Source: Sphaerisporangium krabiense (GTDB taxonomy: Bacteria; Actinomycetota; Actinomycetes; Streptosporangiales; Streptosporangiaceae). From it: 64,000 nt of DNA. The position numbers and the translations under genes are program-made. This document shows, piece by piece, positions 1 to 64,000 of this stretch. Position 1 is the first letter of the stretch. Each line of letters opens with the position of its first letter. Location of the stretch: the NCBI RefSeq assembly GCF_014200435.1, contig NZ_JACHBR010000002.1:114501-178500 (forward strand). The letters run 5' to 3'. The notes below the pieces were generated by a model. It saw nothing but the letters and a program-made list of their open reading frames with translations. It had not been told where the DNA came from and did not search any database.

Positions 1-828
1 CGACTCCAGCAGATGCCGGGCGTGCTCGACCCGCTGGAGGGTCAGCCACCTGGCCGGGCTCAGCCCCGTCTCCTCGCGGAACCTGCGCGTGTAGGTGCGC
101 ACGCTCATGCGGGCGTGCCGGGCCTGCGCGGCCAGGTCCAGGGGGTCGGCGAGCCGCTCCAGCATCCACGCCCGCGTCGGGGCCGTCGTCGCGCCGCCGG
201 GCTCGGGGAGGGGCCGCTCGATGAACTGCGCCTGACCGCCCTCGCGCCACGGCGGCGTCACGCACCTCCTGGCCACCCGGTTGGCGATCTCGCTGCCGTG
301 GTCGCGGCGGAGCACGTGCAGGCACAGGTCGATGCCGGCCGCGACGCCCGCCGAGGTCAGCAGGTCGCCGTCGTCGATGAACAGCACATCAGGGTCCAGG
401 CGCACCCGCGGGAACAGCGCGCGGAAGCGGGGGGCCTCCCTCCAGTGCGTCGTGGCCCGGCGACCGTCCAGCAGCCCGGCCGCGGCGAGCACGAACGCGC
501 CCGTGCAGATCGACATCATGCGCGACCGGGTCGCCGCGTCGCGCAGGGCGTCGCGCAATTCCGGATCGATCGTGCCGTCGTTCACCGGCCCGCCGCCGTG
601 GATGCCGGGGACCAGGACGGTGTCGGCCGTGGCCAGCACCGACAGGTCATGGTCGGGGAGCACGCGGTAGCCCGCGGGGCCGCGGACCGGGCGCCCGCCG
701 GGCGAGCAGGTGACCACCTCGTACAACCGCCGGTCGTCCCGCCGGGCGATGTGGAAGACCTGCCCGGGGATGCCGAGGTCGAGGGTGGCGAAGTCGTCGA
801 GCGCGACGACCACGACGCGATGGGTCAT
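1..828 (-). CDS. GlxA-family AraC-type transcriptional regulator (C-terminus cut by window edge)
   Basis: The frame reads from ATG at 828 down to base 1 without a stop, so the protein is truncated by the window. The first ~170 residues form a DJ-1/PfpI-like domain with the nucleophile-elbow segment ICTGAFVLAAAGLLDG followed by RRATTHW, typical of GlxA regulators. Residues ~225-276 begin an AraC helix-turn-helix (ARMSVRTYTRRFREETGLSP). Members of this family bind DNA through the AraC part while the DJ-1-like part is thought to sense a small molecule. It is divergent from the MFS transporter at 888 with about 60 bp between starts, so it may control that gene (inference). Confidence 0.9.
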   Translation of the reverse strand, partial: MTHRVVVVALDDFATLDLGIPGQVFHIARRDDRRLYEVVTCSPGGRPVRGPAGYRVLPDHDLSVLATADTVLVPGIHGGGPVNDGTIDPELRDALRDAATRSRMMSICTGAFVLAAAGLLDGRRATTHWREAPRFRALFPRVRLDPDVLFIDDGDLLTSAGVAAGIDLCLHVLRRDHGSEIANRVARRCVTPPWREGGQAQFIERPLPEPGGATTAPTRAWMLERLADPLDLAAQARHARMSVRTYTRRFREETGLSPARWLTLQRVEHARHLLES

Positions 829-887
829 GGCCGGATTCTTGCACATATTGGCTATCAAGCCACTCGTCCCGAACGAGATCAAATCCG

Positions 888-2222
888 ATGATGGTCGGCA
901 TGACCTCGACGACTGACGTGGTACGGAGATGGCGTGTCCACCGGGCCTGGGTGGTGGCCGGCGTCGCCTTCGTCGCCATTCTGGGGGCCGCCGGGTTCCG
1001 GGCGACGCCCGGCGTGCTCATCACCCCCCTGGAGGACGAGTTCGGCTGGACGCGCGGCACCATTTCGCTGGCCATCTCGGTGAACCTCACCCTGTTCGGC
1101 CTCGTCGCGCCCTTCGCCGCCGCTCTGATGGACCGCCTCGGCATGCGCCGCGTGGTGACCTTCGCGCTGCTGCTCGTCGCCCTCGGCAGCGGCCTGACCG
1201 TGCTCATGACCGCGAGCTGGCAGCTCGTCGCGCTGTGGGGCGTGCTGGTCGGCCTCGGCACCGGCTCCATGGCGCTGGTCTTCGTGGCCACCGTCACCGA
1301 CCGGTGGTTCGTCCGGCACAGGGGCGTGGTGACCGGCCTGCTCACGGCCGCGGGCGCCACCGGCCAGCTCATCTTCCTCCCTCTGCTCGCCTGGCTGGCC
1401 GAAGGACCCGGCTGGCGCGTCGCCGCCCTCGCCGTGGCCGGGTCCGCGCTCGCCGTCGTCCCACTGGTGTGGTTCCTGATGCGCGACCGCCCCGAGGACG
1501 TCGGCCTGACCGCGCTCGGCGCCGCGCCGGACGCCGTCCCCGTGCCCCCGTCCCATGGAGGCGCGGCGGCGCGCGCGGTGCGCGTGCTCCGGTCGGCGGC
1601 GCGCACCCGCGCGTTCTGGTTCCTGGCCGGCGGGTTCGCGATCTGCGGGGCCAGCACCAACGGGCTGGTCGGCACCCACTTCATCCCCGCCGCGCACGAC
1701 CACGGCATGCCCGAGACCATGGCGGCCGGGCTGCTCGCGCTGATCGGCGTCTTCGACATCGCCGGCACCGTGCTGTCGGGGTGGCTCAGCGACCGGGTGG
1801 ACCCCCGCGTCCTGCTCGGCGTCTACTACGCGCTGCGCGGCGCGTCCCTGCTGATCCTGCCCACCCTGTTCTCGGCCACCACCGAGCCCAGCATGCTCGT
1901 CTTCATCATCTTCTACGGGCTGGACTGGGTGGCCACCGTGCCGCCGACCGTCGCGCTGTGCCGCCGCTTCTACGGTCCCGACGGCGCGGTCGTGTTCGGC
2001 TGGGTCTTCGCCGCCCACCAGGTCGGCGCCGCCATCGCCGCCGTGCTCGCCGGGCTGGCCCGCGACCACCTCGGCCAGTACGACGCCGCCTGGTACGGCG
2101 CGGGCGCCCTGTGCGCGCTCGCCGCCCTCGTGTCGCTGCGCATCGGGCGCGGGCCCCTCCCCCCGGCCACGCCCGCGCCGCCCGTGCAGGAGGCCGCCCC
2201 GGCGGAGGCGGGCAGGGCGTGA
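888..2222 (+). CDS. MFS transporter
   Basis: This 444-residue protein has about twelve hydrophobic segments and the MFS loop pattern after helix 2 (AALMDRLGMRRV). The N-terminal stretch AGFRATPGVLITPLEDEFGW resembles monocarboxylate/oxalate-formate-type MFS proteins. The substrate cannot be read from the sequence. Three ATGs lie close together (888, 891, 900); the first is used here, with a weak GAGAT upstream. It is divergent from the GlxA-type regulator, which suggests regulated import or export of a small carboxylate or drug (inference). The stop overlaps a GTG that could start the next gene. Confidence 0.88.
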   Translation: MMVGMTSTTDVVRRWRVHRAWVVAGVAFVAILGAAGFRATPGVLITPLEDEFGWTRGTISLAISVNLTLFGLVAPFAAALMDRLGMRRVVTFALLLVALGSGLTVLMTASWQLVALWGVLVGLGTGSMALVFVATVTDRWFVRHRGVVTGLLTAAGATGQLIFLPLLAWLAEGPGWRVAALAVAGSALAVVPLVWFLMRDRPEDVGLTALGAAPDAVPVPPSHGGAAARAVRVLRSAARTRAFWFLAGGFAICGASTNGLVGTHFIPAAHDHGMPETMAAGLLALIGVFDIAGTVLSGWLSDRVDPRVLLGVYYALRGASLLILPTLFSATTEPSMLVFIIFYGLDWVATVPPTVALCRRFYGPDGAVVFGWVFAAHQVGAAIAAVLAGLARDHLGQYDAAWYGAGALCALAALVSLRIGRGPLPPATPAPPVQEAAPAEAGRA

Positions 2223-2257
2223 GCCCGGCGGGTCCGCCGCCTGAGATCCTTGGTGCC

Positions 2258-2965
2258 GTGAACCCGCCAGACCAGAGAGTGCTCCCGCTCGTCGTCAGGA
2301 TCGAGCGGGCCGCCCCGCCGCAGCGCACCGACGCCCTGGAGGCCGCTGCGCTGGCCGTGCTCAGCCTGCTCAACGACGAGCGGGCCCTGAGCGGCGAGTG
2401 GGCCGAGCCCGTGACCGTCTGGGAGACCATCGGCATCAGGAAGGTCGTCCGCCGGGCGCGGGGCGGCGAGTGGCGGCGCGTGCTGGACCTGCCCGGCATC
2501 ACCGTCGCCGTGCGCTCCGCCGAGGTGCGCGTCCACCCGCCCGTCCCGCTCGACGCCTGGCCCAAGGACCTGTCGCGGCTCCAGGTCTCCGGCACCGACC
2601 TCGCCGACACCGCGCCCCCCGGCGAGCCCGCGCCCGGCGCGGCGATCCTGTGGCTGAACCCCTCCCTGGAGATGTCGGCGGGCAAGGCCATGGCCCAGGC
2701 CGGGCACGCGGCGCAGCTCGCCTGGTGGGGCACCGACGAGCCCGCCCGCGAGGCGTGGCGGGCGGACGGCCTGCCCGTCGCGGTGCGCGTCGCCGGGCCG
2801 CGCCGCTGGTCCGCCCTGGTGGACAGCGGGCTGCCCGTCGTGCGGGACGCGGGGTTCACCGAGATCGAGCCCGGGTCGCGCACGGTCGTCGCCGACGCCC
2901 CGTGGCTACGGGCCGGCGGCCACCGCCCGGCCGGCTGGGGGCCGCTGCGCAACCCGTCGCCGTGA
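2258..2965 (+). CDS. PTH2-like peptidyl-tRNA hydrolase domain protein
   Basis: The last ~110 residues carry the PTH2 signature: LWLNPSLEMSAGKAMAQAGHAAQLAWW, with the conserved GK and the QAGHA motif. PTH2 enzymes cleave peptidyl-tRNA to free stalled peptides. The N-terminal ~120 residues are a separate actinobacterial extension with no motif I recognise. GTG 2258 is chosen because the protein then begins MNPPDQRVLPLVVRIE. An in-frame GTG at 2219 overlaps the MFS stop and would allow translational coupling. Catalytic activity is inferred from family resemblance only. Confidence 0.8.
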   Translation: MNPPDQRVLPLVVRIERAAPPQRTDALEAAALAVLSLLNDERALSGEWAEPVTVWETIGIRKVVRRARGGEWRRVLDLPGITVAVRSAEVRVHPPVPLDAWPKDLSRLQVSGTDLADTAPPGEPAPGAAILWLNPSLEMSAGKAMAQAGHAAQLAWWGTDEPAREAWRADGLPVAVRVAGPRRWSALVDSGLPVVRDAGFTEIEPGSRTVVADAPWLRAGGHRPAGWGPLRNPSP

Positions 2966-3089
2966 CCCGTTGACCGGACGGGAAAGCTCAGGTCAGAGGC
3001 CAGGAAAACCCCGCGCGCGGCGGGTACTCGTTCCCGAAGTGTGATCGGGGCGTCGGACGGCCGGGCGGAATATGCCGTACGCTCCCAAC

Positions 3090-4268
3090 GTGCCAAATGG
3101 GGTGGGTGGGAACTACGGCAAAGCCGTCCCGACGTACGTGGCGGCAGACGCGGAGACCGCGCCACTTCCCAAGGTCACGGCGGAGGCGCCGCCGTCGGCC
3201 GAGGACCCGGAGCCGCGCCCCAGGCGTTCGCTGATCGCGCGCCTCGGCGACCTTCCGATGCGCGTCATCTACCGCCTGCTGGTCGCGGCCGTCACCGTGC
3301 TCGCCGTCGCCGTGGCCGGGCTCGTGCTGTTCGTCACCCGCTCCCCGGCCACGGGGACGCCGGCCGCCGCGCACCCGGCGCCCGCCGTCACGGCCGCCGC
3401 GCCGGTCGTCTCCCCGGCGGCCTCGGCCTCCGTTTCGACCTCCCCGGCGGCCTCCGTCTCGGCGTCGCCGGTCGCCTCGCCCGCGGCGTCCCCGGCCTCC
3501 TCGGCGTCCGGGTTCTCGCCCGGCGTCTCCTCCGGCCCGTCGCCCGCGTCCGCCGCGTCGGCGTCCGCCGGCGTCGTCGTGCCGCCCGCCTCGCCGGCCG
3601 TCTCCGCGTCCACCGGTGCCGTCGTGCCGTCCGCCGGGGTCACGTCGTCCGCCGGAGCCTCCCCGAGTTCGCCGGCCACCCCGTCGCCGTCCGCGAGCAC
3701 GGGCAAGACGCCGCTCGCGGCGGCCCAGGCCGACCCTCGCATGCCCAAGCTGCCCCGCGACCGCAAGCTCACCAACTACCCCGGGCGCGGCGGGCCGACG
3801 AAGGGCCGGGTGACCGACAAGCGGTCCGGCATCTCCTTCGCCCGCTTCGCCAAACAGTGGAAGCTCGCCAAGTCGGCGCCCTTCGGCACCCGGCGCACGC
3901 TCCCGGCGGTGAAGGGAACCGGATACCGGGGCCTGCTGGCCTCCTGCCCGGTGCCCATCGCCGTGCAGGACGACCTCAAGGACACCGCCTTCCTGGCCGC
4001 GCGCTGGACTCTCAACCACCACCCGCACGGCGCCAAGATCGCCTGGACGGCCTCGCAGCCGATCAAGGTGGGCAAGCGCAAGGGCTGGCTGCTCGGGTAC
4101 CGCGTCCTGTACAAGCTGGGCGGCAAGAAGCGCGCCGCCACCGCCGCCGTCGCGCTCGTCGACGTCCCCGACGGCAAGCCCGCCCTGCTGTTCGTCTCGA
4201 TCCCCGACGCGCAGAAGAAGCGCAGGGCCGACATCAACACCGTCGTCGCCAGCCTGCGCGCCCTGTGA
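3090..4268 (+). CDS. Membrane-anchored protein with Ser/Ala/Pro linker and conserved extracytoplasmic domain
   Basis: No family name is recognised. The order is a short cytoplasmic part, one membrane helix at about residues 65-88 (LLVAAVTVLAVAVAGLVLFV), a linker of ~130 residues made mostly of Ser, Ala, Pro, Val and Gly, then a folded C-terminal domain of ~170 residues. That domain ends with a VSIPDAQKKRRADINTV segment. The paralogue at 25438-26787 shares the overall plan and the ending (VSVPASKKELLPDVNTV), so both probably place a similar domain outside the membrane. GTG 3090 is preferred because TACGCT lies 6 nt upstream, a leaderless arrangement. ATG 3072 is an in-frame alternative but lies upstream of that -10. 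Confidence 0.8.
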   Translation: MPNGVGGNYGKAVPTYVAADAETAPLPKVTAEAPPSAEDPEPRPRRSLIARLGDLPMRVIYRLLVAAVTVLAVAVAGLVLFVTRSPATGTPAAAHPAPAVTAAAPVVSPAASASVSTSPAASVSASPVASPAASPASSASGFSPGVSSGPSPASAASASAGVVVPPASPAVSASTGAVVPSAGVTSSAGASPSSPATPSPSASTGKTPLAAAQADPRMPKLPRDRKLTNYPGRGGPTKGRVTDKRSGISFARFAKQWKLAKSAPFGTRRTLPAVKGTGYRGLLASCPVPIAVQDDLKDTAFLAARWTLNHHPHGAKIAWTASQPIKVGKRKGWLLGYRVLYKLGGKKRAATAAVALVDVPDGKPALLFVSIPDAQKKRRADINTVVASLRAL

Positions 4269-4307
4269 TCGTTCCCGCCGCCGTACCGGCGGCGCGGGGC
4301 GGTGCCC

Positions 4308-4313
4308 TAGGCT
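4308..4313 (+). promoter_or_regulatory. Leaderless-type -10 element of maf
   Basis: TAGGCT lies 8 nt before the maf ATG, and there is no Shine-Dalgarno sequence between. This fits an mRNA starting at or next to the start codon. A clear -35 was not identified. Confidence 0.5.
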
Positions 4314-4321
4314 CGTAAGAC

Positions 4322-4933
4322 ATGACCGAGATCGTCCTCGCCTCCGCCTCTCCCGCGCGGCTCGCGCTCCTGCGCAGCGCCGGGCTCGACCCCAAGGTGA
4401 TCGTCAGCAACGTCGACGAGGAGGCCGCGTCGGCCCGCTACGCCGACGCCCCCGCCGAGCTGTGCCTGGTCCTGGCCCGCGCCAAGGCGTCCGCCGTCGC
4501 GGCCGGCCTCCCCGAGGGGCTCGTCATCGGCTGCGACTCGGTCCTGGAACTGGACGGCCGCGCCCACGGCAAGCCCGAAACGCCGGAGGTGGCCGTCGAG
4601 CGGTGGCGCGCCATGCGCGGCCGCACGGGGACGCTGTACACCGGGCACTGCGTCATCGACGCCGCCACCGGCGCGCAGGCGTCCGCGGCGGGCGCGACCG
4701 TCGTGCGCTTCGGCACGCCCGGCGACGACGAGATCGCCGCCTACGTCGCCACCGGCGAGCCGCTGCGCGTGGCGGGGGCGTTCACGCTGGACGGTCACGG
4801 CGGCTGGTTCGTCGAGGGCATCGACGGCGACCACGGGAACGTGCTCGGCATCTCGCTGCCGCTGGTCCGGCGCCTGCTCGCCGAACTCGGCGTCCAGGTG
4901 ACGTCGCTCTGGAAACAGGGATCTCTCCACTGA
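4322..4933 (+). CDS. maf: Maf-family nucleoside triphosphate pyrophosphatase
   Basis: This 203-residue protein begins with the Maf motif [18 protein letters not shown]. It has the catalytic-region motif [12 protein letters not shown] and, near the end, [19 protein letters not shown]. Maf enzymes hydrolyse non-canonical or modified nucleoside triphosphates (dTTP, UTP, m5UTP in known members) to the monophosphate in the cytoplasm, and were first noted as septum inhibitors. The length is normal for the family. It is followed after 40 bp by the EI24 membrane protein on the same strand. Confidence 0.93.
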
Positions 4934-4973
4934 TCGTGCGACGAACCGGGCGGAAGGCGCTAGCCTGCCGGGC

Positions 4974-5786
4974 ATGAACAGCATGGGCCGGCCCGTCCGC
5001 CGCGGCGTCGGCGGCTTCGCCGACGGCGTCAGATATGTCCTTCGTGGTCTCGGCTGGGTCGCCCGCAATCCCCGCCAGTGGCTCTTCGGGCTCATCCCCG
5101 CACTGCTCGCGCTGGTCCTCTACATCGTCGCCCTGGTGCTGCTCGGCACCTACGCGGGCGACCTGGCCGCCTGGGCGACCCCCTTCGCCGACGGCTGGAA
5201 CTCCGGCCTCCGCCAGACCGTGCGCGTGCTGCTCGGCGTGGTGATCTTCGCGCTCGGGCTCGTGCTGTCGGTCCTCACGTTCACGGCCGCGACGCTCGCG
5301 ATCGGGGAGCCGTTCTACGAGAAGCTCTCCGAGCGGGTCGAGCAGGACCTCGGCGGGCTGGAGGCCGTGCCCGAGGTCCCGCTGTGGCGGTCCATCCCGA
5401 GGTCGCTGCGCGACAGCGTGATCACCCTCGGGTACGCGCTGATGTTCACGATCCCGCTGTTCGTCCTCGGGTTCGTGCCCGTCGTCGGGCAGACCGTCGT
5501 GCCCGTGCTGGCCGCCGCCGTGTCCGGCTTCTTCCTGACGGTCGAGCTGACCGCGCTGGCCATGGAACGCCGCGGGCTGGCCCGCAAACAGCGCTTCGCC
5601 GTGCTGCGCGGTGACAAGGCCCCGGCGCTCGGCTTCGGCGTGCTGCTGTTCCTGATGTTCCTGGTGCCGTTCGGCGCGGTGGTCGCGATGCCCGCGGCCG
5701 TGGCCGGCGCCACGATCATGGTCAGGGAGCGCCTGGCCCCCGGGCCCGCCGCCCAGGGACACGCCCCGAGACCGGTACACCCCTGA
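4974..5786 (+). CDS. EI24/CysZ-like integral membrane protein
   Basis: The 270-residue sequence has the EI24 domain: hydrophobic helices near residues 35-60, 80-105, 145-175 and 215-250, with PRQWLFGLIPALLALVLYI at the first. Bacterial relatives include CysZ, which moves sulfate across the membrane, but no sulfur gene lies nearby and the substrate here is unknown. TAGCCT sits 7 nt upstream of ATG 4974, another leaderless-type start. The last ~65 bases overlap the convergent DUF5990 gene tail to tail. Confidence 0.85.
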   Translation: MNSMGRPVRRGVGGFADGVRYVLRGLGWVARNPRQWLFGLIPALLALVLYIVALVLLGTYAGDLAAWATPFADGWNSGLRQTVRVLLGVVIFALGLVLSVLTFTAATLAIGEPFYEKLSERVEQDLGGLEAVPEVPLWRSIPRSLRDSVITLGYALMFTIPLFVLGFVPVVGQTVVPVLAAAVSGFFLTVELTALAMERRGLARKQRFAVLRGDKAPALGFGVLLFLMFLVPFGAVVAMPAAVAGATIMVRERLAPGPAAQGHAPRPVHP

Positions 5787-6252
5787 ACCGGATTTCCGGC
5801 TCGGTGGACCAGGTGACGAGGGGCGGGCGGACGGCCGCGCAGAGGGGCAGCCCCTTGGCGTCGGTGAGGCACAGCCGGGCGTGCAGCGATCCGGAGGCCA
5901 GTGCGGCCCTGGCCACGGCCGGGGGGACGGCGTCGAACATGAGCTTGGCGCGCTGGAACATCGTGAACGCCCCGGCGTCGTCCACGGTGCCCCAGGAGAG
6001 GTAGACGAACCGGGCCCCGGGGCGTCCGTGGACGTACGGCCCCCGGATGTCGACCGCATCCATAGGCGCCTCGACGGCCTGGCACTCGATCGTCCACAGG
6101 GCCGCCGGGGCGTCGCCGGGGACGATGCCCATGATCTCCCTGGTCCGGTCGCGCCGCTGCACGCCGACATGCACGTTGCCGTACCCCGGGGATGTGCCGT
6201 CACCAGCGCGAACACGCCCCGGCAGCCCGGTCCCGTGTATGTGGATCAGCAT
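5722..6252 (-). CDS. DUF5990 family protein
   Basis: The start MLIHIHGTGLPGRV at 6252 matches the usual beginning of DUF5990 proteins, with GNVHVGVQRRDRTREIMGIVPGD next. It has 176 residues, no signal peptide and no membrane helix. Middle segments (ARFVYLSWG, FTMFQRAKLMFDAVPP) suggest a small alpha/beta fold. Function is unknown. The frame stays open upstream of 6252, but that part is Arg-rich and does not resemble family members. Its 3' end overlaps the EI24 gene by 65 bases in convergent orientation. Confidence 0.75.
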   Translation of the reverse strand: MLIHIHGTGLPGRVRAGDGTSPGYGNVHVGVQRRDRTREIMGIVPGDAPAALWTIECQAVEAPMDAVDIRGPYVHGRPGARFVYLSWGTVDDAGAFTMFQRAKLMFDAVPPAVARAALASGSLHARLCLTDAKGLPLCAAVRPPLVTWSTEPEIRFRGVPVSGRVPGRRARGPGAP

Positions 6253-6379
6253 GGGCCCATCTTCGCGCACGCGGGCACGGGCACGCACGCGCCCTCGTTC
6301 CGAACGCGCCTCGGTTCGTTGTCCACAGAACGCGCTTCGGCGCCGGTGGTGCCGCCACGGATCCGCGAACGTGTGCGCC

Positions 6380-7471
6380 ATGACACCGACACCGATCCTC
6401 CTCACCTCACCCGACGACATCCTCGGGGCCGTTCCCTACCTGCTCGGGTTCCACCCCGCCGACAGCCTCGTCGTGATCGCCTTCACGGGCCGGGGCGCGC
6501 AGGGCAGGCTCCGCTTGACCACCCGGTGGGACCTTCCGCAGCCCGCCGGCGCTTTCGACCGGCTCGTCCCCCTGCTCCGCCGCGAGAACGTCACGCACGT
6601 CATCCTGGCCGGGTTCGGCCCCGGCCCGCTCGTCACTCCCGCCGTGGACGAGGCCCTGCGGCTGTTCGGCGGCGCCGGCGTCGAGGTCATCGAGGCGCTG
6701 CGCGCCCACGAAGGGCGCTACTGGTCCTATGTGTGCGGCCGGGTGGAATGCTGCCCGCCCGAGGGACGCGCCTACGACACGGTGGCCGGCCCCGTCGCGG
6801 CCCGCGCCACCGTCGGCGGGCTCGTCGCCCTGCCCGACCGCGAGACCCTGCGACGCTCGGTCGCGCCCCTGCACGGGGCGGCGCGGGCCGCGATGTCCGA
6901 GGCCACCCGCCGCGTCGCGGCCGAGATCCGCGCCGGCCTCCTCTCCGTTCCCGACCCCGCGCACGTGCCGCAGGCATACGTCGGCGAGGCGCTCGACCGC
7001 GTGCGCCGCTGCCTCGCCGCGTTCCCCGGCCACGGTCCTCCGCCCGACCCGGAGGCCGCGCGGCTCGGCTTCGACCTGGCCGTCGTCCGCGTCCGCGACG
7101 AGGCGTGGACGTTGATGGACGACGCGACGCAGGACGTCCACGTGGCGCTCTGGGCCGATCTCACCCGGCGGCTCGAAACGCCCTTCGTGCCCCCCGTCGC
7201 CTCCTTACTGGCCGCCGCGGCCTGGCGACGCGGCGACTGCGCGCTGGCGGGCATCGCGGTCGAGCGCGCCCTGGCCGCCGACCCGTCCTATTCGATGGCC
7301 GGCCTGCTCGCCGAGGGCCTCCGCCGCCTCATCGGCCCCGACATCCTGCGCGACCGCATGCCCACGTCCGAAGACCTCGACGCCGCCATGGGGCCGCCCC
7401 GCATGGACTGGCTTCACCCGCTGCTCCCGCTCCTCGACACCCACTCCGTCTCCGACCCCGACCGGAGGTGA
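6380..7471 (+). CDS. DUF4192 domain-containing protein
   Basis: The protein starts MTPTPILLTSPDDILGAVPY and continues LLGFHPADSLVVIAF, the conserved N-terminus of DUF4192, an actinobacterial family of unknown function. It has 363 residues, is soluble and has no catalytic motif I can name. A helical C-terminal half includes RRGDCALAGIAVERALAADP, which reads like one TPR-type helix pair and is usual for the family. The start at 6380 fits the conserved N-terminus, although no good ribosome binding site is visible. Confidence 0.87.
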   Translation: MTPTPILLTSPDDILGAVPYLLGFHPADSLVVIAFTGRGAQGRLRLTTRWDLPQPAGAFDRLVPLLRRENVTHVILAGFGPGPLVTPAVDEALRLFGGAGVEVIEALRAHEGRYWSYVCGRVECCPPEGRAYDTVAGPVAARATVGGLVALPDRETLRRSVAPLHGAARAAMSEATRRVAAEIRAGLLSVPDPAHVPQAYVGEALDRVRRCLAAFPGHGPPPDPEAARLGFDLAVVRVRDEAWTLMDDATQDVHVALWADLTRRLETPFVPPVASLLAAAAWRRGDCALAGIAVERALAADPSYSMAGLLAEGLRRLIGPDILRDRMPTSEDLDAAMGPPRMDWLHPLLPLLDTHSVSDPDRR

Positions 7472-7612
7472 CGGCCTTTCCCCGAGCTTCTGGAGGTCCG
7501 CGTGGACCTATTTGAAAAACCCCCCGCGGAGGATGGGCAGGGGGAGGGGAAAGGGGGGAGTTCGGCGGCGCTGGGGTTTGAGGGAGAGGGGTGCTCGGGA
7601 GGGAGCAGGAGG

Positions 7613-7954
7613 TTATTGCTCGGAGTTGTTTCGGCGGCGGTCGTTGTAGGCGCGCATTCTGCCGGGATAACCCGTGAGCTGTACGTCGTACACAGGGAGG
7701 GCGAGTCCTCGTGCCACCTTGATGATGACGGCGGGGGAGCCGACCCTGCGGCGGGTCCATTCACCGTCGTGAGCCACGGCGACGGCGGTGGTGTCGGTGG
7801 CGAACGTCTCCGGCTCGACGTAGAACTCGACGCCCTGCCGGGATTTCGCGAAGGCTATGAGCGCCTCGATGTCGGCGTCATTGGCCTCACGGTCGAACTT
7901 CGCGATCTTGCGGCCACGGAGCCGACGAATTCCATAGCGATCACGCCATCTCAT
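7613..7954 (-). CDS. Small conserved actinobacterial protein (unknown function)
   Basis: The 113-residue protein begins MRWRDRYGIRRLRG at ATG 7954, preceded by AAGGGGAT. It contains GVEFYVEPETFATDTTAVAV, then GEWTRRRVGSPAVIIK and a Tyr/Arg-rich tail (PVYDVQLTGYPGRMRAYNDRR). I recognise this as a widespread small actinobacterial family without a known role. The frame continues upstream to 8131, but that part is Pro-rich and probably not translated. The stretch 7472-7612 after the gene shows nothing notable. Confidence 0.75.
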   Translation of the reverse strand: MRWRDRYGIRRLRGRKIAKFDREANDADIEALIAFAKSRQGVEFYVEPETFATDTTAVAVAHDGEWTRRRVGSPAVIIKVARGLALPVYDVQLTGYPGRMRAYNDRRRNNSEQ

Positions 7955-8100
7955 ATCCCCTTGTATACCTGGACTCGGCCCCACATGTGCGGCTCCGGGC
8001 CACATCGGGGATGGCTCGGGGATGTTCCGGATGGACCCGGGCCGCCGCGGTCCCGAAGATGGGGTGGACGGCTGTTCCGATGGGAAGGCACGGGGCTCTA

Positions 8101-8748
8101 ATGGCAGGGGCAGTGAGACAACCCGCGACATCCACGACCGGAGGCTGGGGGCCCGCGCCTCACCTTCGCGGCGCTCAGCACCCCCAGCTCCGGGTGACCA
8201 ACGACGACCGTGACGGGGTGGTCGAGCTGGTCACCTCCGCTTACGCGGAGGGTCGCCTCAGCAAGGACGAATTCGACGAGCGGCTTCACCGGGCGATGAC
8301 GGCGCGCGTGCACGGGGATCTGGCGCCGATCGTCGCGGACCTGAACGCCGTGCCGTCCGTGCCGCCGCCGCCCATGCCGCCCGCGTGGCCGGGGCAGCCG
8401 CGCTCCTGGCCGGGGCACGGCTACGCCGCGCCGCCGACCGGCAACGAGCGGCTGGGCGCCGCGGCGGCTCATCTCCTCCCGCTCTGCGGGCTGTTCTTCG
8501 TCGGCCCGCTGATCATGCTGCTCACCGGAGGGCGGCGCTCGGCGTACATCAGGCGGCACGCGATCGAGGCGCTCAACTTCCACCTGACGGTGCTCGGCGC
8601 GACGTTGCTGTTGCCGTTCACGGTGATCGGCATCGTGCTGATCCCCTTCATCTGGATCCTGGCGTTCGTGCTCAGCATCGTCGGGGGAGCGGCCGCGCTC
8701 GGTGACGGCCGGTTCACCTACCCGCTCACGGTCCGCCTCATCAAGTGA
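8101..8748 (+). CDS. DUF1707 and DUF4870 domain membrane protein
   Basis: Residues ~22-75 are a DUF1707 domain (LRVTNDDRDGVVELVTSAYAEGRLSKDEFDERL), a small helical module common at the N-terminus of actinobacterial membrane proteins. A Pro-rich linker follows, then a DUF4870 domain with three membrane helices (LLPLCGLFFVGPLIMLL; LTVLGATLLLPFTVIGI; FIWILAFVLSIVGG) and the typical YIRRHAIEALNFHLT segment. Function is unknown. ATG 8101 is used; an in-frame ATG at 8080 is possible. Confidence 0.82.
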   Translation: MAGAVRQPATSTTGGWGPAPHLRGAQHPQLRVTNDDRDGVVELVTSAYAEGRLSKDEFDERLHRAMTARVHGDLAPIVADLNAVPSVPPPPMPPAWPGQPRSWPGHGYAAPPTGNERLGAAAAHLLPLCGLFFVGPLIMLLTGGRRSAYIRRHAIEALNFHLTVLGATLLLPFTVIGIVLIPFIWILAFVLSIVGGAAALGDGRFTYPLTVRLIK

Positions 8749-8791
8749 CCCGCGAACGGGACCGTACGGCGGCGAGCGCAGGGGGAGGCGT

Positions 8792-9619
8792 TCAGCGGGC
8801 GAGCACCTGGTACTTCACGGTCATCGTGCCGGCGCTGAGGCTGCCGATGGCGTCGAAGGCGGCACGTGACAGGTCCAGGCACCGGCCGCCGATGTAGGGG
8901 CCGCGGTCGTTGATGCGGACGGTCACGGAGGCGCCGCTGCCGGGGTTGGTCACCCGTACCTTGCTGCCCATGGGGAGGGTCTTGTGGGCCGCGGTCATCG
9001 CGTTGGGGTTGAACCGCTCGCCGCTGGCCGTCATCTGGCCCTCGTCGTAGTAGGAGGCGCCGCACCTGCCGGAGGCGATCACCTTGCGGGCGGGCTTCTT
9101 GGCCTTCTTCGTCTTCTTGGTGCCGGCGCCGGTCGAGGCCTTCTGCGGTCCGGCGCTCTTCTGGGTCGGGGCGCTGGACGCTTCGCTCGAATTCTTCGAC
9201 TTGGAGATCCTGCCGACCGGTTCGGCGGCCTTCGTGCGATCAGGGGACGGGGACGCCTCACCCGCCGACGATGGGCCGGCCGGGGTGTCGCCGGGCGGTG
9301 TGGGCACGGGGGTCGGGGCCAGGACCCCTTCTCCGGGGGACGTGTGCGGGGAGGCCGCGTCGAGCGGCCACGTGACGGCGAGCGTGCCGTCCGTCGCGCT
9401 CGGACCGGTGACGGAGGCGATGGTGGTCTGCCGGGCGGTGACGGCGCCCGCGGCCGGGCCGGCCGAGTCGTCGCCGAGGGCGACCCACGCGCCCGCGGAC
9501 GCGGTGGCGACCACGGCGGTGGCGGCGATCACGGTGCCCCAGCGCCGCCTGGCGCCGCCGTCGGGTTCGGAGGGCGTGTCGAAGTCGTGCCGGCGTGCCG
9601 GAGCGCTGTGCTGACCCAA
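8792..9619 (-). CDS. Secreted RlpA-like double-psi beta-barrel protein
   Basis: The C-terminal ~95 residues are an RlpA-like double-psi beta-barrel (ASYYDEGQMTASGERFNPNA, LPMGSKVRVTNP, VTVRINDRGPYIGGRCLDLS), including the catalytic-type Asp in NDRGP. RlpA proteins act on peptidoglycan, some as lytic transglycosylases. A membrane segment near residues 27-45 (WGTVIAATAVVATASAGAW) and a long Pro/Ser/Lys-rich linker place the domain outside the cell. TTG 9619 (reading MGQHSAP) is chosen because related proteins begin this way and AGGACAG lies upstream; an in-frame start near 9760 is less likely. Confidence 0.78.
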   Translation of the reverse strand: MGQHSAPARRHDFDTPSEPDGGARRRWGTVIAATAVVATASAGAWVALGDDSAGPAAGAVTARQTTIASVTGPSATDGTLAVTWPLDAASPHTSPGEGVLAPTPVPTPPGDTPAGPSSAGEASPSPDRTKAAEPVGRISKSKNSSEASSAPTQKSAGPQKASTGAGTKKTKKAKKPARKVIASGRCGASYYDEGQMTASGERFNPNAMTAAHKTLPMGSKVRVTNPGSGASVTVRINDRGPYIGGRCLDLSRAAFDAIGSLSAGTMTVKYQVLAR

Positions 9620-9780
9620 GGGAAACCACTGTCCTAGGTAGGGAACAAGGACGCGGGACGACCGGCGCGGGGGAGCGCCGGAGGCGGCGGACGGACGACA
9701 CGCCGCGGTCCCGGACACCGAATGGGCTGAAATGGCCCACTGGGTAATGCCCAGCACCATACGTGATAAATGCCGGGCAA

Positions 9781-9830
9781 AGTGAAGTCATGACAACGTA
9801 AAGTGACTCACTTCACACGAAAAGTGATCA
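9781..9830 (-). promoter_or_regulatory. Candidate operator: repeated AAGTGA/TCACTT elements upstream of the RlpA-like gene
   Basis: AAGTGA-C-TCACTT (9801-9813) is a perfect 6+1+6 palindrome. It is flanked by TGAAGTCATGA (9783-9793) and AAAGTGATCA (9821-9830), giving three related half-site clusters in 50 bp. They lie 160-210 bp upstream of the RlpA-like gene start. The regulator is unknown. Confidence 0.35.
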
Positions 9831-10049
9831 TGCGTGGGCGGGGTGTTCCCTGCTCTGAGCAGCGATCTCGCAGGGGTTCACGGCCGCCGGGGCCGTGGCT
9901 TCACCCGGCGTGGACGTCCAGGCCGCCGAGCCAGCAGAAGGGCGAGCGCCGAGCGGCGTGCCGGCCGGCTCGGCGGCAGCGGTGTGAGGGCCACGGACGG
10001 GCCTTTGGGAGGGCGTCTGGGGCGGATTGAGACCGCCGCCGTGAGGTGA
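9831..10049. other. Intergenic stretch with no feature seen
   Basis: Between the operator-like repeats and the end of the DNA ligase gene there is no ORF with coding character and no convincing hairpin. Together with the RlpA-gene leader it makes a gene-free region of about 430 bp. Confidence 0.5.
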
Positions 10050-11588
10050 TCAGAGAAGGAGCTGGCGGACCGAGTCGACGGTGTCGGCGTCCTCGGGGCT
10101 CTTGTCCGGGCGGTAGCGCAGGACGCGGGCGAACCGCAGCGCCATGCCGCCCGGGTAGCGCGGCGAGCGTTGGACGCCGTCGAAGGCGATCTCGACCACC
10201 ATCTCGGGACGCAGCCGCACCATCCACTCGTCGCTCGGCCCGTCGGCGATCGCCAGGAACCGCTCGGTCTGCCAGGCGAGGAGCTCGTCGGTGAGGCCCT
10301 TGAACGTCTTGCCCAGCATGACGAACTCGCCCGACTCTGGATCGCGGGCGCCGAGGTGCAGGTTGGACAGCTTGCCCTGCCGCCGCCCGTGCCCCCACTC
10401 GGCGGCCAGGACGACGAGATCGAGCGTGTGCCGGGGCTTCACCTTGACCCACCCGGCGCCGCGACGCCCGGCCGCGTAGGGGGTGGCGGGCGACTTGGCC
10501 ACCAGGCCCTCGTGCCCCTGCCGCAGCACCTCGGTGAAGAACGCCATGCCCTCTTCGGGATCGGAGGTGACCAGGCGCGGCGTGATCAGCCCGGCGGGCA
10601 CGGCCCGCTCCAGCGCCGCGTGACGTTCGCCGTCGGGCAGGTCCAGCAGGTCCTCGCCGTTCACGCGCAGCGCGTCGAAGAAGAACACGCTCAACGGCGT
10701 GGTGCCGCGCAGCCGCTCTGTCTCGATCTTGCTGGCCACCCGGCTCGCGGTCACCTGGAACGGCTCGGGACGGCCGTCGGGACGCAGGGCGATCACCTCG
10801 CCGTCCAGCACGAGGTCCTCCGCGGAGAGGCCCAGCACCGCCTCGACCAGCTCGGGGACCTGCGCGGTGATCTCGTCGAGCGTGCGGGTGAAGACCTTCA
10901 CCTCGTCCCCCGAGCGGTGGGCCTGGACGCGGACGCCGTCGAGCTTCCACTCCAGCGCGACCGGGCCGCCCCCGAGCTTCTCGAACGCCGCGGCGACGTT
11001 CGGCGCGCTCTGCGCCAGCATGGGGGCGACGGGGCGGCCCACCTCCAGGCGGAAGGACCGCAGCGCCTCCACGCCGCCGGTGAGCGCCGCCGCGCCGACC
11101 GCGGGGAGCCAGCCCCGCAGCGTCAGGGCGCGCCGCACTTCGGCGGCGGGTGTCGCGGCGGCCTTGGCGACCGCCTCGATCATGACGCCGTTCAGCGCCC
11201 CCTGGCGCATCTCGCCGCCGAGCAGGCGGAGCAGGAATGCCTGTTCCTGGGCCGTGACCGAGCGGAACAGGCGCTCCAGCAGATCCTTTCTGGCCGCTTG
11301 GGAGCCGGGGCCGGACTGCGCCTTGATGCTGCTGAGCAGGGCGTCCACCTCGGTGAGCGACGCGGTCGCGATCTGGCGCGGCTCCGGCAGGTCCTGCAGG
11401 CTGCGCCATCCGACGCCGATCTGGCGCTGCGGAAGCTCGCCCGACAGGTAGGCGACGGCGATCTCGGCCTCGTCCGGCTCGACCCTGCTCAGCAACTCGG
11501 CGAGGTGCCGGATCTTGGCGAGGCGCGCCGGATCCGCGGCGACGGCGGACGAGGTGCGGGCGAGGTCGATGAGCAGCACAGTCCTCAT
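10050..11588 (-). CDS. ATP-dependent DNA ligase
   Basis: The protein has 512 residues. The nucleotidyl-lysine motif KLDGVR is at residue 215 ([12 protein letters not shown]). [16 protein letters not shown] and [15 protein letters not shown] follow as motifs III-V. An N-terminal helical DNA-binding domain (residues ~1-190) and a C-terminal OB-fold complete the usual arrangement. The enzyme seals nicks using ATP. It would supplement the NAD-dependent replicative ligase, which is not in this window, probably in repair. The gene stands alone. Confidence 0.95.
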
Positions 11589-11780
11589 CGTGCCAGTTCA
11601 GGGCGGCGGATGCTGCCGCAGGTCGCCATAAGGGTCATATGCCGCATCCTGTCCGCCAGGGAAGGATGGCGGTGCCGTCCCGGGGAGCGTGATATGTCCT
11701 GTTACCAGGTGCGATGGAGCCCACGAGAGGCCGACGGAAATCGGGTGGAGTGTGCCGTCGTGGGCGGCCACCATGGGCGG

Positions 11781-12341
11781 GTGGAGACCTTCCTGGTGAC
11801 CGAGCGGCTCCGGCTGCGCCCCTTCACCGAGGCGGACGCCGGCCACGTCCACGCGCTCGACGACGACCCCGCGGTCATGCGCTTCATCAACGGCGGGCGG
11901 CCGTGCTCGTGGGACACGGTCCGCCGGGAAACCCTGCCCCGCCTGATGCGTCCCTACGCCTGGCCGCCGGGCCGTGCCTACTGGGCCGCCGAGGAACGGG
12001 ACGCCGGACGCTTCGCGGGCTGGTTCGAACTGCGGCCCCTCGACACCGGGCCGGACGTGGCCGAGCTGGGATACCGTCTGCCCACCCGCGTGTGGGGCCA
12101 GGGGTACGCCACCGAGGGCGCCCGCGCCCTGATACGCGAGGCGTTCACCGAGCTGGGCCTCCGGCGCGTGATGGCCCAGACGATGGCCGTCAACACCGGT
12201 TCCCGGCGCGTCATGGAGAAGTCCGGCCTGACCTACGTCCGTACCTTCTTCCAGAACTGGCCCGAATCCATCGACGGCTCAGAACACGGCGAAGTCGAAT
12301 ACGCCCTGACCCGCGACGAATGGCTACCTCGAGCCCTCTGA
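11781..12341 (+). CDS. GNAT-family N-acetyltransferase (RimJ-type)
   Basis: This 186-residue protein has the RimJ/RimL-like pattern TERLRLRPFTEADAGHVHAL, ELGYRLPTRVWGQGYATEGA (acetyl-CoA-binding region) and the closing NTGSRRVMEKSGL helix. It transfers an acetyl group from acetyl-CoA to an amine; the substrate is not known. GTG 11781 puts the conserved TERL motif six residues from the start. The frame is open far upstream, antisense to the ligase gene, which is an artefact of base composition. Confidence 0.88.
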   Translation: METFLVTERLRLRPFTEADAGHVHALDDDPAVMRFINGGRPCSWDTVRRETLPRLMRPYAWPPGRAYWAAEERDAGRFAGWFELRPLDTGPDVAELGYRLPTRVWGQGYATEGARALIREAFTELGLRRVMAQTMAVNTGSRRVMEKSGLTYVRTFFQNWPESIDGSEHGEVEYALTRDEWLPRAL

Positions 12342-12477
12342 ATGAGGGGAGGCCTAAGAACGCGAGAAGCCCTGCCGGTACCGAAAGAAACCTCGGCCAC
12401 TGGTGAACCGCGCGTCCTGGCTGAGAGGTGATGGCCCCTGCCGCGCCGCTGTGTGGGTCCGGAGGGCCGGGGGCCGT

Positions 12478-12544
12478 AGTGCCGTGGTGGGTGGGCTTGA
12501 CCGGGTGGGCGGCGAGCCGGGTCACCACGGCACTTGGGCGGCTG
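12478..12544. terminator. Long-armed inverted repeat between convergent GNAT and FKBP genes
   Basis: AGTGCCGTGGTG (12478-12489) and CACCACGGCACT (12533-12544) form perfect 12-bp arms around a 43-nt loop. It sits between two convergent genes, which suits a bidirectional terminator, though the loop is long and there is no T-tract. Confidence 0.4.
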
Positions 12545-12550
12545 GAGGGG

Positions 12551-12925
12551 TCAGTTCACTCCGAGCAGGTCCACCACGAAGATCAGGGTCTCGCCGGGCT
12601 TGATGGCGTTGCCCGCGCCGTGGTCGCCGTAGCCGAGGTGCGGCGGGATGGTGAGGCGGCGGCGGCCGCCCACGCGCATCCCGGCCACGCCCTGGTCCCA
12701 TCCGGCGATGACACGGCCGCCGCCGAGCGGGAACTGGAAGGCGTCGCCGCGGTTCCAGGACGCGTCGAACTCCTCGCCGGTGGAGAACGCCACGCCGACG
12801 TAGTGCACCTTCACCGTGTGGCCGGGCTTGGCCTCCTCGCCATCGCCCACGGTGATGTCGACGATCTCGAGGTCGGCCGGCGCTTCGCCCTCGGGGAAGT
12901 CGATCTCGGGCTTCTTGAGAGCCAC
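12551..12925 (-). CDS. FKBP-type peptidyl-prolyl cis-trans isomerase
   Basis: The 124-residue protein has the FKBP core: VKVHYVGVAFSTGEEFDASW, FPLGGGRVIAGWDQGVAGMRVGG and LTIPPHLGYGDHGAGNAIKP, ending FVVDLLGVN. FKBPs speed proline isomerisation during protein folding; this one has no signal peptide and is cytoplasmic. GTG 12925 is chosen because AAGGAGAAC stands directly before it. The stretch 12926-13135 shows no feature. Confidence 0.95.
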   Translation of the reverse strand: MALKKPEIDFPEGEAPADLEIVDITVGDGEEAKPGHTVKVHYVGVAFSTGEEFDASWNRGDAFQFPLGGGRVIAGWDQGVAGMRVGGRRRLTIPPHLGYGDHGAGNAIKPGETLIFVVDLLGVN

Positions 12926-13135
12926 GTGTTCTCCTTGTTTCACAGTTCGTTGACGGTGCGCGTCCATGGGATCGGCCGCGCTGGGACCGGACCGTCGACC
13001 GGGGTCCCCGGCCGACCGCACGACTCTACGGGGTCGCGCCGCCGGGCGGGCGCCGAGGGCGTGTTACGCGATTCACGCCGCAGGGCGCCCGCACAGTGGC
13101 GTCCAGGGGCGGTGTCCTGCCCGGGGACTCGTCGG

Positions 13136-14260
13136 TCAGGGCTTCGGCCGGGCGTTGAGGCCCTCGCCCGATCGTGCGGGGTCGGAGGAGGCGGTCGGCG
13201 CCGGCTCCGGCGCGGTGGAGGCGGCCTGCGGATGCTTGACGGCGGCATCCGGGTGCTCGGCGGCGGCATCCGGGGGTTCGGCGGCGGAGAAGCCGGAGTC
13301 GGTGGGCGCCGTGGGTCTCGGGGGTGTGGGCTCGCGGCCGGGACCAGGATCGGGGGCGGCCGGAGCGTCGGGCTCCGCGGGGGGCGTGGTGGTGGGACCG
13401 GAGTCCGAGGAGGTCGTCGCCGCGCGGACCGTCGACAAGGGGAGGGCGATCGTGGCCTCTTCCATGGCCTCGGCCTTGTCGGTGGGCGGCGGGAGGATGG
13501 GCTCGCCGGACGTCGCGGGCCGATCCGACGACGCGGCGCCAGGACCGGACACTCTGATCGCGGACGCTTCGCCGCCCGAGGAGCCGGACGGGGTGCCGGT
13601 CGGGAGAGGAGGCGTGGGGGTCGACGGGGCCGCACTGGACGGCTTCGGTGCGACGGGGGGCGGGGACAGGTCCGCGGGGGGAGAAGGCGGAGCGGATTGA
13701 GGAGCGGTGGGGGCGGTGGGGGCGCCGGCGGCGTATGGGCCGCTGGACGGGGGACGGGCGACGACGACCGTGTCGGCGGGGCGCAGGCCGCCCTCCAGCA
13801 CCGTGATGGCCTCCTGCAGCGCGGCGGAGGGGACCAGGACGTCGTAGCGGCCCGCCACGATCATGCTTCGTGAGCTGAAGTCCCGCGTGCCGCGCTTGAA
13901 GGCGTGTCCGGCGAAGCCGAAGCCGGCGCCCATCACGGCTCCCCACAGCGCCGCCCATATGGCCAGGGCGAAGAACGACGCGGTGGTGGAGGTGAACAGT
14001 CCGAGGAACATGCCGACGACGAGGCCGAACACGGCGCCGCTGATCGCGCCGGACAGGGCGGCGCGCGGGTTGGTGAGCCGTCCGGTGACGGTCTCCTCGA
14101 GGCGCAGGTCGCTGCCGACGATGGCCACGTTCTGCACGGGATATCCGGCGTCGGAGAGGGTGTCCACGGCGCGCTGGGCGGCCCGGTAGTTGTCGTAGCT
14201 GACCAGCAGCCGCCGGTCGACGGCGACGGACGAGGTCGGCGCGGGTGATGTCTGGATCAT
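13136..14260 (-). CDS. General stress protein 17M-like (YflT-type) membrane protein with long Pro/Ala-rich tail
   Basis: Residues ~14-60 (RLLVSYDNYRAAQRAVDTLSDAGYPVQNVAIVG) match the 17M/YflT domain. Two membrane-type helices rich in Gly and Ala follow at ~75-125. After the second half-domain (IVAGRYDVLVPSAALQEAITVLE) the rest of the protein, about 200 residues, is a low-complexity Pro/Ala/Thr/Ser tail, probably disordered. ATG 14260 has GGAGGCGA upstream. Related proteins are stress-induced; the molecular role is unknown. Confidence 0.8.
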   Translation of the reverse strand: MIQTSPAPTSSVAVDRRLLVSYDNYRAAQRAVDTLSDAGYPVQNVAIVGSDLRLEETVTGRLTNPRAALSGAISGAVFGLVVGMFLGLFTSTTASFFALAIWAALWGAVMGAGFGFAGHAFKRGTRDFSSRSMIVAGRYDVLVPSAALQEAITVLEGGLRPADTVVVARPPSSGPYAAGAPTAPTAPQSAPPSPPADLSPPPVAPKPSSAAPSTPTPPLPTGTPSGSSGGEASAIRVSGPGAASSDRPATSGEPILPPPTDKAEAMEEATIALPLSTVRAATTSSDSGPTTTPPAEPDAPAAPDPGPGREPTPPRPTAPTDSGFSAAEPPDAAAEHPDAAVKHPQAASTAPEPAPTASSDPARSGEGLNARPKP

Positions 14261-14567
14261 GGCGATGTCTCGCCTCCGCGGCTAGGGGGTCACTATGACG
14301 CTCCCCGCTACCCGGTGGAGGCGGGATATCACCGCGCGCGTGTCACGGCTTGACCGCTCACCCAGTCTCACGGCGTCAAGCCCTGTGGAGATCGTTCTCC
14401 GGCGGATGACCTTCCGCGCGCGTTCCTCCGCCCACGAGCGTTACCCAGAGCCGCCCGCCGTAATCCGGCCCCGGCCTCGCCGCCCCGCGTCTCGCCTTGG
14501 AGGCATGTGCGGGGCAGCGCTCAGGTGTCGGACCGAACGGCGAGCAGGGAAAGGTGGAGGGGGCGGG
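14261..14567. other. Intergenic region with one imperfect hairpin
   Basis: This 307-bp gap between the end of guaB1 and the start of the stress-protein gene carries GGCTTGAC (14347-14354) and GTCAAGCC (14375-14382), an 8-bp stem with a 20-nt loop. I see no ORF or other signal. Confidence 0.4.
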
Positions 14568-16058
<1,491 letters not shown>

Positions 16059-16201
16059 TTATGCGATATGTCCTTAGGTGACCGTCGCGGGCTGCGCTCC
16101 CGATACCTCTGTAGGCGATGATCGAGACGACCATCGGCCGGTACGGATACATTGACCGCGCGAACGGGTCAAGTGGGGTGGCCCTGGAATGTGGAGGCGC
16201 T

Positions 16202-16696
16202 ATGTACATCGTCGAACGGCCTGAGATTCTCGTCGCCGGTTACGCCGTGCGCACCACCAACGCGGCGGAGGCCGACCCGTCCCGGGCGCTCCTGCCGGGG
16301 CTGTGGTCGCGCGCGGGCGTGCCGGGGGCCTTCGCCCACGTGCCGGGCCGGGTCGACGACAACCTGTACGCCGTGCTGACCGACTACGAGAGCGACCATC
16401 AGGGGGCCTTCACCCAGGTGGTGGGGGTGGCGATCCGGACGGCGGCGGGGCTGCCCGAGGGCATGGTGGCGGTGCGGGTGCCGGGCGTGCACTGCCTGAA
16501 GCTGGAGGCGCACGGGCCGATGCCGCAGACGCTGATCGAGGCGTGGCAGCGCATCTGGAGCTACACCCAGGGCGGCGGCATCCCGGCGCGGGCGTTCTCC
16601 ACCGACCTGGAGGTCCACCACGCCGACGGGGTGGACCTCTACCTGGCCGTCCTCCCCGCCCCCGCGGGCCAGGGCAGGGACCGCGTCCAGGCCTGA
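16202..16696 (+). CDS. GyrI-like / AraC effector-binding domain protein
   Basis: The 164-residue protein is a single effector-binding domain: DYESDHQGAFTQVVGVAI, GLPEGMVAVRVPG, and GPMPQTLIEAWQRIWSY are its standard segments. There is no DNA-binding domain. Stand-alone members bind hydrophobic small molecules, and some are hydrolases or gyrase inhibitors. ATG 16202 has GGAGGCG directly upstream. The function here is unassigned. Confidence 0.85.
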   Translation: MYIVERPEILVAGYAVRTTNAAEADPSRALLPGLWSRAGVPGAFAHVPGRVDDNLYAVLTDYESDHQGAFTQVVGVAIRTAAGLPEGMVAVRVPGVHCLKLEAHGPMPQTLIEAWQRIWSYTQGGGIPARAFSTDLEVHHADGVDLYLAVLPAPAGQGRDRVQA

Positions 16697-16716
16697 GCGA
16701 CGGCCGGGGGCAGGTG

Positions 16717-17871
16717 TCAGGCCAGCACGCCGGCCGCGCGCAGCGCCTCGGCCTCGTCGCCGGGCAGCCCCCAGGACGACAGGTCGCGCAGGCGGGTGGC
16801 CTGGGCGGGCGCGCCGCGGGCGCCGTCGAGCAGCCGGGGGGCGGGCGCGGGCTGCACGATCCCTCCGACCTCGACGAAGGTGCCGCGCGCGGCGTTGTGC
16901 GGGTGCGCGGCGGCCTCCTCCAGGGACAGCACCGGCGCGACGCACGCGTCGGAGCCCGCGAAGACCTGCTCCCACTCGGCCCGCGTCCGCGTGGCGAACG
17001 CGGCCGCGAGGCGCTCGCGGATCAGCGGCCAGTTGGCGCGGTCGTCGCGGGCGGGCAGGCCGGTGAGCCCGAGCCCGGCGACCAGGTCGTCCCAGAACCG
17101 GGGTTCCAGCGCGCCGACCGCGACGTGCTCGCCGTCCGCGGTCGCGTAGGTGTCGTACATGGGCGCGCCGGTGTCGAGGAGGTTGGTGCCGCGCGGCCCC
17201 CAGGCGCCCGTCCCGGCGAACTGGGCGAACATGGCGAACAGCAGCGCCGCGCCGTCCACCATCGCCGCGTCGATCACCCGGCCGCGTCCGGTGCGCTCGC
17301 GCTCCAGCAGGGCGAGCAGGACGCCGTAGGCGAGCATCAGGCCGCCGCCCGCGAAGTCCCCGAGGACGTTGATCGGCGGGGTCGGCTTCTCGCCGTCCCG
17401 GCCGAGCATGGACAGCACGCCCGCGACGGCGATGTAGTCGATGTCGTGCCCGGCGGCGGCGGCCAGCGGCCCGTCCTGCCCCCAGCCGGTCAGGCGGCCG
17501 TAGACGAGCCGCTCGTTGACGGCGTGCAGGTCGGCGGGCCCGATGCCGAGCCGTTCCGCGACCCCCGGGCGGAACACCTCGATCACGACGTCGGCGCGGG
17601 CGGCGAGCCGTTTGAACGCCGCGACGCCCTCGGGCCGCTTCAGGTCGAGGCCGATGGTGCGCTTGCCCCGGTCCATGACGTCGGGGCGTGGCCGGTCTCC
17701 GCTCGCCGCGACGGGGGCCACCCGGTCGATCCGCAGGACCTCGGCGCCGTGGTCGGCGAGCATCATGCCCGCGAAGGGGCCGGGGGCGAGGCCGGCGAGT
17801 TCGAGGACGCGGACCCCGGCCAGCGGGCCCGCGGACGTGCCGGACCCGCCCTGATCTGCGGTGGTGCTCAT
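16717..17871 (-). CDS. Alpha-methylacyl-CoA racemase (CaiB/BaiF family)
   Basis: The 384-residue sequence follows the mycobacterial racemase MCR closely. Residues corresponding to its catalytic set are present: His142 in GHDIDYI, Asp172 in GDFAGGG and Glu256 in GALEPRF. The enzyme epimerises 2-methylacyl-CoA between R and S forms so that branched acids can enter beta-oxidation. Family I CoA-transferases share the fold, but the His/Asp/Glu set and the N-terminus GPLAGVRVLELAGLAPGPF favour the racemase. It is divergent from tmsA, and a TetR-type palindrome lies between the two. Confidence 0.87.
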   Translation of the reverse strand: MSTTADQGGSGTSAGPLAGVRVLELAGLAPGPFAGMMLADHGAEVLRIDRVAPVAASGDRPRPDVMDRGKRTIGLDLKRPEGVAAFKRLAARADVVIEVFRPGVAERLGIGPADLHAVNERLVYGRLTGWGQDGPLAAAAGHDIDYIAVAGVLSMLGRDGEKPTPPINVLGDFAGGGLMLAYGVLLALLERERTGRGRVIDAAMVDGAALLFAMFAQFAGTGAWGPRGTNLLDTGAPMYDTYATADGEHVAVGALEPRFWDDLVAGLGLTGLPARDDRANWPLIRERLAAAFATRTRAEWEQVFAGSDACVAPVLSLEEAAAHPHNAARGTFVEVGGIVQPAPAPRLLDGARGAPAQATRLRDLSSWGLPGDEAEALRAAGVLA

Positions 17872-17921
17872 GGATCCTCTCCTCGGGACGCGGCGTCGCG
17901 CGGGACGCTCTCACGATAACG

Positions 17922-17935
17922 AGCAAACGCTTGGT
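17922..17935. promoter_or_regulatory. Candidate TetR-type operator between the racemase gene and tmsA
   Basis: AGCAAACGCTTGGT matches the published KstR2-type consensus AnCAAGnnCTTGnT at all but one defined position. It is 50 bp upstream of the racemase start and within the promoter region shared with tmsA. The regulator is not encoded nearby. Confidence 0.4.
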
Positions 17936-18029
17936 ACGCGGTCTTTGAGATGCGGCCGTGCACACCCGGACACGCGGCGTCAACCCCTGTGCCACCGCGC
18001 TTCGCGGGGGGTCCCTGAGTTTGCGCGCG

Positions 18030-18059
18030 TTTAACGTGTCTACTCTGGTCGGTGATTAT
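18030..18059 (+). promoter_or_regulatory. Candidate promoter of tmsA
   Basis: TTTAAC (18030-18035) and GATTAT (18054-18059) are separated by 18 nt, resembling a principal-sigma promoter. Transcription would begin near 18066, just before both possible starts of tmsA. Confidence 0.4.
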
Positions 18060-18117
18060 CTGAGGAGATAGCGTGCTACCGACGATCTCCGACGCTACGT
18101 TTCCAGGGGGTGGTGGC

Positions 18118-19503
18118 ATGCCAGATCACACGGTAAAGACGACCGCCCGTATGACGGCCCATCGCAGGGCCGTCGACCAGATCAGGGAGTCGATCAGCAC
18201 TCTTCCCGAGGGCGCCTCCCCGAGGCTCGCCAAGCCGACCACCAACCTCTTCCGCTTCCGGGACTCGGGCAGGGCCGCGGCGAAGCTGTCCGCCCGCGAC
18301 CTGGACAAGGTGATCCAGGTGGACCCCGAGACCAGGACCGCCGAGGTCCAGGGTATGACGACCTACGAGCGCCTCGTGGACGCCACGCTGCCGTCCGGCC
18401 TCATGCCCTACGTCGTCCCCCAGCTCAAGACCATCACCCTCGGCGGCGCGGTCACCGGTCTCGGCATCGAGTCCTCCAGCTTCCGCCACGGCCTGCCGCA
18501 CGAGTCGGTCGAGGAGATGGAGATTCTCACCGGCGACGGCCGGGTCGTGGTGGCCAGGGCCGACAACGAGCACGCCGACCTGTTCCGGGCGTTCCCCAAC
18601 TCCTACGGCACCCTCGGCTACGCGCTGCGGCTGCGCATCAAGCTGCTGCCCGTCCAGCCGTACGTGCGGCTGACGCACGTCCCGTTCTCGGACGCCGACA
18701 AGTGCATGCTCGCGATGCAGGAGATCTGCGACAGCGGGCGGTACGACGGCGAGCCGGTCGACTTCGTGGACGGCACCTACTTCCATCCGGGCGAGATGTA
18801 CCTCACGGTCGGGCAGTTCGCCGACCGCGCGCCGTACGCCTCGGACTACACCGGGATGCGCGTCTACTACCAGTCGATCCGCACCCGCACGCGTGACTGG
18901 CTGACCGTCCGCGACTACCTGTGGCGCTGGGACACCGACTGGTTCTGGTGCTCGCGCGCCTTCGGGGTCCAGCAGCCGCTGGTCCGCTCCCTGATCCCCC
19001 GCCGCTGGCTGCGCTCGGACGTCTACCGCCGGCTCGTCGGCCTGAACCAGAAGTACGGCGTGACGGCCAGGATCGACCGGTGGCGGGACAACCCCGTGCA
19101 CGAGTCGGTCATCCAGGACGTCGAGGTGCCGGTCGAGCGGGGTGCCGACTTCCTGGACTTCTTCCAGGACAAGGTCGGCATGACGCCCGTGTGGATGTGC
19201 CCGCTCAAGGCCACCGGCGAGTGGCCGCTGTACCCCCTGGAGCCGGGCAAGCTCTATGTGAACTTCGGATTCTGGGGCATGGTCGCCTTGCCGCGCGGGC
19301 AGTTCGACGGGTATCACAACAGGCTCATCGAGAGGAACGTGCACGACCTCGGCGGCCACAAATCCCTGTATTCCACATCGTTCTACCCCCGTGACGAGTT
19401 CTGGCGTCTCTACAACGGCGACGCGTACTGGCCGGTCAAGCAGGCCTACGACCCGCAGGGACGGCTGCTCGACCTCTACGAAAAGTGCGTGCGGGGGCGT
19501 TGA
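18118..19503 (+). CDS. tmsA: FAD-binding oxidoreductase, TmsA/BfaA-like (10-methyl fatty acid synthesis)
   Basis: The N-terminal half is an FAD_binding_4 (PCMH-type) domain: LDKVIQVDPETRTAEVQGMT, PQLKTITLGGAVTGLGIES and FPNSYGTLGYALRLRIKLLP. The C-terminal half is the sterol-reductase-like part. Placed 13 bp before a cyclopropane-synthase-type methyltransferase, it matches the tmsA-tmsB (bfaA-bfaB) pair. In that pair TmsB makes a 10-methylene acyl chain from oleoyl phospholipid and TmsA reduces it to 10-methyl. ATG 18118 follows GGGGGTGG. GTG 18073, with GAGGAGAT 4 nt before it, is an equally serious start. Confidence 0.85.
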   Translation: MPDHTVKTTARMTAHRRAVDQIRESISTLPEGASPRLAKPTTNLFRFRDSGRAAAKLSARDLDKVIQVDPETRTAEVQGMTTYERLVDATLPSGLMPYVVPQLKTITLGGAVTGLGIESSSFRHGLPHESVEEMEILTGDGRVVVARADNEHADLFRAFPNSYGTLGYALRLRIKLLPVQPYVRLTHVPFSDADKCMLAMQEICDSGRYDGEPVDFVDGTYFHPGEMYLTVGQFADRAPYASDYTGMRVYYQSIRTRTRDWLTVRDYLWRWDTDWFWCSRAFGVQQPLVRSLIPRRWLRSDVYRRLVGLNQKYGVTARIDRWRDNPVHESVIQDVEVPVERGADFLDFFQDKVGMTPVWMCPLKATGEWPLYPLEPGKLYVNFGFWGMVALPRGQFDGYHNRLIERNVHDLGGHKSLYSTSFYPRDEFWRLYNGDAYWPVKQAYDPQGRLLDLYEKCVRGR

Positions 19504-19516
19504 GGAGGTTGGTTGG

Positions 19517-20776
19517 ATGACACTCGCCCAGATCTTCGAGAAGATCGTGGGGCCGGAGGCGAACGTGGCGTTCGCCGCCTACGACGGCAGCAAGGCCGGC
19601 CGGTCGGACGCCGACGTCCGCATCGAGGTCAAGACCCCGATAGCGCTCGCCTACCTCGCGCAGTCCCCCGGTGAGATGGGCCTCGCCCGCGCGTACATCG
19701 CCGGGCACATCGACGTGCAGGGCGACATGTACACCTTGCTGTCGGAGATGGCGCAGCTCACGCTGAACGACATCCCCCTCAAGGAGAAGGTGTCGATCGC
19801 GCGCTCGCTCGGCCTCAAGCCGCTGCTGATGCGGGTCCCCCCGCCGCCGCAGGAGGTCCGCCGCAGCGCCATGGCGCGGCTCGGCAGCCGTCACGCCAAG
19901 CAGCGGGACGCCGAGGCGATCCATCACCACTACGACGTCTCCAACCGGTTCTACGAGTGGGTGCTCGGCCCGTCCATGGCCTACACCTGCGCGGTGTTCC
20001 CCGAGGCGGACAGCTCGCTGGAGGAGGCGCAGTTCGCCAAGTTCGACCTGGTGGCCAGGAAGCTCGGCCTCAAGCCGGGCATGCGGCTGCTGGACGTCGG
20101 CTGCGGCTGGGGCGGCATGGTCATGCACGCGGCCAAGCACTACGGGGTCAAGGCCCTCGGCGTCACGCTCTCGCGCCAGCAGGCCGAGTGGGCGCAGAAG
20201 GCCATCGCCGAGGCGGGGCTGTCGGAGCTGGCCGAGGTCCGCCACAGCGACTACCGCGACGTGACCGAGACCGGCTTCGACGCGGTCAGCTCCATCGGCC
20301 TCACCGAGCACATCGGCAAGGACCAGCTCCCGGGCTACTTCGGCTTCCTGTACGGCAAGCTGAAGCCCGGCGGCAGGCTGCTCAACCACTGCATCACCCG
20401 CCCGACCGGCACCGAGCGCACCATCAACAAGGGCGGCTTCATCAACCGGTACGTGTTCCCCGACGGCGAGCTGGAGTCCGTCGGCTACCTGATCCGGCAG
20501 ATGGAGGACCTGGGCTTCGAGATCCGCCACGAGGAGAACCTGCGCGAGCACTACGCCAAGACCCTCATGAAGTGGTGCGCCAACCTCGACGACCACTGGG
20601 ACGAGGCGCTCGCCGAGGTCGGCCGCGGCACGGCCCGCGTGTGGCGGCTCTACATGGCCGGCTGCGTCGTCGGCTTCGAGCGCAACAAGGTGCAGCTCCA
20701 CCAGGTGCTGGGCGTCAAGCTGCGCGAGAAGGGCGAGGCGGACGTCCCGCTGCGCCCCTCCCGGGACTGGCCCTGA
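19517..20776 (+). CDS. tmsB: Cyclopropane-fatty-acyl-phospholipid synthase family methyltransferase, TmsB/BfaB-like
   Basis: This 419-residue protein has an N-terminal lipid-binding domain (~1-130) and a SAM-dependent methyltransferase domain with LLDVGCGWGGMVMHA (motif I at residues 191-200). FDAVSSIGLTEHIGK and YVFPDGELESVGYLI follow, as in CFA synthases. By pairing with tmsA it is predicted to methylate the delta-9 double bond of membrane acyl chains to a 10-methylene product. GAGGAGG lies upstream of ATG 19517. A classic cyclopropane synthase would lack the reductase partner. Confidence 0.87.
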   Translation: MTLAQIFEKIVGPEANVAFAAYDGSKAGRSDADVRIEVKTPIALAYLAQSPGEMGLARAYIAGHIDVQGDMYTLLSEMAQLTLNDIPLKEKVSIARSLGLKPLLMRVPPPPQEVRRSAMARLGSRHAKQRDAEAIHHHYDVSNRFYEWVLGPSMAYTCAVFPEADSSLEEAQFAKFDLVARKLGLKPGMRLLDVGCGWGGMVMHAAKHYGVKALGVTLSRQQAEWAQKAIAEAGLSELAEVRHSDYRDVTETGFDAVSSIGLTEHIGKDQLPGYFGFLYGKLKPGGRLLNHCITRPTGTERTINKGGFINRYVFPDGELESVGYLIRQMEDLGFEIRHEENLREHYAKTLMKWCANLDDHWDEALAEVGRGTARVWRLYMAGCVVGFERNKVQLHQVLGVKLREKGEADVPLRPSRDWP

Positions 20777-20782
20777 CCGGCC

Positions 20783-20820
20783 GCCGGCCGCCCGTGAGAG
20801 CCTCTCACGGCGCGGCCGGC
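20783..20820. terminator. Bidirectional terminator hairpin between tmsB and the acyl-CoA ligase gene
   Basis: GCCGGCCGCCCGTGAGAG (20783-20800) pairs almost completely with CTCTCACGGCGCGGCCGGC (20802-20820), giving a long GC-rich stem between two convergent genes. There is no T-tract. Confidence 0.7.
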
Positions 20821-20836
20821 CGCCGGGCCGGCGCGG

Positions 20837-22387
20837 TCAGCGCAGCTCGCGCTTGAGGATCTTCCCGCTGGCGGTCATCGGGAAGGACTCGCGGAACTCC
20901 ACCAGCCGGGGGTACTTGTAGGCCGCCATGGTCGCCTTGCACCACTCGACCAGTTCCTCTTCGGTGACCGCGGCGCCCGGCTTGAGGATCACGTGCGCCT
21001 TGACCTCCTCGCCGAGGGACTCGTGCGGCACGCCGACGACCGCCGCGAGCGAGACCGCCTCGTGGGTCATCAGCACCTCTTCCAGCTCGCGCGGATAGAC
21101 GTTGAACCCGCCCCGGATGATCATGTCCTTGGCGCGGTCGACGATGAAGTAGAAGCCGTCGGCGTCCCGGGTCGCGATGTCGCCGGTGCGGAACCAGCCG
21201 TCCTTCGTCACCTCGGCGGTGGCCTCCGGCCGGCCGTAGTACCCCTTCATCACGTTGTGGCCGCGGACGGCGATCTCGCCGGGCCCCTCGCCCTCGACGG
21301 TGTCCCAGCCCGCGTCGATGAGCCGCATCTCGACGCCCCAGACGGGCGTGCCCACCGAGCCGGGCTTGGTCGGCCGGTCCCGCTGGTTGAAGCTCGCCAC
21401 CGGGGAGGTCTCCGAGAGCCCGTACCCCTCCAGCACCGGCACGCCGAACGTCTTCTCGAAGTCCTTGAGCACCTCGACCGGCAGCGACGACCCGCCCGCC
21501 ACCGCCGTCCGCAGCGTCGCCGGCGCCGCGCCGCCCCCGGCGCGCACGGCGGTCAGCATGGCCCAGTACATCGTCGGGACCCCGGCGAAGAACGTCACCC
21601 GCTCCTCGCGCATGAGCGCCAGCGCGCCCGCCGGGTCGAAGCGCGGCATCAGCACCAGGCTCGCCCGCCGCCGGAACCCCACGTTCATGATCACGGTCTG
21701 CCCGAACGAGTGGAACAGCGGCAGCGTGGCGAGCAGGACGTCCTCGCCGGTCCGCTCGAACATCTCGTCGGAGACGATCGCGTTCATGAGCATGTTCTGG
21801 TGGCTGAGCTCGGCGCCCTTCGGCTGCCCGGTCGTGCCGCTCGTGTAGAGGATCACCGCCGTGTCGTCCGGCGCGGTGGCCGTGGTCTCGAACGTCTCGG
21901 ACCGGCCCCGCAGCGCGGCCCACAACGTCTGGACGCCGTCGATGCCCGACTCGACGGCGAGCGGCGTGGCGGGCAGCAGGAAGAAGCCGTCGGCGTGCGG
22001 CCCGTCCGGGACGGCCTCGCGGTAGGCGGCCAGCCCGCGCTCCCCGAGCGGCAGGTCCGGGGTGCCCTCGAAGCAGAACAGCGCCTTGGCCCCCGAGTCG
22101 CGCAGGTGGTAGGCGATCTCGCGCGGCTGGAGCAGCACGTTGAGCGGGACGACCGCGGCGCCGGCCTTCAGCACGCCGTAGTAGACGACGGGGAAGTACG
22201 GCAGGTTGGGGCAGGCCAGGGCCACCGTGTCGCCCGGTCCGACGCCCCGCGAGGCGAGGAGGTTCGCGACCTGGTTCGCCAGCGTGTTCACCAGCGCGTA
22301 CGACATCCGGGCGTCGCCGGACACGATCGCCGTGCGGTCGGGGTGTTCGCGGGCGCTGTCCTCCAGGATGACGGACAGGTTGAGCAT
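20837..22387 (-). CDS. Long-chain fatty acid--CoA ligase (AMP-binding)
   Basis: The 516-residue enzyme carries the P-loop YTSGTTGQPKG at residues 181-191, the A5 motif GYGLSETSP, the hinge region RTGDIATRDADGFYFIVDRAKD and the C-terminal catalytic Lys in SGKILKRELR. It activates a fatty acid to acyl-AMP and then acyl-CoA in the cytoplasm. GGAGGAG stands 7 nt before ATG 22387. It converges on tmsB and diverges from the GMC oxidoreductase, so its natural substrate may be a branched chain from this block (inference). Confidence 0.92.
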   Translation of the reverse strand: MLNLSVILEDSAREHPDRTAIVSGDARMSYALVNTLANQVANLLASRGVGPGDTVALACPNLPYFPVVYYGVLKAGAAVVPLNVLLQPREIAYHLRDSGAKALFCFEGTPDLPLGERGLAAYREAVPDGPHADGFFLLPATPLAVESGIDGVQTLWAALRGRSETFETTATAPDDTAVILYTSGTTGQPKGAELSHQNMLMNAIVSDEMFERTGEDVLLATLPLFHSFGQTVIMNVGFRRRASLVLMPRFDPAGALALMREERVTFFAGVPTMYWAMLTAVRAGGGAAPATLRTAVAGGSSLPVEVLKDFEKTFGVPVLEGYGLSETSPVASFNQRDRPTKPGSVGTPVWGVEMRLIDAGWDTVEGEGPGEIAVRGHNVMKGYYGRPEATAEVTKDGWFRTGDIATRDADGFYFIVDRAKDMIIRGGFNVYPRELEEVLMTHEAVSLAAVVGVPHESLGEEVKAHVILKPGAAVTEEELVEWCKATMAAYKYPRLVEFRESFPMTASGKILKRELR

Positions 22388-22571
22388 GGGCGGTCTCCTC
22401 CTTTGGTGCGAGGGCCTCGCGAGGGCCGGACGGGGGCGGTCACGCGGTCGCGAGGCTGGCGTCATCCTGGCAGCCCGGCGGCAGTAACGCTACTAATCGG
22501 TAACGAGCGTGGACGGAGGGCGATGACCGGGCGTAAGTACGTGAGCAGTTGCGTACGACCCGGAGGCGGCA

Positions 22572-24119
22572 ATGCAGTACGACTACGTCATCGTCGGCGC
22601 CGGCGCGGCGGGCTGCGTGCTCGCCAACCGGCTCTCGGCCGATCCCGCCGTGCGGGTGCTCCTGCTGGAGGCGGGCGGCGCCGACCGGCGCATGGAGATC
22701 CGGGTCCCCGCCGCCTTCTCCAAGCTCTTCAAGACCCGCTACGACTGGAACGTCACCACCGCCAAGCAGGTGGAGATGTCCGGGCGCGAACTGTACTGGC
22801 CGCTCGGCAGGACGCTCGGCGGGTCGACGTCGATCAACGCCCAGATGTGGGTGCGCGGCCACCGGGCGGACTACGACGGCTGGAACCTGCCCGGCTGGTC
22901 CTATGAGGAGGTCCTGCCGTACTTCCGGCGCAGCGAGCGGCGGATCGGCTCCAACCGGGGCGGGGTGTACGGCACCGGCGGGCCCATGTTCGTCTCGGAG
23001 TTACGCGCTCCCAACGAGGTCACCCTGGCGTTCCTGCGCGCCTGTGAGGAGGCGGGGATGACCCGGCTGGAGGAGCTGAACGGCCCCTCCAACGAGGGGT
23101 TCTCCCAGACGCCGGTCACCCAGGAGCGCGGCAGGCGGTGGAGCGCCGCCGACGGCTACCTCAGGCCCGCGATGAGCCGTCCCAACCTGACCGTGCTCAC
23201 CGCGGCCCCGGCCCGCCGCGTGCTGCTGGACGGCTCGGGCCGGGCCACGGGGGTCGAGTACGGCGAGGGCAGGCGGGTGACGGCCGCCCGCGAGGTGATC
23301 GTCTCGGCCGGGGCCGTCGGGTCGCCGCGGCTGCTCATGCTCTCCGGCATCGGCGACCCCGCCGAGCTGCGGGCCGCCGGGGTCGAGCCCCGGCACGAAC
23401 TGCCCGGGGTGGGCCGCAACCTCATGGACCACCTGGCGGCCGGGATCGTCGTGGCGTGCCCGGCGCCGGTGACGCTGGCCTCGGCCGAGTCGCTCGGCAA
23501 CCTGGCCCGCTACCTGTTCGGGCGCGGCGGGCCGCTGACCTCCAACGTGGCCGAGGCCGTCGCCTTCCTCAGGACCACTCCGCAGGAGCCCGCCCCCGAC
23601 ATCGAGCTGATCTTCGCGCCCGCGCCGTTCGTGGACCACGGCCTGAGCAGGCCGCCCGGGCACGGCGTCACCGTCGGCGCGATCCTGCTCCAGCCGGAGA
23701 GCCGCGGCCGGGTCACGCTGGACGGCGAGGGCGGCGTCGTGGTGGACCCCTGCTATCTGACCGCCGAGGCCGACGTGCGGCGCCTGGCCGCCGGGCTGGC
23801 GCGGGCGCGCGAGATCACCGAGACCGAGGCGCTGCGGCCGTACGCGGGGGGGCCGATGCGGCCGTACGGCGGGGAGCGCACCCAGCCCGAGCTGGCCCGC
23901 TACGCGCGCGAGACCGCCGAGACCCTCTACCATCCCGCGGGCACGTGCAAGATGGGCATCGACGACGACGCCGTGGTGGACCCTTCGCTGCGCGTGATCG
24001 GGGTGCCGGGGCTGCGGGTGGCGGACGCCTCGGTGATGCCGACGCTGAACCGCGGCCACACCCAGGCCCCGACCATCATGATCGCCGAAAAGGCCGCCGA
24101 TATGATCCGCGCCTCTTGA
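22572..24119 (+). CDS. GMC-family FAD-dependent alcohol oxidoreductase
   Basis: The 515-residue sequence starts with the Rossmann motif VGAGAAGCVLANRL (GAGAAG at 9-14) and the GMC signature GRTLGGSTSINAQMW. The catalytic His454 is in YHPAGTCKMG. The second catalytic segment reads GHTQAPT (495-501) where most bacterial members have GNTNAPT. GMC enzymes oxidise alcohols to aldehydes. Lying 46 bp upstream of the P450 gene, it may oxidise the alcohol which that enzyme makes (inference). CGGAGGCGG precedes ATG 22572. Confidence 0.9.
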   Translation: MQYDYVIVGAGAAGCVLANRLSADPAVRVLLLEAGGADRRMEIRVPAAFSKLFKTRYDWNVTTAKQVEMSGRELYWPLGRTLGGSTSINAQMWVRGHRADYDGWNLPGWSYEEVLPYFRRSERRIGSNRGGVYGTGGPMFVSELRAPNEVTLAFLRACEEAGMTRLEELNGPSNEGFSQTPVTQERGRRWSAADGYLRPAMSRPNLTVLTAAPARRVLLDGSGRATGVEYGEGRRVTAAREVIVSAGAVGSPRLLMLSGIGDPAELRAAGVEPRHELPGVGRNLMDHLAAGIVVACPAPVTLASAESLGNLARYLFGRGGPLTSNVAEAVAFLRTTPQEPAPDIELIFAPAPFVDHGLSRPPGHGVTVGAILLQPESRGRVTLDGEGGVVVDPCYLTAEADVRRLAAGLARAREITETEALRPYAGGPMRPYGGERTQPELARYARETAETLYHPAGTCKMGIDDDAVVDPSLRVIGVPGLRVADASVMPTLNRGHTQAPTIMIAEKAADMIRAS

Positions 24120-24165
24120 CGGCCGAAGAGATCTTGCCAACGATGGACGCGGAGGTGTGGGGGCG

Positions 24166-25425
24166 ATGACGCTTGCTGTCACGGACATCGACCTGTCCGA
24201 CATCCCCTTCTGGGGGTTGCCGCAGCACGAGCGCAACGACGCCTTCCGGCGGCTGCGCGAGCTCGACCGGCCGGCCTTCATGGCCGAGCAGCGCATCCCG
24301 TTCATCGGCGGCGGCAAGGGCTACTACGCGCTGGTCCGGCACGCCGACGTGACCGAGGCCAGCCGCAACGCGGGGGTCTTCAGCAGCGAGCCGACCTCCA
24401 ACAGCATCCCGGACCTGCCGAGGTGGCTCGCGGTCTACTTCGGCTCCATGATCAATATGGACGATCCCCGGCACGCCCGCCTGCGCCGGATCGTCTCGCG
24501 CGCGTTCACCCCGCGCATCCTCCAGAAGATGGAGGAGGACGTCGCCAGGGCGGCGCGCGAGATCCTCGACGAGGCGATGGCCGAGGGGGCGGGGGACTTC
24601 GTCCCGCAGATCGCCGCCCGGCTCCCCGTCCAGGTCATCTGCGACATGATGGGCATCCCGCCGAGATATCACGACATGGTGTTACGGCACACCAACGTCG
24701 TCCTCGGCAACGCCGACGTCGAGTACACCGGCATCCGGCCCGACATGAGCCGCCTGAACGTCGCCCGCGGCATCGCCCGGCTGCTGCGCTCGGGCCACGC
24801 GCTCAACTCCCTGGCCCGCGGCCTCGGCCGCGAGCGGCGCGCCCGCCCGACCGGCGACCTGACCAGCCTGCTCGTCAACGGCGACGAACACCTGACCGCC
24901 CAGGAGCTCGGCTCGTTCTTCATCCTGCTCGTCGTGGCCGGCAGCGAGACCACCCGCAACGCCATCGCCCACGGGCTCAAGCTGTTCACCGACAACCCCG
25001 GCCAGCGCGACCTGCTGCTCGAGGACCTGGACGGCCGCCTGCCCGGCGCCGTCGAGGAGATCATCCGCTGTGCCACCCCGGTGATCCAGTTCCGGCGCAC
25101 GGTCACCCGTGACCACGAGATGAACGGCCAGCGGTACGTCAAGGGCGACAAGGTGCTGCTCTACTACAACTCGGCCAACCGCGACGAGGCCGTGTTCGAC
25201 GACCCCGACGTCTTCGACATCACCCGCAGCCCGAACCCGCACCTCGGGTTCGGCGGCCCGGGCCCGCACTACTGCCTCGGCGCCCACCTGGCGCGGCGCG
25301 AGATCACGGTCGTGTTCCGCGAGCTGTTCTCCCGCGCGCCCGGGGTCCACGCCGTCGGCGAGCCCGACTACCTGCTCTCCAACTTCATCAACGGCATCAA
25401 GCACATGGGCTACCGCTTCGCCTGA
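24166..25425 (+). CDS. Cytochrome P450, CYP124-like (methyl-branched lipid omega-hydroxylase type)
   Basis: The 419-residue P450 has the I-helix AGSETTRN (Ala258-), the ExxR helix region AVEEIIRCATP, and the heme loop FGGPGPHYCLGAHLA with Cys370. Long stretches match mycobacterial CYP124: SMINMDDPRHARLRRIVSRAF, QVICDMMGIP, FFILLVVAGSETTRNAI and a C-terminus with FINGIKH. CYP124 hydroxylates the omega carbon of methyl-branched chains. Redox partners are not in the window. ATG 24166 is preferred over GTG 24157. Confidence 0.87.
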   Translation: MTLAVTDIDLSDIPFWGLPQHERNDAFRRLRELDRPAFMAEQRIPFIGGGKGYYALVRHADVTEASRNAGVFSSEPTSNSIPDLPRWLAVYFGSMINMDDPRHARLRRIVSRAFTPRILQKMEEDVARAAREILDEAMAEGAGDFVPQIAARLPVQVICDMMGIPPRYHDMVLRHTNVVLGNADVEYTGIRPDMSRLNVARGIARLLRSGHALNSLARGLGRERRARPTGDLTSLLVNGDEHLTAQELGSFFILLVVAGSETTRNAIAHGLKLFTDNPGQRDLLLEDLDGRLPGAVEEIIRCATPVIQFRRTVTRDHEMNGQRYVKGDKVLLYYNSANRDEAVFDDPDVFDITRSPNPHLGFGGPGPHYCLGAHLARREITVVFRELFSRAPGVHAVGEPDYLLSNFINGIKHMGYRFA

Positions 25426-25437
25426 GCCGGCCCGCCG

Positions 25438-26787
25438 TCAGGAGGCCGCCACCGGGCGGATCGAGGAGAACACCGTGTTGACGTCCGGCAGCAGCTCCTT
25501 CTTGCTCGCCGGCACCGACATGTAGACGACCGCGGGCAGGTCCGCGCCCGTGCTCACCGCCGCGACCACCATCGTGGTCTTGGTCCCGCCCGCCAGCACC
25601 TGGTAGGCGACCAGGCGCGCGGGCATGCCCCCGGCCGACACTCGCTGCTCGGCCGTCTTCACGACCTTGTTGCCCGCGGGGAAGAACTTGTTGCGGGCCG
25701 CGAACGCCACCGCGCTGATCACCGGGGTCAGCTCGGCGGGATCGGAGGCGGAGTACTTGCCCGCCAGGCTCTTGGCCAGCGGGCCGGTCAAGATCTGCGC
25801 GAACACCGGCGCGCCCGAGCCGTCGGTGCCGGCGGGCACGTACTGCCGCGTCGCGAACCCGTAGGTCGCGCGCACGTGCTCGGCGCGCGTGTCCAGCTGC
25901 CACGGCCCGCCGAGCCGGGGGACGACCACGGCCGCCGCCTGGTCGGTGAGCGCGCCGGTGCGCGGGGACGCCTCGCCGGAGTACTTCGGGAGCCTGCCGA
26001 TGGACTGCGGCTTGGTGCTCGCCTGCGTGCCGGACGGCGAGGCCTTGGGCTTGCCCGTGCCCGCCTTGGCGGTCGGCTCCGCCGCGGCGGAGCCGGAGGC
26101 GGCGGAGGAGCTGAGCGGGCCGGCCAGGAACGCCCACAGCAGGGCCAGCACGAGCGCGACGGCCACGGAGGCCACGAGCGCGATCAGCCACACCTTCCTG
26201 CCGTCGCCGTCCGCCTCCTCGCCGATCGCCTCGTAGTTCTCGCCGAAGACGGTGTTCCACAGCTCCTGCTGGCGCTCGGGCGGCGGCGTCTTCGGGCCGC
26301 TGATCTGGCCGGCGGTGACGAACGGCTTGTCGGGGTCCTCGGGAGTGAACGCCGGCCCCTGGTGGCGCGGCGGCTGGTGTCCCGGCTGGTGCCCGCCCCC
26401 CGGGCCGCCGGGCCGGGGGCCGCCGGGAGGCGTCGCCGGACCGGGGACGCGCATGGTGGTCTCGGTGCCCGGCGGCACGTAGGGGGGCGCCTGGGGACCG
26501 GTGTGCTGGGAGCCCATCTGCCGGGGGTCCATGTGCCGCGGGTCCATGTGCTGCGGCCCGGTGTGCTGCGGGCCGGTCTGGTGGGGGCCCGTGGGCTGCG
26601 GACCCGTGGGCTGCGGCGCGTACGAGTCCGGCGGGCGGGGCGGCTGCTGCGGGCGCGGCCCCGTCGCGGGGGCGCCGTAGGAGCGCTGGTCGCGGGCGGG
26701 CGAGGCGGGCGGCGGCGGGGGCGGGGGAGGAGGCATTTCCGGCCACGCCGGGGGGCGCGTGGACTGGCTGCTCTGCTCAGGTGCCAT
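25438..26787 (-). CDS. Membrane-anchored protein with Pro/Gln/His-rich cytoplasmic repeat and extracytoplasmic domain
   Basis: Not a named family. The N-terminal ~150 residues are Pro-rich with short repeats of the type PQPTGP, QHTGPQ and HMDPR. One membrane helix follows (VWLIALVASVAVALVLALLWAF), then a Ser/Ala/Lys linker and a ~190-residue C-terminal domain ending VYMSVPASKKELLPDVNTVFSSI. The domain order and ending mirror the protein at 3090-4268. ATG 26787 has GGAGG upstream. The frame is open to GTG 26982, next to a predicted promoter, so a longer N-terminus is possible. Confidence 0.75.
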   Translation of the reverse strand: MAPEQSSQSTRPPAWPEMPPPPPPPPPASPARDQRSYGAPATGPRPQQPPRPPDSYAPQPTGPQPTGPHQTGPQHTGPQHMDPRHMDPRQMGSQHTGPQAPPYVPPGTETTMRVPGPATPPGGPRPGGPGGGHQPGHQPPRHQGPAFTPEDPDKPFVTAGQISGPKTPPPERQQELWNTVFGENYEAIGEEADGDGRKVWLIALVASVAVALVLALLWAFLAGPLSSSAASGSAAAEPTAKAGTGKPKASPSGTQASTKPQSIGRLPKYSGEASPRTGALTDQAAAVVVPRLGGPWQLDTRAEHVRATYGFATRQYVPAGTDGSGAPVFAQILTGPLAKSLAGKYSASDPAELTPVISAVAFAARNKFFPAGNKVVKTAEQRVSAGGMPARLVAYQVLAGGTKTTMVVAAVSTGADLPAVVYMSVPASKKELLPDVNTVFSSIRPVAAS

Positions 26788-26992
26788 CGCTGGCGATCCT
26801 CCCGACGTCATGCCCGGATTGGGGGTGCTGCGCATGATCTCATGGGGTGCGGGGGTGTCCGCAGGAGAATGCGAGAATGCCCCAGGCAGCCGCAGCCCTG
26901 TCGGATCGGTCGGCGGATCCTGCATCGGCAGGCCCTCTTGCGTGAATTGCGGGCCGCGTTCCCGGCCGAACGAGTTCGCCACGGCGAAAAGA

Positions 26993-27021
26993 GTAAACTA
27001 AAGGGACATATGAGGTCACAA
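26993..27021 (-). promoter_or_regulatory. Candidate promoter for the membrane-anchored protein gene
   Basis: On the minus strand TTGTGA (27021-27016) and GTTTAC (26998-26993) are 17 nt apart, a good principal-sigma arrangement. It would start transcription near 26986, a few bases from the in-frame GTG 26982. Confidence 0.45.
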
Positions 27022-27061
27022 CGGATCTATCACCATTAGGTAGCTGTGTGAGAATCCGGAA

Positions 27062-27115
27062 CCTTCCTCTGGGGTGCCCCTGACCCCCGCGGGCGCGGCC
27101 CGAACGGGAGGAAGG
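27062..27115. repeat. Inverted repeat upstream of the leuS leader
   Basis: CCTTCCTC (27062-27069) and GAGGAAGG (27108-27115) are perfect 8-bp arms around a GC-rich 38-nt loop, just before the leuS leader promoter. The role is unknown. The rest of 26788-27132 holds only the divergent promoter. Confidence 0.4.
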
Positions 27116-27132
27116 CGCATTGCCCGCTGCGC

Positions 27133-27138
27133 TACCCT
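27133..27138 (+). promoter_or_regulatory. -10 element of the leuS leader transcript
   Basis: TACCCT ends 6 nt before the leader ATG at 27145, which would make the leader mRNA leaderless, with its first base at or near the A of ATG. No clear -35 was found. Confidence 0.5.
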
Positions 27139-27144
27139 TGAGCT

Positions 27145-27192
27145 ATGCGTGGCAGGACCCTGCTTCTTGGCGGGCCGCGGCGACCGAGCTGA
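27145..27192 (+). CDS. Leucine-rich leader peptide of leuS
   Basis: This 15-codon ORF encodes MRGRTLLLGGPRRPS. Codons 6-8 are three consecutive leucines (CTG CTT CTT), and two of these are the rarer CTT in a genome that strongly favours CTG/CTC. It ends at TGA 27190-27192, inside the loop of the hairpin that follows, about 90 nt before leuS. This is the layout of an amino-acid attenuator, in which a ribosome starved of Leu-tRNA stalls at the Leu run. Leader peptides of leuA-type genes are known in actinobacteria. The assignment here rests on sequence layout alone. Confidence 0.7.
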   Translation: MRGRTLLLGGPRRPS

Positions 27193-27209
27193 AGACCGGT
27201 CGGCGCGGC
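27174..27209 (+). promoter_or_regulatory. Attenuator hairpin spanning the leader-peptide stop codon
   Basis: GCCGCG-G-CGACCG (27174-27186) pairs with CGGTCG-G-CGCGGC (27197-27209), giving twelve base pairs with one G-G mismatch. The 10-nt loop contains the leader stop codon. A ribosome on the leader peptide would cover its left arm. Confidence 0.6.
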
Positions 27210-27211
27210 TG

Positions 27212-27240
27212 CCCCTCGTGGACACGGGGGGTTTCTTTAT
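27212..27240 (+). terminator. Intrinsic terminator in the leuS leader
   Basis: CCCC-T-CGT pairs with ACG-GGGG (27212-27230) around a GGAC loop and is followed by TTTCTTTATT. It lies before leuS, not after a gene, as expected for an attenuator. Confidence 0.6.
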
Positions 27241-27282
27241 TGGTCCGGCCATCCACGCCGAGTCAACCGAGGGACATGGGCC

Positions 27283-29745
<2,463 letters not shown>

Positions 29746-29767
29746 GCCCCGCCGGGCGGCATGCGAA

Positions 29768-29804
29768 ACCGCCTGAGCGTTCCCCGCGGGGACGCTCAGG
29801 CGGT
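29768..29804. terminator. Bidirectional terminator between leuS and lexA
   Basis: ACCGCCTGAGCGT (29768-29780) and ACGCTCAGGCGGT (29792-29804) are perfect 13-bp arms, extended by CCCC/GGGG after a single bulged T. It lies between convergent leuS and lexA. Confidence 0.88.
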
Positions 29805-29876
29805 GTCATGGGCTTCGTCGCGCCCGGGCGGTGGGCGCGGGGGAGCGGCCGGTGCGGCGCCGCTCGCCCGGCTCGG

Positions 29877-30590
29877 TCAGAGCTTGCGCAGGACCGCGGT
29901 CACCTTGCCGAGGACGGTGGCCTCGTCGCCGGGGATCGGGTCGTAGTTGGCGTTGTGCGGCACCAGCCAGACGTGGCCGTCCTTGCGCTTGAAGGTCTTC
30001 ACGGTGGCCTCGCCGTCGATCATGGCCGCGACGATGTCACCGTTGTCGGCCACCGGCTGCTGGCGCACGACCACCCAGTCGCCGTCGGCGATCGCGGCGT
30101 CGATCATGGAGTCGCCTGAGACCTGGAGCAGGAACAGCGTGCCCTCGCCGACGAGCTGCTTGGGCAGCGCGAAGACGTCCTCGACGCGCTCCTCGGCCAG
30201 GATGGGGCCGCCGGCGGCGATGCGGCCCACCAGCGGCACGAACGCGGCCGTGGGGCGGGTCACCAAAGGCTCCTCCTCGCCCGGGCCGACCGGGTCGACC
30301 CAGAGCGCGGGCTCGCCGGGCAGGCGGACCTCCAGCGCGCGCGGACGGTGCGGGTCACGGCGGAGGTAGCCCTTGCGCTGCAACGCCGTGAGCTGGTGGG
30401 ACACACTGGAGGTGCTGGTCAGCTGGACCGCCTCGCCGATCTCGCGCATCGACGGCGGATAGCCGCGCTGCTGCACCGAATCGCGGATCACCTCAAGGAT
30501 CTTGCGCTGCCTCGGGGTGAGGCCCAAGGAGTCACGCCTGCGCACCGCGAGGTCGGTGACGACCGCGCCGCTCTCGTCTTGCTCGTTCAT
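29877..30590 (-). CDS. lexA: SOS response repressor LexA
   Basis: The 237-residue protein has the LexA winged helix ([44 protein letters not shown]). Its S24 peptidase domain has Ser161 (SGDSM), Lys198 (ATVKTF) and the cleavage pair Ala126-Gly127 in RIAAGGP. LexA represses DNA-repair genes and cleaves itself when bound to RecA filaments. ATG 30590 has GAGGAG upstream. An SOS box lies ~127 bp upstream, so autoregulation is expected. Confidence 0.97.
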
Positions 30591-30716
30591 AGTCAACTCC
30601 TCCTCGCCGGGCGTCCCCGGACGCGCCGCCACATCAACGCCATGCCCGCCCGGCCGGCCGCCCGTCCGTGTTCCCGATGTCGCACACAGCGACAATAACG
30701 CCGTTCAAGATCGTCA

Positions 30717-30732
30717 TCAAACAACTGTTCGA
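30717..30732 (-). promoter_or_regulatory. SOS box (LexA operator) of lexA
   Basis: On the minus strand TCGAAC-AGTT-GTTTGA matches the Gram-positive consensus TCGAAC-N4-GTTCGA with one mismatch. Its TTGTTT part may also serve as the -35 of the lexA promoter. Confidence 0.75.
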
Positions 30733-30784
30733 GATAATCCGAACGTGGTCGCCGGTCGGCGCATGACATCGTACGGGAGTTCGA

Positions 30785-30800
30785 TCGATATCGTGTTCGA
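30785..30800. promoter_or_regulatory. Second, weaker SOS-like site
   Basis: TCGATA-TCGT-GTTCGA differs from the SOS consensus at two positions and lies 52 bp from the main box, further from lexA. Confidence 0.35.
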
Positions 30801-31019
30801 CTTTCGCGATCTTACGCGGGTGAGGCGGGAAAGTCGATCACTTGAGCGATCTCGGTCTGATGCGTCCCCCTCTCCGGTGCTCCGGGCCCGGAGGGGGAGT
30901 CGGCGGCGCCGCGCGGCTGCGACACGCCGGTGCGGGGGTCGTTCCCCCTGATCGGCGGGGGGTTCGCGATCCGGGGTGCCGCCGACTTGCGTTCATGGTG
31001 CGGCACTCCTACGGTTGGA

Positions 31020-31037
31020 CCACAACATCTAGTACTT
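31020..31037. promoter_or_regulatory. NrdR-type box in the nrdR-nrdJ promoter
   Basis: CACAACATCTAGTAC is very close to the actinobacterial NrdR box CACTACATCTAGTG. Such boxes repress ribonucleotide reductase operons when dATP is high. A second box, usually about 15 bp further on, is not clear here. Confidence 0.55.
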
Positions 31038-31075
31038 ACACCGTTGTCGGTAACCCATAGGTTGTGTTTCCGTCG

Positions 31076-31101
31076 GCGCACTGTGGGCACCCACAGTGCG
31101 C
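31076..31101. repeat. Perfect 26-nt palindrome in the nrdR leader
   Basis: GCGCACTGTGGG (31076-31087) and CCCACAGTGCGC (31090-31101) are perfect 12-bp arms around CA, 160 bp before nrdR. It could be an operator or an RNA hairpin. No T-tract follows. Confidence 0.6.
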
Positions 31102-31259
31102 GCGCATGCCTATTTCGGTTAATCCGGAATGGGCCCGCGAGCGTGGGGCGAATACGGAAACATGGGGCGGACTTTCCTCGGGGTCGACCCGGGGAGGCCG
31201 CATTCACGAGGGTCCGGCCGGGGTGGCCGGTGGGAATCGCGAGAAAACGGAGGCGACAC

Positions 31260-31721
31260 GTGCATTGCCCATTCTGTCGTCATCCAGACACCAGGGTGAT
31301 CGACAGCCGGTCGACCGAGGACGGCGCGGCGATCAGGCGGCGCCGCACGTGTTCACAATGCGGGCGCCGGTTCACCACCCAGGAGACGGTGTTGCTGATG
31401 GTGAGCAAACGCAGCGGCGTGACCGAGGCGTTCTCCCGGGACAAGGTCATCGCCGGCGTGCGCCGCGCCTGCCAGGGCCGTCCCGTCGGCGAGGACTCCC
31501 TGGCGCAGCTCGGGCAGCGCGTCGAGGAGAGCATCCGCGCGACGGGCTCGGCCGAGATCGCCTCCCACCAGGTCGGGCTGGCGATCCTCGGGCCGCTCCG
31601 CGAGCTCGACGAGGTGGCCTACCTGCGGTTCGCCTCCGTCTACCGCGGCTTCGAGACCCTCGCCGACTTCGAGGAAGAGATCGAGCAACTGCGCGCCTCC
31701 CGGGGCGCGGACCAAGACTGA
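31260..31721 (+). CDS. nrdR: Transcriptional repressor NrdR
   Basis: The 153-residue protein has an N-terminal zinc ribbon (Cys3, Cys6, Cys31, Cys34: HCPFC and CSQCGRRF) and an ATP-cone domain ([21 protein letters not shown]). NrdR senses ATP/dATP and represses ribonucleotide reductase genes. GTG 31260 has GGAGGCG upstream and gives the conserved MHCPFC start. It is followed after 147 bp by nrdJ, as in Streptomyces, and has an NrdR-like box in its own promoter region. Confidence 0.96.
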
Positions 31722-31868
31722 ACACTTCAGACACGACCAACACGCCCGGGGAGTCCGGAGGCCGTCGGACGCCGAGGATCTCGCCGGGCGCCGGCGCCGG
31801 GGGATGTGCGCGGCGCGCGGATGTGTTCCGACATTAGGGCTCCACGGGGTCCCGGAAGGGGAAAGATC

Positions 31869-34718
31869 ATGACGGAGACGGTGAGCGGCTCAGTGGGGCG
31901 CGGGGGCAAGCGGGCCTCCAAGGGCCTGAAGATCAGGCGCATCCACACCACGCCCGGCGTGCACCCGTACGACCAGGTGCGCTGGGAGCGCCGCGACGTC
32001 GTCATGACCAACTGGCGGGACGGCTCGATCAACTTCGAGCAGCGGGACGTCGAGTTCCCCGACTTCTGGTCGGTCAACGCCGCCAACATCGTCACCACGA
32101 AGTACTTCCGCGGGGCCGTGGGCACCCCGCAGCGCGAGACCGGCCTGCGCCAGCTCGTCGACCGGGTCGTGGGCGTCTACACCCGCACCGGCCGCGAGAA
32201 CGGCTACTTCGCCTCCGAAGAGGACGCCGAGATCTTCGACCACGAGCTGAAGCACGCGCTGATCCACCAGATCTTCAGCTTCAACTCGCCGGTCTGGTTC
32301 AACGTCGGCACCGCCTCCCCCCAGCAGGTCTCGGCGTGCTTCATCCTCGCCGTGGACGACCAGATGGAGTCCATCCTCGAGTGGTACAAGGAGGAGGGCA
32401 TCATCTTCAAGGGCGGGTCCGGGTCGGGGGTCAACCTCTCGCGCATCCGCTCCAGCAAAGAGCTCCTGTCCAGCGGAGGCACCGCCAGCGGCCCGGTGTC
32501 GTTCATGCGCGGCGCCGACGCCTCCGCGGGCACCATCAAGTCGGGCGGCGCCACCCGCCGGGCGGCCAAGATGGTCGTCCTCGACGTCGACCACCCCGAC
32601 ATCGAGGAGTTCATCGAGACCAAGGCCCGCGAAGAGGACAAGATCCGCGCCCTGCGCGACGCCGGCTTCGACATGGACCTCGGCGGCAAGGACATCGTGT
32701 CCGTCCAGTACCAGAACGCCAACAACTCCGTGCGCGTCTCCGACGAGTTCATGCGCGCCGTGGAGGCGGGCGAGGGCTTCGGGCTGCGCGCCCGGCTGAG
32801 CGGCGAGGTCATCGAGCGGGTCGACGCCAAGGCGCTGTTCCGCAAGATGGCCCAGGCGGCGTGGGAGTGCGCCGACCCCGGCGTGCAGTACGACGACACC
32901 ATCAACGACTGGCACACCTGCCCGGAGACGGGGCGCATCACCGCCTCCAACCCGTGCTCGGAGTACGTCCACCTGGACAACTCCTCCTGCAACCTGGCGA
33001 GCATCAACCTGCTCAAGTTCCTGCGCGAGGACGACACCTTCGACGTCGAGAACTTCGTCAAGACGACCGAGCTGATCATCACCGCGATGGACATCTCGAT
33101 CACCTTCGCCGACTTCCCCACCGACAAGATCGCCGAGACCACGCGCGCCTACCGCCAGCTCGGCATCGGCTACGCCAACCTCGGCGCGCTGCTGATGGCC
33201 ACCGGCCACGCCTACGACTCCGAGGGCGGTCGCGCCGCCGCCGCGGCGATCACGAGCCTGATGACGGGCGTCTCCTACCGCCGCAGCGCCGAGCTCGCCG
33301 CGATCGTCGGCCCCTACGACGGCTACAAGCGCAACGCCGATGCCCACAAGCGCGTCATGCGCAAGCACGCCGCCGCCAACGACGGCCTGCGCGGCATGGA
33401 CTCCCTCGACAAGCCCGTCCTGGCCGAGGCGACCCGCCAATGGCAGGACTGCCTGCGCCTCGGCGAGAAGAACGGCTACCGCAACGCCCAGGCGTCGCTG
33501 CTCGCGCCCACCGGCACCATCGGCCTCATGATGGACTGCGACACCACCGGCATCGAGCCCGACCTCGCCCTGGTCAAGTTCAAGAAGCTCGTCGGCGGCG
33601 GGTCGATGCAGATCGTCAACCAGACCATCCCTCGCGCGCTGCGCAAGCTCGGCTACCAGCCCGAGCAGGTCGAGGCCATCGTCGAGTACATCGCCGAGCA
33701 CGGCCACGTGATGGACGCCCCCGGCCTGCGCGCCGAGCACTACGAGGTGTTCGACTGCGCCATGGGCGAGCGCGCCATCGCGCCGATGGGCCACGTCCGC
33801 ATGATGGCCGCCACCCAGCCGTTCCTGTCGGGCGCGATCTCCAAGACCGTGAACCTGCCCGAGTCGGCCACCGTCGAGGACATCGAGCAGGTCTACCTCG
33901 AAGGCTGGCGGCTCGGCCTGAAGGCCCTCGCGGTCTACCGCGACAACTGCAAGGTCGGCCAGCCGCTCTCGGTCGCCAAGAAGACCGACGACGCCAAGGA
34001 CGTGTCCGAGGCGAAGGCCGCCGAGCCCGTCGTGCAGGTCATCGAGGTGCCGCGGCCGCAGCGCCGCCGCCTGCCGAACCAGCGTCCGAGCACCACGACC
34101 CGCTTCACGGTCGGCGGCGCCAAGGGGTACATGACCGCCTCGTCCTACCCCGACGACGGCCTCGGCGAGGTCTTCCTGAAGATGTCCAAGCAGGGGTCCA
34201 CCCTCGCGGGTGTCATGGACGCCTTCTCGGTGGCGATCTCGGTGGGCCTGCAGCACGGCGTCCCGCTGGACACCTTCGTCAGCAAGTTCATCAACATGCG
34301 GTTCGAGCCGGCCGGCATGACCGACGACCCGGACGTCCGCATGGCCGCCTCGGTGGTCGACTACATCTTCCGCCGCCTGGCCCTCGACCACCTCCCGTAC
34401 GCCGAGCGGGCGGCCCTCGGGGTCTTCTCGGCGGCCGAGCGCGCCGCCCAGCAGCGCGGGGAGGACCCGGGCGCGGTCCAGGAGGTCATCATCGACACCG
34501 CGGAGCTGGCGCAGTCGGCCCCCATCGAGGAGAAGCCGGTCGCGCCGGCCCCGGCCGCCGGGCCGGGCGCCCGCGAGAACGGCGCGGCCCCGGCCCTGGA
34601 GAGCCACCAGGGCCGTACGGCGGACGCCCCGCTGTGCCTGACCTGCGGCACCAAGATGCGTCCCGCGGGAAGCTGCTACGTCTGCGAGGGCTGCGGCAGC
34701 ACCAGCGGCTGTAGCTGA
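31869..34718 (+). CDS. nrdJ: Vitamin B12-dependent (class II) ribonucleotide reductase
   Basis: The 949-residue enzyme has the class II core: FNSPVWFNVGT, GSGSGVNLSRIR, ASNPCSEYVHLDNSSCNLASINL (active-site Cys with the NPCSE motif) and LAPTGTIGLMMDCDTTG. The C-terminal tail has the redox cysteines CLTCGTKM...CYVCEGCGSTSGC. It reduces ribonucleotides to deoxyribonucleotides using adenosylcobalamin, with or without oxygen. GGAAGGGGAAAG precedes ATG 31869. No cobalamin riboswitch is seen upstream. Confidence 0.97.
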   Translation: MTETVSGSVGRGGKRASKGLKIRRIHTTPGVHPYDQVRWERRDVVMTNWRDGSINFEQRDVEFPDFWSVNAANIVTTKYFRGAVGTPQRETGLRQLVDRVVGVYTRTGRENGYFASEEDAEIFDHELKHALIHQIFSFNSPVWFNVGTASPQQVSACFILAVDDQMESILEWYKEEGIIFKGGSGSGVNLSRIRSSKELLSSGGTASGPVSFMRGADASAGTIKSGGATRRAAKMVVLDVDHPDIEEFIETKAREEDKIRALRDAGFDMDLGGKDIVSVQYQNANNSVRVSDEFMRAVEAGEGFGLRARLSGEVIERVDAKALFRKMAQAAWECADPGVQYDDTINDWHTCPETGRITASNPCSEYVHLDNSSCNLASINLLKFLREDDTFDVENFVKTTELIITAMDISITFADFPTDKIAETTRAYRQLGIGYANLGALLMATGHAYDSEGGRAAAAAITSLMTGVSYRRSAELAAIVGPYDGYKRNADAHKRVMRKHAAANDGLRGMDSLDKPVLAEATRQWQDCLRLGEKNGYRNAQASLLAPTGTIGLMMDCDTTGIEPDLALVKFKKLVGGGSMQIVNQTIPRALRKLGYQPEQVEAIVEYIAEHGHVMDAPGLRAEHYEVFDCAMGERAIAPMGHVRMMAATQPFLSGAISKTVNLPESATVEDIEQVYLEGWRLGLKALAVYRDNCKVGQPLSVAKKTDDAKDVSEAKAAEPVVQVIEVPRPQRRRLPNQRPSTTTRFTVGGAKGYMTASSYPDDGLGEVFLKMSKQGSTLAGVMDAFSVAISVGLQHGVPLDTFVSKFINMRFEPAGMTDDPDVRMAASVVDYIFRRLALDHLPYAERAALGVFSAAERAAQQRGEDPGAVQEVIIDTAELAQSAPIEEKPVAPAPAAGPGARENGAAPALESHQGRTADAPLCLTCGTKMRPAGSCYVCEGCGSTSGCS

Positions 34719-34748
34719 CGGCGGCGTCCCGGCTCCGGCCGGGACCGG

Positions 34749-34783
34749 GCGGGGGCGGCGGGCCGAGGGTCCGCCGCCCCCGC
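34749..34783 (+). terminator. Terminator hairpin after nrdJ
   Basis: A 16-bp GC-rich stem (34749-34764 with 34768-34783, one G-T mismatch) with a GAG loop lies 30 bp after nrdJ. A smaller GTCCCGG/CCGGGAC hairpin (34726-34745) precedes it. Confidence 0.7.
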
Positions 34784-34830
34784 GCGCGACGCGCCCGGTG
34801 AAAGGCGTTTTCCTGGGTAGTCCAGGCGTC

Positions 34831-35718
34831 ATGTCACCTACGGTCGCGGTCATCGCTCACAAGAAGAAGACGCTCGGCGCCGGGCTGGACCGTCTGCGCG
34901 TGCTGATCAGCGAGCAGGACGTCGGCGAGTTGCTCTGGTATGAGGTGCCCAAGTCCAAGAAGGCGCCCAAGCGGGTGCGGAAGGCGCTGAAGAAGGGCGC
35001 CGACCTGGTGTTCGTCTGGGGCGGCGACGGCATGGTGCAGCGCTGTTCCGACGTGATGGCCGGCTCGGGGGTCCCGATGGCGATCCTCCCGGCCGGCACG
35101 GCGAACCTCTTCGCACGGGACCTCGGCATCCCCATCGACCTGGAGGAGGCCGTGCGCCTGGGCTTCCAGGGCCGGCGCAGGAAGCTGGACCTGGGCGAGC
35201 TCAACGGCGAGCACTTCGCCGTCATGGCCGGCGCCGGCTTCGAGGCCGAGATGATCGCCGACGCCGACGGCGGCAGCAAGGGCCGGCTCGGGCGCCTGGC
35301 GTACGTGAGCGCCGCGGTGCGGCACGTCGGCGGGCCGCTGGTGCCGATGACGGTCAAGGTGGACGGTGTCACCTGGTTCGAGGGCAAGGGGAGCTGCCTG
35401 CTGCTCGGCAACATCGGCACGATCACCGGCGGCATCCGCGCCTTCGACGACGCCCGCCCCGACGACGGCTGGCTGGAGGTCGGCGTCTCCACGGCGCAGG
35501 GCCCCATCCAGTGGGCGCGCGTGCTGGGCCGCATGACCGCGGGACGCAGCGATGAGTCGCCGTTCGTCCGGATCACCCGGGCGAGAGAGGTGACGGCCGA
35601 GTTCGGCGCGCCGCTCATGTACGAGCTGGACGGCGGCGACCGCGAGCCGGTCGACCGGCTGAAGGCGCGCGTCGTGCCCGGCGCGCTGACGGTCTGCGTC
35701 CCGGAGGACACACCGTAG
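34831..35718 (+). CDS. Diacylglycerol/lipid kinase family protein
   Basis: The 295-residue protein has the DAGK catalytic domain: VFVWGGDGMVQRC (GGDG nucleotide loop), ILPAGTANLFARDLGIP and GAGFEAEMI. The C-terminal half has GNIGTITGG and the acidic ARPDDGWLEV. Such kinases phosphorylate diacylglycerol or related lipids at the inner membrane face. ATG 34831 starts MSPTVAVIAHKKK, as in relatives; GTG 34798 is in frame upstream. It is monocistronic. Confidence 0.9.
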   Translation: MSPTVAVIAHKKKTLGAGLDRLRVLISEQDVGELLWYEVPKSKKAPKRVRKALKKGADLVFVWGGDGMVQRCSDVMAGSGVPMAILPAGTANLFARDLGIPIDLEEAVRLGFQGRRRKLDLGELNGEHFAVMAGAGFEAEMIADADGGSKGRLGRLAYVSAAVRHVGGPLVPMTVKVDGVTWFEGKGSCLLLGNIGTITGGIRAFDDARPDDGWLEVGVSTAQGPIQWARVLGRMTAGRSDESPFVRITRAREVTAEFGAPLMYELDGGDREPVDRLKARVVPGALTVCVPEDTP

Positions 35719-35783
35719 GCGTGCGGGTGCCCGGGTGGTGTGCTGCGGCCGGCGGACGTCCCCGGCCGCAGGCCCCCGCGACG

Positions 35784-36197
35784 TCACTCGTGCAGAGGGA
35801 GCCGCCTGGTCAGCGCGGTGACACGGCCGCGCGGGCCGAAGACCCCGACGGCGACGAACTCGACCTCCTCGCCCGGCGTGGCGGCCAGGTCGGCGAGATA
35901 GACCTCGTAGTCCCTGGCGCGCCGGGCCACCTCGTTGAACCCGACGGTGATCAGGTCCTCGTCGGCCCCGGCCTTGGCGTGCAGGTCCGCGAGCTCGGCG
36001 GGCGTGGCCGTCAGGACGGGCACGGGGTGGGGGTTCAGCCCGGCGTGCCGGACGCCCGAGGCGTCCTCGCCGTCCCTCGCCGGCGGGTGCGGCAGCCGCG
36101 CCCCCAGGCTCAGCCCCACCACGGCGGCGGCGTTCACCGCCAGGGCCTGTGGAAGCCCGGCGCGGACGACCAGCACCAGCTTGGTCGGCAAGCTCAT
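35784..36197 (-). CDS. DUF2000 family protein
   Basis: The 137-residue protein starts MSLPTKLVLVVRAGLPQAL and continues AVNAAAVVGLSLGARLP, the DUF2000 pattern (a PTH2-like fold). VPVLTATPAELADLHAKA and ARDYEVYLADLA follow. Function is unknown. It is divergent from an Lrp/AsnC regulator, a common pairing for DUF2000, so it is probably controlled by that protein. GGAAGG stands 7 nt before ATG 36197; ATG 36200 is adjacent. Confidence 0.85.
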   Translation of the reverse strand: MSLPTKLVLVVRAGLPQALAVNAAAVVGLSLGARLPHPPARDGEDASGVRHAGLNPHPVPVLTATPAELADLHAKAGADEDLITVGFNEVARRARDYEVYLADLAATPGEEVEFVAVGVFGPRGRVTALTRRLPLHE

Positions 36198-36296
36198 CAT
36201 CAGTCCTTCCGAACGGTTGACCATCACCGCAGAACCTAGTCATGCGAACGCCCGCACCCCCGCCTTATCGAACGAACGGCCGGAGATGCTGCCAGA

Positions 36297-36779
36297 ATGC
36301 CGCGCATGGACGAACTTGATTCGGAGATCATCCGTCTTCTCCAGACGGACGCCCGGCAGTCCAACCGCGAGCTGGCCCGGCAGCTCGGTGTCGCCCCCTC
36401 GACCTGCCTGGAACGCGTCCGCGCGCTGACCCGGCGCGGGGTGATCCGCGGCTACCACGCCGAGATCGAGCTCGGCGCGCTCAACCGCGGCGTCCAGGCC
36501 ATGGTGTCGGTCCAGGTCCGCCCGCTCAGCCGTTCGGTGATCACCACGTTCAAGGACTCGGTGAGCAGGCTCCCCGAGGTGCTCAGCGTCTTCGTCCTGG
36601 CGGGCGGCGACGACTTCCTGCTGCACGTGACCGCGCAGGACCTGGACCACCTGCACGCCTTCCTGCTCGACCGGCTCAGCCAGCGCAAGGAGATCGTCGG
36701 CTTCCGCACCTCGGTGATCTTCCAACGGGTGCACAACACCGTGCTGAGCCGGCTGCCCGACGTCGCGGCCGAGGGCTGA
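36297..36779 (+). CDS. Lrp/AsnC family transcriptional regulator
   Basis: The 160-residue regulator has the AsnC-type HTH (DELDSEIIRLLQTDARQSNR, ELARQLGVAPSTCLERVRAL) and a RAM ligand-binding domain (residues ~65-145). Lrp-type proteins form octamers that respond to amino acids. It is divergent from the DUF2000 gene with 100 bp between starts. ATG 36306 (MDELD) is an alternative start three codons in. Confidence 0.92.
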   Translation: MPRMDELDSEIIRLLQTDARQSNRELARQLGVAPSTCLERVRALTRRGVIRGYHAEIELGALNRGVQAMVSVQVRPLSRSVITTFKDSVSRLPEVLSVFVLAGGDDFLLHVTAQDLDHLHAFLLDRLSQRKEIVGFRTSVIFQRVHNTVLSRLPDVAAEG

Positions 36780-36823
36780 GCGGAGCGCGATCACTACACT
36801 GGGCCGTCGGGGAGGTGAGGCGG

Positions 36824-37627
36824 GTGGGCCGCTGGATCGAGGTCGCCGACCAGGTCTGGGTGCGCCGTCACACCGAGCTGGACCTGTCACTCGGCCTCGT
36901 CGTCGGCGAGCGCGCCTGCCTGGTGGTCGACACCGGCGCCGACGAACGGCAGGGCGCCGGGTTCGCGGCGGCCGTCCGCGAGCTGACCGGGCTGCCGTGG
37001 TCGGTCGTGCTGACCCACGCGCACTTCGACCACGCCTTCGGCACGGCGGCGTTCGCCGGCGCGGCCGTGTGGGCGCACCCGGGCTGCCGGGCCGAGCTGG
37101 CCGGCGGCGCGCGGGAGCAGCGGACGACGTGGGCGGCGTACTACCGCGCGAAGGGCGACCCCGAGGCCGCGGCCCGCATCGAGGCCGCGCGGATCGTGCC
37201 GCCGGACCGGCCCGTCGAGGACACCGCCGAGATCGACCTCGGCGGCCGTGTCGTGCGGCTCCTGCACCCCGGCCCCGGCCACACCGGCCACGACCTGGTG
37301 GCGCACGTGCCGGACGCGGCCGTGCTCTTCGCCGGGGACCTCGTCGAGCAGGGCGCCCCGCCCTCCTTCGACGACTCCCGCCCGGCGGCCTGGCCCGCCG
37401 CGGTGGACCGGCTACTGGACCTCGGGGCCCGCACGGTGGTGCCCGGGCACGGCGAGCCGGTGGACGCCGCGTTCGTGACCCGGCAGCGCCACCAGCTCGC
37501 CGAGGTCGCGGCGCTGTGCCGGGCCGTGGCCGCCGGCGAGATGACGGCGGACGACGCGCTCGCGCGCTCGCCCTACCCCGCCGAGTTCACCACCGAGGCG
37601 CTGCGCCGGGCCGCCGCGTCCGCGTGA
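36824..37627 (+). CDS. MBL-fold metallo-hydrolase
   Basis: The 267-residue protein has the metallo-beta-lactamase metal motif THAHFDHAF, then HPGPGHTGHD, FAGDLVEQG and VVPGHGEPV, giving a full two-metal site. Members hydrolyse thioesters, lactones or similar bonds; the substrate here is unknown. GTG 36824 has GGGGAGGTGAGG upstream. TACACT at about 36795 may be the -10. Confidence 0.9.
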   Translation: MGRWIEVADQVWVRRHTELDLSLGLVVGERACLVVDTGADERQGAGFAAAVRELTGLPWSVVLTHAHFDHAFGTAAFAGAAVWAHPGCRAELAGGAREQRTTWAAYYRAKGDPEAAARIEAARIVPPDRPVEDTAEIDLGGRVVRLLHPGPGHTGHDLVAHVPDAAVLFAGDLVEQGAPPSFDDSRPAAWPAAVDRLLDLGARTVVPGHGEPVDAAFVTRQRHQLAEVAALCRAVAAGEMTADDALARSPYPAEFTTEALRRAAASA

Positions 37628-37629
37628 CG

Positions 37630-37666
37630 GCCCCCGGCGGGCCGAAGGCGATCAGGGCCGGGGGCT
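37630..37666. terminator. Terminator-like hairpin between the MBL gene and parC
   Basis: GCCCCCGGC (37630-37638) and GCCGGGGGC (37658-37666) make a perfect 9-bp stem with a 19-nt loop between convergent genes. The right arm overlaps the parC stop. Confidence 0.5.
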
Positions 37667-40169
37667 ACTCCTCGTCCGAAGCCTCCGGCCCGGCCGCAGA
37701 CGGGGAAGCGATGTCCGGGCCGGCGCCCAGTGCCCCGCCGATCGCGGCGATGTCCGGCGCGACCCGCACGCCCGAGCCGTCGCGCCGCCCGATCTCGGAC
37801 GGCAGCTCCACCGGCCTGCCCGTCGAGGACACGGCCTTGACCGGCGCGGGGCCCGCCCAGGCCATCACCAGGACGTCCTCGCCCTTGAGGAAACGCTGGG
37901 CGCGGACGCCGCCGGTGGCCCGGCCCTTGGGCGGGAAGTCGGCGTAGTCCGACACCTTGCCGCCGCCCATGCCCGTGCCGGGCAGCGCCGAGGCCGACCC
38001 GGCGATGGTCAAGACGCGGGACTCGCGGGAGGGATCGACCACTCCGTACCAGATGACCTTGGCGCCGTCGCTCAGGCGGATGCCGGCCATGCCCCCGGCG
38101 GGCCGTCCCTGCGGGCGTACCGAGGACGCCGGGAAGCGCAGCACCTGGGCGTCGGAGGCGATGAACACCAGGTCATGGTCCTCGGAGGTGAGCTCGACGG
38201 CGCCGACCACGGCGTCGCCGGGCTTGAGGCCGATGACCTCGAAGTCGTCGCGGTTCACGGGATACTCGGGCACGACCCGCTTGACCATGCCGTGCGCGGT
38301 GCCGAGCGCGAGCCCGAGCCCTTGGGGGTCGAGGGAGCCGAGGCCCACGACCTGCTCGCCGGGGTTGAGCGTGACGTACTCGCTCACCGGATGGCCGCCG
38401 GACAGGGACGGGGGAGCGGCCGTGGACGGCAGCGCGGGCAGGTCGAGCACCGAGACGCGGATCGCGCGCCCGGCGGAGGTGATCACGCCGACCTCGCCCC
38501 TGACCGTCGAGCGCACGACCGCGACCAGCACATCGTGGGCCGAGCGTTCCTCGCCGGCGCCGAGCGGGACTGCGTCGCCGGTGCGGGCGAGCAGGCCGGT
38601 CGAGGACAGCAGCACCAGGCAGGGGTCGTCGGCGACCTCCAGCGGCATGGCGGCCGCGCTGACGGCGCTCGCGCCGTCCTCCAGCAGGACGGTGCGGCGC
38701 GGGGCGCCGTAGGTCTTGGCGACGTCGGCGAGCTCGCCGGACACGACCCGGCGCAGCTTGTCCTCGGAGGAGAGGATGGCGGCGAGCTCGGCGATCTCGT
38801 CGTTCAGGGTCTGGCGCTCGCGGTCCAGCTCCAGCTTGTCGTAGCGGGTGAGGCGGCGCAGCGGGGTGTCGAGGATGTAGACGGCCTGGGTCTCCGACAG
38901 GTCGAAGATCTCCATGAGGCGGGAGCGCGCCTCGGCGGAGTCCTCGGAGGAGCGGATGACCTGGATGACCTCGTCGATGTTGAGCAGCGCGACGATGAGG
39001 CCGTCCACCAGGTGCAGGCGCTCCTCGCGCCGGCGCATCCGGTGGGCCGACCTGCGGCGCACGACGTCGATGCGGTGGTCCACGTAGACCTGCAGCAGCT
39101 CGCGCAGGCCGAGCGTGCGGGGCTGGCCGTCGACCAGCGCCACGTTGTTGATGCCGAACGTCTCCTCCATGGGAGTCAGGCGGTAGAGCTCGGCGAGCAC
39201 GGCCTCGGGGTGGAAGCCGTTCTTGATCTCGATGACCAGGCGCAGGCCCTTGTGCCGGTCGGTGAGGTCCTTCAGGTCGGAGATGCCGGACAGCCTCTTG
39301 GAGGTCACCAGCTCCTTGATCTTGGTGATGACCCGCTCGGGGCCGACGTTGAAGGGCAGCTCGGTGACGACGATGCCCTTGCGCCGGGGGGTGACCTGCT
39401 CGACGGTGGCCTTGGCGCGCATGCGGAACGTGCCGCGGCCGGTCTCGTAGGCGTCGCGCACACCGGACAGGCCGATGATCGTGCCGCCGGTCGGCAGGTC
39501 GGGCCCGGGGACGAAGCGCATCAGCTCGTCCAGCGTGGCCCCCGGGTTCCTGATCAGGTGACGGGCGGCGGCGATGACCTCGACGAGGTTGTGCGGCGCC
39601 ATGTTGGTCGCCATGCCGACCGCGATGCCGGCGGCGCCGTTCACCAGGAGGTTGGGGAAGGCGCTCGGCAGGACCGTCGGCTCGGTCTCCTGGCCGTCGT
39701 AGTTCGGCTTGAAGTCGACGGTGTCCTCGTCGATGGACTGCACCATCAGCATGGCCGCGGCGGCCAGGCGCGCCTCGGTGTACCGCATGGCGGCGGGCAG
39801 GTCGTCGGGGGAGCCGAAGTTGCCGTGCCCGTCCACCAGCGGCAGCCGCATAGAGAACGGCTGCGCCATGCGCACCAGCGCGTCGTAGATGGCGCTGTCG
39901 CCGTGGGGGTGAAGCTTGCCCATCACGTCGCCGACGACGCGCGAGGACTTCACGTGCCCGCGCTCGGGCCGCAGGCCCATCTCGCTCATCGAGTAGAGGA
40001 TGCGGCGCTGGACCGGCTTGAGGCCGTCACGGGCGTCGGGGAGCGCGCGCTGGTAGATGACCGAGTACGCGTACTCGAGATAGCTCGTGCGCATCTCGGT
40101 CGCCACGTCGATGTCGACGATGCGTTCCTCGAAGTCTTCCGGCGGGGGCGTGGTGGTGCGTCGGGCCAT
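37665..40169 (-). CDS. parC: DNA topoisomerase IV subunit A (ParC, GyrA family)
   Basis: The 834-residue protein has the GyrA/ParC breakage-rejoining domain with active-site Tyr130 ([12 protein letters not shown]). The quinolone-determining segment [19 protein letters not shown] has Ser92 and Asp96, both the sensitive forms. The C-terminal beta-pinwheel lacks a clear GyrA-box, which favours ParC over GyrA. The partner parE begins at 63623 in this window. Topoisomerase IV decatenates daughter chromosomes. ATG 40169 starts [12 protein letters not shown] 40178 is possible. Confidence 0.9.
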
Positions 40170-40376
40170 ATCGAACATTGTGCCGAAGCTTGGAGGTGCT
40201 CCGCGACCCGAAGCGCTTTTGCGTCCGTACGACGGCAGGCGCGGCGGCGTCGGCCGTTTGGACGTCTCCGGCATGGATAAGGCTCATGCGTTCGCGCCGG
40301 GGTCGCCCCGGCCGCGGTCGTGGAGGTGACCGGCGATCGCTTTTTGGTAGTGTCGCCATCGAACGAAGGAGTGCCC

Positions 40377-40739
40377 ATGAGCGAGATCGCACGGATGTAC
40401 GGCGTCGTCCTGGACTGCCCGGACCCCCAGGCGCTGGCCGCCTTCTACTCGGCCGTGCTCGGGTGGAAGGTCGTGGACGACCGGCCCGACTGGGTCAGCA
40501 TCGACGGGGGCGGGGACTACAAGCTGTCCTTCCAGCGCGCCGAGGACTTCAGGGCGCCGGTGTGGCCGTCGTCCGACCACCCCCAGCAGATGCACCTGGA
40601 CCTGGTCGTGGACGACCGCGAGAAGTCCGGCGCCCAGGTGGTCGCCCTCGGCGCGGTCGAGCACTCCCACCAGCCGGGACGGGACTTCACCGTCTACCTC
40701 GACCCGGCGGGCCACCCCTTCTGCCTCTGCGACGACTGA
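40377..40739 (+). CDS. VOC-family (glyoxalase-like) protein
   Basis: The 120-residue protein has two beta-alpha-beta-beta-beta units of the VOC fold: YGVVLDCPDPQALAAFYSAVLGW and MHLDLVVDDREKSGAQV, ending YLDPAGHPFCLCDD. Typical members bind a metal and act on small molecules or give antibiotic resistance; the substrate is unknown. GAAGGAG precedes ATG 40377. Confidence 0.92.
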   Translation: MSEIARMYGVVLDCPDPQALAAFYSAVLGWKVVDDRPDWVSIDGGGDYKLSFQRAEDFRAPVWPSSDHPQQMHLDLVVDDREKSGAQVVALGAVEHSHQPGRDFTVYLDPAGHPFCLCDD

Positions 40740-40764
40740 GGGGCCGGCCGGGCCCGGCGCCCGT

Positions 40765-40950
40765 TCAGGCGGCGGGCGTCGAGCCCCCCGGGCGGGGGAA
40801 GCGGATCACGTTGCGGCCCGTGTACGCCTGCAGGTGCACGATCGTGGACTCGACCTGGGACTCGGAGGACGGCTCGCGGTGGTGCGCGGAACGGATGTCG
40901 CGCACCTTGTGCCGTGGTACGTAAGCGGGTACCGCCGCCAGCCTCTTCAT
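40765..40950 (-). CDS. Small basic protein, 61 residues (unknown)
   Basis: MKRLAAVPAYVPRHKVRDIR starts after GGGGGG-TTCG. The product is basic, has no membrane helix and ends IRFPRPGGSTPAA. I recognise no family. It lies on the opposite strand from, and downstream of, the 33-residue ORF and the XRE regulator, and could form one small locus with them. Coding status is probable but unproven. Confidence 0.45.
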   Translation of the reverse strand: MKRLAAVPAYVPRHKVRDIRSAHHREPSSESQVESTIVHLQAYTGRNVIRFPRPGGSTPAA

Positions 40951-41032
40951 CGAACCCCCCGCCGTGACGCATTCGTTATCGAGATGTCTACAGATGTGAT
41001 CGTAAGACCATCGTAAAGATCGCGGCCGGCCG

Positions 41033-41134
41033 TCAGTAGGGCAGGGGGCGCCCCGACGGGGACCTCAGGTCCAGGGACGCCGCCGTCTCGGTGCGGCGGT
41101 TCGTGCGCGGACGGGCGATTCTGATGCGCCTCAT
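41033..41134 (-). CDS. Very small peptide ORF, 33 residues, next to an orphan XRE regulator
   Basis: ATG 41134 is preceded by GGGAAGGAG at ideal spacing. The peptide starts MRRIRIARPRTNRR, is strongly basic in its first half and ends SPSGRPLPY. It has no Cys, so lanthionine formation is excluded. It lies 236 bp from the divergent XRE gene and 82 bp before the 61-residue ORF on the same strand. It could be a signalling or regulatory peptide. The good ribosome binding site is the main evidence. Confidence 0.4.
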   Translation of the reverse strand: MRRIRIARPRTNRRTETAASLDLRSPSGRPLPY

Positions 41135-41370
41135 CGACGGCTCCTTCCCTCTGCGGGGTGCCGGTGTCCCCGAGCACACTATTTCTCCGCGACGTTGACG
41201 TCTTCTCATTAACGGCTTGCAGCCCCCGCGCGGCCCGCGGTCGTCGCCGTTCCCCTTCCCGGGCCCGCGCCGGTGCCGTTACGCTTGGTGTTCCCTTGAC
41301 CACGGAATGACTTCGGCGTCGGTCCCGCGCCGGTGAGTCAGGTCTGGCCGGGTGTCCGCGAGGGAGCCTC

Positions 41371-42201
41371 ATGACCAGAATGATCGACATCGACCCGTCC
41401 GAGTCGCCGCGCGCCCGTTTCGCCTACGAGCTGCGCCGCCACCGTCTCGCGGCGCGGCTCACGCAGAAACAGCTCGCCCGGAGGATCGGCTTCTCCACCA
41501 GCGCGGTGGCCATGGTCGAGACCTCCAAGTTCCGTCCCTCCGAGCGCTTCGCCGAGCTGTGCGACGAGGCGTTCGGCCTGGACGGCGTGGTGACCCGCCT
41601 GTACGCCGAGGTCTGGCCGCCCCCGCCCCCCGTCCCCGCCCACTTCCGCGCCTGGGCGGTCGAGGAACGGCGCGCCACCGCCCTGCGGTTCTGGGCGCCC
41701 ATGCTCGTCCCGGGCATGCTGCAGACCGAGAACTACGCGCGGCGCGTGCTCTCCCGCCTGCCCGGGGCCACGGAGCAGGAGGTCGAGCAGCGCCTGTCGG
41801 CCCGCATGCTCCGGCAGGCCGTGCTGTCCCGCGACGACGGCCCGGTCATCACGGCGCTGATCGACGAGGGCGTGCTCCACCGCCCCGTCGGCGGGCCCGC
41901 GGTCATGCGCGAGCAGCTCACCCACCTGGTGGCGATGATGCGCCACCCCCGGGTCACCGTCCAGATCGTGCCCTACGGCGCCGAGGCCCTGTCGGGACTG
42001 AACGGCGCCTACTCCATCGCCGAGATGCGCGGCAACCCGTACATGGTGCGCGTCGAGTCCCAGCCCTGGGGCCGCACGCTCTCGGAGAGGGGCCTGATCG
42101 CCGACCTGGTCAAGGGCTTCGACGCCATCCGCGCCGACGCCTACCCCCAGCACCTGTCCATCGTGATGATCGAGGAGACCATGAGGGGTGAATGGACCTG
42201 A
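41371..42201 (+). CDS. XRE-family regulator with DUF5753 (Scr1-type) domain
   Basis: The 276-residue protein has an N-terminal helix-turn-helix (RLTQKQLARRIGFSTSAVAMVET) and the DUF5753 domain (VPGMLQTENYARRVL, VLHRPVGGPAVMREQLTHL, VTVQIVPYGAEA). Such proteins are usually the antitoxin-like partner of a small DUF397 protein encoded directly downstream. No DUF397 gene is present here; 42202-42582 has no such frame. GAGGGAGCCTC precedes ATG 41371. Confidence 0.93.
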   Translation: MTRMIDIDPSESPRARFAYELRRHRLAARLTQKQLARRIGFSTSAVAMVETSKFRPSERFAELCDEAFGLDGVVTRLYAEVWPPPPPVPAHFRAWAVEERRATALRFWAPMLVPGMLQTENYARRVLSRLPGATEQEVEQRLSARMLRQAVLSRDDGPVITALIDEGVLHRPVGGPAVMREQLTHLVAMMRHPRVTVQIVPYGAEALSGLNGAYSIAEMRGNPYMVRVESQPWGRTLSERGLIADLVKGFDAIRADAYPQHLSIVMIEETMRGEWT

Positions 42202-42582
42202 CCCAGGGGATCGGATCGGGGCGTTCGATTTCTCGCCGGGATATCGGCCCGTGCGCCGTTCCGCGGAGGTATCGACGTGGTGGGCCGGCCGGTCCCCTTG
42301 ACGGTGCGATCGCCTCTTTGAGCGCCTGGTGGACTTTTCTGATGAAGTGAGGTCATGAGCCGTTCAGCCGGTGCTGTCGTACGGGCCGTGAGCTGCCCGG
42401 CTCCGGGGCGACGCGGCGCCTGCTCCGGGCGCGGCGGCGGTGGGCGCCGTGCGTTCGGCTCCGCGTGAGCGGGTAAAAAGCCGGTCCCTGGACCGCCAAT
42501 TATGCGTACACGGCCGTCGGGCCATGAGGGCTTTCGGGAAGTTTCGGGGTAATTCGGGAGAGACGCGTAAGGGGTGAGGATC
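42202..42582. other. Intergenic region with no clear feature
   Basis: About 380 bp between the XRE gene and the Cys-rich protein gene. I looked for a DUF397-type ORF and found none. A relatively AT-rich patch (about 42473-42505, with AATTATG) may hold the promoter of the next gene. Confidence 0.4.
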
Positions 42583-42831
42583 ATGGCAAAGTGCGAAGTA
42601 TGCGGCAATGACTATGACATGAGCTTCGAGATCCACGCCAAGGGCGGCGTGCACACCTACGACAGCTTCGAGTGCGCCATCCAGGGCATGGCCCCCACCT
42701 GCGAGAACTGCGGCGTCCGCATCGTCGGGCACGGCGTGGACGCCGGCGGCCACTGGTACTGCTGCGCCCACTGCGCGCGCCGGCAGGGCGTCTCGGCGAT
42801 CGTCGACCACGTCGGCGCCGCGACCTACTGA
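42583..42831 (+). CDS. Cys-rich metallothionein-like metal-binding protein
   Basis: The 82-residue protein has eight cysteines (4, 7, 31, 40, 43, 60, 61, 64) and histidines at 50 and 57, in the pattern CEVC...FEC...CENC...HWYCCAHC. This resembles the actinobacterial proteins assigned to the prokaryotic metallothionein family, which bind zinc or similar metals. A plain zinc-ribbon protein is the alternative. AAGGGGTGAGG precedes ATG 42583. Confidence 0.75.
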   Translation: MAKCEVCGNDYDMSFEIHAKGGVHTYDSFECAIQGMAPTCENCGVRIVGHGVDAGGHWYCCAHCARRQGVSAIVDHVGAATY

Positions 42832-42981
42832 CCACCCGTGTCCATGCGGCCGGACCGTCGCCGGGACACGGCCGCGGACCGGGCCTCGCCGCGCGTCCTG
42901 GGTGCGTCCAGGTTCCGCTCTGGCTAATTTATGGTCGTGCCGCTTGCCTTATGGGTGGTGTTGCGGACATTGTTAGGGATG

Positions 42982-43020
42982 CCGGTCCGGCGGGTGAGGT
43001 CAGGTCACCCGCCGGGCCGG
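42982..43020. terminator. Long terminator hairpin between convergent genes
   Basis: CCGGTCCGGCGGGTGA (42982-42997) and TCACCCGCCGGGCCGG (43005-43020) pair over 16 positions with one mismatch around GGTCAGG. It lies between the metallothionein-like gene and the end of doxX. Confidence 0.75.
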
Positions 43021-43121
43021 TTCCGTGATCCATCCAGGGGCGTCGCCATGCCCGCGAGGCCGCCCGGCCGCTCCGGCGTCACGCCGCCCGCCGGGCCGGA
43101 ACCGGATCCGAAATCCGCGGG

Positions 43122-44033
43122 TCAGTCCGTGTCGGACGGGGTGCGACCGCCGGCGACCAGACGATCGCGGCCGGCCGGAGGCGGCGCGTCGCGGGGAGAC
43201 TCGGTGTCCGCGGAGCGGGACTCGGCGGGCTTGGCGGCACGACGGGCGCGGGGCGCCTTACGCGGCGCGGTGACGTCGCCGGTGTCGGAGCCATCCGGGG
43301 ACCCGGATGACCCGGAGGGTGCGGAGGACCGGGACGAGCCGGACGTCCCGGAGTCGGAGGAGGTCCCGGAGGAGCCGGGAGACCCTGAGGGCGAGGATTT
43401 CGCGGAGCCTGAAGGATCCGCGGCGGGGTCCTTCATCTTGGCGAAGGTGACCGGGCCCGTCGGAGGCGGCTTGGGGGTGGCGTCCTCGTCACGAGGGGTG
43501 TCCACCCGGGTGACCTCGTGGTCGGAGGCGGGCCCGCTCGGCCGGGCGGCGTCGCGCCAGGAGGAGATGACGTCGTCGGCCTCGGCGTCGGCGGCCATGT
43601 CGTCGGCGGCCTCGGCCTCGCGCCGCCGGATCACGACGAGGTGGTCGACCGAGACGCGCCCGGCGCCGACCACGGCGAGCAGCACCGACGCGGACCCGAG
43701 CGCGACGATGAGGTTGACGTCCCCGCCGGTGAGCGGCAGGCCGGTGTCCCCGCTGACGAGGACGAACACCGCCAGGGCCTCGGCGAACAGGATGAGCCCG
43801 CAGACGGGCACGGCGAGACCCGCGACCAGCAGCGCGCCGCCGAGCAGTTCGATGAGCATGGTGGCGGCGGCCCACACGCCAGGGCCGGGGGCGCCCATCT
43901 TCCCGAACTGGTCGCTCGTCGCGGTCAGCCCGAACTCCAGCTTGTGCCAGCCGTTGGCGAAGAAGATCCCGCCGACGCCCAGCCGGGCGGCGAGCGCGGC
44001 GAGATCCTGGAAGGCTCGTCTCACGGTAGCCAT
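43122..44033 (-). CDS. DoxX-family membrane protein with long disordered C-terminal tail
   Basis: The first ~135 residues are a four-helix DoxX domain (LAARLGVGGIFFANGWHKLEFG, ATMLIELLGGALLVAGLAVP, LILFAEALAVFVLV, VNLIVALGSASVLLAVVG). DoxX proteins belong to an integral-membrane redox/oxidative-stress complex in mycobacteria. About 165 further residues are rich in Asp, Ser, Gly and Pro (repeats of SGSS, SGTS type) and probably lie free in the cytoplasm. ATG 44033 is used. Confidence 0.85.
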   Translation of the reverse strand: MATVRRAFQDLAALAARLGVGGIFFANGWHKLEFGLTATSDQFGKMGAPGPGVWAAATMLIELLGGALLVAGLAVPVCGLILFAEALAVFVLVSGDTGLPLTGGDVNLIVALGSASVLLAVVGAGRVSVDHLVVIRRREAEAADDMAADAEADDVISSWRDAARPSGPASDHEVTRVDTPRDEDATPKPPPTGPVTFAKMKDPAADPSGSAKSSPSGSPGSSGTSSDSGTSGSSRSSAPSGSSGSPDGSDTGDVTAPRKAPRARRAAKPAESRSADTESPRDAPPPAGRDRLVAGGRTPSDTD

Positions 44034-44270
44034 TCTGTAGGGGTCTGTCCGTGTTGCACAGGCGATTGCCCCGTATCCCTCCTGTCATGCGCGGTGGAGG
44101 TGGAACGCGGCGGTGCGGCCTGTCCGCGTGGATCGCCGAGGGGGGCACGCCGTGCATGGAGGGACCGCTGGGGTTGCCGGTCATCGTGAGGCGGTCCCGA
44201 CCTCTCTAGAGAGCTATAGGTATATGTCCGACATCTAGGCAACGGGTGATCCGCAACAGACCATTACGGC

Positions 44271-46163
44271 GTGGGGAACGCCGGCGAGGAACCAGATCCC
44301 TCTCCGGTGCCATCCCCGCGAGACCGCTCCGATCCCCGGGCCTGGTGTGTGGTCGCCGTCGCACGGCTGGCCCGCGACCAGCCGGAGGGAGCGCTGGAGG
44401 CCGCGGGCGAGGCGGTCGAACGCGATCCCGACGGCGAGTGGGGGCATCGGCTGACGAGTCTCGCCCTCGAACGCCTCGGCCGCGACTCCGAGGCGGTCGT
44501 CGCGGCTCAGGACGCCGTCCGGCTCGCACCCGGCTCCTGGGCCGCGCGGCTACGTCTGGGCTCGGCCCTGCGCCGGCTCCCCGGCCGCTGGAGGGACGCC
44601 TGGGCGCAGGCGCAGCAGGCCGTGCGCTTCGCCCCCGAGCAGCCCGACGCGCACGTCCTCATCGGTGACCTGGCTCTGGCCCGCGGCGACCACGGGCAGG
44701 CCGCCACCGCCTACCGGGCGGCCCTGCGCCGCGACGCCGACCACCCCGGCGCCCGCGTCAACCTGGGCCTCACCTTCCTGCGCTGGGACCGCCCCCGCGA
44801 CCACCACGACCCGACCTGGCAGGTGGACCCGCGCGAGACCGCCCGCGCCCGCCGCGCCCTGGAGGTGTGGGCCAGGCACCTCCGCGCCCTGTTCGCCGCC
44901 TCCCTCGCCGTGGTGGCCGTGCTGTCCTTCTGGTACGGACTGCGCGAGGAGGCCACGATCGGCGGCGCCGCCGCGTTCCTGGTGGCCGCGGCGATCACCG
45001 TGCGCCAGGCGAGGAAGGTCCCGGTCTGGCGGTTCGTGCCCGGCATGCTGGCCCGCGACCTGTGGCTCGCGGTCGCCGTCTCGGTCGCCCTGCTGGTGAC
45101 GGCCGCCTACGCGGTCGCGCTGGCCACCATGCCCGCCTGGTCGCTCGCCGACGAGGCGCGCATGGCCGTCCCTCTCGTCTCCGCCGCCTCCCCCCTGGTG
45201 CGGTGGGACGACGTCCTCGGCGCCTTCTGGGCGGGGCTGTTCGGGCTCGTGCTGTTCAACGGCGTGGCGGTGCTGCTGTTCCGCGCCCTGGCGGAGGCGT
45301 GGCGCGGCAGGCCCGTGCGGGCGCTCGCCGAGTTCACCGCCGTGCCGCCCGAGAGGGTCGGCCTGCGCGACCTCGGCGTCACGCTGTGGATCGTGGCCAC
45401 GCGCCTGTGGTTCCTCGTCGCCGCCCTCGCCCTGGCGCCGCTGATCGCCGGAGAGCCGCGCGCGGCGCTCGCCGGGCCGCTCGTCCCCGCCGCGATGGTG
45501 TACGTGTGGGCCAGGGGCGGCCTGCGGTCACGCCGGCGCGAGATCGCGTCCTCGGACGTGTGGCTGCTGGTGGCCGTGCTGTCCCTTCTGGTCGCCTCGG
45601 GGGCCCTGGTCGTGGCCGGCGCCGTGCCGGGGGAGGGCCCGGCGGCGACCCGGGCCTGGTGGACGGTCGCGGCGGCACAGCTGGCGGTGCTGCTCGCCTT
45701 CGCCGCGCGGGCGGCCAGGGCCTGGTGGCGCGGCTCGGCGGGGCCGTGGCGGGCGTCGCTGGTCCCGTGCGAGGGCTGCGGGCCGCGCCTGCCGGGGGAG
45801 GTCACCCCGTCGGTGGGGCTCAGCGCCGAGGTGCGGCGCGCCTTCACCCACTCCCGGGGCGTCGTGCTGTCCTACACCGACGCCGCGGGGCCGCGCACGC
45901 TGGCCGTCGGCGCCGTCACCTCGGTCAGCCCGTCCGGCGACCTGCTCCTGATCGCCGCGGAGGACGCCTGGGCGGCGGCGGAGCGCGACCCGCGCGTGGC
46001 CGTGTTCGTCGCCGACCCGGCCGAGCGCCGGTTCTGGGCGGAGGTGCGCGGCATCGCCCTGGCCGACCCGGCGGAGAACGTGCTGCGGGTGACGCCCAAG
46101 CACGTGCTCGTCGGCGAGTACCCCGGCCGTCACGAGGCCAGGGCCGTCTCGCGCCGCCCCTGA
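44271..46163 (+). CDS. TPR - multi-helix membrane - PPOX-like fusion protein
   Basis: Residues ~20-170 are TPR helices (LLGSA-type units, e.g. PDAHVLIGDLALARGDHGQAATAYRAAL shortened here). About eight membrane helices follow between ~205 and 490. Residues ~520-615 resemble a pyridoxamine-phosphate-oxidase-like split barrel (VVLSYTDAAGPRTLAVGAV, SGDLLLIAAEDAWAAAERDP, VLRVTPKHVLVGEYPG). No family name is recognised for the whole protein. GTG 44271 starts MGNAGEEP. It is followed by a membrane AAA+ gene after 178 bp. The function is unknown. Confidence 0.78.
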   Translation: MGNAGEEPDPSPVPSPRDRSDPRAWCVVAVARLARDQPEGALEAAGEAVERDPDGEWGHRLTSLALERLGRDSEAVVAAQDAVRLAPGSWAARLRLGSALRRLPGRWRDAWAQAQQAVRFAPEQPDAHVLIGDLALARGDHGQAATAYRAALRRDADHPGARVNLGLTFLRWDRPRDHHDPTWQVDPRETARARRALEVWARHLRALFAASLAVVAVLSFWYGLREEATIGGAAAFLVAAAITVRQARKVPVWRFVPGMLARDLWLAVAVSVALLVTAAYAVALATMPAWSLADEARMAVPLVSAASPLVRWDDVLGAFWAGLFGLVLFNGVAVLLFRALAEAWRGRPVRALAEFTAVPPERVGLRDLGVTLWIVATRLWFLVAALALAPLIAGEPRAALAGPLVPAAMVYVWARGGLRSRRREIASSDVWLLVAVLSLLVASGALVVAGAVPGEGPAATRAWWTVAAAQLAVLLAFAARAARAWWRGSAGPWRASLVPCEGCGPRLPGEVTPSVGLSAEVRRAFTHSRGVVLSYTDAAGPRTLAVGAVTSVSPSGDLLLIAAEDAWAAAERDPRVAVFVADPAERRFWAEVRGIALADPAENVLRVTPKHVLVGEYPGRHEARAVSRRP

Positions 46164-46341
46164 GCCGTCCCCTCGGCATCTCCGGCCCCAGCCGTCCCGA
46201 TGGGCGGTTCCCGGCCCGTAACCCGCCCTCGCCGATCCCGTCCGCGCGCATGGACGCGCGGCGCGCGGAAAGGGGACAGGGCCGGGGACGCGCGCCGAAC
46301 GTCCCGGTGCGGTATAACCGGGAGGCGACCGGGGAGGCAAA

Positions 46342-48684
46342 ATGCGGGACTCCGACAGGGCCCGGCCGGCGGGGCGCGCCGTGGCCCGCGATCACTTCGA
46401 GCGTGTCCGGAAAGGCTATTTCAGACTTTCGCGCGGCCAGAGGCGTGCCCTCTTCGCCGGAGGTCTCGCCGCCGGCGCGATCCTCGCCCTGGTCCTCGGC
46501 TGGTCGTTCGCGACCTTCGTCACGATCTTCTTACTCCTCTGCTACGCCGACCTCACGCTGAGGTTCCCCCGCGCCGCCGCGACCGTCCTGGTCGTGGTGG
46601 CGTGGTGTTCCGTGATGGTCGCGATGGGAGGCTTCGTCCAGCCGAACTCCGCGCTGCCCACCATGTTCATCCTGCTCGGCGTGCTGACCGGCGGCGCCGC
46701 GCACCTGATCCAGCACGTCACCCCCTGGGTCACCACCCTGGCCGCCCTCGGCGCCGCCGCCATGGTGACCTTCGCCGTGGCCACCTTCTCGCCGCAGATC
46801 GCCGTGTTCGCCGCCTACGGCGTGGCGGTGGCCGTGCTGGTGTACCGGCTGGTCCAGGCCGTCCAGGTGCGCCGCGCCAGGGCGGCGGCGGCCGTGCCCG
46901 CCCAGGTCAGGCAGCGGGCGCGCGAGGGAGCCTCCGACCGCGCCGCCGCGGCCGAGCACGAGGTCCCGCCGCCCATCTCCGTCGAGGAGGCCCTCGGCGA
47001 GCTGGAGAGCATGATCGGGCTGGACCCGGTCAAGGAGCAGGTGCGCTCCATCGCCGCCTCCATCGAGGCGGCGCGGCTGCGCGCCGAGGCCGGCTACTTC
47101 ACCGAGCAGCCGATGCGCCACTTCGTCTTCGTCGGGCCGCCCGGCACGGGCAAGACCTCCGTCGCCCGCACCGTCGCCAAGATCTTCTACGCCTTCGGCC
47201 TGCTGGAGACGCCCTACGTCGTGGAGGCCCAGCGCGCCGACCTCGTCGGCGAGTACCTCGGCGCCACCGCGATCAAGACCAACGAGCTGATCGACCAGGC
47301 GCTCGGCGGCGTGCTGTTCATCGACGAGGCGTACGGCCTGATGAACTCCGGCGACGGCCAGCCCGACCGCTTCGGCGCCGAGGCCGTGCAGACCCTGCTC
47401 AAGCGCGCCGAGGACGACCGCGACCGGCTGATCATCATCCTGGCCGGCTACGACAAGGAGATGACGGCCTTCCTGTCGTCCAACCCCGGCCTGTCCTCCC
47501 GCTTCGCCACCAGGATCAACTTCCCGTCCTACTCGCCCGCCGAGCTGCTGAGCATCGTGCGGCTCCTCAGCGACCGGCGCAGCGAGCGGCTGTCCGCGGA
47601 CGCGCCCGCCGCGCTGGTCGGCATGTTCGAGGACGTCCACCGGCGCAACCTGGTGGACGAGCTGGGCAACGCCCGGTTCGCGCGCAGCCTGGTCGAGGCG
47701 GCGGCCCAGGCCAGGGACGTGCGCGTCGTGGGCGCGGGCGGCGCGCCGAGCCGCGACGACCTGATCACGACCACCACCGCCGACCTGACCAAGGCGTTCA
47801 ACGAGATCACCGCCAGGTTCCGCGGCTACATGGCCACCCCGAGCCTGGAGGAGGCCCTGGCCGACCTCGACCGCATGGCCGGGCTCGAACCCGTCAAGCG
47901 GCAGGTCCACGCCATCGCGGCCCAGCTCCGCGTCGCCCGCATGCGCCAGGAGCAGGGCCTGCCCGCGCCGCCCCAGATGCGGCACTTCGTCTTCGTCGGG
48001 CCGCCGGGCACGGGCAAGACCACCGTGGCGCGCGTGCTCGGCCGCGTCTTCGCCGCGCTCGGCCTGCTGTCGCGGCCGGACGTCGTCGAGGCGTCCCGCG
48101 CCGACATGGTCGGCCAGCACCTCGGGGCCACCGCGATCAAGACCAACGAGCTGGTCGACCGCGCGCTCGGCGGCGTGCTGTTCATCGACGAGGCGTACAG
48201 CCTGGTCAACAGCGGCTACCAGGGCGGGGACGCCTTCGGCGCCGAGGCGGTGCAGACCCTGCTCAAGCGCGCCGAGGACGACCGCGACCGGCTGGTGATC
48301 ATCCTCGCCGGGTACGCCGCCGAGATGGAGCGCCTGCTGGCCACCAACCCGGGCCTCGGCAGCAGGTTCAACCAGCGCGTGACGTTCCCGTCCTACACCC
48401 CCGCCGAGCTGACCGCGATCGCCGGCCTGCTCGCCGAGGGCGCGGGCGACCGTTTCGACGCCTCGGCCGAGCGGGACCTCGCCGACGTCTTCTCCTACGT
48501 CTGCGCCGAGGGACTGATCGACGGGCTCGGCAACGGCCGCTTCGCCCGGTCGCTGTTCGAGCGCGCCGCCCTCGGGCGCGACGTGCGCCTGGCCGGGCGC
48601 GGCGGCACCGCCAGCGCCGAGGAGCTGACGACGATCACCAGCGCCGACGTGCGCGCGGCCGTGGACGAGCTCGCCGGGCGCTAG
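46342..48684 (+). CDS. Membrane-anchored double CbbX/CfxQ-type AAA+ ATPase
   Basis: The 780-residue protein starts with about four membrane helices (~35-170), followed by two AAA+ modules of the CbbX/CfxQ type. Walker A is GPPGTGKT at 265-272 and 553-560. Walker B is LFIDEA at 325-330 and 613-618. The modules are close in sequence (GATAIKTNEL, AVQTLLKRAEDDRDRL in both), so they arose by duplication. Related single- or double-module proteins remodel Rubisco or serve ESX secretion (EccA), but neither system is nearby. ATG 46342 has GGGAGG upstream. Confidence 0.9.
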   Translation: MRDSDRARPAGRAVARDHFERVRKGYFRLSRGQRRALFAGGLAAGAILALVLGWSFATFVTIFLLLCYADLTLRFPRAAATVLVVVAWCSVMVAMGGFVQPNSALPTMFILLGVLTGGAAHLIQHVTPWVTTLAALGAAAMVTFAVATFSPQIAVFAAYGVAVAVLVYRLVQAVQVRRARAAAAVPAQVRQRAREGASDRAAAAEHEVPPPISVEEALGELESMIGLDPVKEQVRSIAASIEAARLRAEAGYFTEQPMRHFVFVGPPGTGKTSVARTVAKIFYAFGLLETPYVVEAQRADLVGEYLGATAIKTNELIDQALGGVLFIDEAYGLMNSGDGQPDRFGAEAVQTLLKRAEDDRDRLIIILAGYDKEMTAFLSSNPGLSSRFATRINFPSYSPAELLSIVRLLSDRRSERLSADAPAALVGMFEDVHRRNLVDELGNARFARSLVEAAAQARDVRVVGAGGAPSRDDLITTTTADLTKAFNEITARFRGYMATPSLEEALADLDRMAGLEPVKRQVHAIAAQLRVARMRQEQGLPAPPQMRHFVFVGPPGTGKTTVARVLGRVFAALGLLSRPDVVEASRADMVGQHLGATAIKTNELVDRALGGVLFIDEAYSLVNSGYQGGDAFGAEAVQTLLKRAEDDRDRLVIILAGYAAEMERLLATNPGLGSRFNQRVTFPSYTPAELTAIAGLLAEGAGDRFDASAERDLADVFSYVCAEGLIDGLGNGRFARSLFERAALGRDVRLAGRGGTASAEELTTITSADVRAAVDELAGR

Positions 48685-48849
48685 AAACCGCCCGCGAGCC
48701 CCGAAATCCGGCCCGCGCCGGGCCGTCTCCGCCGACACCTGACCCGGTCGACCACATTCTTGTCACCACGCCGTTACGCGATGTAGCAGGATGGGCACAC
48801 ACGGTCGCGAGACCGGCCCTGCGACAGGGTAATCGGCGGAAGGGGGGCG

Positions 48850-49833
48850 ATGGCGGGTTTCCTGCTGCGCCGGCTGGTCAACTACGCGGTCCTGATCGCC
48901 GTCGCCACGAGCCTGGCGTACATGCTGGCCGCCCTCGCCCTGGATCCCCGGTCCAACTACGAGGGGCGCAACCCGCGGCCCCCTGCCGCGGTCGTCGACG
49001 CCCAGCTGTCCCTGTACAACCTCAACGACCGCACCCCGCTCCTCCAGCGCTACCTGCGGTGGGCCGGCGGCGTGCTGCGCGGCGACCTCGGCAGGACGTG
49101 GAACGGCGACCGCGTCGACGCCGAGGTGCGGCGGCGCTTCGGCGTGACGCTGCGGCTGATCGTGCTCGGCCTCGTGCTCGGCAGCGTGGCCGGAGTGCTC
49201 ACCGGCGCGCTGGCCGCCGTGCGGCAGTACGGCTGGTTCGACCGCCTGTCCACCATGGCCGCGTTCGTGGTGCTGGCCGTGCCCACCGTCGTGCTGGCCA
49301 ACATGCTGATCATCTTGGCGGTCTGGCTCAACGACCGCCTCGGCGTCCAGATCTTCCTGGTCAGCGGCGAGCACACCCCCGGCCTCGACGGCGGGCTCGG
49401 CGCGGGCCTCCTCGACCGCGTCAAGCACCTGGCGCTGCCCACCCTCTCGCTCGCGCTCGGCCAGATCGCCGTCTACAGCCGCTACCAGCGCAACATGATG
49501 CTCGACGTCCTCGACGCCGACTTCGTGCGCACGGCGATGGCCAAGGGGCTGCGCCGGCGCACCGCCCTGGTCAAGCACGCCCTGCGCACCGCGCTGATCC
49601 CCGCGGTCACCTACTTCGCGTTCACCTTCGGCTCGCTGCTGGTGGGCGCGACCATCACCGAGTCGGTGTTCGGCTGGCACGGCATGGGCGAGGAACTGGT
49701 CGCCTCGATCCGGTCCAACGACGTCAACATGGTCGCGGCGATCAGCTGCTGCGCCGCCCTGGCCGTGCTGACGGCCTCGCTGGCCGCCGACGTGCTGCAC
49801 GCCGTCCTCGACCCCAGGGTCCGGGTGTCCTGA
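48850..49833 (+). CDS. Peptide-type ABC transporter permease (DppB-like)
   Basis: The 327-residue permease has an N-terminal helix, the DppB TarC region and the BPD_transp_1 core. The EAA loop is ADFVRTAMAKGLRRRTALVKHALR, followed by SLLVGATITESVFGWHGMGE. It forms half of the membrane pore for oligopeptide or nickel-type uptake. GGGGGGCG precedes ATG 48850. It is first of four genes in one operon and ends 1 bp before the next start. Confidence 0.93.
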   Translation: MAGFLLRRLVNYAVLIAVATSLAYMLAALALDPRSNYEGRNPRPPAAVVDAQLSLYNLNDRTPLLQRYLRWAGGVLRGDLGRTWNGDRVDAEVRRRFGVTLRLIVLGLVLGSVAGVLTGALAAVRQYGWFDRLSTMAAFVVLAVPTVVLANMLIILAVWLNDRLGVQIFLVSGEHTPGLDGGLGAGLLDRVKHLALPTLSLALGQIAVYSRYQRNMMLDVLDADFVRTAMAKGLRRRTALVKHALRTALIPAVTYFAFTFGSLLVGATITESVFGWHGMGEELVASIRSNDVNMVAAISCCAALAVLTASLAADVLHAVLDPRVRVS

Positions 49834-49834
49834 C

Positions 49835-50746
49835 ATGATGACGCTGCCGGAGGAGGAGTACGCCGAGATCGCGGCGGACGCCGGGAGCGGGCGCGTCCCC
49901 TCCCGGGCGCGGGTGGTCGCCGCGCGGTTCTTCGGCACGCGGCAGGGCCGCCTGGGCTTCGCGCTGCTGGCCCTGCTGTTCCTGCTCGCCTTCGCCGGGC
50001 CGCTCGTCGCCCCCTGGTCCTACACCGACATGGACTTCTCGGCCTTCATGCGGCCGCCCTCGGCGTCGCACTGGTTCGGCACGCTGCAGACCGGCTCGGA
50101 CGTCTTCGCCCTCACCCTGCGCGGCGCGCAGAAGTCGCTCACCGTGGGCCTGCTGGTCGCGGTGGTGTCGACGGCGGTCGCGGCGGTCGTCGGCTCGTTC
50201 GCCGGCTACTTCCTCGGCTGGACCGACCGCACGCTCATGTGGGTGGCCGACCTGCTGCTCGTGCTGCCGGCGTTCCTGATCCTGGCCATCATGTCGCCGC
50301 TGCTCGCGGCGGGCCGGCTGCTGCTGTTCGCGCTGATGCTCGCGCTGTTCCTGTGGATGGTCACCTCCAAGATCGTCCGGGGCATGACCAAGGCGATCAA
50401 GGAGCGCGAGTACGTCAAGGCGGCGCGGTTCATGGGCGTGCCGCCCGCGAGGATCATCTACCGGCACGTGCTGCCCAACCTGGCCTCGCTGCTGGTCGTG
50501 GACGCCACGCTCAACGTCAGCGCCGCCATCCTCACCGAGACGACGCTGTCGTACTTCGGCTTCGGCATCCAGCCGCCGGACGTGTCGCTCGGGGCGCTGA
50601 TCGCCGACGGCTCCCGCACGGCCCTGTACGCGCCGTGGACGTTCTGGTTCGCCGCCGGGGGACTGGTCCTCGCCGTCCTGGCCGTCAACCTCGTCGGCGA
50701 CGCGCTGCGCGACGCCCTCGACCCCGGCGCGGGGGGCGGGACATGA
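49835..50746 (+). CDS. Peptide-type ABC transporter permease (DppC-like)
   Basis: The 303-residue permease has the N-terminal OppC helix (GRLGFALLALLFLLAFAGPL) and a core with the EAA loop KEREYVKAARFMGVPPARIIYR. It pairs with the DppB-like protein. The C-terminus overlaps the ATPase gene by ATGA (50743-50746), which indicates translational coupling. Confidence 0.93.
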   Translation: MMTLPEEEYAEIAADAGSGRVPSRARVVAARFFGTRQGRLGFALLALLFLLAFAGPLVAPWSYTDMDFSAFMRPPSASHWFGTLQTGSDVFALTLRGAQKSLTVGLLVAVVSTAVAAVVGSFAGYFLGWTDRTLMWVADLLLVLPAFLILAIMSPLLAAGRLLLFALMLALFLWMVTSKIVRGMTKAIKEREYVKAARFMGVPPARIIYRHVLPNLASLLVVDATLNVSAAILTETTLSYFGFGIQPPDVSLGALIADGSRTALYAPWTFWFAAGGLVLAVLAVNLVGDALRDALDPGAGGGT

Positions 50747-52776
50747 CCGGGCGGGCCGGCGACGAGCCCGTGCTCGCGGTCCGCGGCCTGGAGGTCCGCT
50801 TCGGCGACGTCCCGGTGGTGCGGGGGATCGACTACTCGGTGGCGGCCGGCGAGATCCTCGGCGTCGTCGGCGAGTCGGGGTCGGGCAAGTCGGTGAGCTG
50901 CCTGGCCGTCATGGGCCTGCTCCCGCGGCACGCCAAGGTCGCGGGATCGGTGCTGCTGCACGGCCGGGAGCTGCTCGGCGCGCGCGAGAAGGAGCTGGCC
51001 GCGGTCCGCGGCGCGGCGATGTCCATGATCTTCCAGGACCCGCTGTCGGCCCTGACGCCGGTCTACCGGGTCGGCGACCAGATCGCCGAGGCCGTCCGCG
51101 TCCACCGGGGGGCGAGCGGGCGGCAGGCCGCCGAGCGCGCGGTCGAGCTGCTCGACCTGGTGGGCATCCCGAACCCGCGGCAACGGGCCCGGGCCTTCCC
51201 CCACGAGTTCTCCGGCGGCATGCGCCAGCGCGCGATGATCGCCATGGCCATCGCCAACGACCCCGACGTCATCCTGTGCGACGAGCCGACCACGGCGCTG
51301 GACGTCACCATCCAGGCCCAGGTGCTGGAGGTGCTGAAACAGGCACGCCGTGAGACCGGCGCCGCCATCGTCCTGATCACCCATGACCTGGGCGTGGTCG
51401 CGGGCCTCGCCGACCGCGTGCTCGTCATGTACGCGGGGCGGTACGTCGAGTCCGGCGCGGTCCACGACGTCTACCACCACCCCCGCATGCCCTACACGAT
51501 CGGCCTGCTCGGCTCGGTGCCGCGCCTGGACACCGGACGGGAGATCCCCCTGACGCCGATCGAGGGGTCCCCGCCGTCGGCCGCGGCCCTGCCCTCGGGC
51601 TGCCCGTTCCGGCCGCGCTGCCCCATGGCCGTCGCCGCCTGCGCGGCGGCCGAGCCTCCGCCGGCCGAGGTCGGGCCGGGACACCGGGCCGCCTGCCTGC
51701 GCGCCGGCGAGATCGCCGACCGCCCGGCCGCGCCGGCGCCCGCCCCCGGCGTCCGCGTGCCGCCGCCCCGCCAGGGGTCGGTGGTGCTGGAGGTCGACGG
51801 CCTGGTCAAGCACCATCCCCTGACCAGAGGGGCGGTGTTCCGGCGTCGCGTCGGCACCGTGCGGGCCGTGGACGGCGTCTCCTTCGACGTCCGCGAGGGC
51901 GAGACGCTGGGCCTGGTGGGGGAGTCCGGCTGCGGGAAGACCACCGCCCTCATGGAGATCCTGGAACTGGCCAGGCCCCAGGAGGGCCGCGTCGTGGTGT
52001 TCGGGCGCGACACCGCCGCGCTCACCCCCCGCGACCGGATGGCCGTGCGGCGCGACCTCCAGGTCGTCTTCCAGGACCCCCTGGCCTCGCTCGACCCCCG
52101 CATGACCGTCCACGACATCGTCGGCGAGCCGCTGATCACCCACGGGCGCGCCGACACCGGCCCCCGCGTCCGCCGGTTGCTGCGCCTGGTCGGGCTCGAC
52201 CCCGCACACGCCGCGCGCTACCCGCGCGACCTGTCGGGCGGCCAGCGCCAGCGCGTGGCCGTCGCCCGGGCCCTCGCCCTGGAGCCCCGGCTGGTCATCC
52301 TGGACGAGCCGGTGTCCGCGCTGGACGTCTCGGTCCAGGCCGGGGTGGTCAACCTGCTGTCCAAGCTCGCGGACCGGCTCGGGCTGTCGTACCTGTTCGT
52401 GGCGCACGATCTGGCCGTCGTGCGGCACATCGCCCACCGCGTGGCCGTGATGTACCTCGGCAGGATCGCCGAGATCGGCGCGGTCGAGCTGGTCTACGGC
52501 GCCCCGGCCCACCCGTACACCCAGGCCCTGCTGTCGGCGGTGCCCATCCCCGACCCCGACAAGGAGCGCGAGCGCCGCCGCATCCTGCTCGAGGGCGACC
52601 TGCCGAGCCCCGCCGACCCTCCGTCGGGCTGCCGGTTCCGCACCCGCTGCCCGAAGTTCAAGGCCCTGACCGACGCGCGGCGGGTCCGGTGCGTGGAGGA
52701 GGAGCCGCAGGTCCGGCCGATGGGCGGCGATCAGGGGGCCGCCTGCCACTACGCGGAGAGGGTCGGCGTCGTCTAG
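50743..52776 (+). CDS. Fused DppD-DppF-type ABC transporter ATPase
   Basis: The 677-residue protein contains two full ATP-binding domains that are usually separate proteins. NBD1 has GESGSGKS (43-50) and the signature [11 protein letters not shown]2 has GESGCGKT (393-400) and LSGGQRQR. Each is followed by an oligo-HPY domain with a Cys-containing loop ([20 protein letters not shown]). It drives import through the two permeases. The ATGA overlap fixes the start. Confidence 0.95.
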
Positions 52777-52852
52777 CGGCGCGGACCCGTCCCCGGCCAC
52801 TCGGGGTCCCGATGAGCCCCGGTGATTCCCATTGACGATCTTGGAGGAGAAC

Positions 52853-54622
52853 GTGACAGTGCCGCCCGCGCCCTCGGCGTACCCACCACCCACGACACCA
52901 CCGGCGCCGGCGCGCGGGCGGCGGCGGCGCGCGCCGGTCGCGGCGCTGACGGCCGTCCTGGTGACCCTGCTGCCCGTGGCCGGATGCGGGGGAGGGGGCG
53001 CCGGCGGCGCCTCGCCCGCCGGGGCGCCCGCGACCACCAAGTCGTACGACATCAACCCGGCGCCGCGCGAGCGGGTCAGGGACGGCGGCACGCTGCGCTG
53101 GGGCATCACCGAGTTCCCCACCCAGTGGAACCTCAACCACGTCGACGGCAACCTCGCCGAGGTGAGGAAGGTCATCGAGGCCTTGATGCCGGCGGCGTTC
53201 CGCTCCGACGACAAGGCCGCGGCCACGCCCAACACCGACTACGTGCTGGACGCCCGGGTGATCGCCACCAGCCCGCGCCAGGTGGTCTCCTACAAGCTCA
53301 ACCCCCGGGCCCGCTGGTCGGACGGCAGGCCGATCACCTGGCAGGACTTCGAGGCGCAGTGGAAGGCCCTGAACGGCCGCAACCTGGACTACCACGTCGC
53401 CTCGACGACCGGCTACCAGGACATCGCGAGCGTGCGGCGCGGCGACGGCGACCACGAGGTGCTGGTCACCTTCGCCAACCCCTTCAGCGAGTGGCAGGCG
53501 CTGTTCTGGCCGCTGTATCCGAGGTCCACCAACGCCACCCCCGAGGCGTTCAACACCGGCTGGCTGAACCGCGTCCCCGTCACCGCGGGACCGTTCCGGT
53601 TCGGCTCCTTCGACCCGACGGCCAAGACCATCACGATCGTCCGTGACCCCCACTGGTGGGGCGGCCGCGCCAAGCTCGACAAGATCATCTATCGGTCGCT
53701 GGCCACCGACGCGCTGGTGGGGGCCTTCACCAACGGCGAACTGGACGTGTTCGACATCGGGCCGTCCGCGCCGGACTACGCCAGGGCCAGGAACGCCAGG
53801 GAGGCCGTCATCCGCCAGGCGGCGGGCCCGGACTTCCGGCACTTCACCTTCAACGGCGAGAGCCCCGCCCTGGCCGACCCCCGGGTGCGGCAGGCCGTCG
53901 TCCTCGGCCTGGACCGCTCCGCGATCACCCGCTCGGACCTGCAGGGGCTGGACTGGAACACCGCCCCGCTGAACAACCACTTCTTCATGAACACCCAGGA
54001 GGGCTACCAGGACAACGCGGGCGGCCTCGGGAAGTACGACCCGGCCAAGGCCGAGCGGCTGCTGGACGCGGCCGGGTGGCACCGGGCGAGCCCGTCCCGG
54101 GTCAAGGGGGGCCGCGAGCTCAGCGTGCGGTTCGTGATCCCGTCGGGGCTGTCGCTGAGCAAGACCGAGGCCGAGCTGACCCAGGCCATGCTCGCCAAGA
54201 TCGGCGTCAAGGTGGCGATCCAGTCCGTCCCGAGCGACGACTTCTTCGCGAAGTACATCATCCCCGGCAACTTCGACATCGCGCCGTTCTCCTACATCGG
54301 CACGCCGTTCCCGATCTCCAGCAGTTACGGCACCTACGCCGACGCCACCCGGGGCCCCGGCGGCAAGGTGCAGTGGAACGCCAACTTCGGCAGGTCAGGG
54401 TCCCCCGAGATCGACACGGCGATGCGCAGGGCCTCCTCCGACCTCAACCCCGAGCGGGCGCACGCCTACGCCAACGAGGCCGACCGGCTGATCTGGCAGA
54501 AGGTCAACGTGCTGCCCCTGTACCAGCGCCCGCAGAACTGGGGGGTCAAGGCGCGCCTGGCCAACATCGGCGCCCCCGGCTTCTACACCTTGAAGTACGC
54601 CGACATCGGCTTCCTGCGCTGA
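52853..54622 (+). CDS. Solute-binding lipoprotein of the peptide-type ABC importer
   Basis: The 589-residue protein has an Arg-rich n-region, a hydrophobic segment and a lipobox with Cys45 (LLPVAGC), then an SBP_bac_5 domain (TLRWGITEFPTQWNLNHVDG, RARWSDGRPITWQDF, FTNGELDVFDIGPSAPDY). It captures the solute outside the membrane; the ligand is unknown. GTG 52853 is chosen because GGAGGAGAAC is directly upstream. It is last in the operon, 76 bp after the ATPase gene. Confidence 0.93.
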   Translation: MTVPPAPSAYPPPTTPPAPARGRRRRAPVAALTAVLVTLLPVAGCGGGGAGGASPAGAPATTKSYDINPAPRERVRDGGTLRWGITEFPTQWNLNHVDGNLAEVRKVIEALMPAAFRSDDKAAATPNTDYVLDARVIATSPRQVVSYKLNPRARWSDGRPITWQDFEAQWKALNGRNLDYHVASTTGYQDIASVRRGDGDHEVLVTFANPFSEWQALFWPLYPRSTNATPEAFNTGWLNRVPVTAGPFRFGSFDPTAKTITIVRDPHWWGGRAKLDKIIYRSLATDALVGAFTNGELDVFDIGPSAPDYARARNAREAVIRQAAGPDFRHFTFNGESPALADPRVRQAVVLGLDRSAITRSDLQGLDWNTAPLNNHFFMNTQEGYQDNAGGLGKYDPAKAERLLDAAGWHRASPSRVKGGRELSVRFVIPSGLSLSKTEAELTQAMLAKIGVKVAIQSVPSDDFFAKYIIPGNFDIAPFSYIGTPFPISSSYGTYADATRGPGGKVQWNANFGRSGSPEIDTAMRRASSDLNPERAHAYANEADRLIWQKVNVLPLYQRPQNWGVKARLANIGAPGFYTLKYADIGFLR

Positions 54623-54626
54623 CGCG

Positions 54627-54653
54627 GCCGCCGGGCCCTAAGGGCCGGGCGGC
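54627..54653. terminator. Terminator hairpin after the ABC operon
   Basis: GCCGCCGGGCCC (54627-54638) pairs with GGGCCGGGCGGC (54642-54653) with one mismatch around TAA. It separates the convergent ABC operon and the DUF1841-like gene and overlaps the stop of the latter. Confidence 0.65.
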
Positions 54654-56272
54654 GGCTCGTCGGGGATGTCGGCGATGTCGTCCAGCGCGGCGGCCAGCTC
54701 GTCCGGGTGGTCGCCGATGCGCTCGGCGATCTCCATCAGCACGTGCAGCACGTCGTGACGGTCGTGGCCGAGGTCGAGCAGGCGCTGCGCGGCCTCCCAC
54801 ATCTGCTCGGGGTCGCCGTTCCACAGCCGGGTGGCGATCTCCTCGTGCCAGGCCAGGTGCTCGGCGAAGTCGGGGCGGTCGCGCTCGGCCGCGTGGTCGA
54901 TCTCCAGCAGGATGCGCCGGTCGGCGTCCTCGGCCGGGTGCAGCGCCGACAGGTCGACGTCCCCGCGCATGCCCTCCAGGAACGGGAAGGCGAACGCCCT
55001 CCGCGCCAGGGCCGACAGATCGCCGTCCGGGAGCAGTCGCCGCACCAAGGAGCGGTCCAGGCCGAAGGTCGTCGGATCCCGGTAGGCCTCCGTGAAGCGC
55101 CCCATGGCCTCGTAGACGGCGTCCAGGGTGGCCCTGAGGCCCTCCTCGGGCAGGCCGGTCCTCGGGGCCGCGAAGCGCACCCAGGACAGCAGGACGTGCG
55201 GCATGGCGTCCTGCTCGGCCGGGTCGAGCAGGACCTTGCGCGGCAGCCAGTCCAGCAGGAACGTCTCGCACTTGGTGGGGCTGACCCGCAGCGGCCGGTT
55301 GAAGTCCTGGTCGCAGCCGTAGTCGATGATGTGGTCGGCGCAGCGGGACGCCGCGGAGGGGTCCGACAGGTGCTCGGCGGCGTCGGAGGCCAGGAACTCG
55401 GCCGCCAGCATCGCCCGGCGGTCGCGGCTGTAGGGGGCCTCGCTGAACAGCGGGGCCGGGCGCTTGCGGCCCGGCGGCAACGCCTTGATCCGGGCCCGGG
55501 CGAAGGCGTGGTAGGCGCTGTAGCCGTCGCTGACGATGGTGGCCGGCTTGCGGCCGAGCCCCTCGGCCGTGGCCTTCATGGCGAACTCCAGCAGCGCGCG
55601 GGCCTGCTGGGGCTCCAGCTCCTCGAAGCGCAGCATCGGGTTGCCCGCGGCCTCGATGCCGGCCTTCTCCAGCAGGGTGTCGACCTGCGAGGAGACCCAC
55701 GCGTCACGGGCCATGCCGCGCATGTTGTAGTCGACGATCACCACCAGGGCGTGCGGATCCTCGGCGGGGCCCTGCGCCGCGCCGCCCGGCTCCTCCGGGG
55801 CGGCGCCGGCGGTGCCGGTCCTTGGCACGCCGCGGTAGGCGAAGGTGCACACCACCGTGTCCTGGTCGCCGTAGGCGTCCCTGGAGACGTAGCAGCCCTG
55901 CGGTTTGACCGCCCCCACCCGCTCGGCCCAGCGGGGCCGCGCCACGTCGGACTCCATGAGCGCCAGCGCGGCGCCCTCGGCCTTGGCGGCCTGGCGCGCG
56001 GTGCCGAGATAGGCGATCGCGATCAGCAGGGTGAGCGCCGCGGGCGTGCCGGCCTTGGCCGCGTAGTCGACCAGGCCCTCGCCCAGGAACTCCTCCACGT
56101 CGCCGCGGCGTAAGCGCCTGCCCCACCACGCGCCCAGCATGTCGGAGACCATCAGCTCGGCGTCCAGGGGGCTGCGCACGGCGAGCAGCTCGCGCGCCGC
56201 CACGAGCATCTCCGCGAAAACGTCGTCCGGCGGCGGTGTCCCCCTGGGGTCTCGGCGTCGTCGGCGGCTCAC
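54638..56272 (-). CDS. Large soluble actinobacterial protein with DUF1841-like C-terminus
   Basis: The 544-residue protein is of unknown function. The last ~90 residues (AEHLAWHEEIATRLWNGDPE, MWEAAQRLLDLGHDRHDVLH) resemble DUF1841. The middle part includes VIVDYNMRGMARDAWVSSQ and GLGRKPATIVSDGYSAYHAF. There is no signal peptide or membrane helix. GTG 56272 has GAAGG upstream; the frame continues to 56383 without conserved sequence. It is convergent with the ABC operon. Confidence 0.72.
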   Translation of the reverse strand: MSRRRRRDPRGTPPPDDVFAEMLVAARELLAVRSPLDAELMVSDMLGAWWGRRLRRGDVEEFLGEGLVDYAAKAGTPAALTLLIAIAYLGTARQAAKAEGAALALMESDVARPRWAERVGAVKPQGCYVSRDAYGDQDTVVCTFAYRGVPRTGTAGAAPEEPGGAAQGPAEDPHALVVIVDYNMRGMARDAWVSSQVDTLLEKAGIEAAGNPMLRFEELEPQQARALLEFAMKATAEGLGRKPATIVSDGYSAYHAFARARIKALPPGRKRPAPLFSEAPYSRDRRAMLAAEFLASDAAEHLSDPSAASRCADHIIDYGCDQDFNRPLRVSPTKCETFLLDWLPRKVLLDPAEQDAMPHVLLSWVRFAAPRTGLPEEGLRATLDAVYEAMGRFTEAYRDPTTFGLDRSLVRRLLPDGDLSALARRAFAFPFLEGMRGDVDLSALHPAEDADRRILLEIDHAAERDRPDFAEHLAWHEEIATRLWNGDPEQMWEAAQRLLDLGHDRHDVLHVLMEIAERIGDHPDELAAALDDIADIPDEPPPGP

Positions 56273-56379
56273 GACCCTTACCTTCTCGCATTTCGGGCTC
56301 GAACGGCGCGAGGAACGCCGTGTGGTGACCCCGCTGTTACCCGAAATCCCCGGTTGCGGGCCGCCGTGGCCCGCGAGTG

Positions 56380-56673
56380 TCACCGGACGGTGCGAAGAAT
56401 GTCACCTTCGCGGCCGGCGAGCGGGGCCGAGGCCGCCAGCGCGCGCAGGTGTTCGCGCGCGATGCGCTCCACCGCGGGCGCGGAGACCTCCAGGCCCAGA
56501 TGGGCGGCGCACGCCCACACGTCCTCCACGCATCGCTCGACCGTTTCCGTGCGTACCGTCGCGAACTCGCCGGACAGGCGTTCGCTGACGAGCTCGCGCG
56601 CCCCCGCCAGGGAGCTGGGCTCGCGAGGCCGCTCGGGGCCCGGCCCGGTGTGCCGCGTCGCAAGAGCAGGCAT
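56380..56673 (-). CDS. Small helical protein (three-helix-bundle dimerization type)
   Basis: The 97-residue protein has a Gly/Pro-rich start and a helical part (ARELVSERLSGEFATVRTET, VERCVEDVWACAAHLGL, APAVERIAREHLRALAASAP). This resembles the short actinobacterial three-helix bundle domain also found before arsenate reductases. It is likely a dimer; its role is unknown. GGAGGG lies 14 nt before ATG 56673, rather far. Confidence 0.55.
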   Translation of the reverse strand: MPALATRHTGPGPERPREPSSLAGARELVSERLSGEFATVRTETVERCVEDVWACAAHLGLEVSAPAVERIAREHLRALAASAPLAGREGDILRTVR

Positions 56674-57161
56674 GGGCGGTTTCGCATCCCTCCGGTGAGC
56701 CGGGGGACGTCCATCCCCCGGGCCAGTGCTCTTAGGGGGCGTGCGTACCCATTCCATCCCGAATCACGCGAGTGTCAACCCCTCGCGGCGTAAGGGTTAC
56801 CCGGCACATCCGGCACCACAGAGGCCCCGCTCGTGGGAAGCTGGTCCCCGAGCGTGTCCGGTCCGCGGATGTGCCACGCCGCCCGGCACGAAACGGTACC
56901 GTTCCCTCAAGGACGACGGGAAGGTGACAGCTTGATCGACCTGGGGAAGTTCCGGCGCGCCCAGCGCCGGGCGCCGAGAAAGTCGGCCGATCTCGCTGCA
57001 CACAGCGGCGCGTTTTTGACAGGATGCGTTGACCGCATCGCGGCCGGGGCTTCCGTCCGCGCGTGCCCATCACCGATGATGTAGTGCAGTTCTGCGCTGC
57101 CAATCACAGTTATGGAGATGTGCCTCGTGGGAGACCCTGGCACGCGACGGAGGTGCCGACC
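56674..57161. other. Intergenic region with one palindrome
   Basis: This 488-bp stretch holds AACGGTACCGTT (56892-56903), a perfect 12-bp palindrome, and a small open frame from TTG 56934 that I do not accept as a gene. The promoter of the PP2C phosphatase gene probably lies in the last 150 bp, but no clear elements were seen. Confidence 0.45.
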
Positions 57162-59252
57162 ATGAGCGCCGACACCTCCGTGCCCCGTCCCCGGGAGTCG
57201 GGTGTGGACATCTCAGACCCCGCCCTGTTCGAGGGCCTGCTCGCGGAGGCTCCCTTCGCCTTCGCGTTCTTCGACACGTCCGCCAGGTTCCTGCGGGTCA
57301 ACCAGAGCTTCGCCGACCTGAGCGGCGTCGCGGCCGACGAGCACGCGGGCCGCACGGCGTCCGAGATCCTCTCCGCCGATCTTTCCGCCCTGGTGGACGC
57401 CGCCCTGCGCAGGGTCGTGGGCGAGCACCGCGCCGTCGCCGGCGGCGACCAGCGCTACCGCGGCATGTCTCCCGCCGGCGAGCTGCGCCACTGGAGCCTC
57501 TCCTTCTACCCGATCCACGGCGACAAGGGCGCGGTCGCGGGCGTCGCCCTGTTCGGCGTGGACGTCACCGAGCGCCAGCTCACCGAAGAGGAGCTGCGCC
57601 GCAGCGAGGAGCGCTACCGCTCGCTCGTCGAGTCACAGCAGCAGCTCGTGTGGATCACCTCGCCCAACGGCGCCGTCGTCGAGGACGCCCCGCAGTGGCG
57701 CGCCATCACCGGCCAGAGCCTGGAGGAGTACCTGGCGTACGGCTGGCTGGACGCCGTGCACCCCGACGACCGGCAGTCCGCCGACGAGGCCTGGCGCGAG
57801 GCGCTGCGCGGCCGCACGATGTTCGAGTGGAGCTACCGCGTCCGCACCCGGGCGAGCGGTTACCGCCACTTCGAGGTCCGCGCCGTCCCGATCATCCGCC
57901 ACGGCCGCGTGATCGAGTGGGTCGGCGCCAACACCGACGTCACCCCGCAGCGCGAGGCGGAGGAGATGCGGGGCCGGCTGACCGACCAGCTCGGCGCCGC
58001 CGCCCTGCGCACCGCCCGCCTCCAGGGCGCGACCGCCCTGCTGGCCGAGGCCCTCACCGTCGAGCAGGTCGTCCAGGTCATCATCGACGTCGGCCGCACG
58101 GCCCTGGCCGCCGACAAGTCGGCGGTGGCCCTGCTCGACCTGGACCGCGCCACGCTGAAGATGACCCACAGCGGCGGGCTCCCCGACACCCCGGGGGAGG
58201 AGATCCCGCTCTCGCAGTCCAGCGTGATGACCATCGCCGTCAACAGCCGCAGGCCCGTCTTCGCCGAGTCGCCCGAGAGCCTCAAGGCCCAGCTCGTCGA
58301 GGCCGGCGCGGACGAGTCGGTGATCTCGGGGTTCCTCGCCCACAGCGACGAGCGGGCCTGGGTCGGCCTGCCGCTGCTGGCGGCGGGGCGCGCGCTCGGG
58401 GCGCTGCGCTTCGCCTTCACCCGCCCGCAGAAGATCTCCCAGGAGGACGGCGTCTTCCTGGAGGCCTTGGCGGGCCAGTGCGCGCTCGCCGTGGAGCGGG
58501 CCACGCTGTTCGAGCGCGAGCACCGCACGGCCGAGACCCTGCAGCGCAGCCTCCTGCCCGACCGGCTGCCGGTGATCCCCGGTCTGGTGCTGGCCCAGCG
58601 CTTCCGCTCGGGAAGCAGGCACGTCCAGGTCGGCGGCGACTGGTACGACGCGTTCGTGCTGCAGGACGCCCGGGTCGCGGCCGTCGTCGGCGACGTCATG
58701 GGCAAGGGCGTCAAGGCCGCGGCGGGCATGGGCCGCATCCGCAACGCCATGCGCGCCCTGGCGCTGACCAACCCGCCGCCCGCGGCCGTGCTGACGGGTC
58801 TGGACCGGGTCTTCGACGCCACCGAGGAGGAGGAGGCCGTCACCACCCTGGCCTACATGGTCGTCGAGCCCGGCACCGGCGAGGGCACCCTCGCCCTGGC
58901 CGGGCACCCGCCGCCGCTGCTGGTGTCCCCGCAGGGCGTCGGGGTGCTGTCCGACGGCGAGCCCGGCACCCCGCTCGGCTGGCCGACCGTCCGCAAGCAG
59001 TTCCGGTTCTGCGTCCCGCCGGGGCACACGGCGGTGCTCTACTCCGACGGTCTGGTCGAGAATCGCAAGCGAGGGCTGGACGCCGGTCTGGCGGAACTTT
59101 CGGCCGTCGTCGCGGAAGCACCCCCTGAAGTCCTAGGAAATCCGCATATGTTGCTTGACTTCCTGGTGGACAGGATGCTGGCGGGGTATGAGCAGGACGA
59201 TGGCGTCACAGTGCTCGCCGTTCACGTGCCGGCCGCCACAAAGAGTGACTGA
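57162..59252 (+). CDS. PAS-PAS-GAF-PP2C (SpoIIE-type) protein serine phosphatase
   Basis: The 696-residue protein has two PAS domains (~20-130, ~150-270, the second ending VGANTDVTPQREAEE), a GAF domain (~300-440) and a PP2C_SIG domain (~465-690). The latter has the metal motifs [22 protein letters not shown] and LYSDGLVE. Such phosphatases act on anti-sigma-factor antagonists and release stress sigma factors after sensing a signal. No anti-sigma partner is nearby. GGAGGTG precedes ATG 57162. The next gene is hrdB. Confidence 0.92.
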   Translation: MSADTSVPRPRESGVDISDPALFEGLLAEAPFAFAFFDTSARFLRVNQSFADLSGVAADEHAGRTASEILSADLSALVDAALRRVVGEHRAVAGGDQRYRGMSPAGELRHWSLSFYPIHGDKGAVAGVALFGVDVTERQLTEEELRRSEERYRSLVESQQQLVWITSPNGAVVEDAPQWRAITGQSLEEYLAYGWLDAVHPDDRQSADEAWREALRGRTMFEWSYRVRTRASGYRHFEVRAVPIIRHGRVIEWVGANTDVTPQREAEEMRGRLTDQLGAAALRTARLQGATALLAEALTVEQVVQVIIDVGRTALAADKSAVALLDLDRATLKMTHSGGLPDTPGEEIPLSQSSVMTIAVNSRRPVFAESPESLKAQLVEAGADESVISGFLAHSDERAWVGLPLLAAGRALGALRFAFTRPQKISQEDGVFLEALAGQCALAVERATLFEREHRTAETLQRSLLPDRLPVIPGLVLAQRFRSGSRHVQVGGDWYDAFVLQDARVAAVVGDVMGKGVKAAAGMGRIRNAMRALALTNPPPAAVLTGLDRVFDATEEEEAVTTLAYMVVEPGTGEGTLALAGHPPPLLVSPQGVGVLSDGEPGTPLGWPTVRKQFRFCVPPGHTAVLYSDGLVENRKRGLDAGLAELSAVVAEAPPEVLGNPHMLLDFLVDRMLAGYEQDDGVTVLAVHVPAATKSD

Positions 59253-59487
59253 ATGAAACAGTCATAAGGGTTGCTTTCGGGTATCGGTGACCCGCTTCCG
59301 TACGCACTACTGTTCCGGTCGGCCTAGGGTGGAAGGCAACCGCTGTGAGGCGGCCGTATGGACTGCGGGGTCATGCCACAATGCTGGGCAGGTGCGTCGC
59401 GGTTCGCACGGGCCGTCACGATAGAAGCAAGCGCCCCTAGCGGGCACCTGGGTCCATTCTCACCACGCGTTCGTTCGAGAGGTGTTC

Positions 59488-61197
<1,710 letters not shown>

Positions 61198-61208
61198 CGA
61201 GGCTTGAC

Positions 61209-61231
61209 GGGCCCCCGCTCCGGCGGGGGCC
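61209..61231 (+). terminator. Terminator after hrdB
   Basis: GGCCCCCGC and GCGGGGGCC form a 9-bp stem with a short loop, followed by TTCGTC, ten bases after the hrdB stop. Confidence 0.8.
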
Positions 61232-61315
61232 TTCGTCGTGCCCGGTCACCCCGGATGTGAGGGGGTGACCCGGCGTGTTCCCGGCTGAATGCGGTCACGA
61301 ACGCATAAACACGGG

Positions 61316-62095
61316 TCACTCGCTGGTGATCACGTCCAGCGTCCACGGGCGGCCCGCGCGGGGTTCCGGCCCCAGCTCGGTGACATGCCCGAGATCGGCG
61401 AGAATCCCGGCCAGTTGGTGAGGGGTGCGGGGGGTCGCCCCGGACTCGAGCAGCGACCGGGCGATGGCCCCGCGTGTGGCCTTGGCCATGTGGCTGACCA
61501 CCGAGCGGACGCCGTCGGCCTCGCGGAGCACCCGCACCGTCACCCCTCGGGGCCCCGGCGGCCACGCCTGCGCGTACGTCGAGGACCGCAGGTCGATCAC
61601 CACGCCCTTGGCCTCCTTGGCCGCGGCCTCGGCCAGCGCCTCGGTCAGGACGGGCCGCCAGTAGGCCGCCAGGCCGCCGACAGGAGGCAGGCGCACGCCC
61701 ATCGAGAGGCGGTAGGGGGGAACCCGGTCCGACAGCCTCAGCGCGCCCCACAGCCCCGAGAACACGATCACCGACCGGTTCGCCCTGCGGCGGCCCGCCG
61801 TGCTCAGCGACGCCAGGCCCAGGTTGTCGTACAGCACTCCGGTGTAGAGCCGGGACGCGGGGAGGGTGCGGGCCGTGCGCAGCCCGCGGTTCCTGACCAG
61901 CTCATCGGCCTGCCCCGGCGTCAGGCCGAGCACCGCCAGCGCCTCGTCCTCGGGGCCGCGCGCGAGGGCCTCCAGAGCGTCGAGCACCTTCTCGCGGGCG
62001 GAGCCGAGCGAGGTGAAGCTCAGGGCGTCGGGATCCAGCGGAGCGCCGCTGCCCTTGGCGGCCTTTCCCTCGGACGGCGGCAACAAGATGAGCAT
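61316..62095 (-). CDS. yaaA: YaaA family peroxide stress protein
   Basis: The 259-residue protein starts MLILLPPSEGKA and has the family segments LYTGVLYDNLGLASL, VIVFSGLWGALRLSD and PPYRLSMGVRLP. YaaA binds DNA and lowers free iron damage after peroxide stress in E. coli. TAGACT lies 8 nt before ATG 62095 (minus strand), a leaderless-type start. Confidence 0.92.
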   Translation of the reverse strand: MLILLPPSEGKAAKGSGAPLDPDALSFTSLGSAREKVLDALEALARGPEDEALAVLGLTPGQADELVRNRGLRTARTLPASRLYTGVLYDNLGLASLSTAGRRRANRSVIVFSGLWGALRLSDRVPPYRLSMGVRLPPVGGLAAYWRPVLTEALAEAAAKEAKGVVIDLRSSTYAQAWPPGPRGVTVRVLREADGVRSVVSHMAKATRGAIARSLLESGATPRTPHQLAGILADLGHVTELGPEPRAGRPWTLDVITSE

Positions 62096-62174
62096 GAATC
62101 CGCAGTCTAGGGGAGGGGCGCCGTCCTGCCTCGGGGGTGGGGGCCGAGGTCAGGGGAGGGTTTAGGGTGCCGGG

Positions 62175-62927
62175 ATGACCCTGGAGAATCTGGACTTCGA
62201 TGAGCTCGTCCACCGGGCGTGGCCGGCGCCGTGCCAGGAGCGCTTCGGCGGGTGGGTGTTCCGGCACGCCTCGGGGGTGACGAAACGGGCCAACTCGGTG
62301 CTGCCGCTCGGTGAGCCCGAGCATGTCGGCGCGGCGATCGAGGCGGCCGAGCGGTTCTACGCCGCGCGGGGACTGCCGTGCGTCTTCTCCATGGGCCCTG
62401 GCGCCCCCGCGGGGCTGGACGATCACCTGGAGGCGCGCGGCTACCGCGTGGTGGACCGCACGGCGTACATGACCGCGTCCGTGGCATCGGTGGCCCGGGG
62501 GTTCTCGCCGGACGGCGAGGTGGAACTGGCGGGCGAGGCGTCGCGGGAGTGGCTCGCGGCCTGGTGGGCCGTGGACGGGCGCTTCGGTGATCAGGGCCTG
62601 GCCGCGGCGGCGGGCATCCTGGGCGGCGTCCCCGCCACGTACGCCGGGCTGCGGCGGGACGGCAGGGTGGTCGCGGTGGGCCGTTCCGTCCTGCAGGGCG
62701 ACACGCTGGGCGTCTACTGCATGGCCACGCTGCCCGAGGCCCGGAGGCAGGGGCTCGGCGGCGCCGTCCTGCGTGCCCTGGCCGCGGACGGCCGCGCCCG
62801 CGGCGCCGTGCGCGCCTACCTGGTGGTGATCGCCTCGAACGCGGCCGCCGTCGCGCTGTACGAACGACACGGCTTCACCTGGGCAGGCGGCTACCACTAC
62901 CGGGTGCGCTCACGGGAGGAGACCTGA
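62175..62927 (+). CDS. GNAT-family N-acetyltransferase
   Basis: The 250-residue protein has a family-specific N-terminal half and a C-terminal GNAT core: VGRSVLQGDTLGVYCMATLPEARRQGLGGAVL (acetyl-CoA loop RRQGLGG) and NAAAVALYERHGFTWAGGYHYR. The substrate is unknown. TAGGGT is 6 nt before ATG 62175. It is divergent from yaaA with 79 bp between starts. Confidence 0.9.
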   Translation: MTLENLDFDELVHRAWPAPCQERFGGWVFRHASGVTKRANSVLPLGEPEHVGAAIEAAERFYAARGLPCVFSMGPGAPAGLDDHLEARGYRVVDRTAYMTASVASVARGFSPDGEVELAGEASREWLAAWWAVDGRFGDQGLAAAAGILGGVPATYAGLRRDGRVVAVGRSVLQGDTLGVYCMATLPEARRQGLGGAVLRALAADGRARGAVRAYLVVIASNAAAVALYERHGFTWAGGYHYRVRSREET

Positions 62928-63155
62928 CGTGTCCGTCATGTCGCTCGGCATGAGCCGTTCCGGCTGATCTCCACTCCCCCCACCGGCGGCCGCGGTTTCG
63001 GCACGCCGGTGTCCGGGAGCGGGAGGAAGGGCGAGCCCTTCCATCTGACGACATACCGGCCGATCAAGCCCTCGGATGGCACGGCCGGAACCGCGCCGGG
63101 GCACTATCGGTCGGTCATGGATTGTCGGTTTATGAGATCGGGGCGGGGACCTGCG

Positions 63156-63380
63156 TCACCGCTCCGCGGTAGGGGTCGGGGTTTCGCTCAGGCGCGCCGA
63201 CTCGTCCTGGATGTCGGCGCCCTTCTCGCGCAGGGCCGCGATGTGGCGGCGCCCGTGGTGTGCGCAGAACAGCAGCTCCCCGCCCATGGGGAGAGAAGCG
63301 CGGATGTACGCCTGAGCGCCGCACCGGTCGCAACGGTCGACGGCGGTAAGCGGCTTGGTGGGGGCGAGAGCTCCAGTCAC
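63156..63380 (-). CDS. DUF7455 family small protein
   Basis: The 74-residue protein has a [26 protein letters not shown] pattern (Cys17, Cys20, Cys39, His pair), a probable zinc site. It is conserved in actinobacteria near parE and hrdB; its function is unknown. GTG 63380 has GAAAGGCG upstream. CCCCAC-TGAC-GTGGGG (63399-63414) forms a hairpin just upstream in its leader. Confidence 0.88.
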
Positions 63381-63585
63381 GTATCGCCTTTCGGGTCACC
63401 CCACTGACGTGGGGATGTTGGCGTCAGTCACTTGGGACAACATCTAACCCGATGCGGACGTTCCCAATCGCCTTCCGGATACGCCGAGAGCAGAATGTGT
63501 CGTTAAGTGATGGCGATGGGGCTCCGGCTGCCACGGAACCCCCTGATGGTGGCACTCTAGGCACGGCGGAACATCAAAAAGACGG

Positions 63586-63626
63586 TAGGCTACGCACACA
63601 TGTTCGATCGGTGGGAGTGGGAGTGA
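63586..63626 (+). promoter_or_regulatory. parE leader with TAGGCT -10 and an 8-codon upstream ORF
   Basis: TAGGCT (63586-63591) lies 8 nt before ATG 63600, which opens an 8-codon frame (MFDRWEWE). Its TGA overlaps the parE GTG as GTGA. This could couple parE translation to a leaderless mini-ORF, or simply be a short leader with the GTG start using GGTGGGAG. Confidence 0.35.
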
Positions 63627-64000
63627 CCGCAGTGAGCACGGAGACGGGCTACACCGCCCGTCACCTGTCGGTGCTGGAGGGCCTGGAGGCCGTCCGTAAG
63701 CGCCCCGGGATGTACATCGGGTCCACTGACAGCCGCGGCCTCATGCACTGCCTCTGGGAGATCGTGGACAACGCCGTCGACGAGGCCCTGGTCGGCTTCT
63801 GCGACCGCATCGAGGTCGAGCTGTACCCCGACGGCTCCATCGAGGTCCGCGACAACGGCCGCGGCATCCCCGTCGACATCGAGCCCAAGAGCGGCCTCGC
63901 GGGCGTCGAGCTCGTCTACACCAAGCTCCACGCCGGCGGCAAGTTCGGCGGCGGCGCGTACGGCGCCTCCGGCGGCCTGCACGGCGTCGGCGCCTCGGTG
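63623..64000 (+). CDS. parE: DNA topoisomerase IV subunit B (ParE), N-terminal part
   Basis: The frame runs off the window. The visible 126 residues are the GHKL ATPase start of GyrB/Par[37 protein letters not shown] (Mg-binding Asn), [12 protein letters not shown] and [10 protein letters not shown]. It pairs with ParC (37665-40169). GyrB cannot be excluded from this part alone, but the hrdB neighbourhood favours ParE. GTG 63623 gives [12 protein letters not shown]. Confidence 0.93.

Follow-up and report, generated by a model that had tools for sequence, protein, structure and literature searches.

Leaderless polycysteine attenuators are reportedly named in the title of a paper on mycobacteria. 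In Streptomyces lividans, leaderless leaders have been reported for leuS, leuA, ilvB, trpE, trpS, metN and thrS, and leuL2 of strain TK24 was described in 2021 as a leaderless peptide, MRAVRLLLSEPR, accompanied by a hairpin and a U stretch (PMC8079986). Classical attenuators of leuS had earlier been predicted in S. coelicolor and S. avermitilis by Seliverstov et al. (2005), who called it unknown how related cysteine and leucine operons are regulated, parts of the attenuator being missing there (PMC1262725). Two further actinobacterial systems control branched-chain amino acid biosynthesis: in the ilvBNC operon of Corynebacterium glutamicum a boundary trinucleotide, GCC, pairs into either the antiterminator or the terminator (PMC11857589), and in the ilvB1 attenuator of Mycobacterium tuberculosis, where the ribosome is taken to mask about 26 nt, a change of LVVI to AAAA abolishes induction (PMC13236596). 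An ilvB-II attenuator has likewise been described as two stems with alternative pairing (PMC10272879). Given the leaders reported in S. lividans, the view taken in the original prediction for the DNA described here, that it would be unusual for a leader peptide to be leaderless, is not supported (PMC8079986).

The window, that is the whole stretch of 64,000 nucleotides of Sphaerisporangium krabiense that was analysed, carries such an element directly upstream of leuS (Table 1). The parts that had been read beforehand from the letters, namely TACCCT, an ATG, a 15-codon ORF with three Leu codons, a hairpin whose loop holds the stop codon, and a terminator, were all confirmed by sequence and folding. 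Six bases separate TACCCT from the start codon, the first hairpin (hereafter A) starts 4 nt after the Leu run, and the terminator stem-loop (hereafter T) and its tail end 41 bases upstream of the leuS start, the space between including GAGGGA, which we take to be the probable ribosome-binding motif of leuS. The product of leuS is a clear bacterial leucyl-tRNA synthetase, with a score of 938 bits to TIGR00396 at a cut-off of 548. The two consecutive CTT codons of the leader stand out because this codon is rare in the window: 35 ORFs selected by GC content hold 1607 Leu codons, of which 22 (1.4%) are CTT. Shuffled versions of the 141-nt stretch seldom fold as well as the original (z -2.84; 2/200 as good), and the same is true of the stretch of T alone (z -2.12; 8/200 as good).

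Table 1. Predicted features of the leuS attenuator region, in positions of the window
Feature	Position	Strand	Basis or remark
-10 hexamer TACCCT	27133-27138	+	read from sequence
promoter, TGCG (27128-27131) plus TACCCT	27128..27138	+	no clear -35
leader ORF MRGRTLLLGGPRRPS*, 15 codons, ATG at 27145	27145..27192	+	predicted leaderless, +1 = A of ATG
control codons CTG CTT CTT (Leu-Leu-Leu)	27160..27168	+	read from sequence
GGCGG, possible partner of CTGCC 27209-27213	27169..27173	+	would extend A into T
hairpin A, sensor and putative antiterminator	27173..27210	+	folding: 13 bp, one mismatch, -27.1 kcal/mol
leader stop codon TGA	27190..27192	+	within the loop of hairpin A
intrinsic terminator stem-loop T	27211..27232	+	folding: -14.8 kcal/mol; abuts A, gap 0 nt
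U-tract TTTCTTTATT of terminator T	27232..27241	+	read from sequence, T-rich
probable leuS ribosome-binding site GAGGGA	27269..27274	+	read from sequence
leuS, leucyl-tRNA synthetase, 820 aa, GTG start	27283..29745	+	TIGR00396

The LeuS query was matched in all 150 genomes of the family, that of S. krabiense included, a few of the matches being weak and to other synthetases or to fragments. The regions upstream of leuS were examined in 110 of these genomes, the window among them, of which 30 were automatic best matches and 80 were picked, mostly one per genus. A leader was scored where a start codon lies 4-10 nt after TAnnnT and opens an ORF of 7-35 codons with at least two consecutive Leu codons. 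This rule flagged 73 regions, two of which (L114 and L136) were judged false, so that 71 of the 110 regions have a leader with a run of Leu codons, a count of cases that are not independent because the elements share ancestry. L104, whose leader has just one Leu codon, was counted as negative. In 68 of the 71 leaders exactly 6 nt lie between TAnnnT and the start codon, a spacing that fits leaderless transcription, and CTT makes up 96 of the 203 codons of the conserved Leu runs, in a tally that includes the two false leaders. The Leu run, the leader and the terminator are conserved in relatives, so the outcome that would have refuted the original prediction on sequence grounds, a lack of conservation, did not occur; a leucine attenuator of leuS, the reading originally given to the locus, is still the best one.

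The 39 regions without an accepted leader (37 by the rule and two judged false) include decayed copies. By eye, such copies were seen in L098, L101-L103, L105, L111-L114 and L121, where the start codon is lost (for example ATG to ACG or TCG), the U-tract is degenerate and parts of the hairpins remain; they look as if attenuation had been abandoned there. A sub-group of the family (L143, L145, L147, L149 and similar loci) has no leuS element, and several of its genomes retain a match before cimA, as in G086 (L143, L250) and G040 (L161, L251).

With 68 sequences, the window included, placed in register by their start codons, T-12, A-11, T-7 and G-14 were present in all of them, C-15 in 67 and T-17 and G-16 in 66. 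Their common motif, TGCGnTAnnCT, is a nearly invariant promoter without a clear -35, and the signals further upstream are weak (1.32 bits at -24 and 0.55 bits at -36). For the hairpins, an alignment (A1) of 54 non-redundant elements and 134 columns was made, these being 54 of 64 elements, left after L110, L135, L138, L140 and L159 and then near-copies had been dropped. In A and T taken together 97.8% of the cells are paired, against 41-55% in slid controls, which keep relatedness, and 10 of the 17 modelled pairs changed on both sides, none of 500 shuffles, which leave relatedness in place, being as good, in a set of elements that share descent. The pairs changed on both sides number 7 of 10 in A (97.4% of cells paired) and 3 of 7 in T (98.4%). 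The leader, the promoter spacing, A and T are beyond chance because they are conserved in relatives and covary, and the comparison, made at the level of sequence, shows a predicted leader, control codons, A, T and fixed spacings. The fold of the window also has a hairpin that would protect the Leu codons (CCTGC...GCGGG), but by eye it is not kept across the clades in A1.

T-boxes bind tRNA directly. The T-box covariance model gave no match at the locus, which speaks against this reading; no Rfam family reached its gathering score anywhere in the window, and at the locus, with E allowed up to 5, the one match, on the opposite strand, was to an unrelated sRNA family (E 4.5). For want of a relevant Rfam match, we set aside T-box, riboswitch and known leader families.

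Of 296 genomes of the class, 197 contain a match, at E 0.01 or better, to a covariance model (R1) built from the 54 family sequences. Run on 55 of 80 named contigs, it matched 22 at E 0.1 or better, among them contigs of Nonomuraea, Streptosporangium, Thermoactinospora, Actinomadura, Microlunatus and Arthrobacter; the other 33 of the 55, including Thermobifida, Nocardia, Kocuria and Microbacterium, gave no match, a few of these contigs lacking upstream DNA. At 90 examined R1 loci the downstream gene is leuS in 63, cimA in 18 and ilvB in 7, all of them branched-chain amino acid genes, though these shares are not a census because 60 class regions were picked from the listed matches and second matches were favoured. 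One locus (L276) ends at a contig edge, and at another (L238, minus strand) the element, with the leader MFTPRIII, precedes a 112-aa ORF (1060-1395) without an NCBIfam match, which by eye resembles an ACT-type regulatory protein. An actinobacterial-type leuS, 66% identical to that of the window, was also seen on JACEFY010000292.1 (L035), labelled Stenotrophomonas maltophilia, where it is probably contamination.

The control codons go with the gene. Leaders before leuS have Leu runs at nearly all loci, L277 having only Leu-Ile; leaders before cimA have at least two consecutive Ile codons in 18/18 (two or three), and those before ilvB have Leu-Val-Leu in 7/7. For ilvB, L232 was checked against NCBIfam and the other six were assigned by eye on translations; for cimA, L200 and L246 were checked against NCBIfam and the others by tblastn to L200. 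The genome of S. krabiense itself carries a second element, before cimA (citramalate synthase), at C1:3993384-3993493 (L200:1501-1614), with the leader MFYGLLIIGRRAG, hairpins A and T that abut with no gap, and a z of -5.62. Several cimA leaders bear, by eye, a similar TGTGGCAnACT. No cimA leader was seen in the leader table for S. lividans in PMC8079986, and no published cimA leader was found by title or abstract opening, which is weak evidence of absence since such a search covers little of the subscription literature.

These comparisons bear on a simple account of the locus, in which an ordinary terminator follows a divergent promoter and the leader and its Leu run are there by coincidence. 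Short ORFs are common and the ORF upstream of the leuS element is indeed divergent, but the leader, the rare CTT codons and the spacing are conserved across genera, and the same architecture recurs before cimA and ilvB, there with the amino acids that suit these genes, which makes coincidence scarcely believable. We hold instead, with good confidence, that the leuS element as a whole is best explained as a ribosome-mediated transcription attenuator, which, judging from its architecture, very probably turns leuS on when charged leucine tRNA is short.

The proposed mechanism supposes a leaderless start in S. krabiense, a response to leucine, a direction of control and a way for A to counter T. 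The transcript would begin with the A of the leader's start codon, give or take one base, and the ribosome would begin on the leaderless leader. With charged Leu-tRNA available, it would pass CTG-CTT-CTT and reach the stop codon, where it would sit on the 5' arm of A and prevent A; T would then form, and transcription would end before leuS. When charged Leu-tRNA is short, the ribosome would stall at the Leu run, and A, beginning at its leading edge, would fold. The base of T, 0-1 nt behind the folded A, would then fail to close near RNA polymerase, and leuS would be transcribed. The base of T would have to close in the exit channel of the polymerase, where a helix without a spacer behind it may not fit, and the favoured proposal is that A hinders T throughout the class by steric or stacking abutment, possibly aided in this genome by A claiming the first three bases of T. 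The sign of control is drawn from this logic and from the ilvB1 attenuator of M. tuberculosis (PMC13236596). Tandem hairpins can, however, raise termination in M. smegmatis, which counts against abutment (PMC8355165).

The geometry was measured on 143 parsed elements, comprising 68 family leuS, 49 other leuS, 18 cimA, 7 ilvB and one other ORF. The family set is the 71 accepted leaders without L139 and L150, in which the rule found no end of a terminator, and without L140, whose end was misplaced; L159 failed a simpler hairpin parse (67 rows) and was included in the later parse of 68. From the 90 class loci were removed L203, L209, L211, L220, L223 and L275, whose element lies outside the kept stretch or is cut by the contig, six duplicates of family loci, and L234, L265 and L289, which have no terminator tail, leaving 75. 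A and T abut without a gap in 113 elements and are 1 nt apart in 24, 2 nt in 5 and 3 nt in one. Because folding programs tend to close gaps, random bases were inserted between A and T and the sequences refolded: a gap of 0-1 nt was then found in 204/429 folds with 4 bases inserted, 133/429 with 6, 55/429 with 8 and 26/429 with 12.

The control codons are mostly 4-5 nt from A. Ribosome footprint figures (10 nt) are E. coli toeprint values. With the ribosome edge defined as the last base covered when the first control codon is in the A site, at a 10-nt footprint, A starts 0 or 1 nt past the expected edge in 92 of the 99 elements whose control run has three codons. The length of A ranges from 25 to 74 nt and the distance from the stop codon to T from 16 to 55 nt, so that only the distances from the control codons to A and from A to T are nearly constant. 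With a ribosome at the stop codon, 5 nt or more of the 5' arm of A would be covered in 133/143 elements and fewer in 10, none at all in L278.

A stop-codon ribosome might also block T directly, in which case the distance from the stop codon to T would be decisive and the sign of control possibly the opposite. In the window this distance is 18 nt, close to the 17-18 nt between stop codon and terminator in an E. coli case whose efficiency ranged from about 0.12 to 0.8 by sequence (PMC4824070). Such occlusion is nevertheless very improbable, given the wide range of this distance beside two nearly fixed ones and a sign that would not suit a synthetase; starvation induces the ilvB1 attenuator of M. 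tuberculosis (PMC13236596).

The second alternative is a fast attenuator of the C. glutamicum ilvBNC type, in which A and T vie for the first bases of T. In the window GGCGG could pair with CTGCC and thereby take the first three bases of T, the boundary trinucleotide GCC (27211-27213), an extension that gains -6.5 kcal/mol before the 3' arm of T exists and costs about 2.5 kcal/mol against A and T together. The cost of opening the three base pairs at the base of T is lowest, among the 143 elements, in the window (2.5 kcal/mol) and in two loci of the same genus, L090 (2.5) and L093 (0.9); in this genus, then, A could also claim the first bases of T in the window and in two of five relatives, while the other three (L091, L092 and L094) show a cost of 5.6. 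If the base of T is held open, two or more of these three bases go to A in 25/68 family leuS and 18/49 other leuS elements, as against 1/18 cimA and 0/7 ilvB elements. Mutations in C. glutamicum back the overlap model there (PMC11857589).

Over all 143 elements, on the other hand, the possible extension of A into T averages 0.96 bp, compared with 0.92 bp when the 5' flanks are permuted and 1.12 bp with random flanks, and its energy gain is -1.80 kcal/mol against -2.1 to -2.5 in permutations. Permutation within groups gives 0.94 against 1.05 bp for family leuS, 0.50 against 0.60 for cimA and 0.43 against 0.64 for ilvB. Only the 49 other leuS elements depart from this, with 1.22 bp against 0.96 and none of 200 permutations as high, in a group that holds many near relatives; this excess counts against pure abutment, although the energy gain of the same group (-1.57) is weaker than the permuted value (-2.09), and in none of the four groups is the gain stronger than permuted. 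Opening the base of T costs a median of 7.0 kcal/mol in family leuS, 5.5 in other leuS, 6.4 in cimA and 8.9 in ilvB, and 3 kcal/mol or less in only 7/143. GGCGG, moreover, lies directly after the Leu run and should be under the stalled ribosome. Pairing of the 5' flank with the 5' arm of T was rejected by the permutations as a general feature and is kept as possible for the window. We consider base competition unlikely as the general mechanism, at something like a quarter of our belief, while the computation itself gives no sign that A stops T, because A and T coexist by free energy.

Two earlier statements about the window are thus qualified. The two hairpins had been described as non-overlapping, which is true of the best fold and agrees with a gap of 0-1 nt in 137/143 elements, but A of the window could pair into T; and a departure from classical attenuation had been suggested, which agrees with the want of energetic competition above chance in the 143 elements and is in tension with the pair excess of the 49 other leuS elements. 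What we propose, tentatively and with somewhat more doubt than belief, is an actinomycete class of attenuators in which A, formed at the edge of a stalled ribosome, blocks an abutting T with no need of base competition, serving leuS, cimA and ilvB and two diverged forms of LeuS.

The same type of attenuator stands before two deeply diverged lineages of LeuS (L206, L207, L216, L263 and others), and the family f20 has both (L206, L216). In a quick tree of 95 LeuS sequences, for which the program warns of long branches, 29 element-bearing ones, f18 included, are set apart by a fully supported branch 0.94 changes per column long; the type of the window falls on the opposite side, together with other bacterial phyla. 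Two lineages behind one leader suggest that the gene may have been replaced behind a kept leader or that the leader may have been acquired repeatedly.

What emerges is a quantitative rule: control codons mostly 4-5 nt from A, A 0-1 nt from T, and base sharing that is energetically not above chance. Such a rule turns the antitermination step into a single testable variable, the separation of A and T, and if abutment alone antiterminates, an intrinsic terminator would be controlled without base competition. No abutment rule was found by title or abstract opening, except for the adjacent, overlapping hairpins of C. glutamicum.

Compared with known systems, the window resembles the ilvBNC attenuator of C. 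glutamicum in its branched-chain control codons, in a leader that begins about one nucleotide away from the 5' end of the transcript there and is predicted to do much the same here, in the adjacency of antiterminator and terminator bases and in the GCC boundary trinucleotide, and differs from it in that three bases are common to the two C. glutamicum hairpins, beside which a third has been described (PMC11857589); in the parsed elements, by contrast, base sharing is energetically no stronger than chance. The ilvB1 attenuator of M. tuberculosis is alike in its uORF with branched-chain amino acid codons and in read-through upon starvation, which is experimentally supported there and proposed here, and unlike in its mutually exclusive structures and in serving a biosynthetic gene rather than a synthetase (PMC13236596). 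The actinobacterial ileS T-box elements share with the proposed switch an amino-acid-responsive control of a synthetase (PMC1262725), from which the element of the window differs in matching no Rfam family.

The closest counterpart is the leuS attenuator of Streptomyces, which has the same gene, a leaderless leader (as is predicted for the window), three Leu codons, a hairpin and a terminator with a U stretch (PMC8079986). Seliverstov et al. describe its hairpins as a classical antiterminator and terminator (PMC1262725). The published peptide MRAVRLLLSEPR is found letter for letter in 14 of 15 f18 loci, the fifteenth having G for E, which suggests that f18 is the Streptomycetaceae (Streptomyces and kin), and R1 scores the listed f18 matches at 67-86 bits, the best E being 6e-20; by this sequence evidence the element of the window is homologous to that of Streptomyces. 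The two differ in that the stop codon of leuL2 comes just after the first bases of A, whereas the leader of the window is longer and stops inside the loop of A, and in that the LeuS of the Streptomyces type and that of the window belong to different deep lineages. Since leuS attenuators are published for Streptomyces, the element of S. krabiense very probably represents a known kind of switch.
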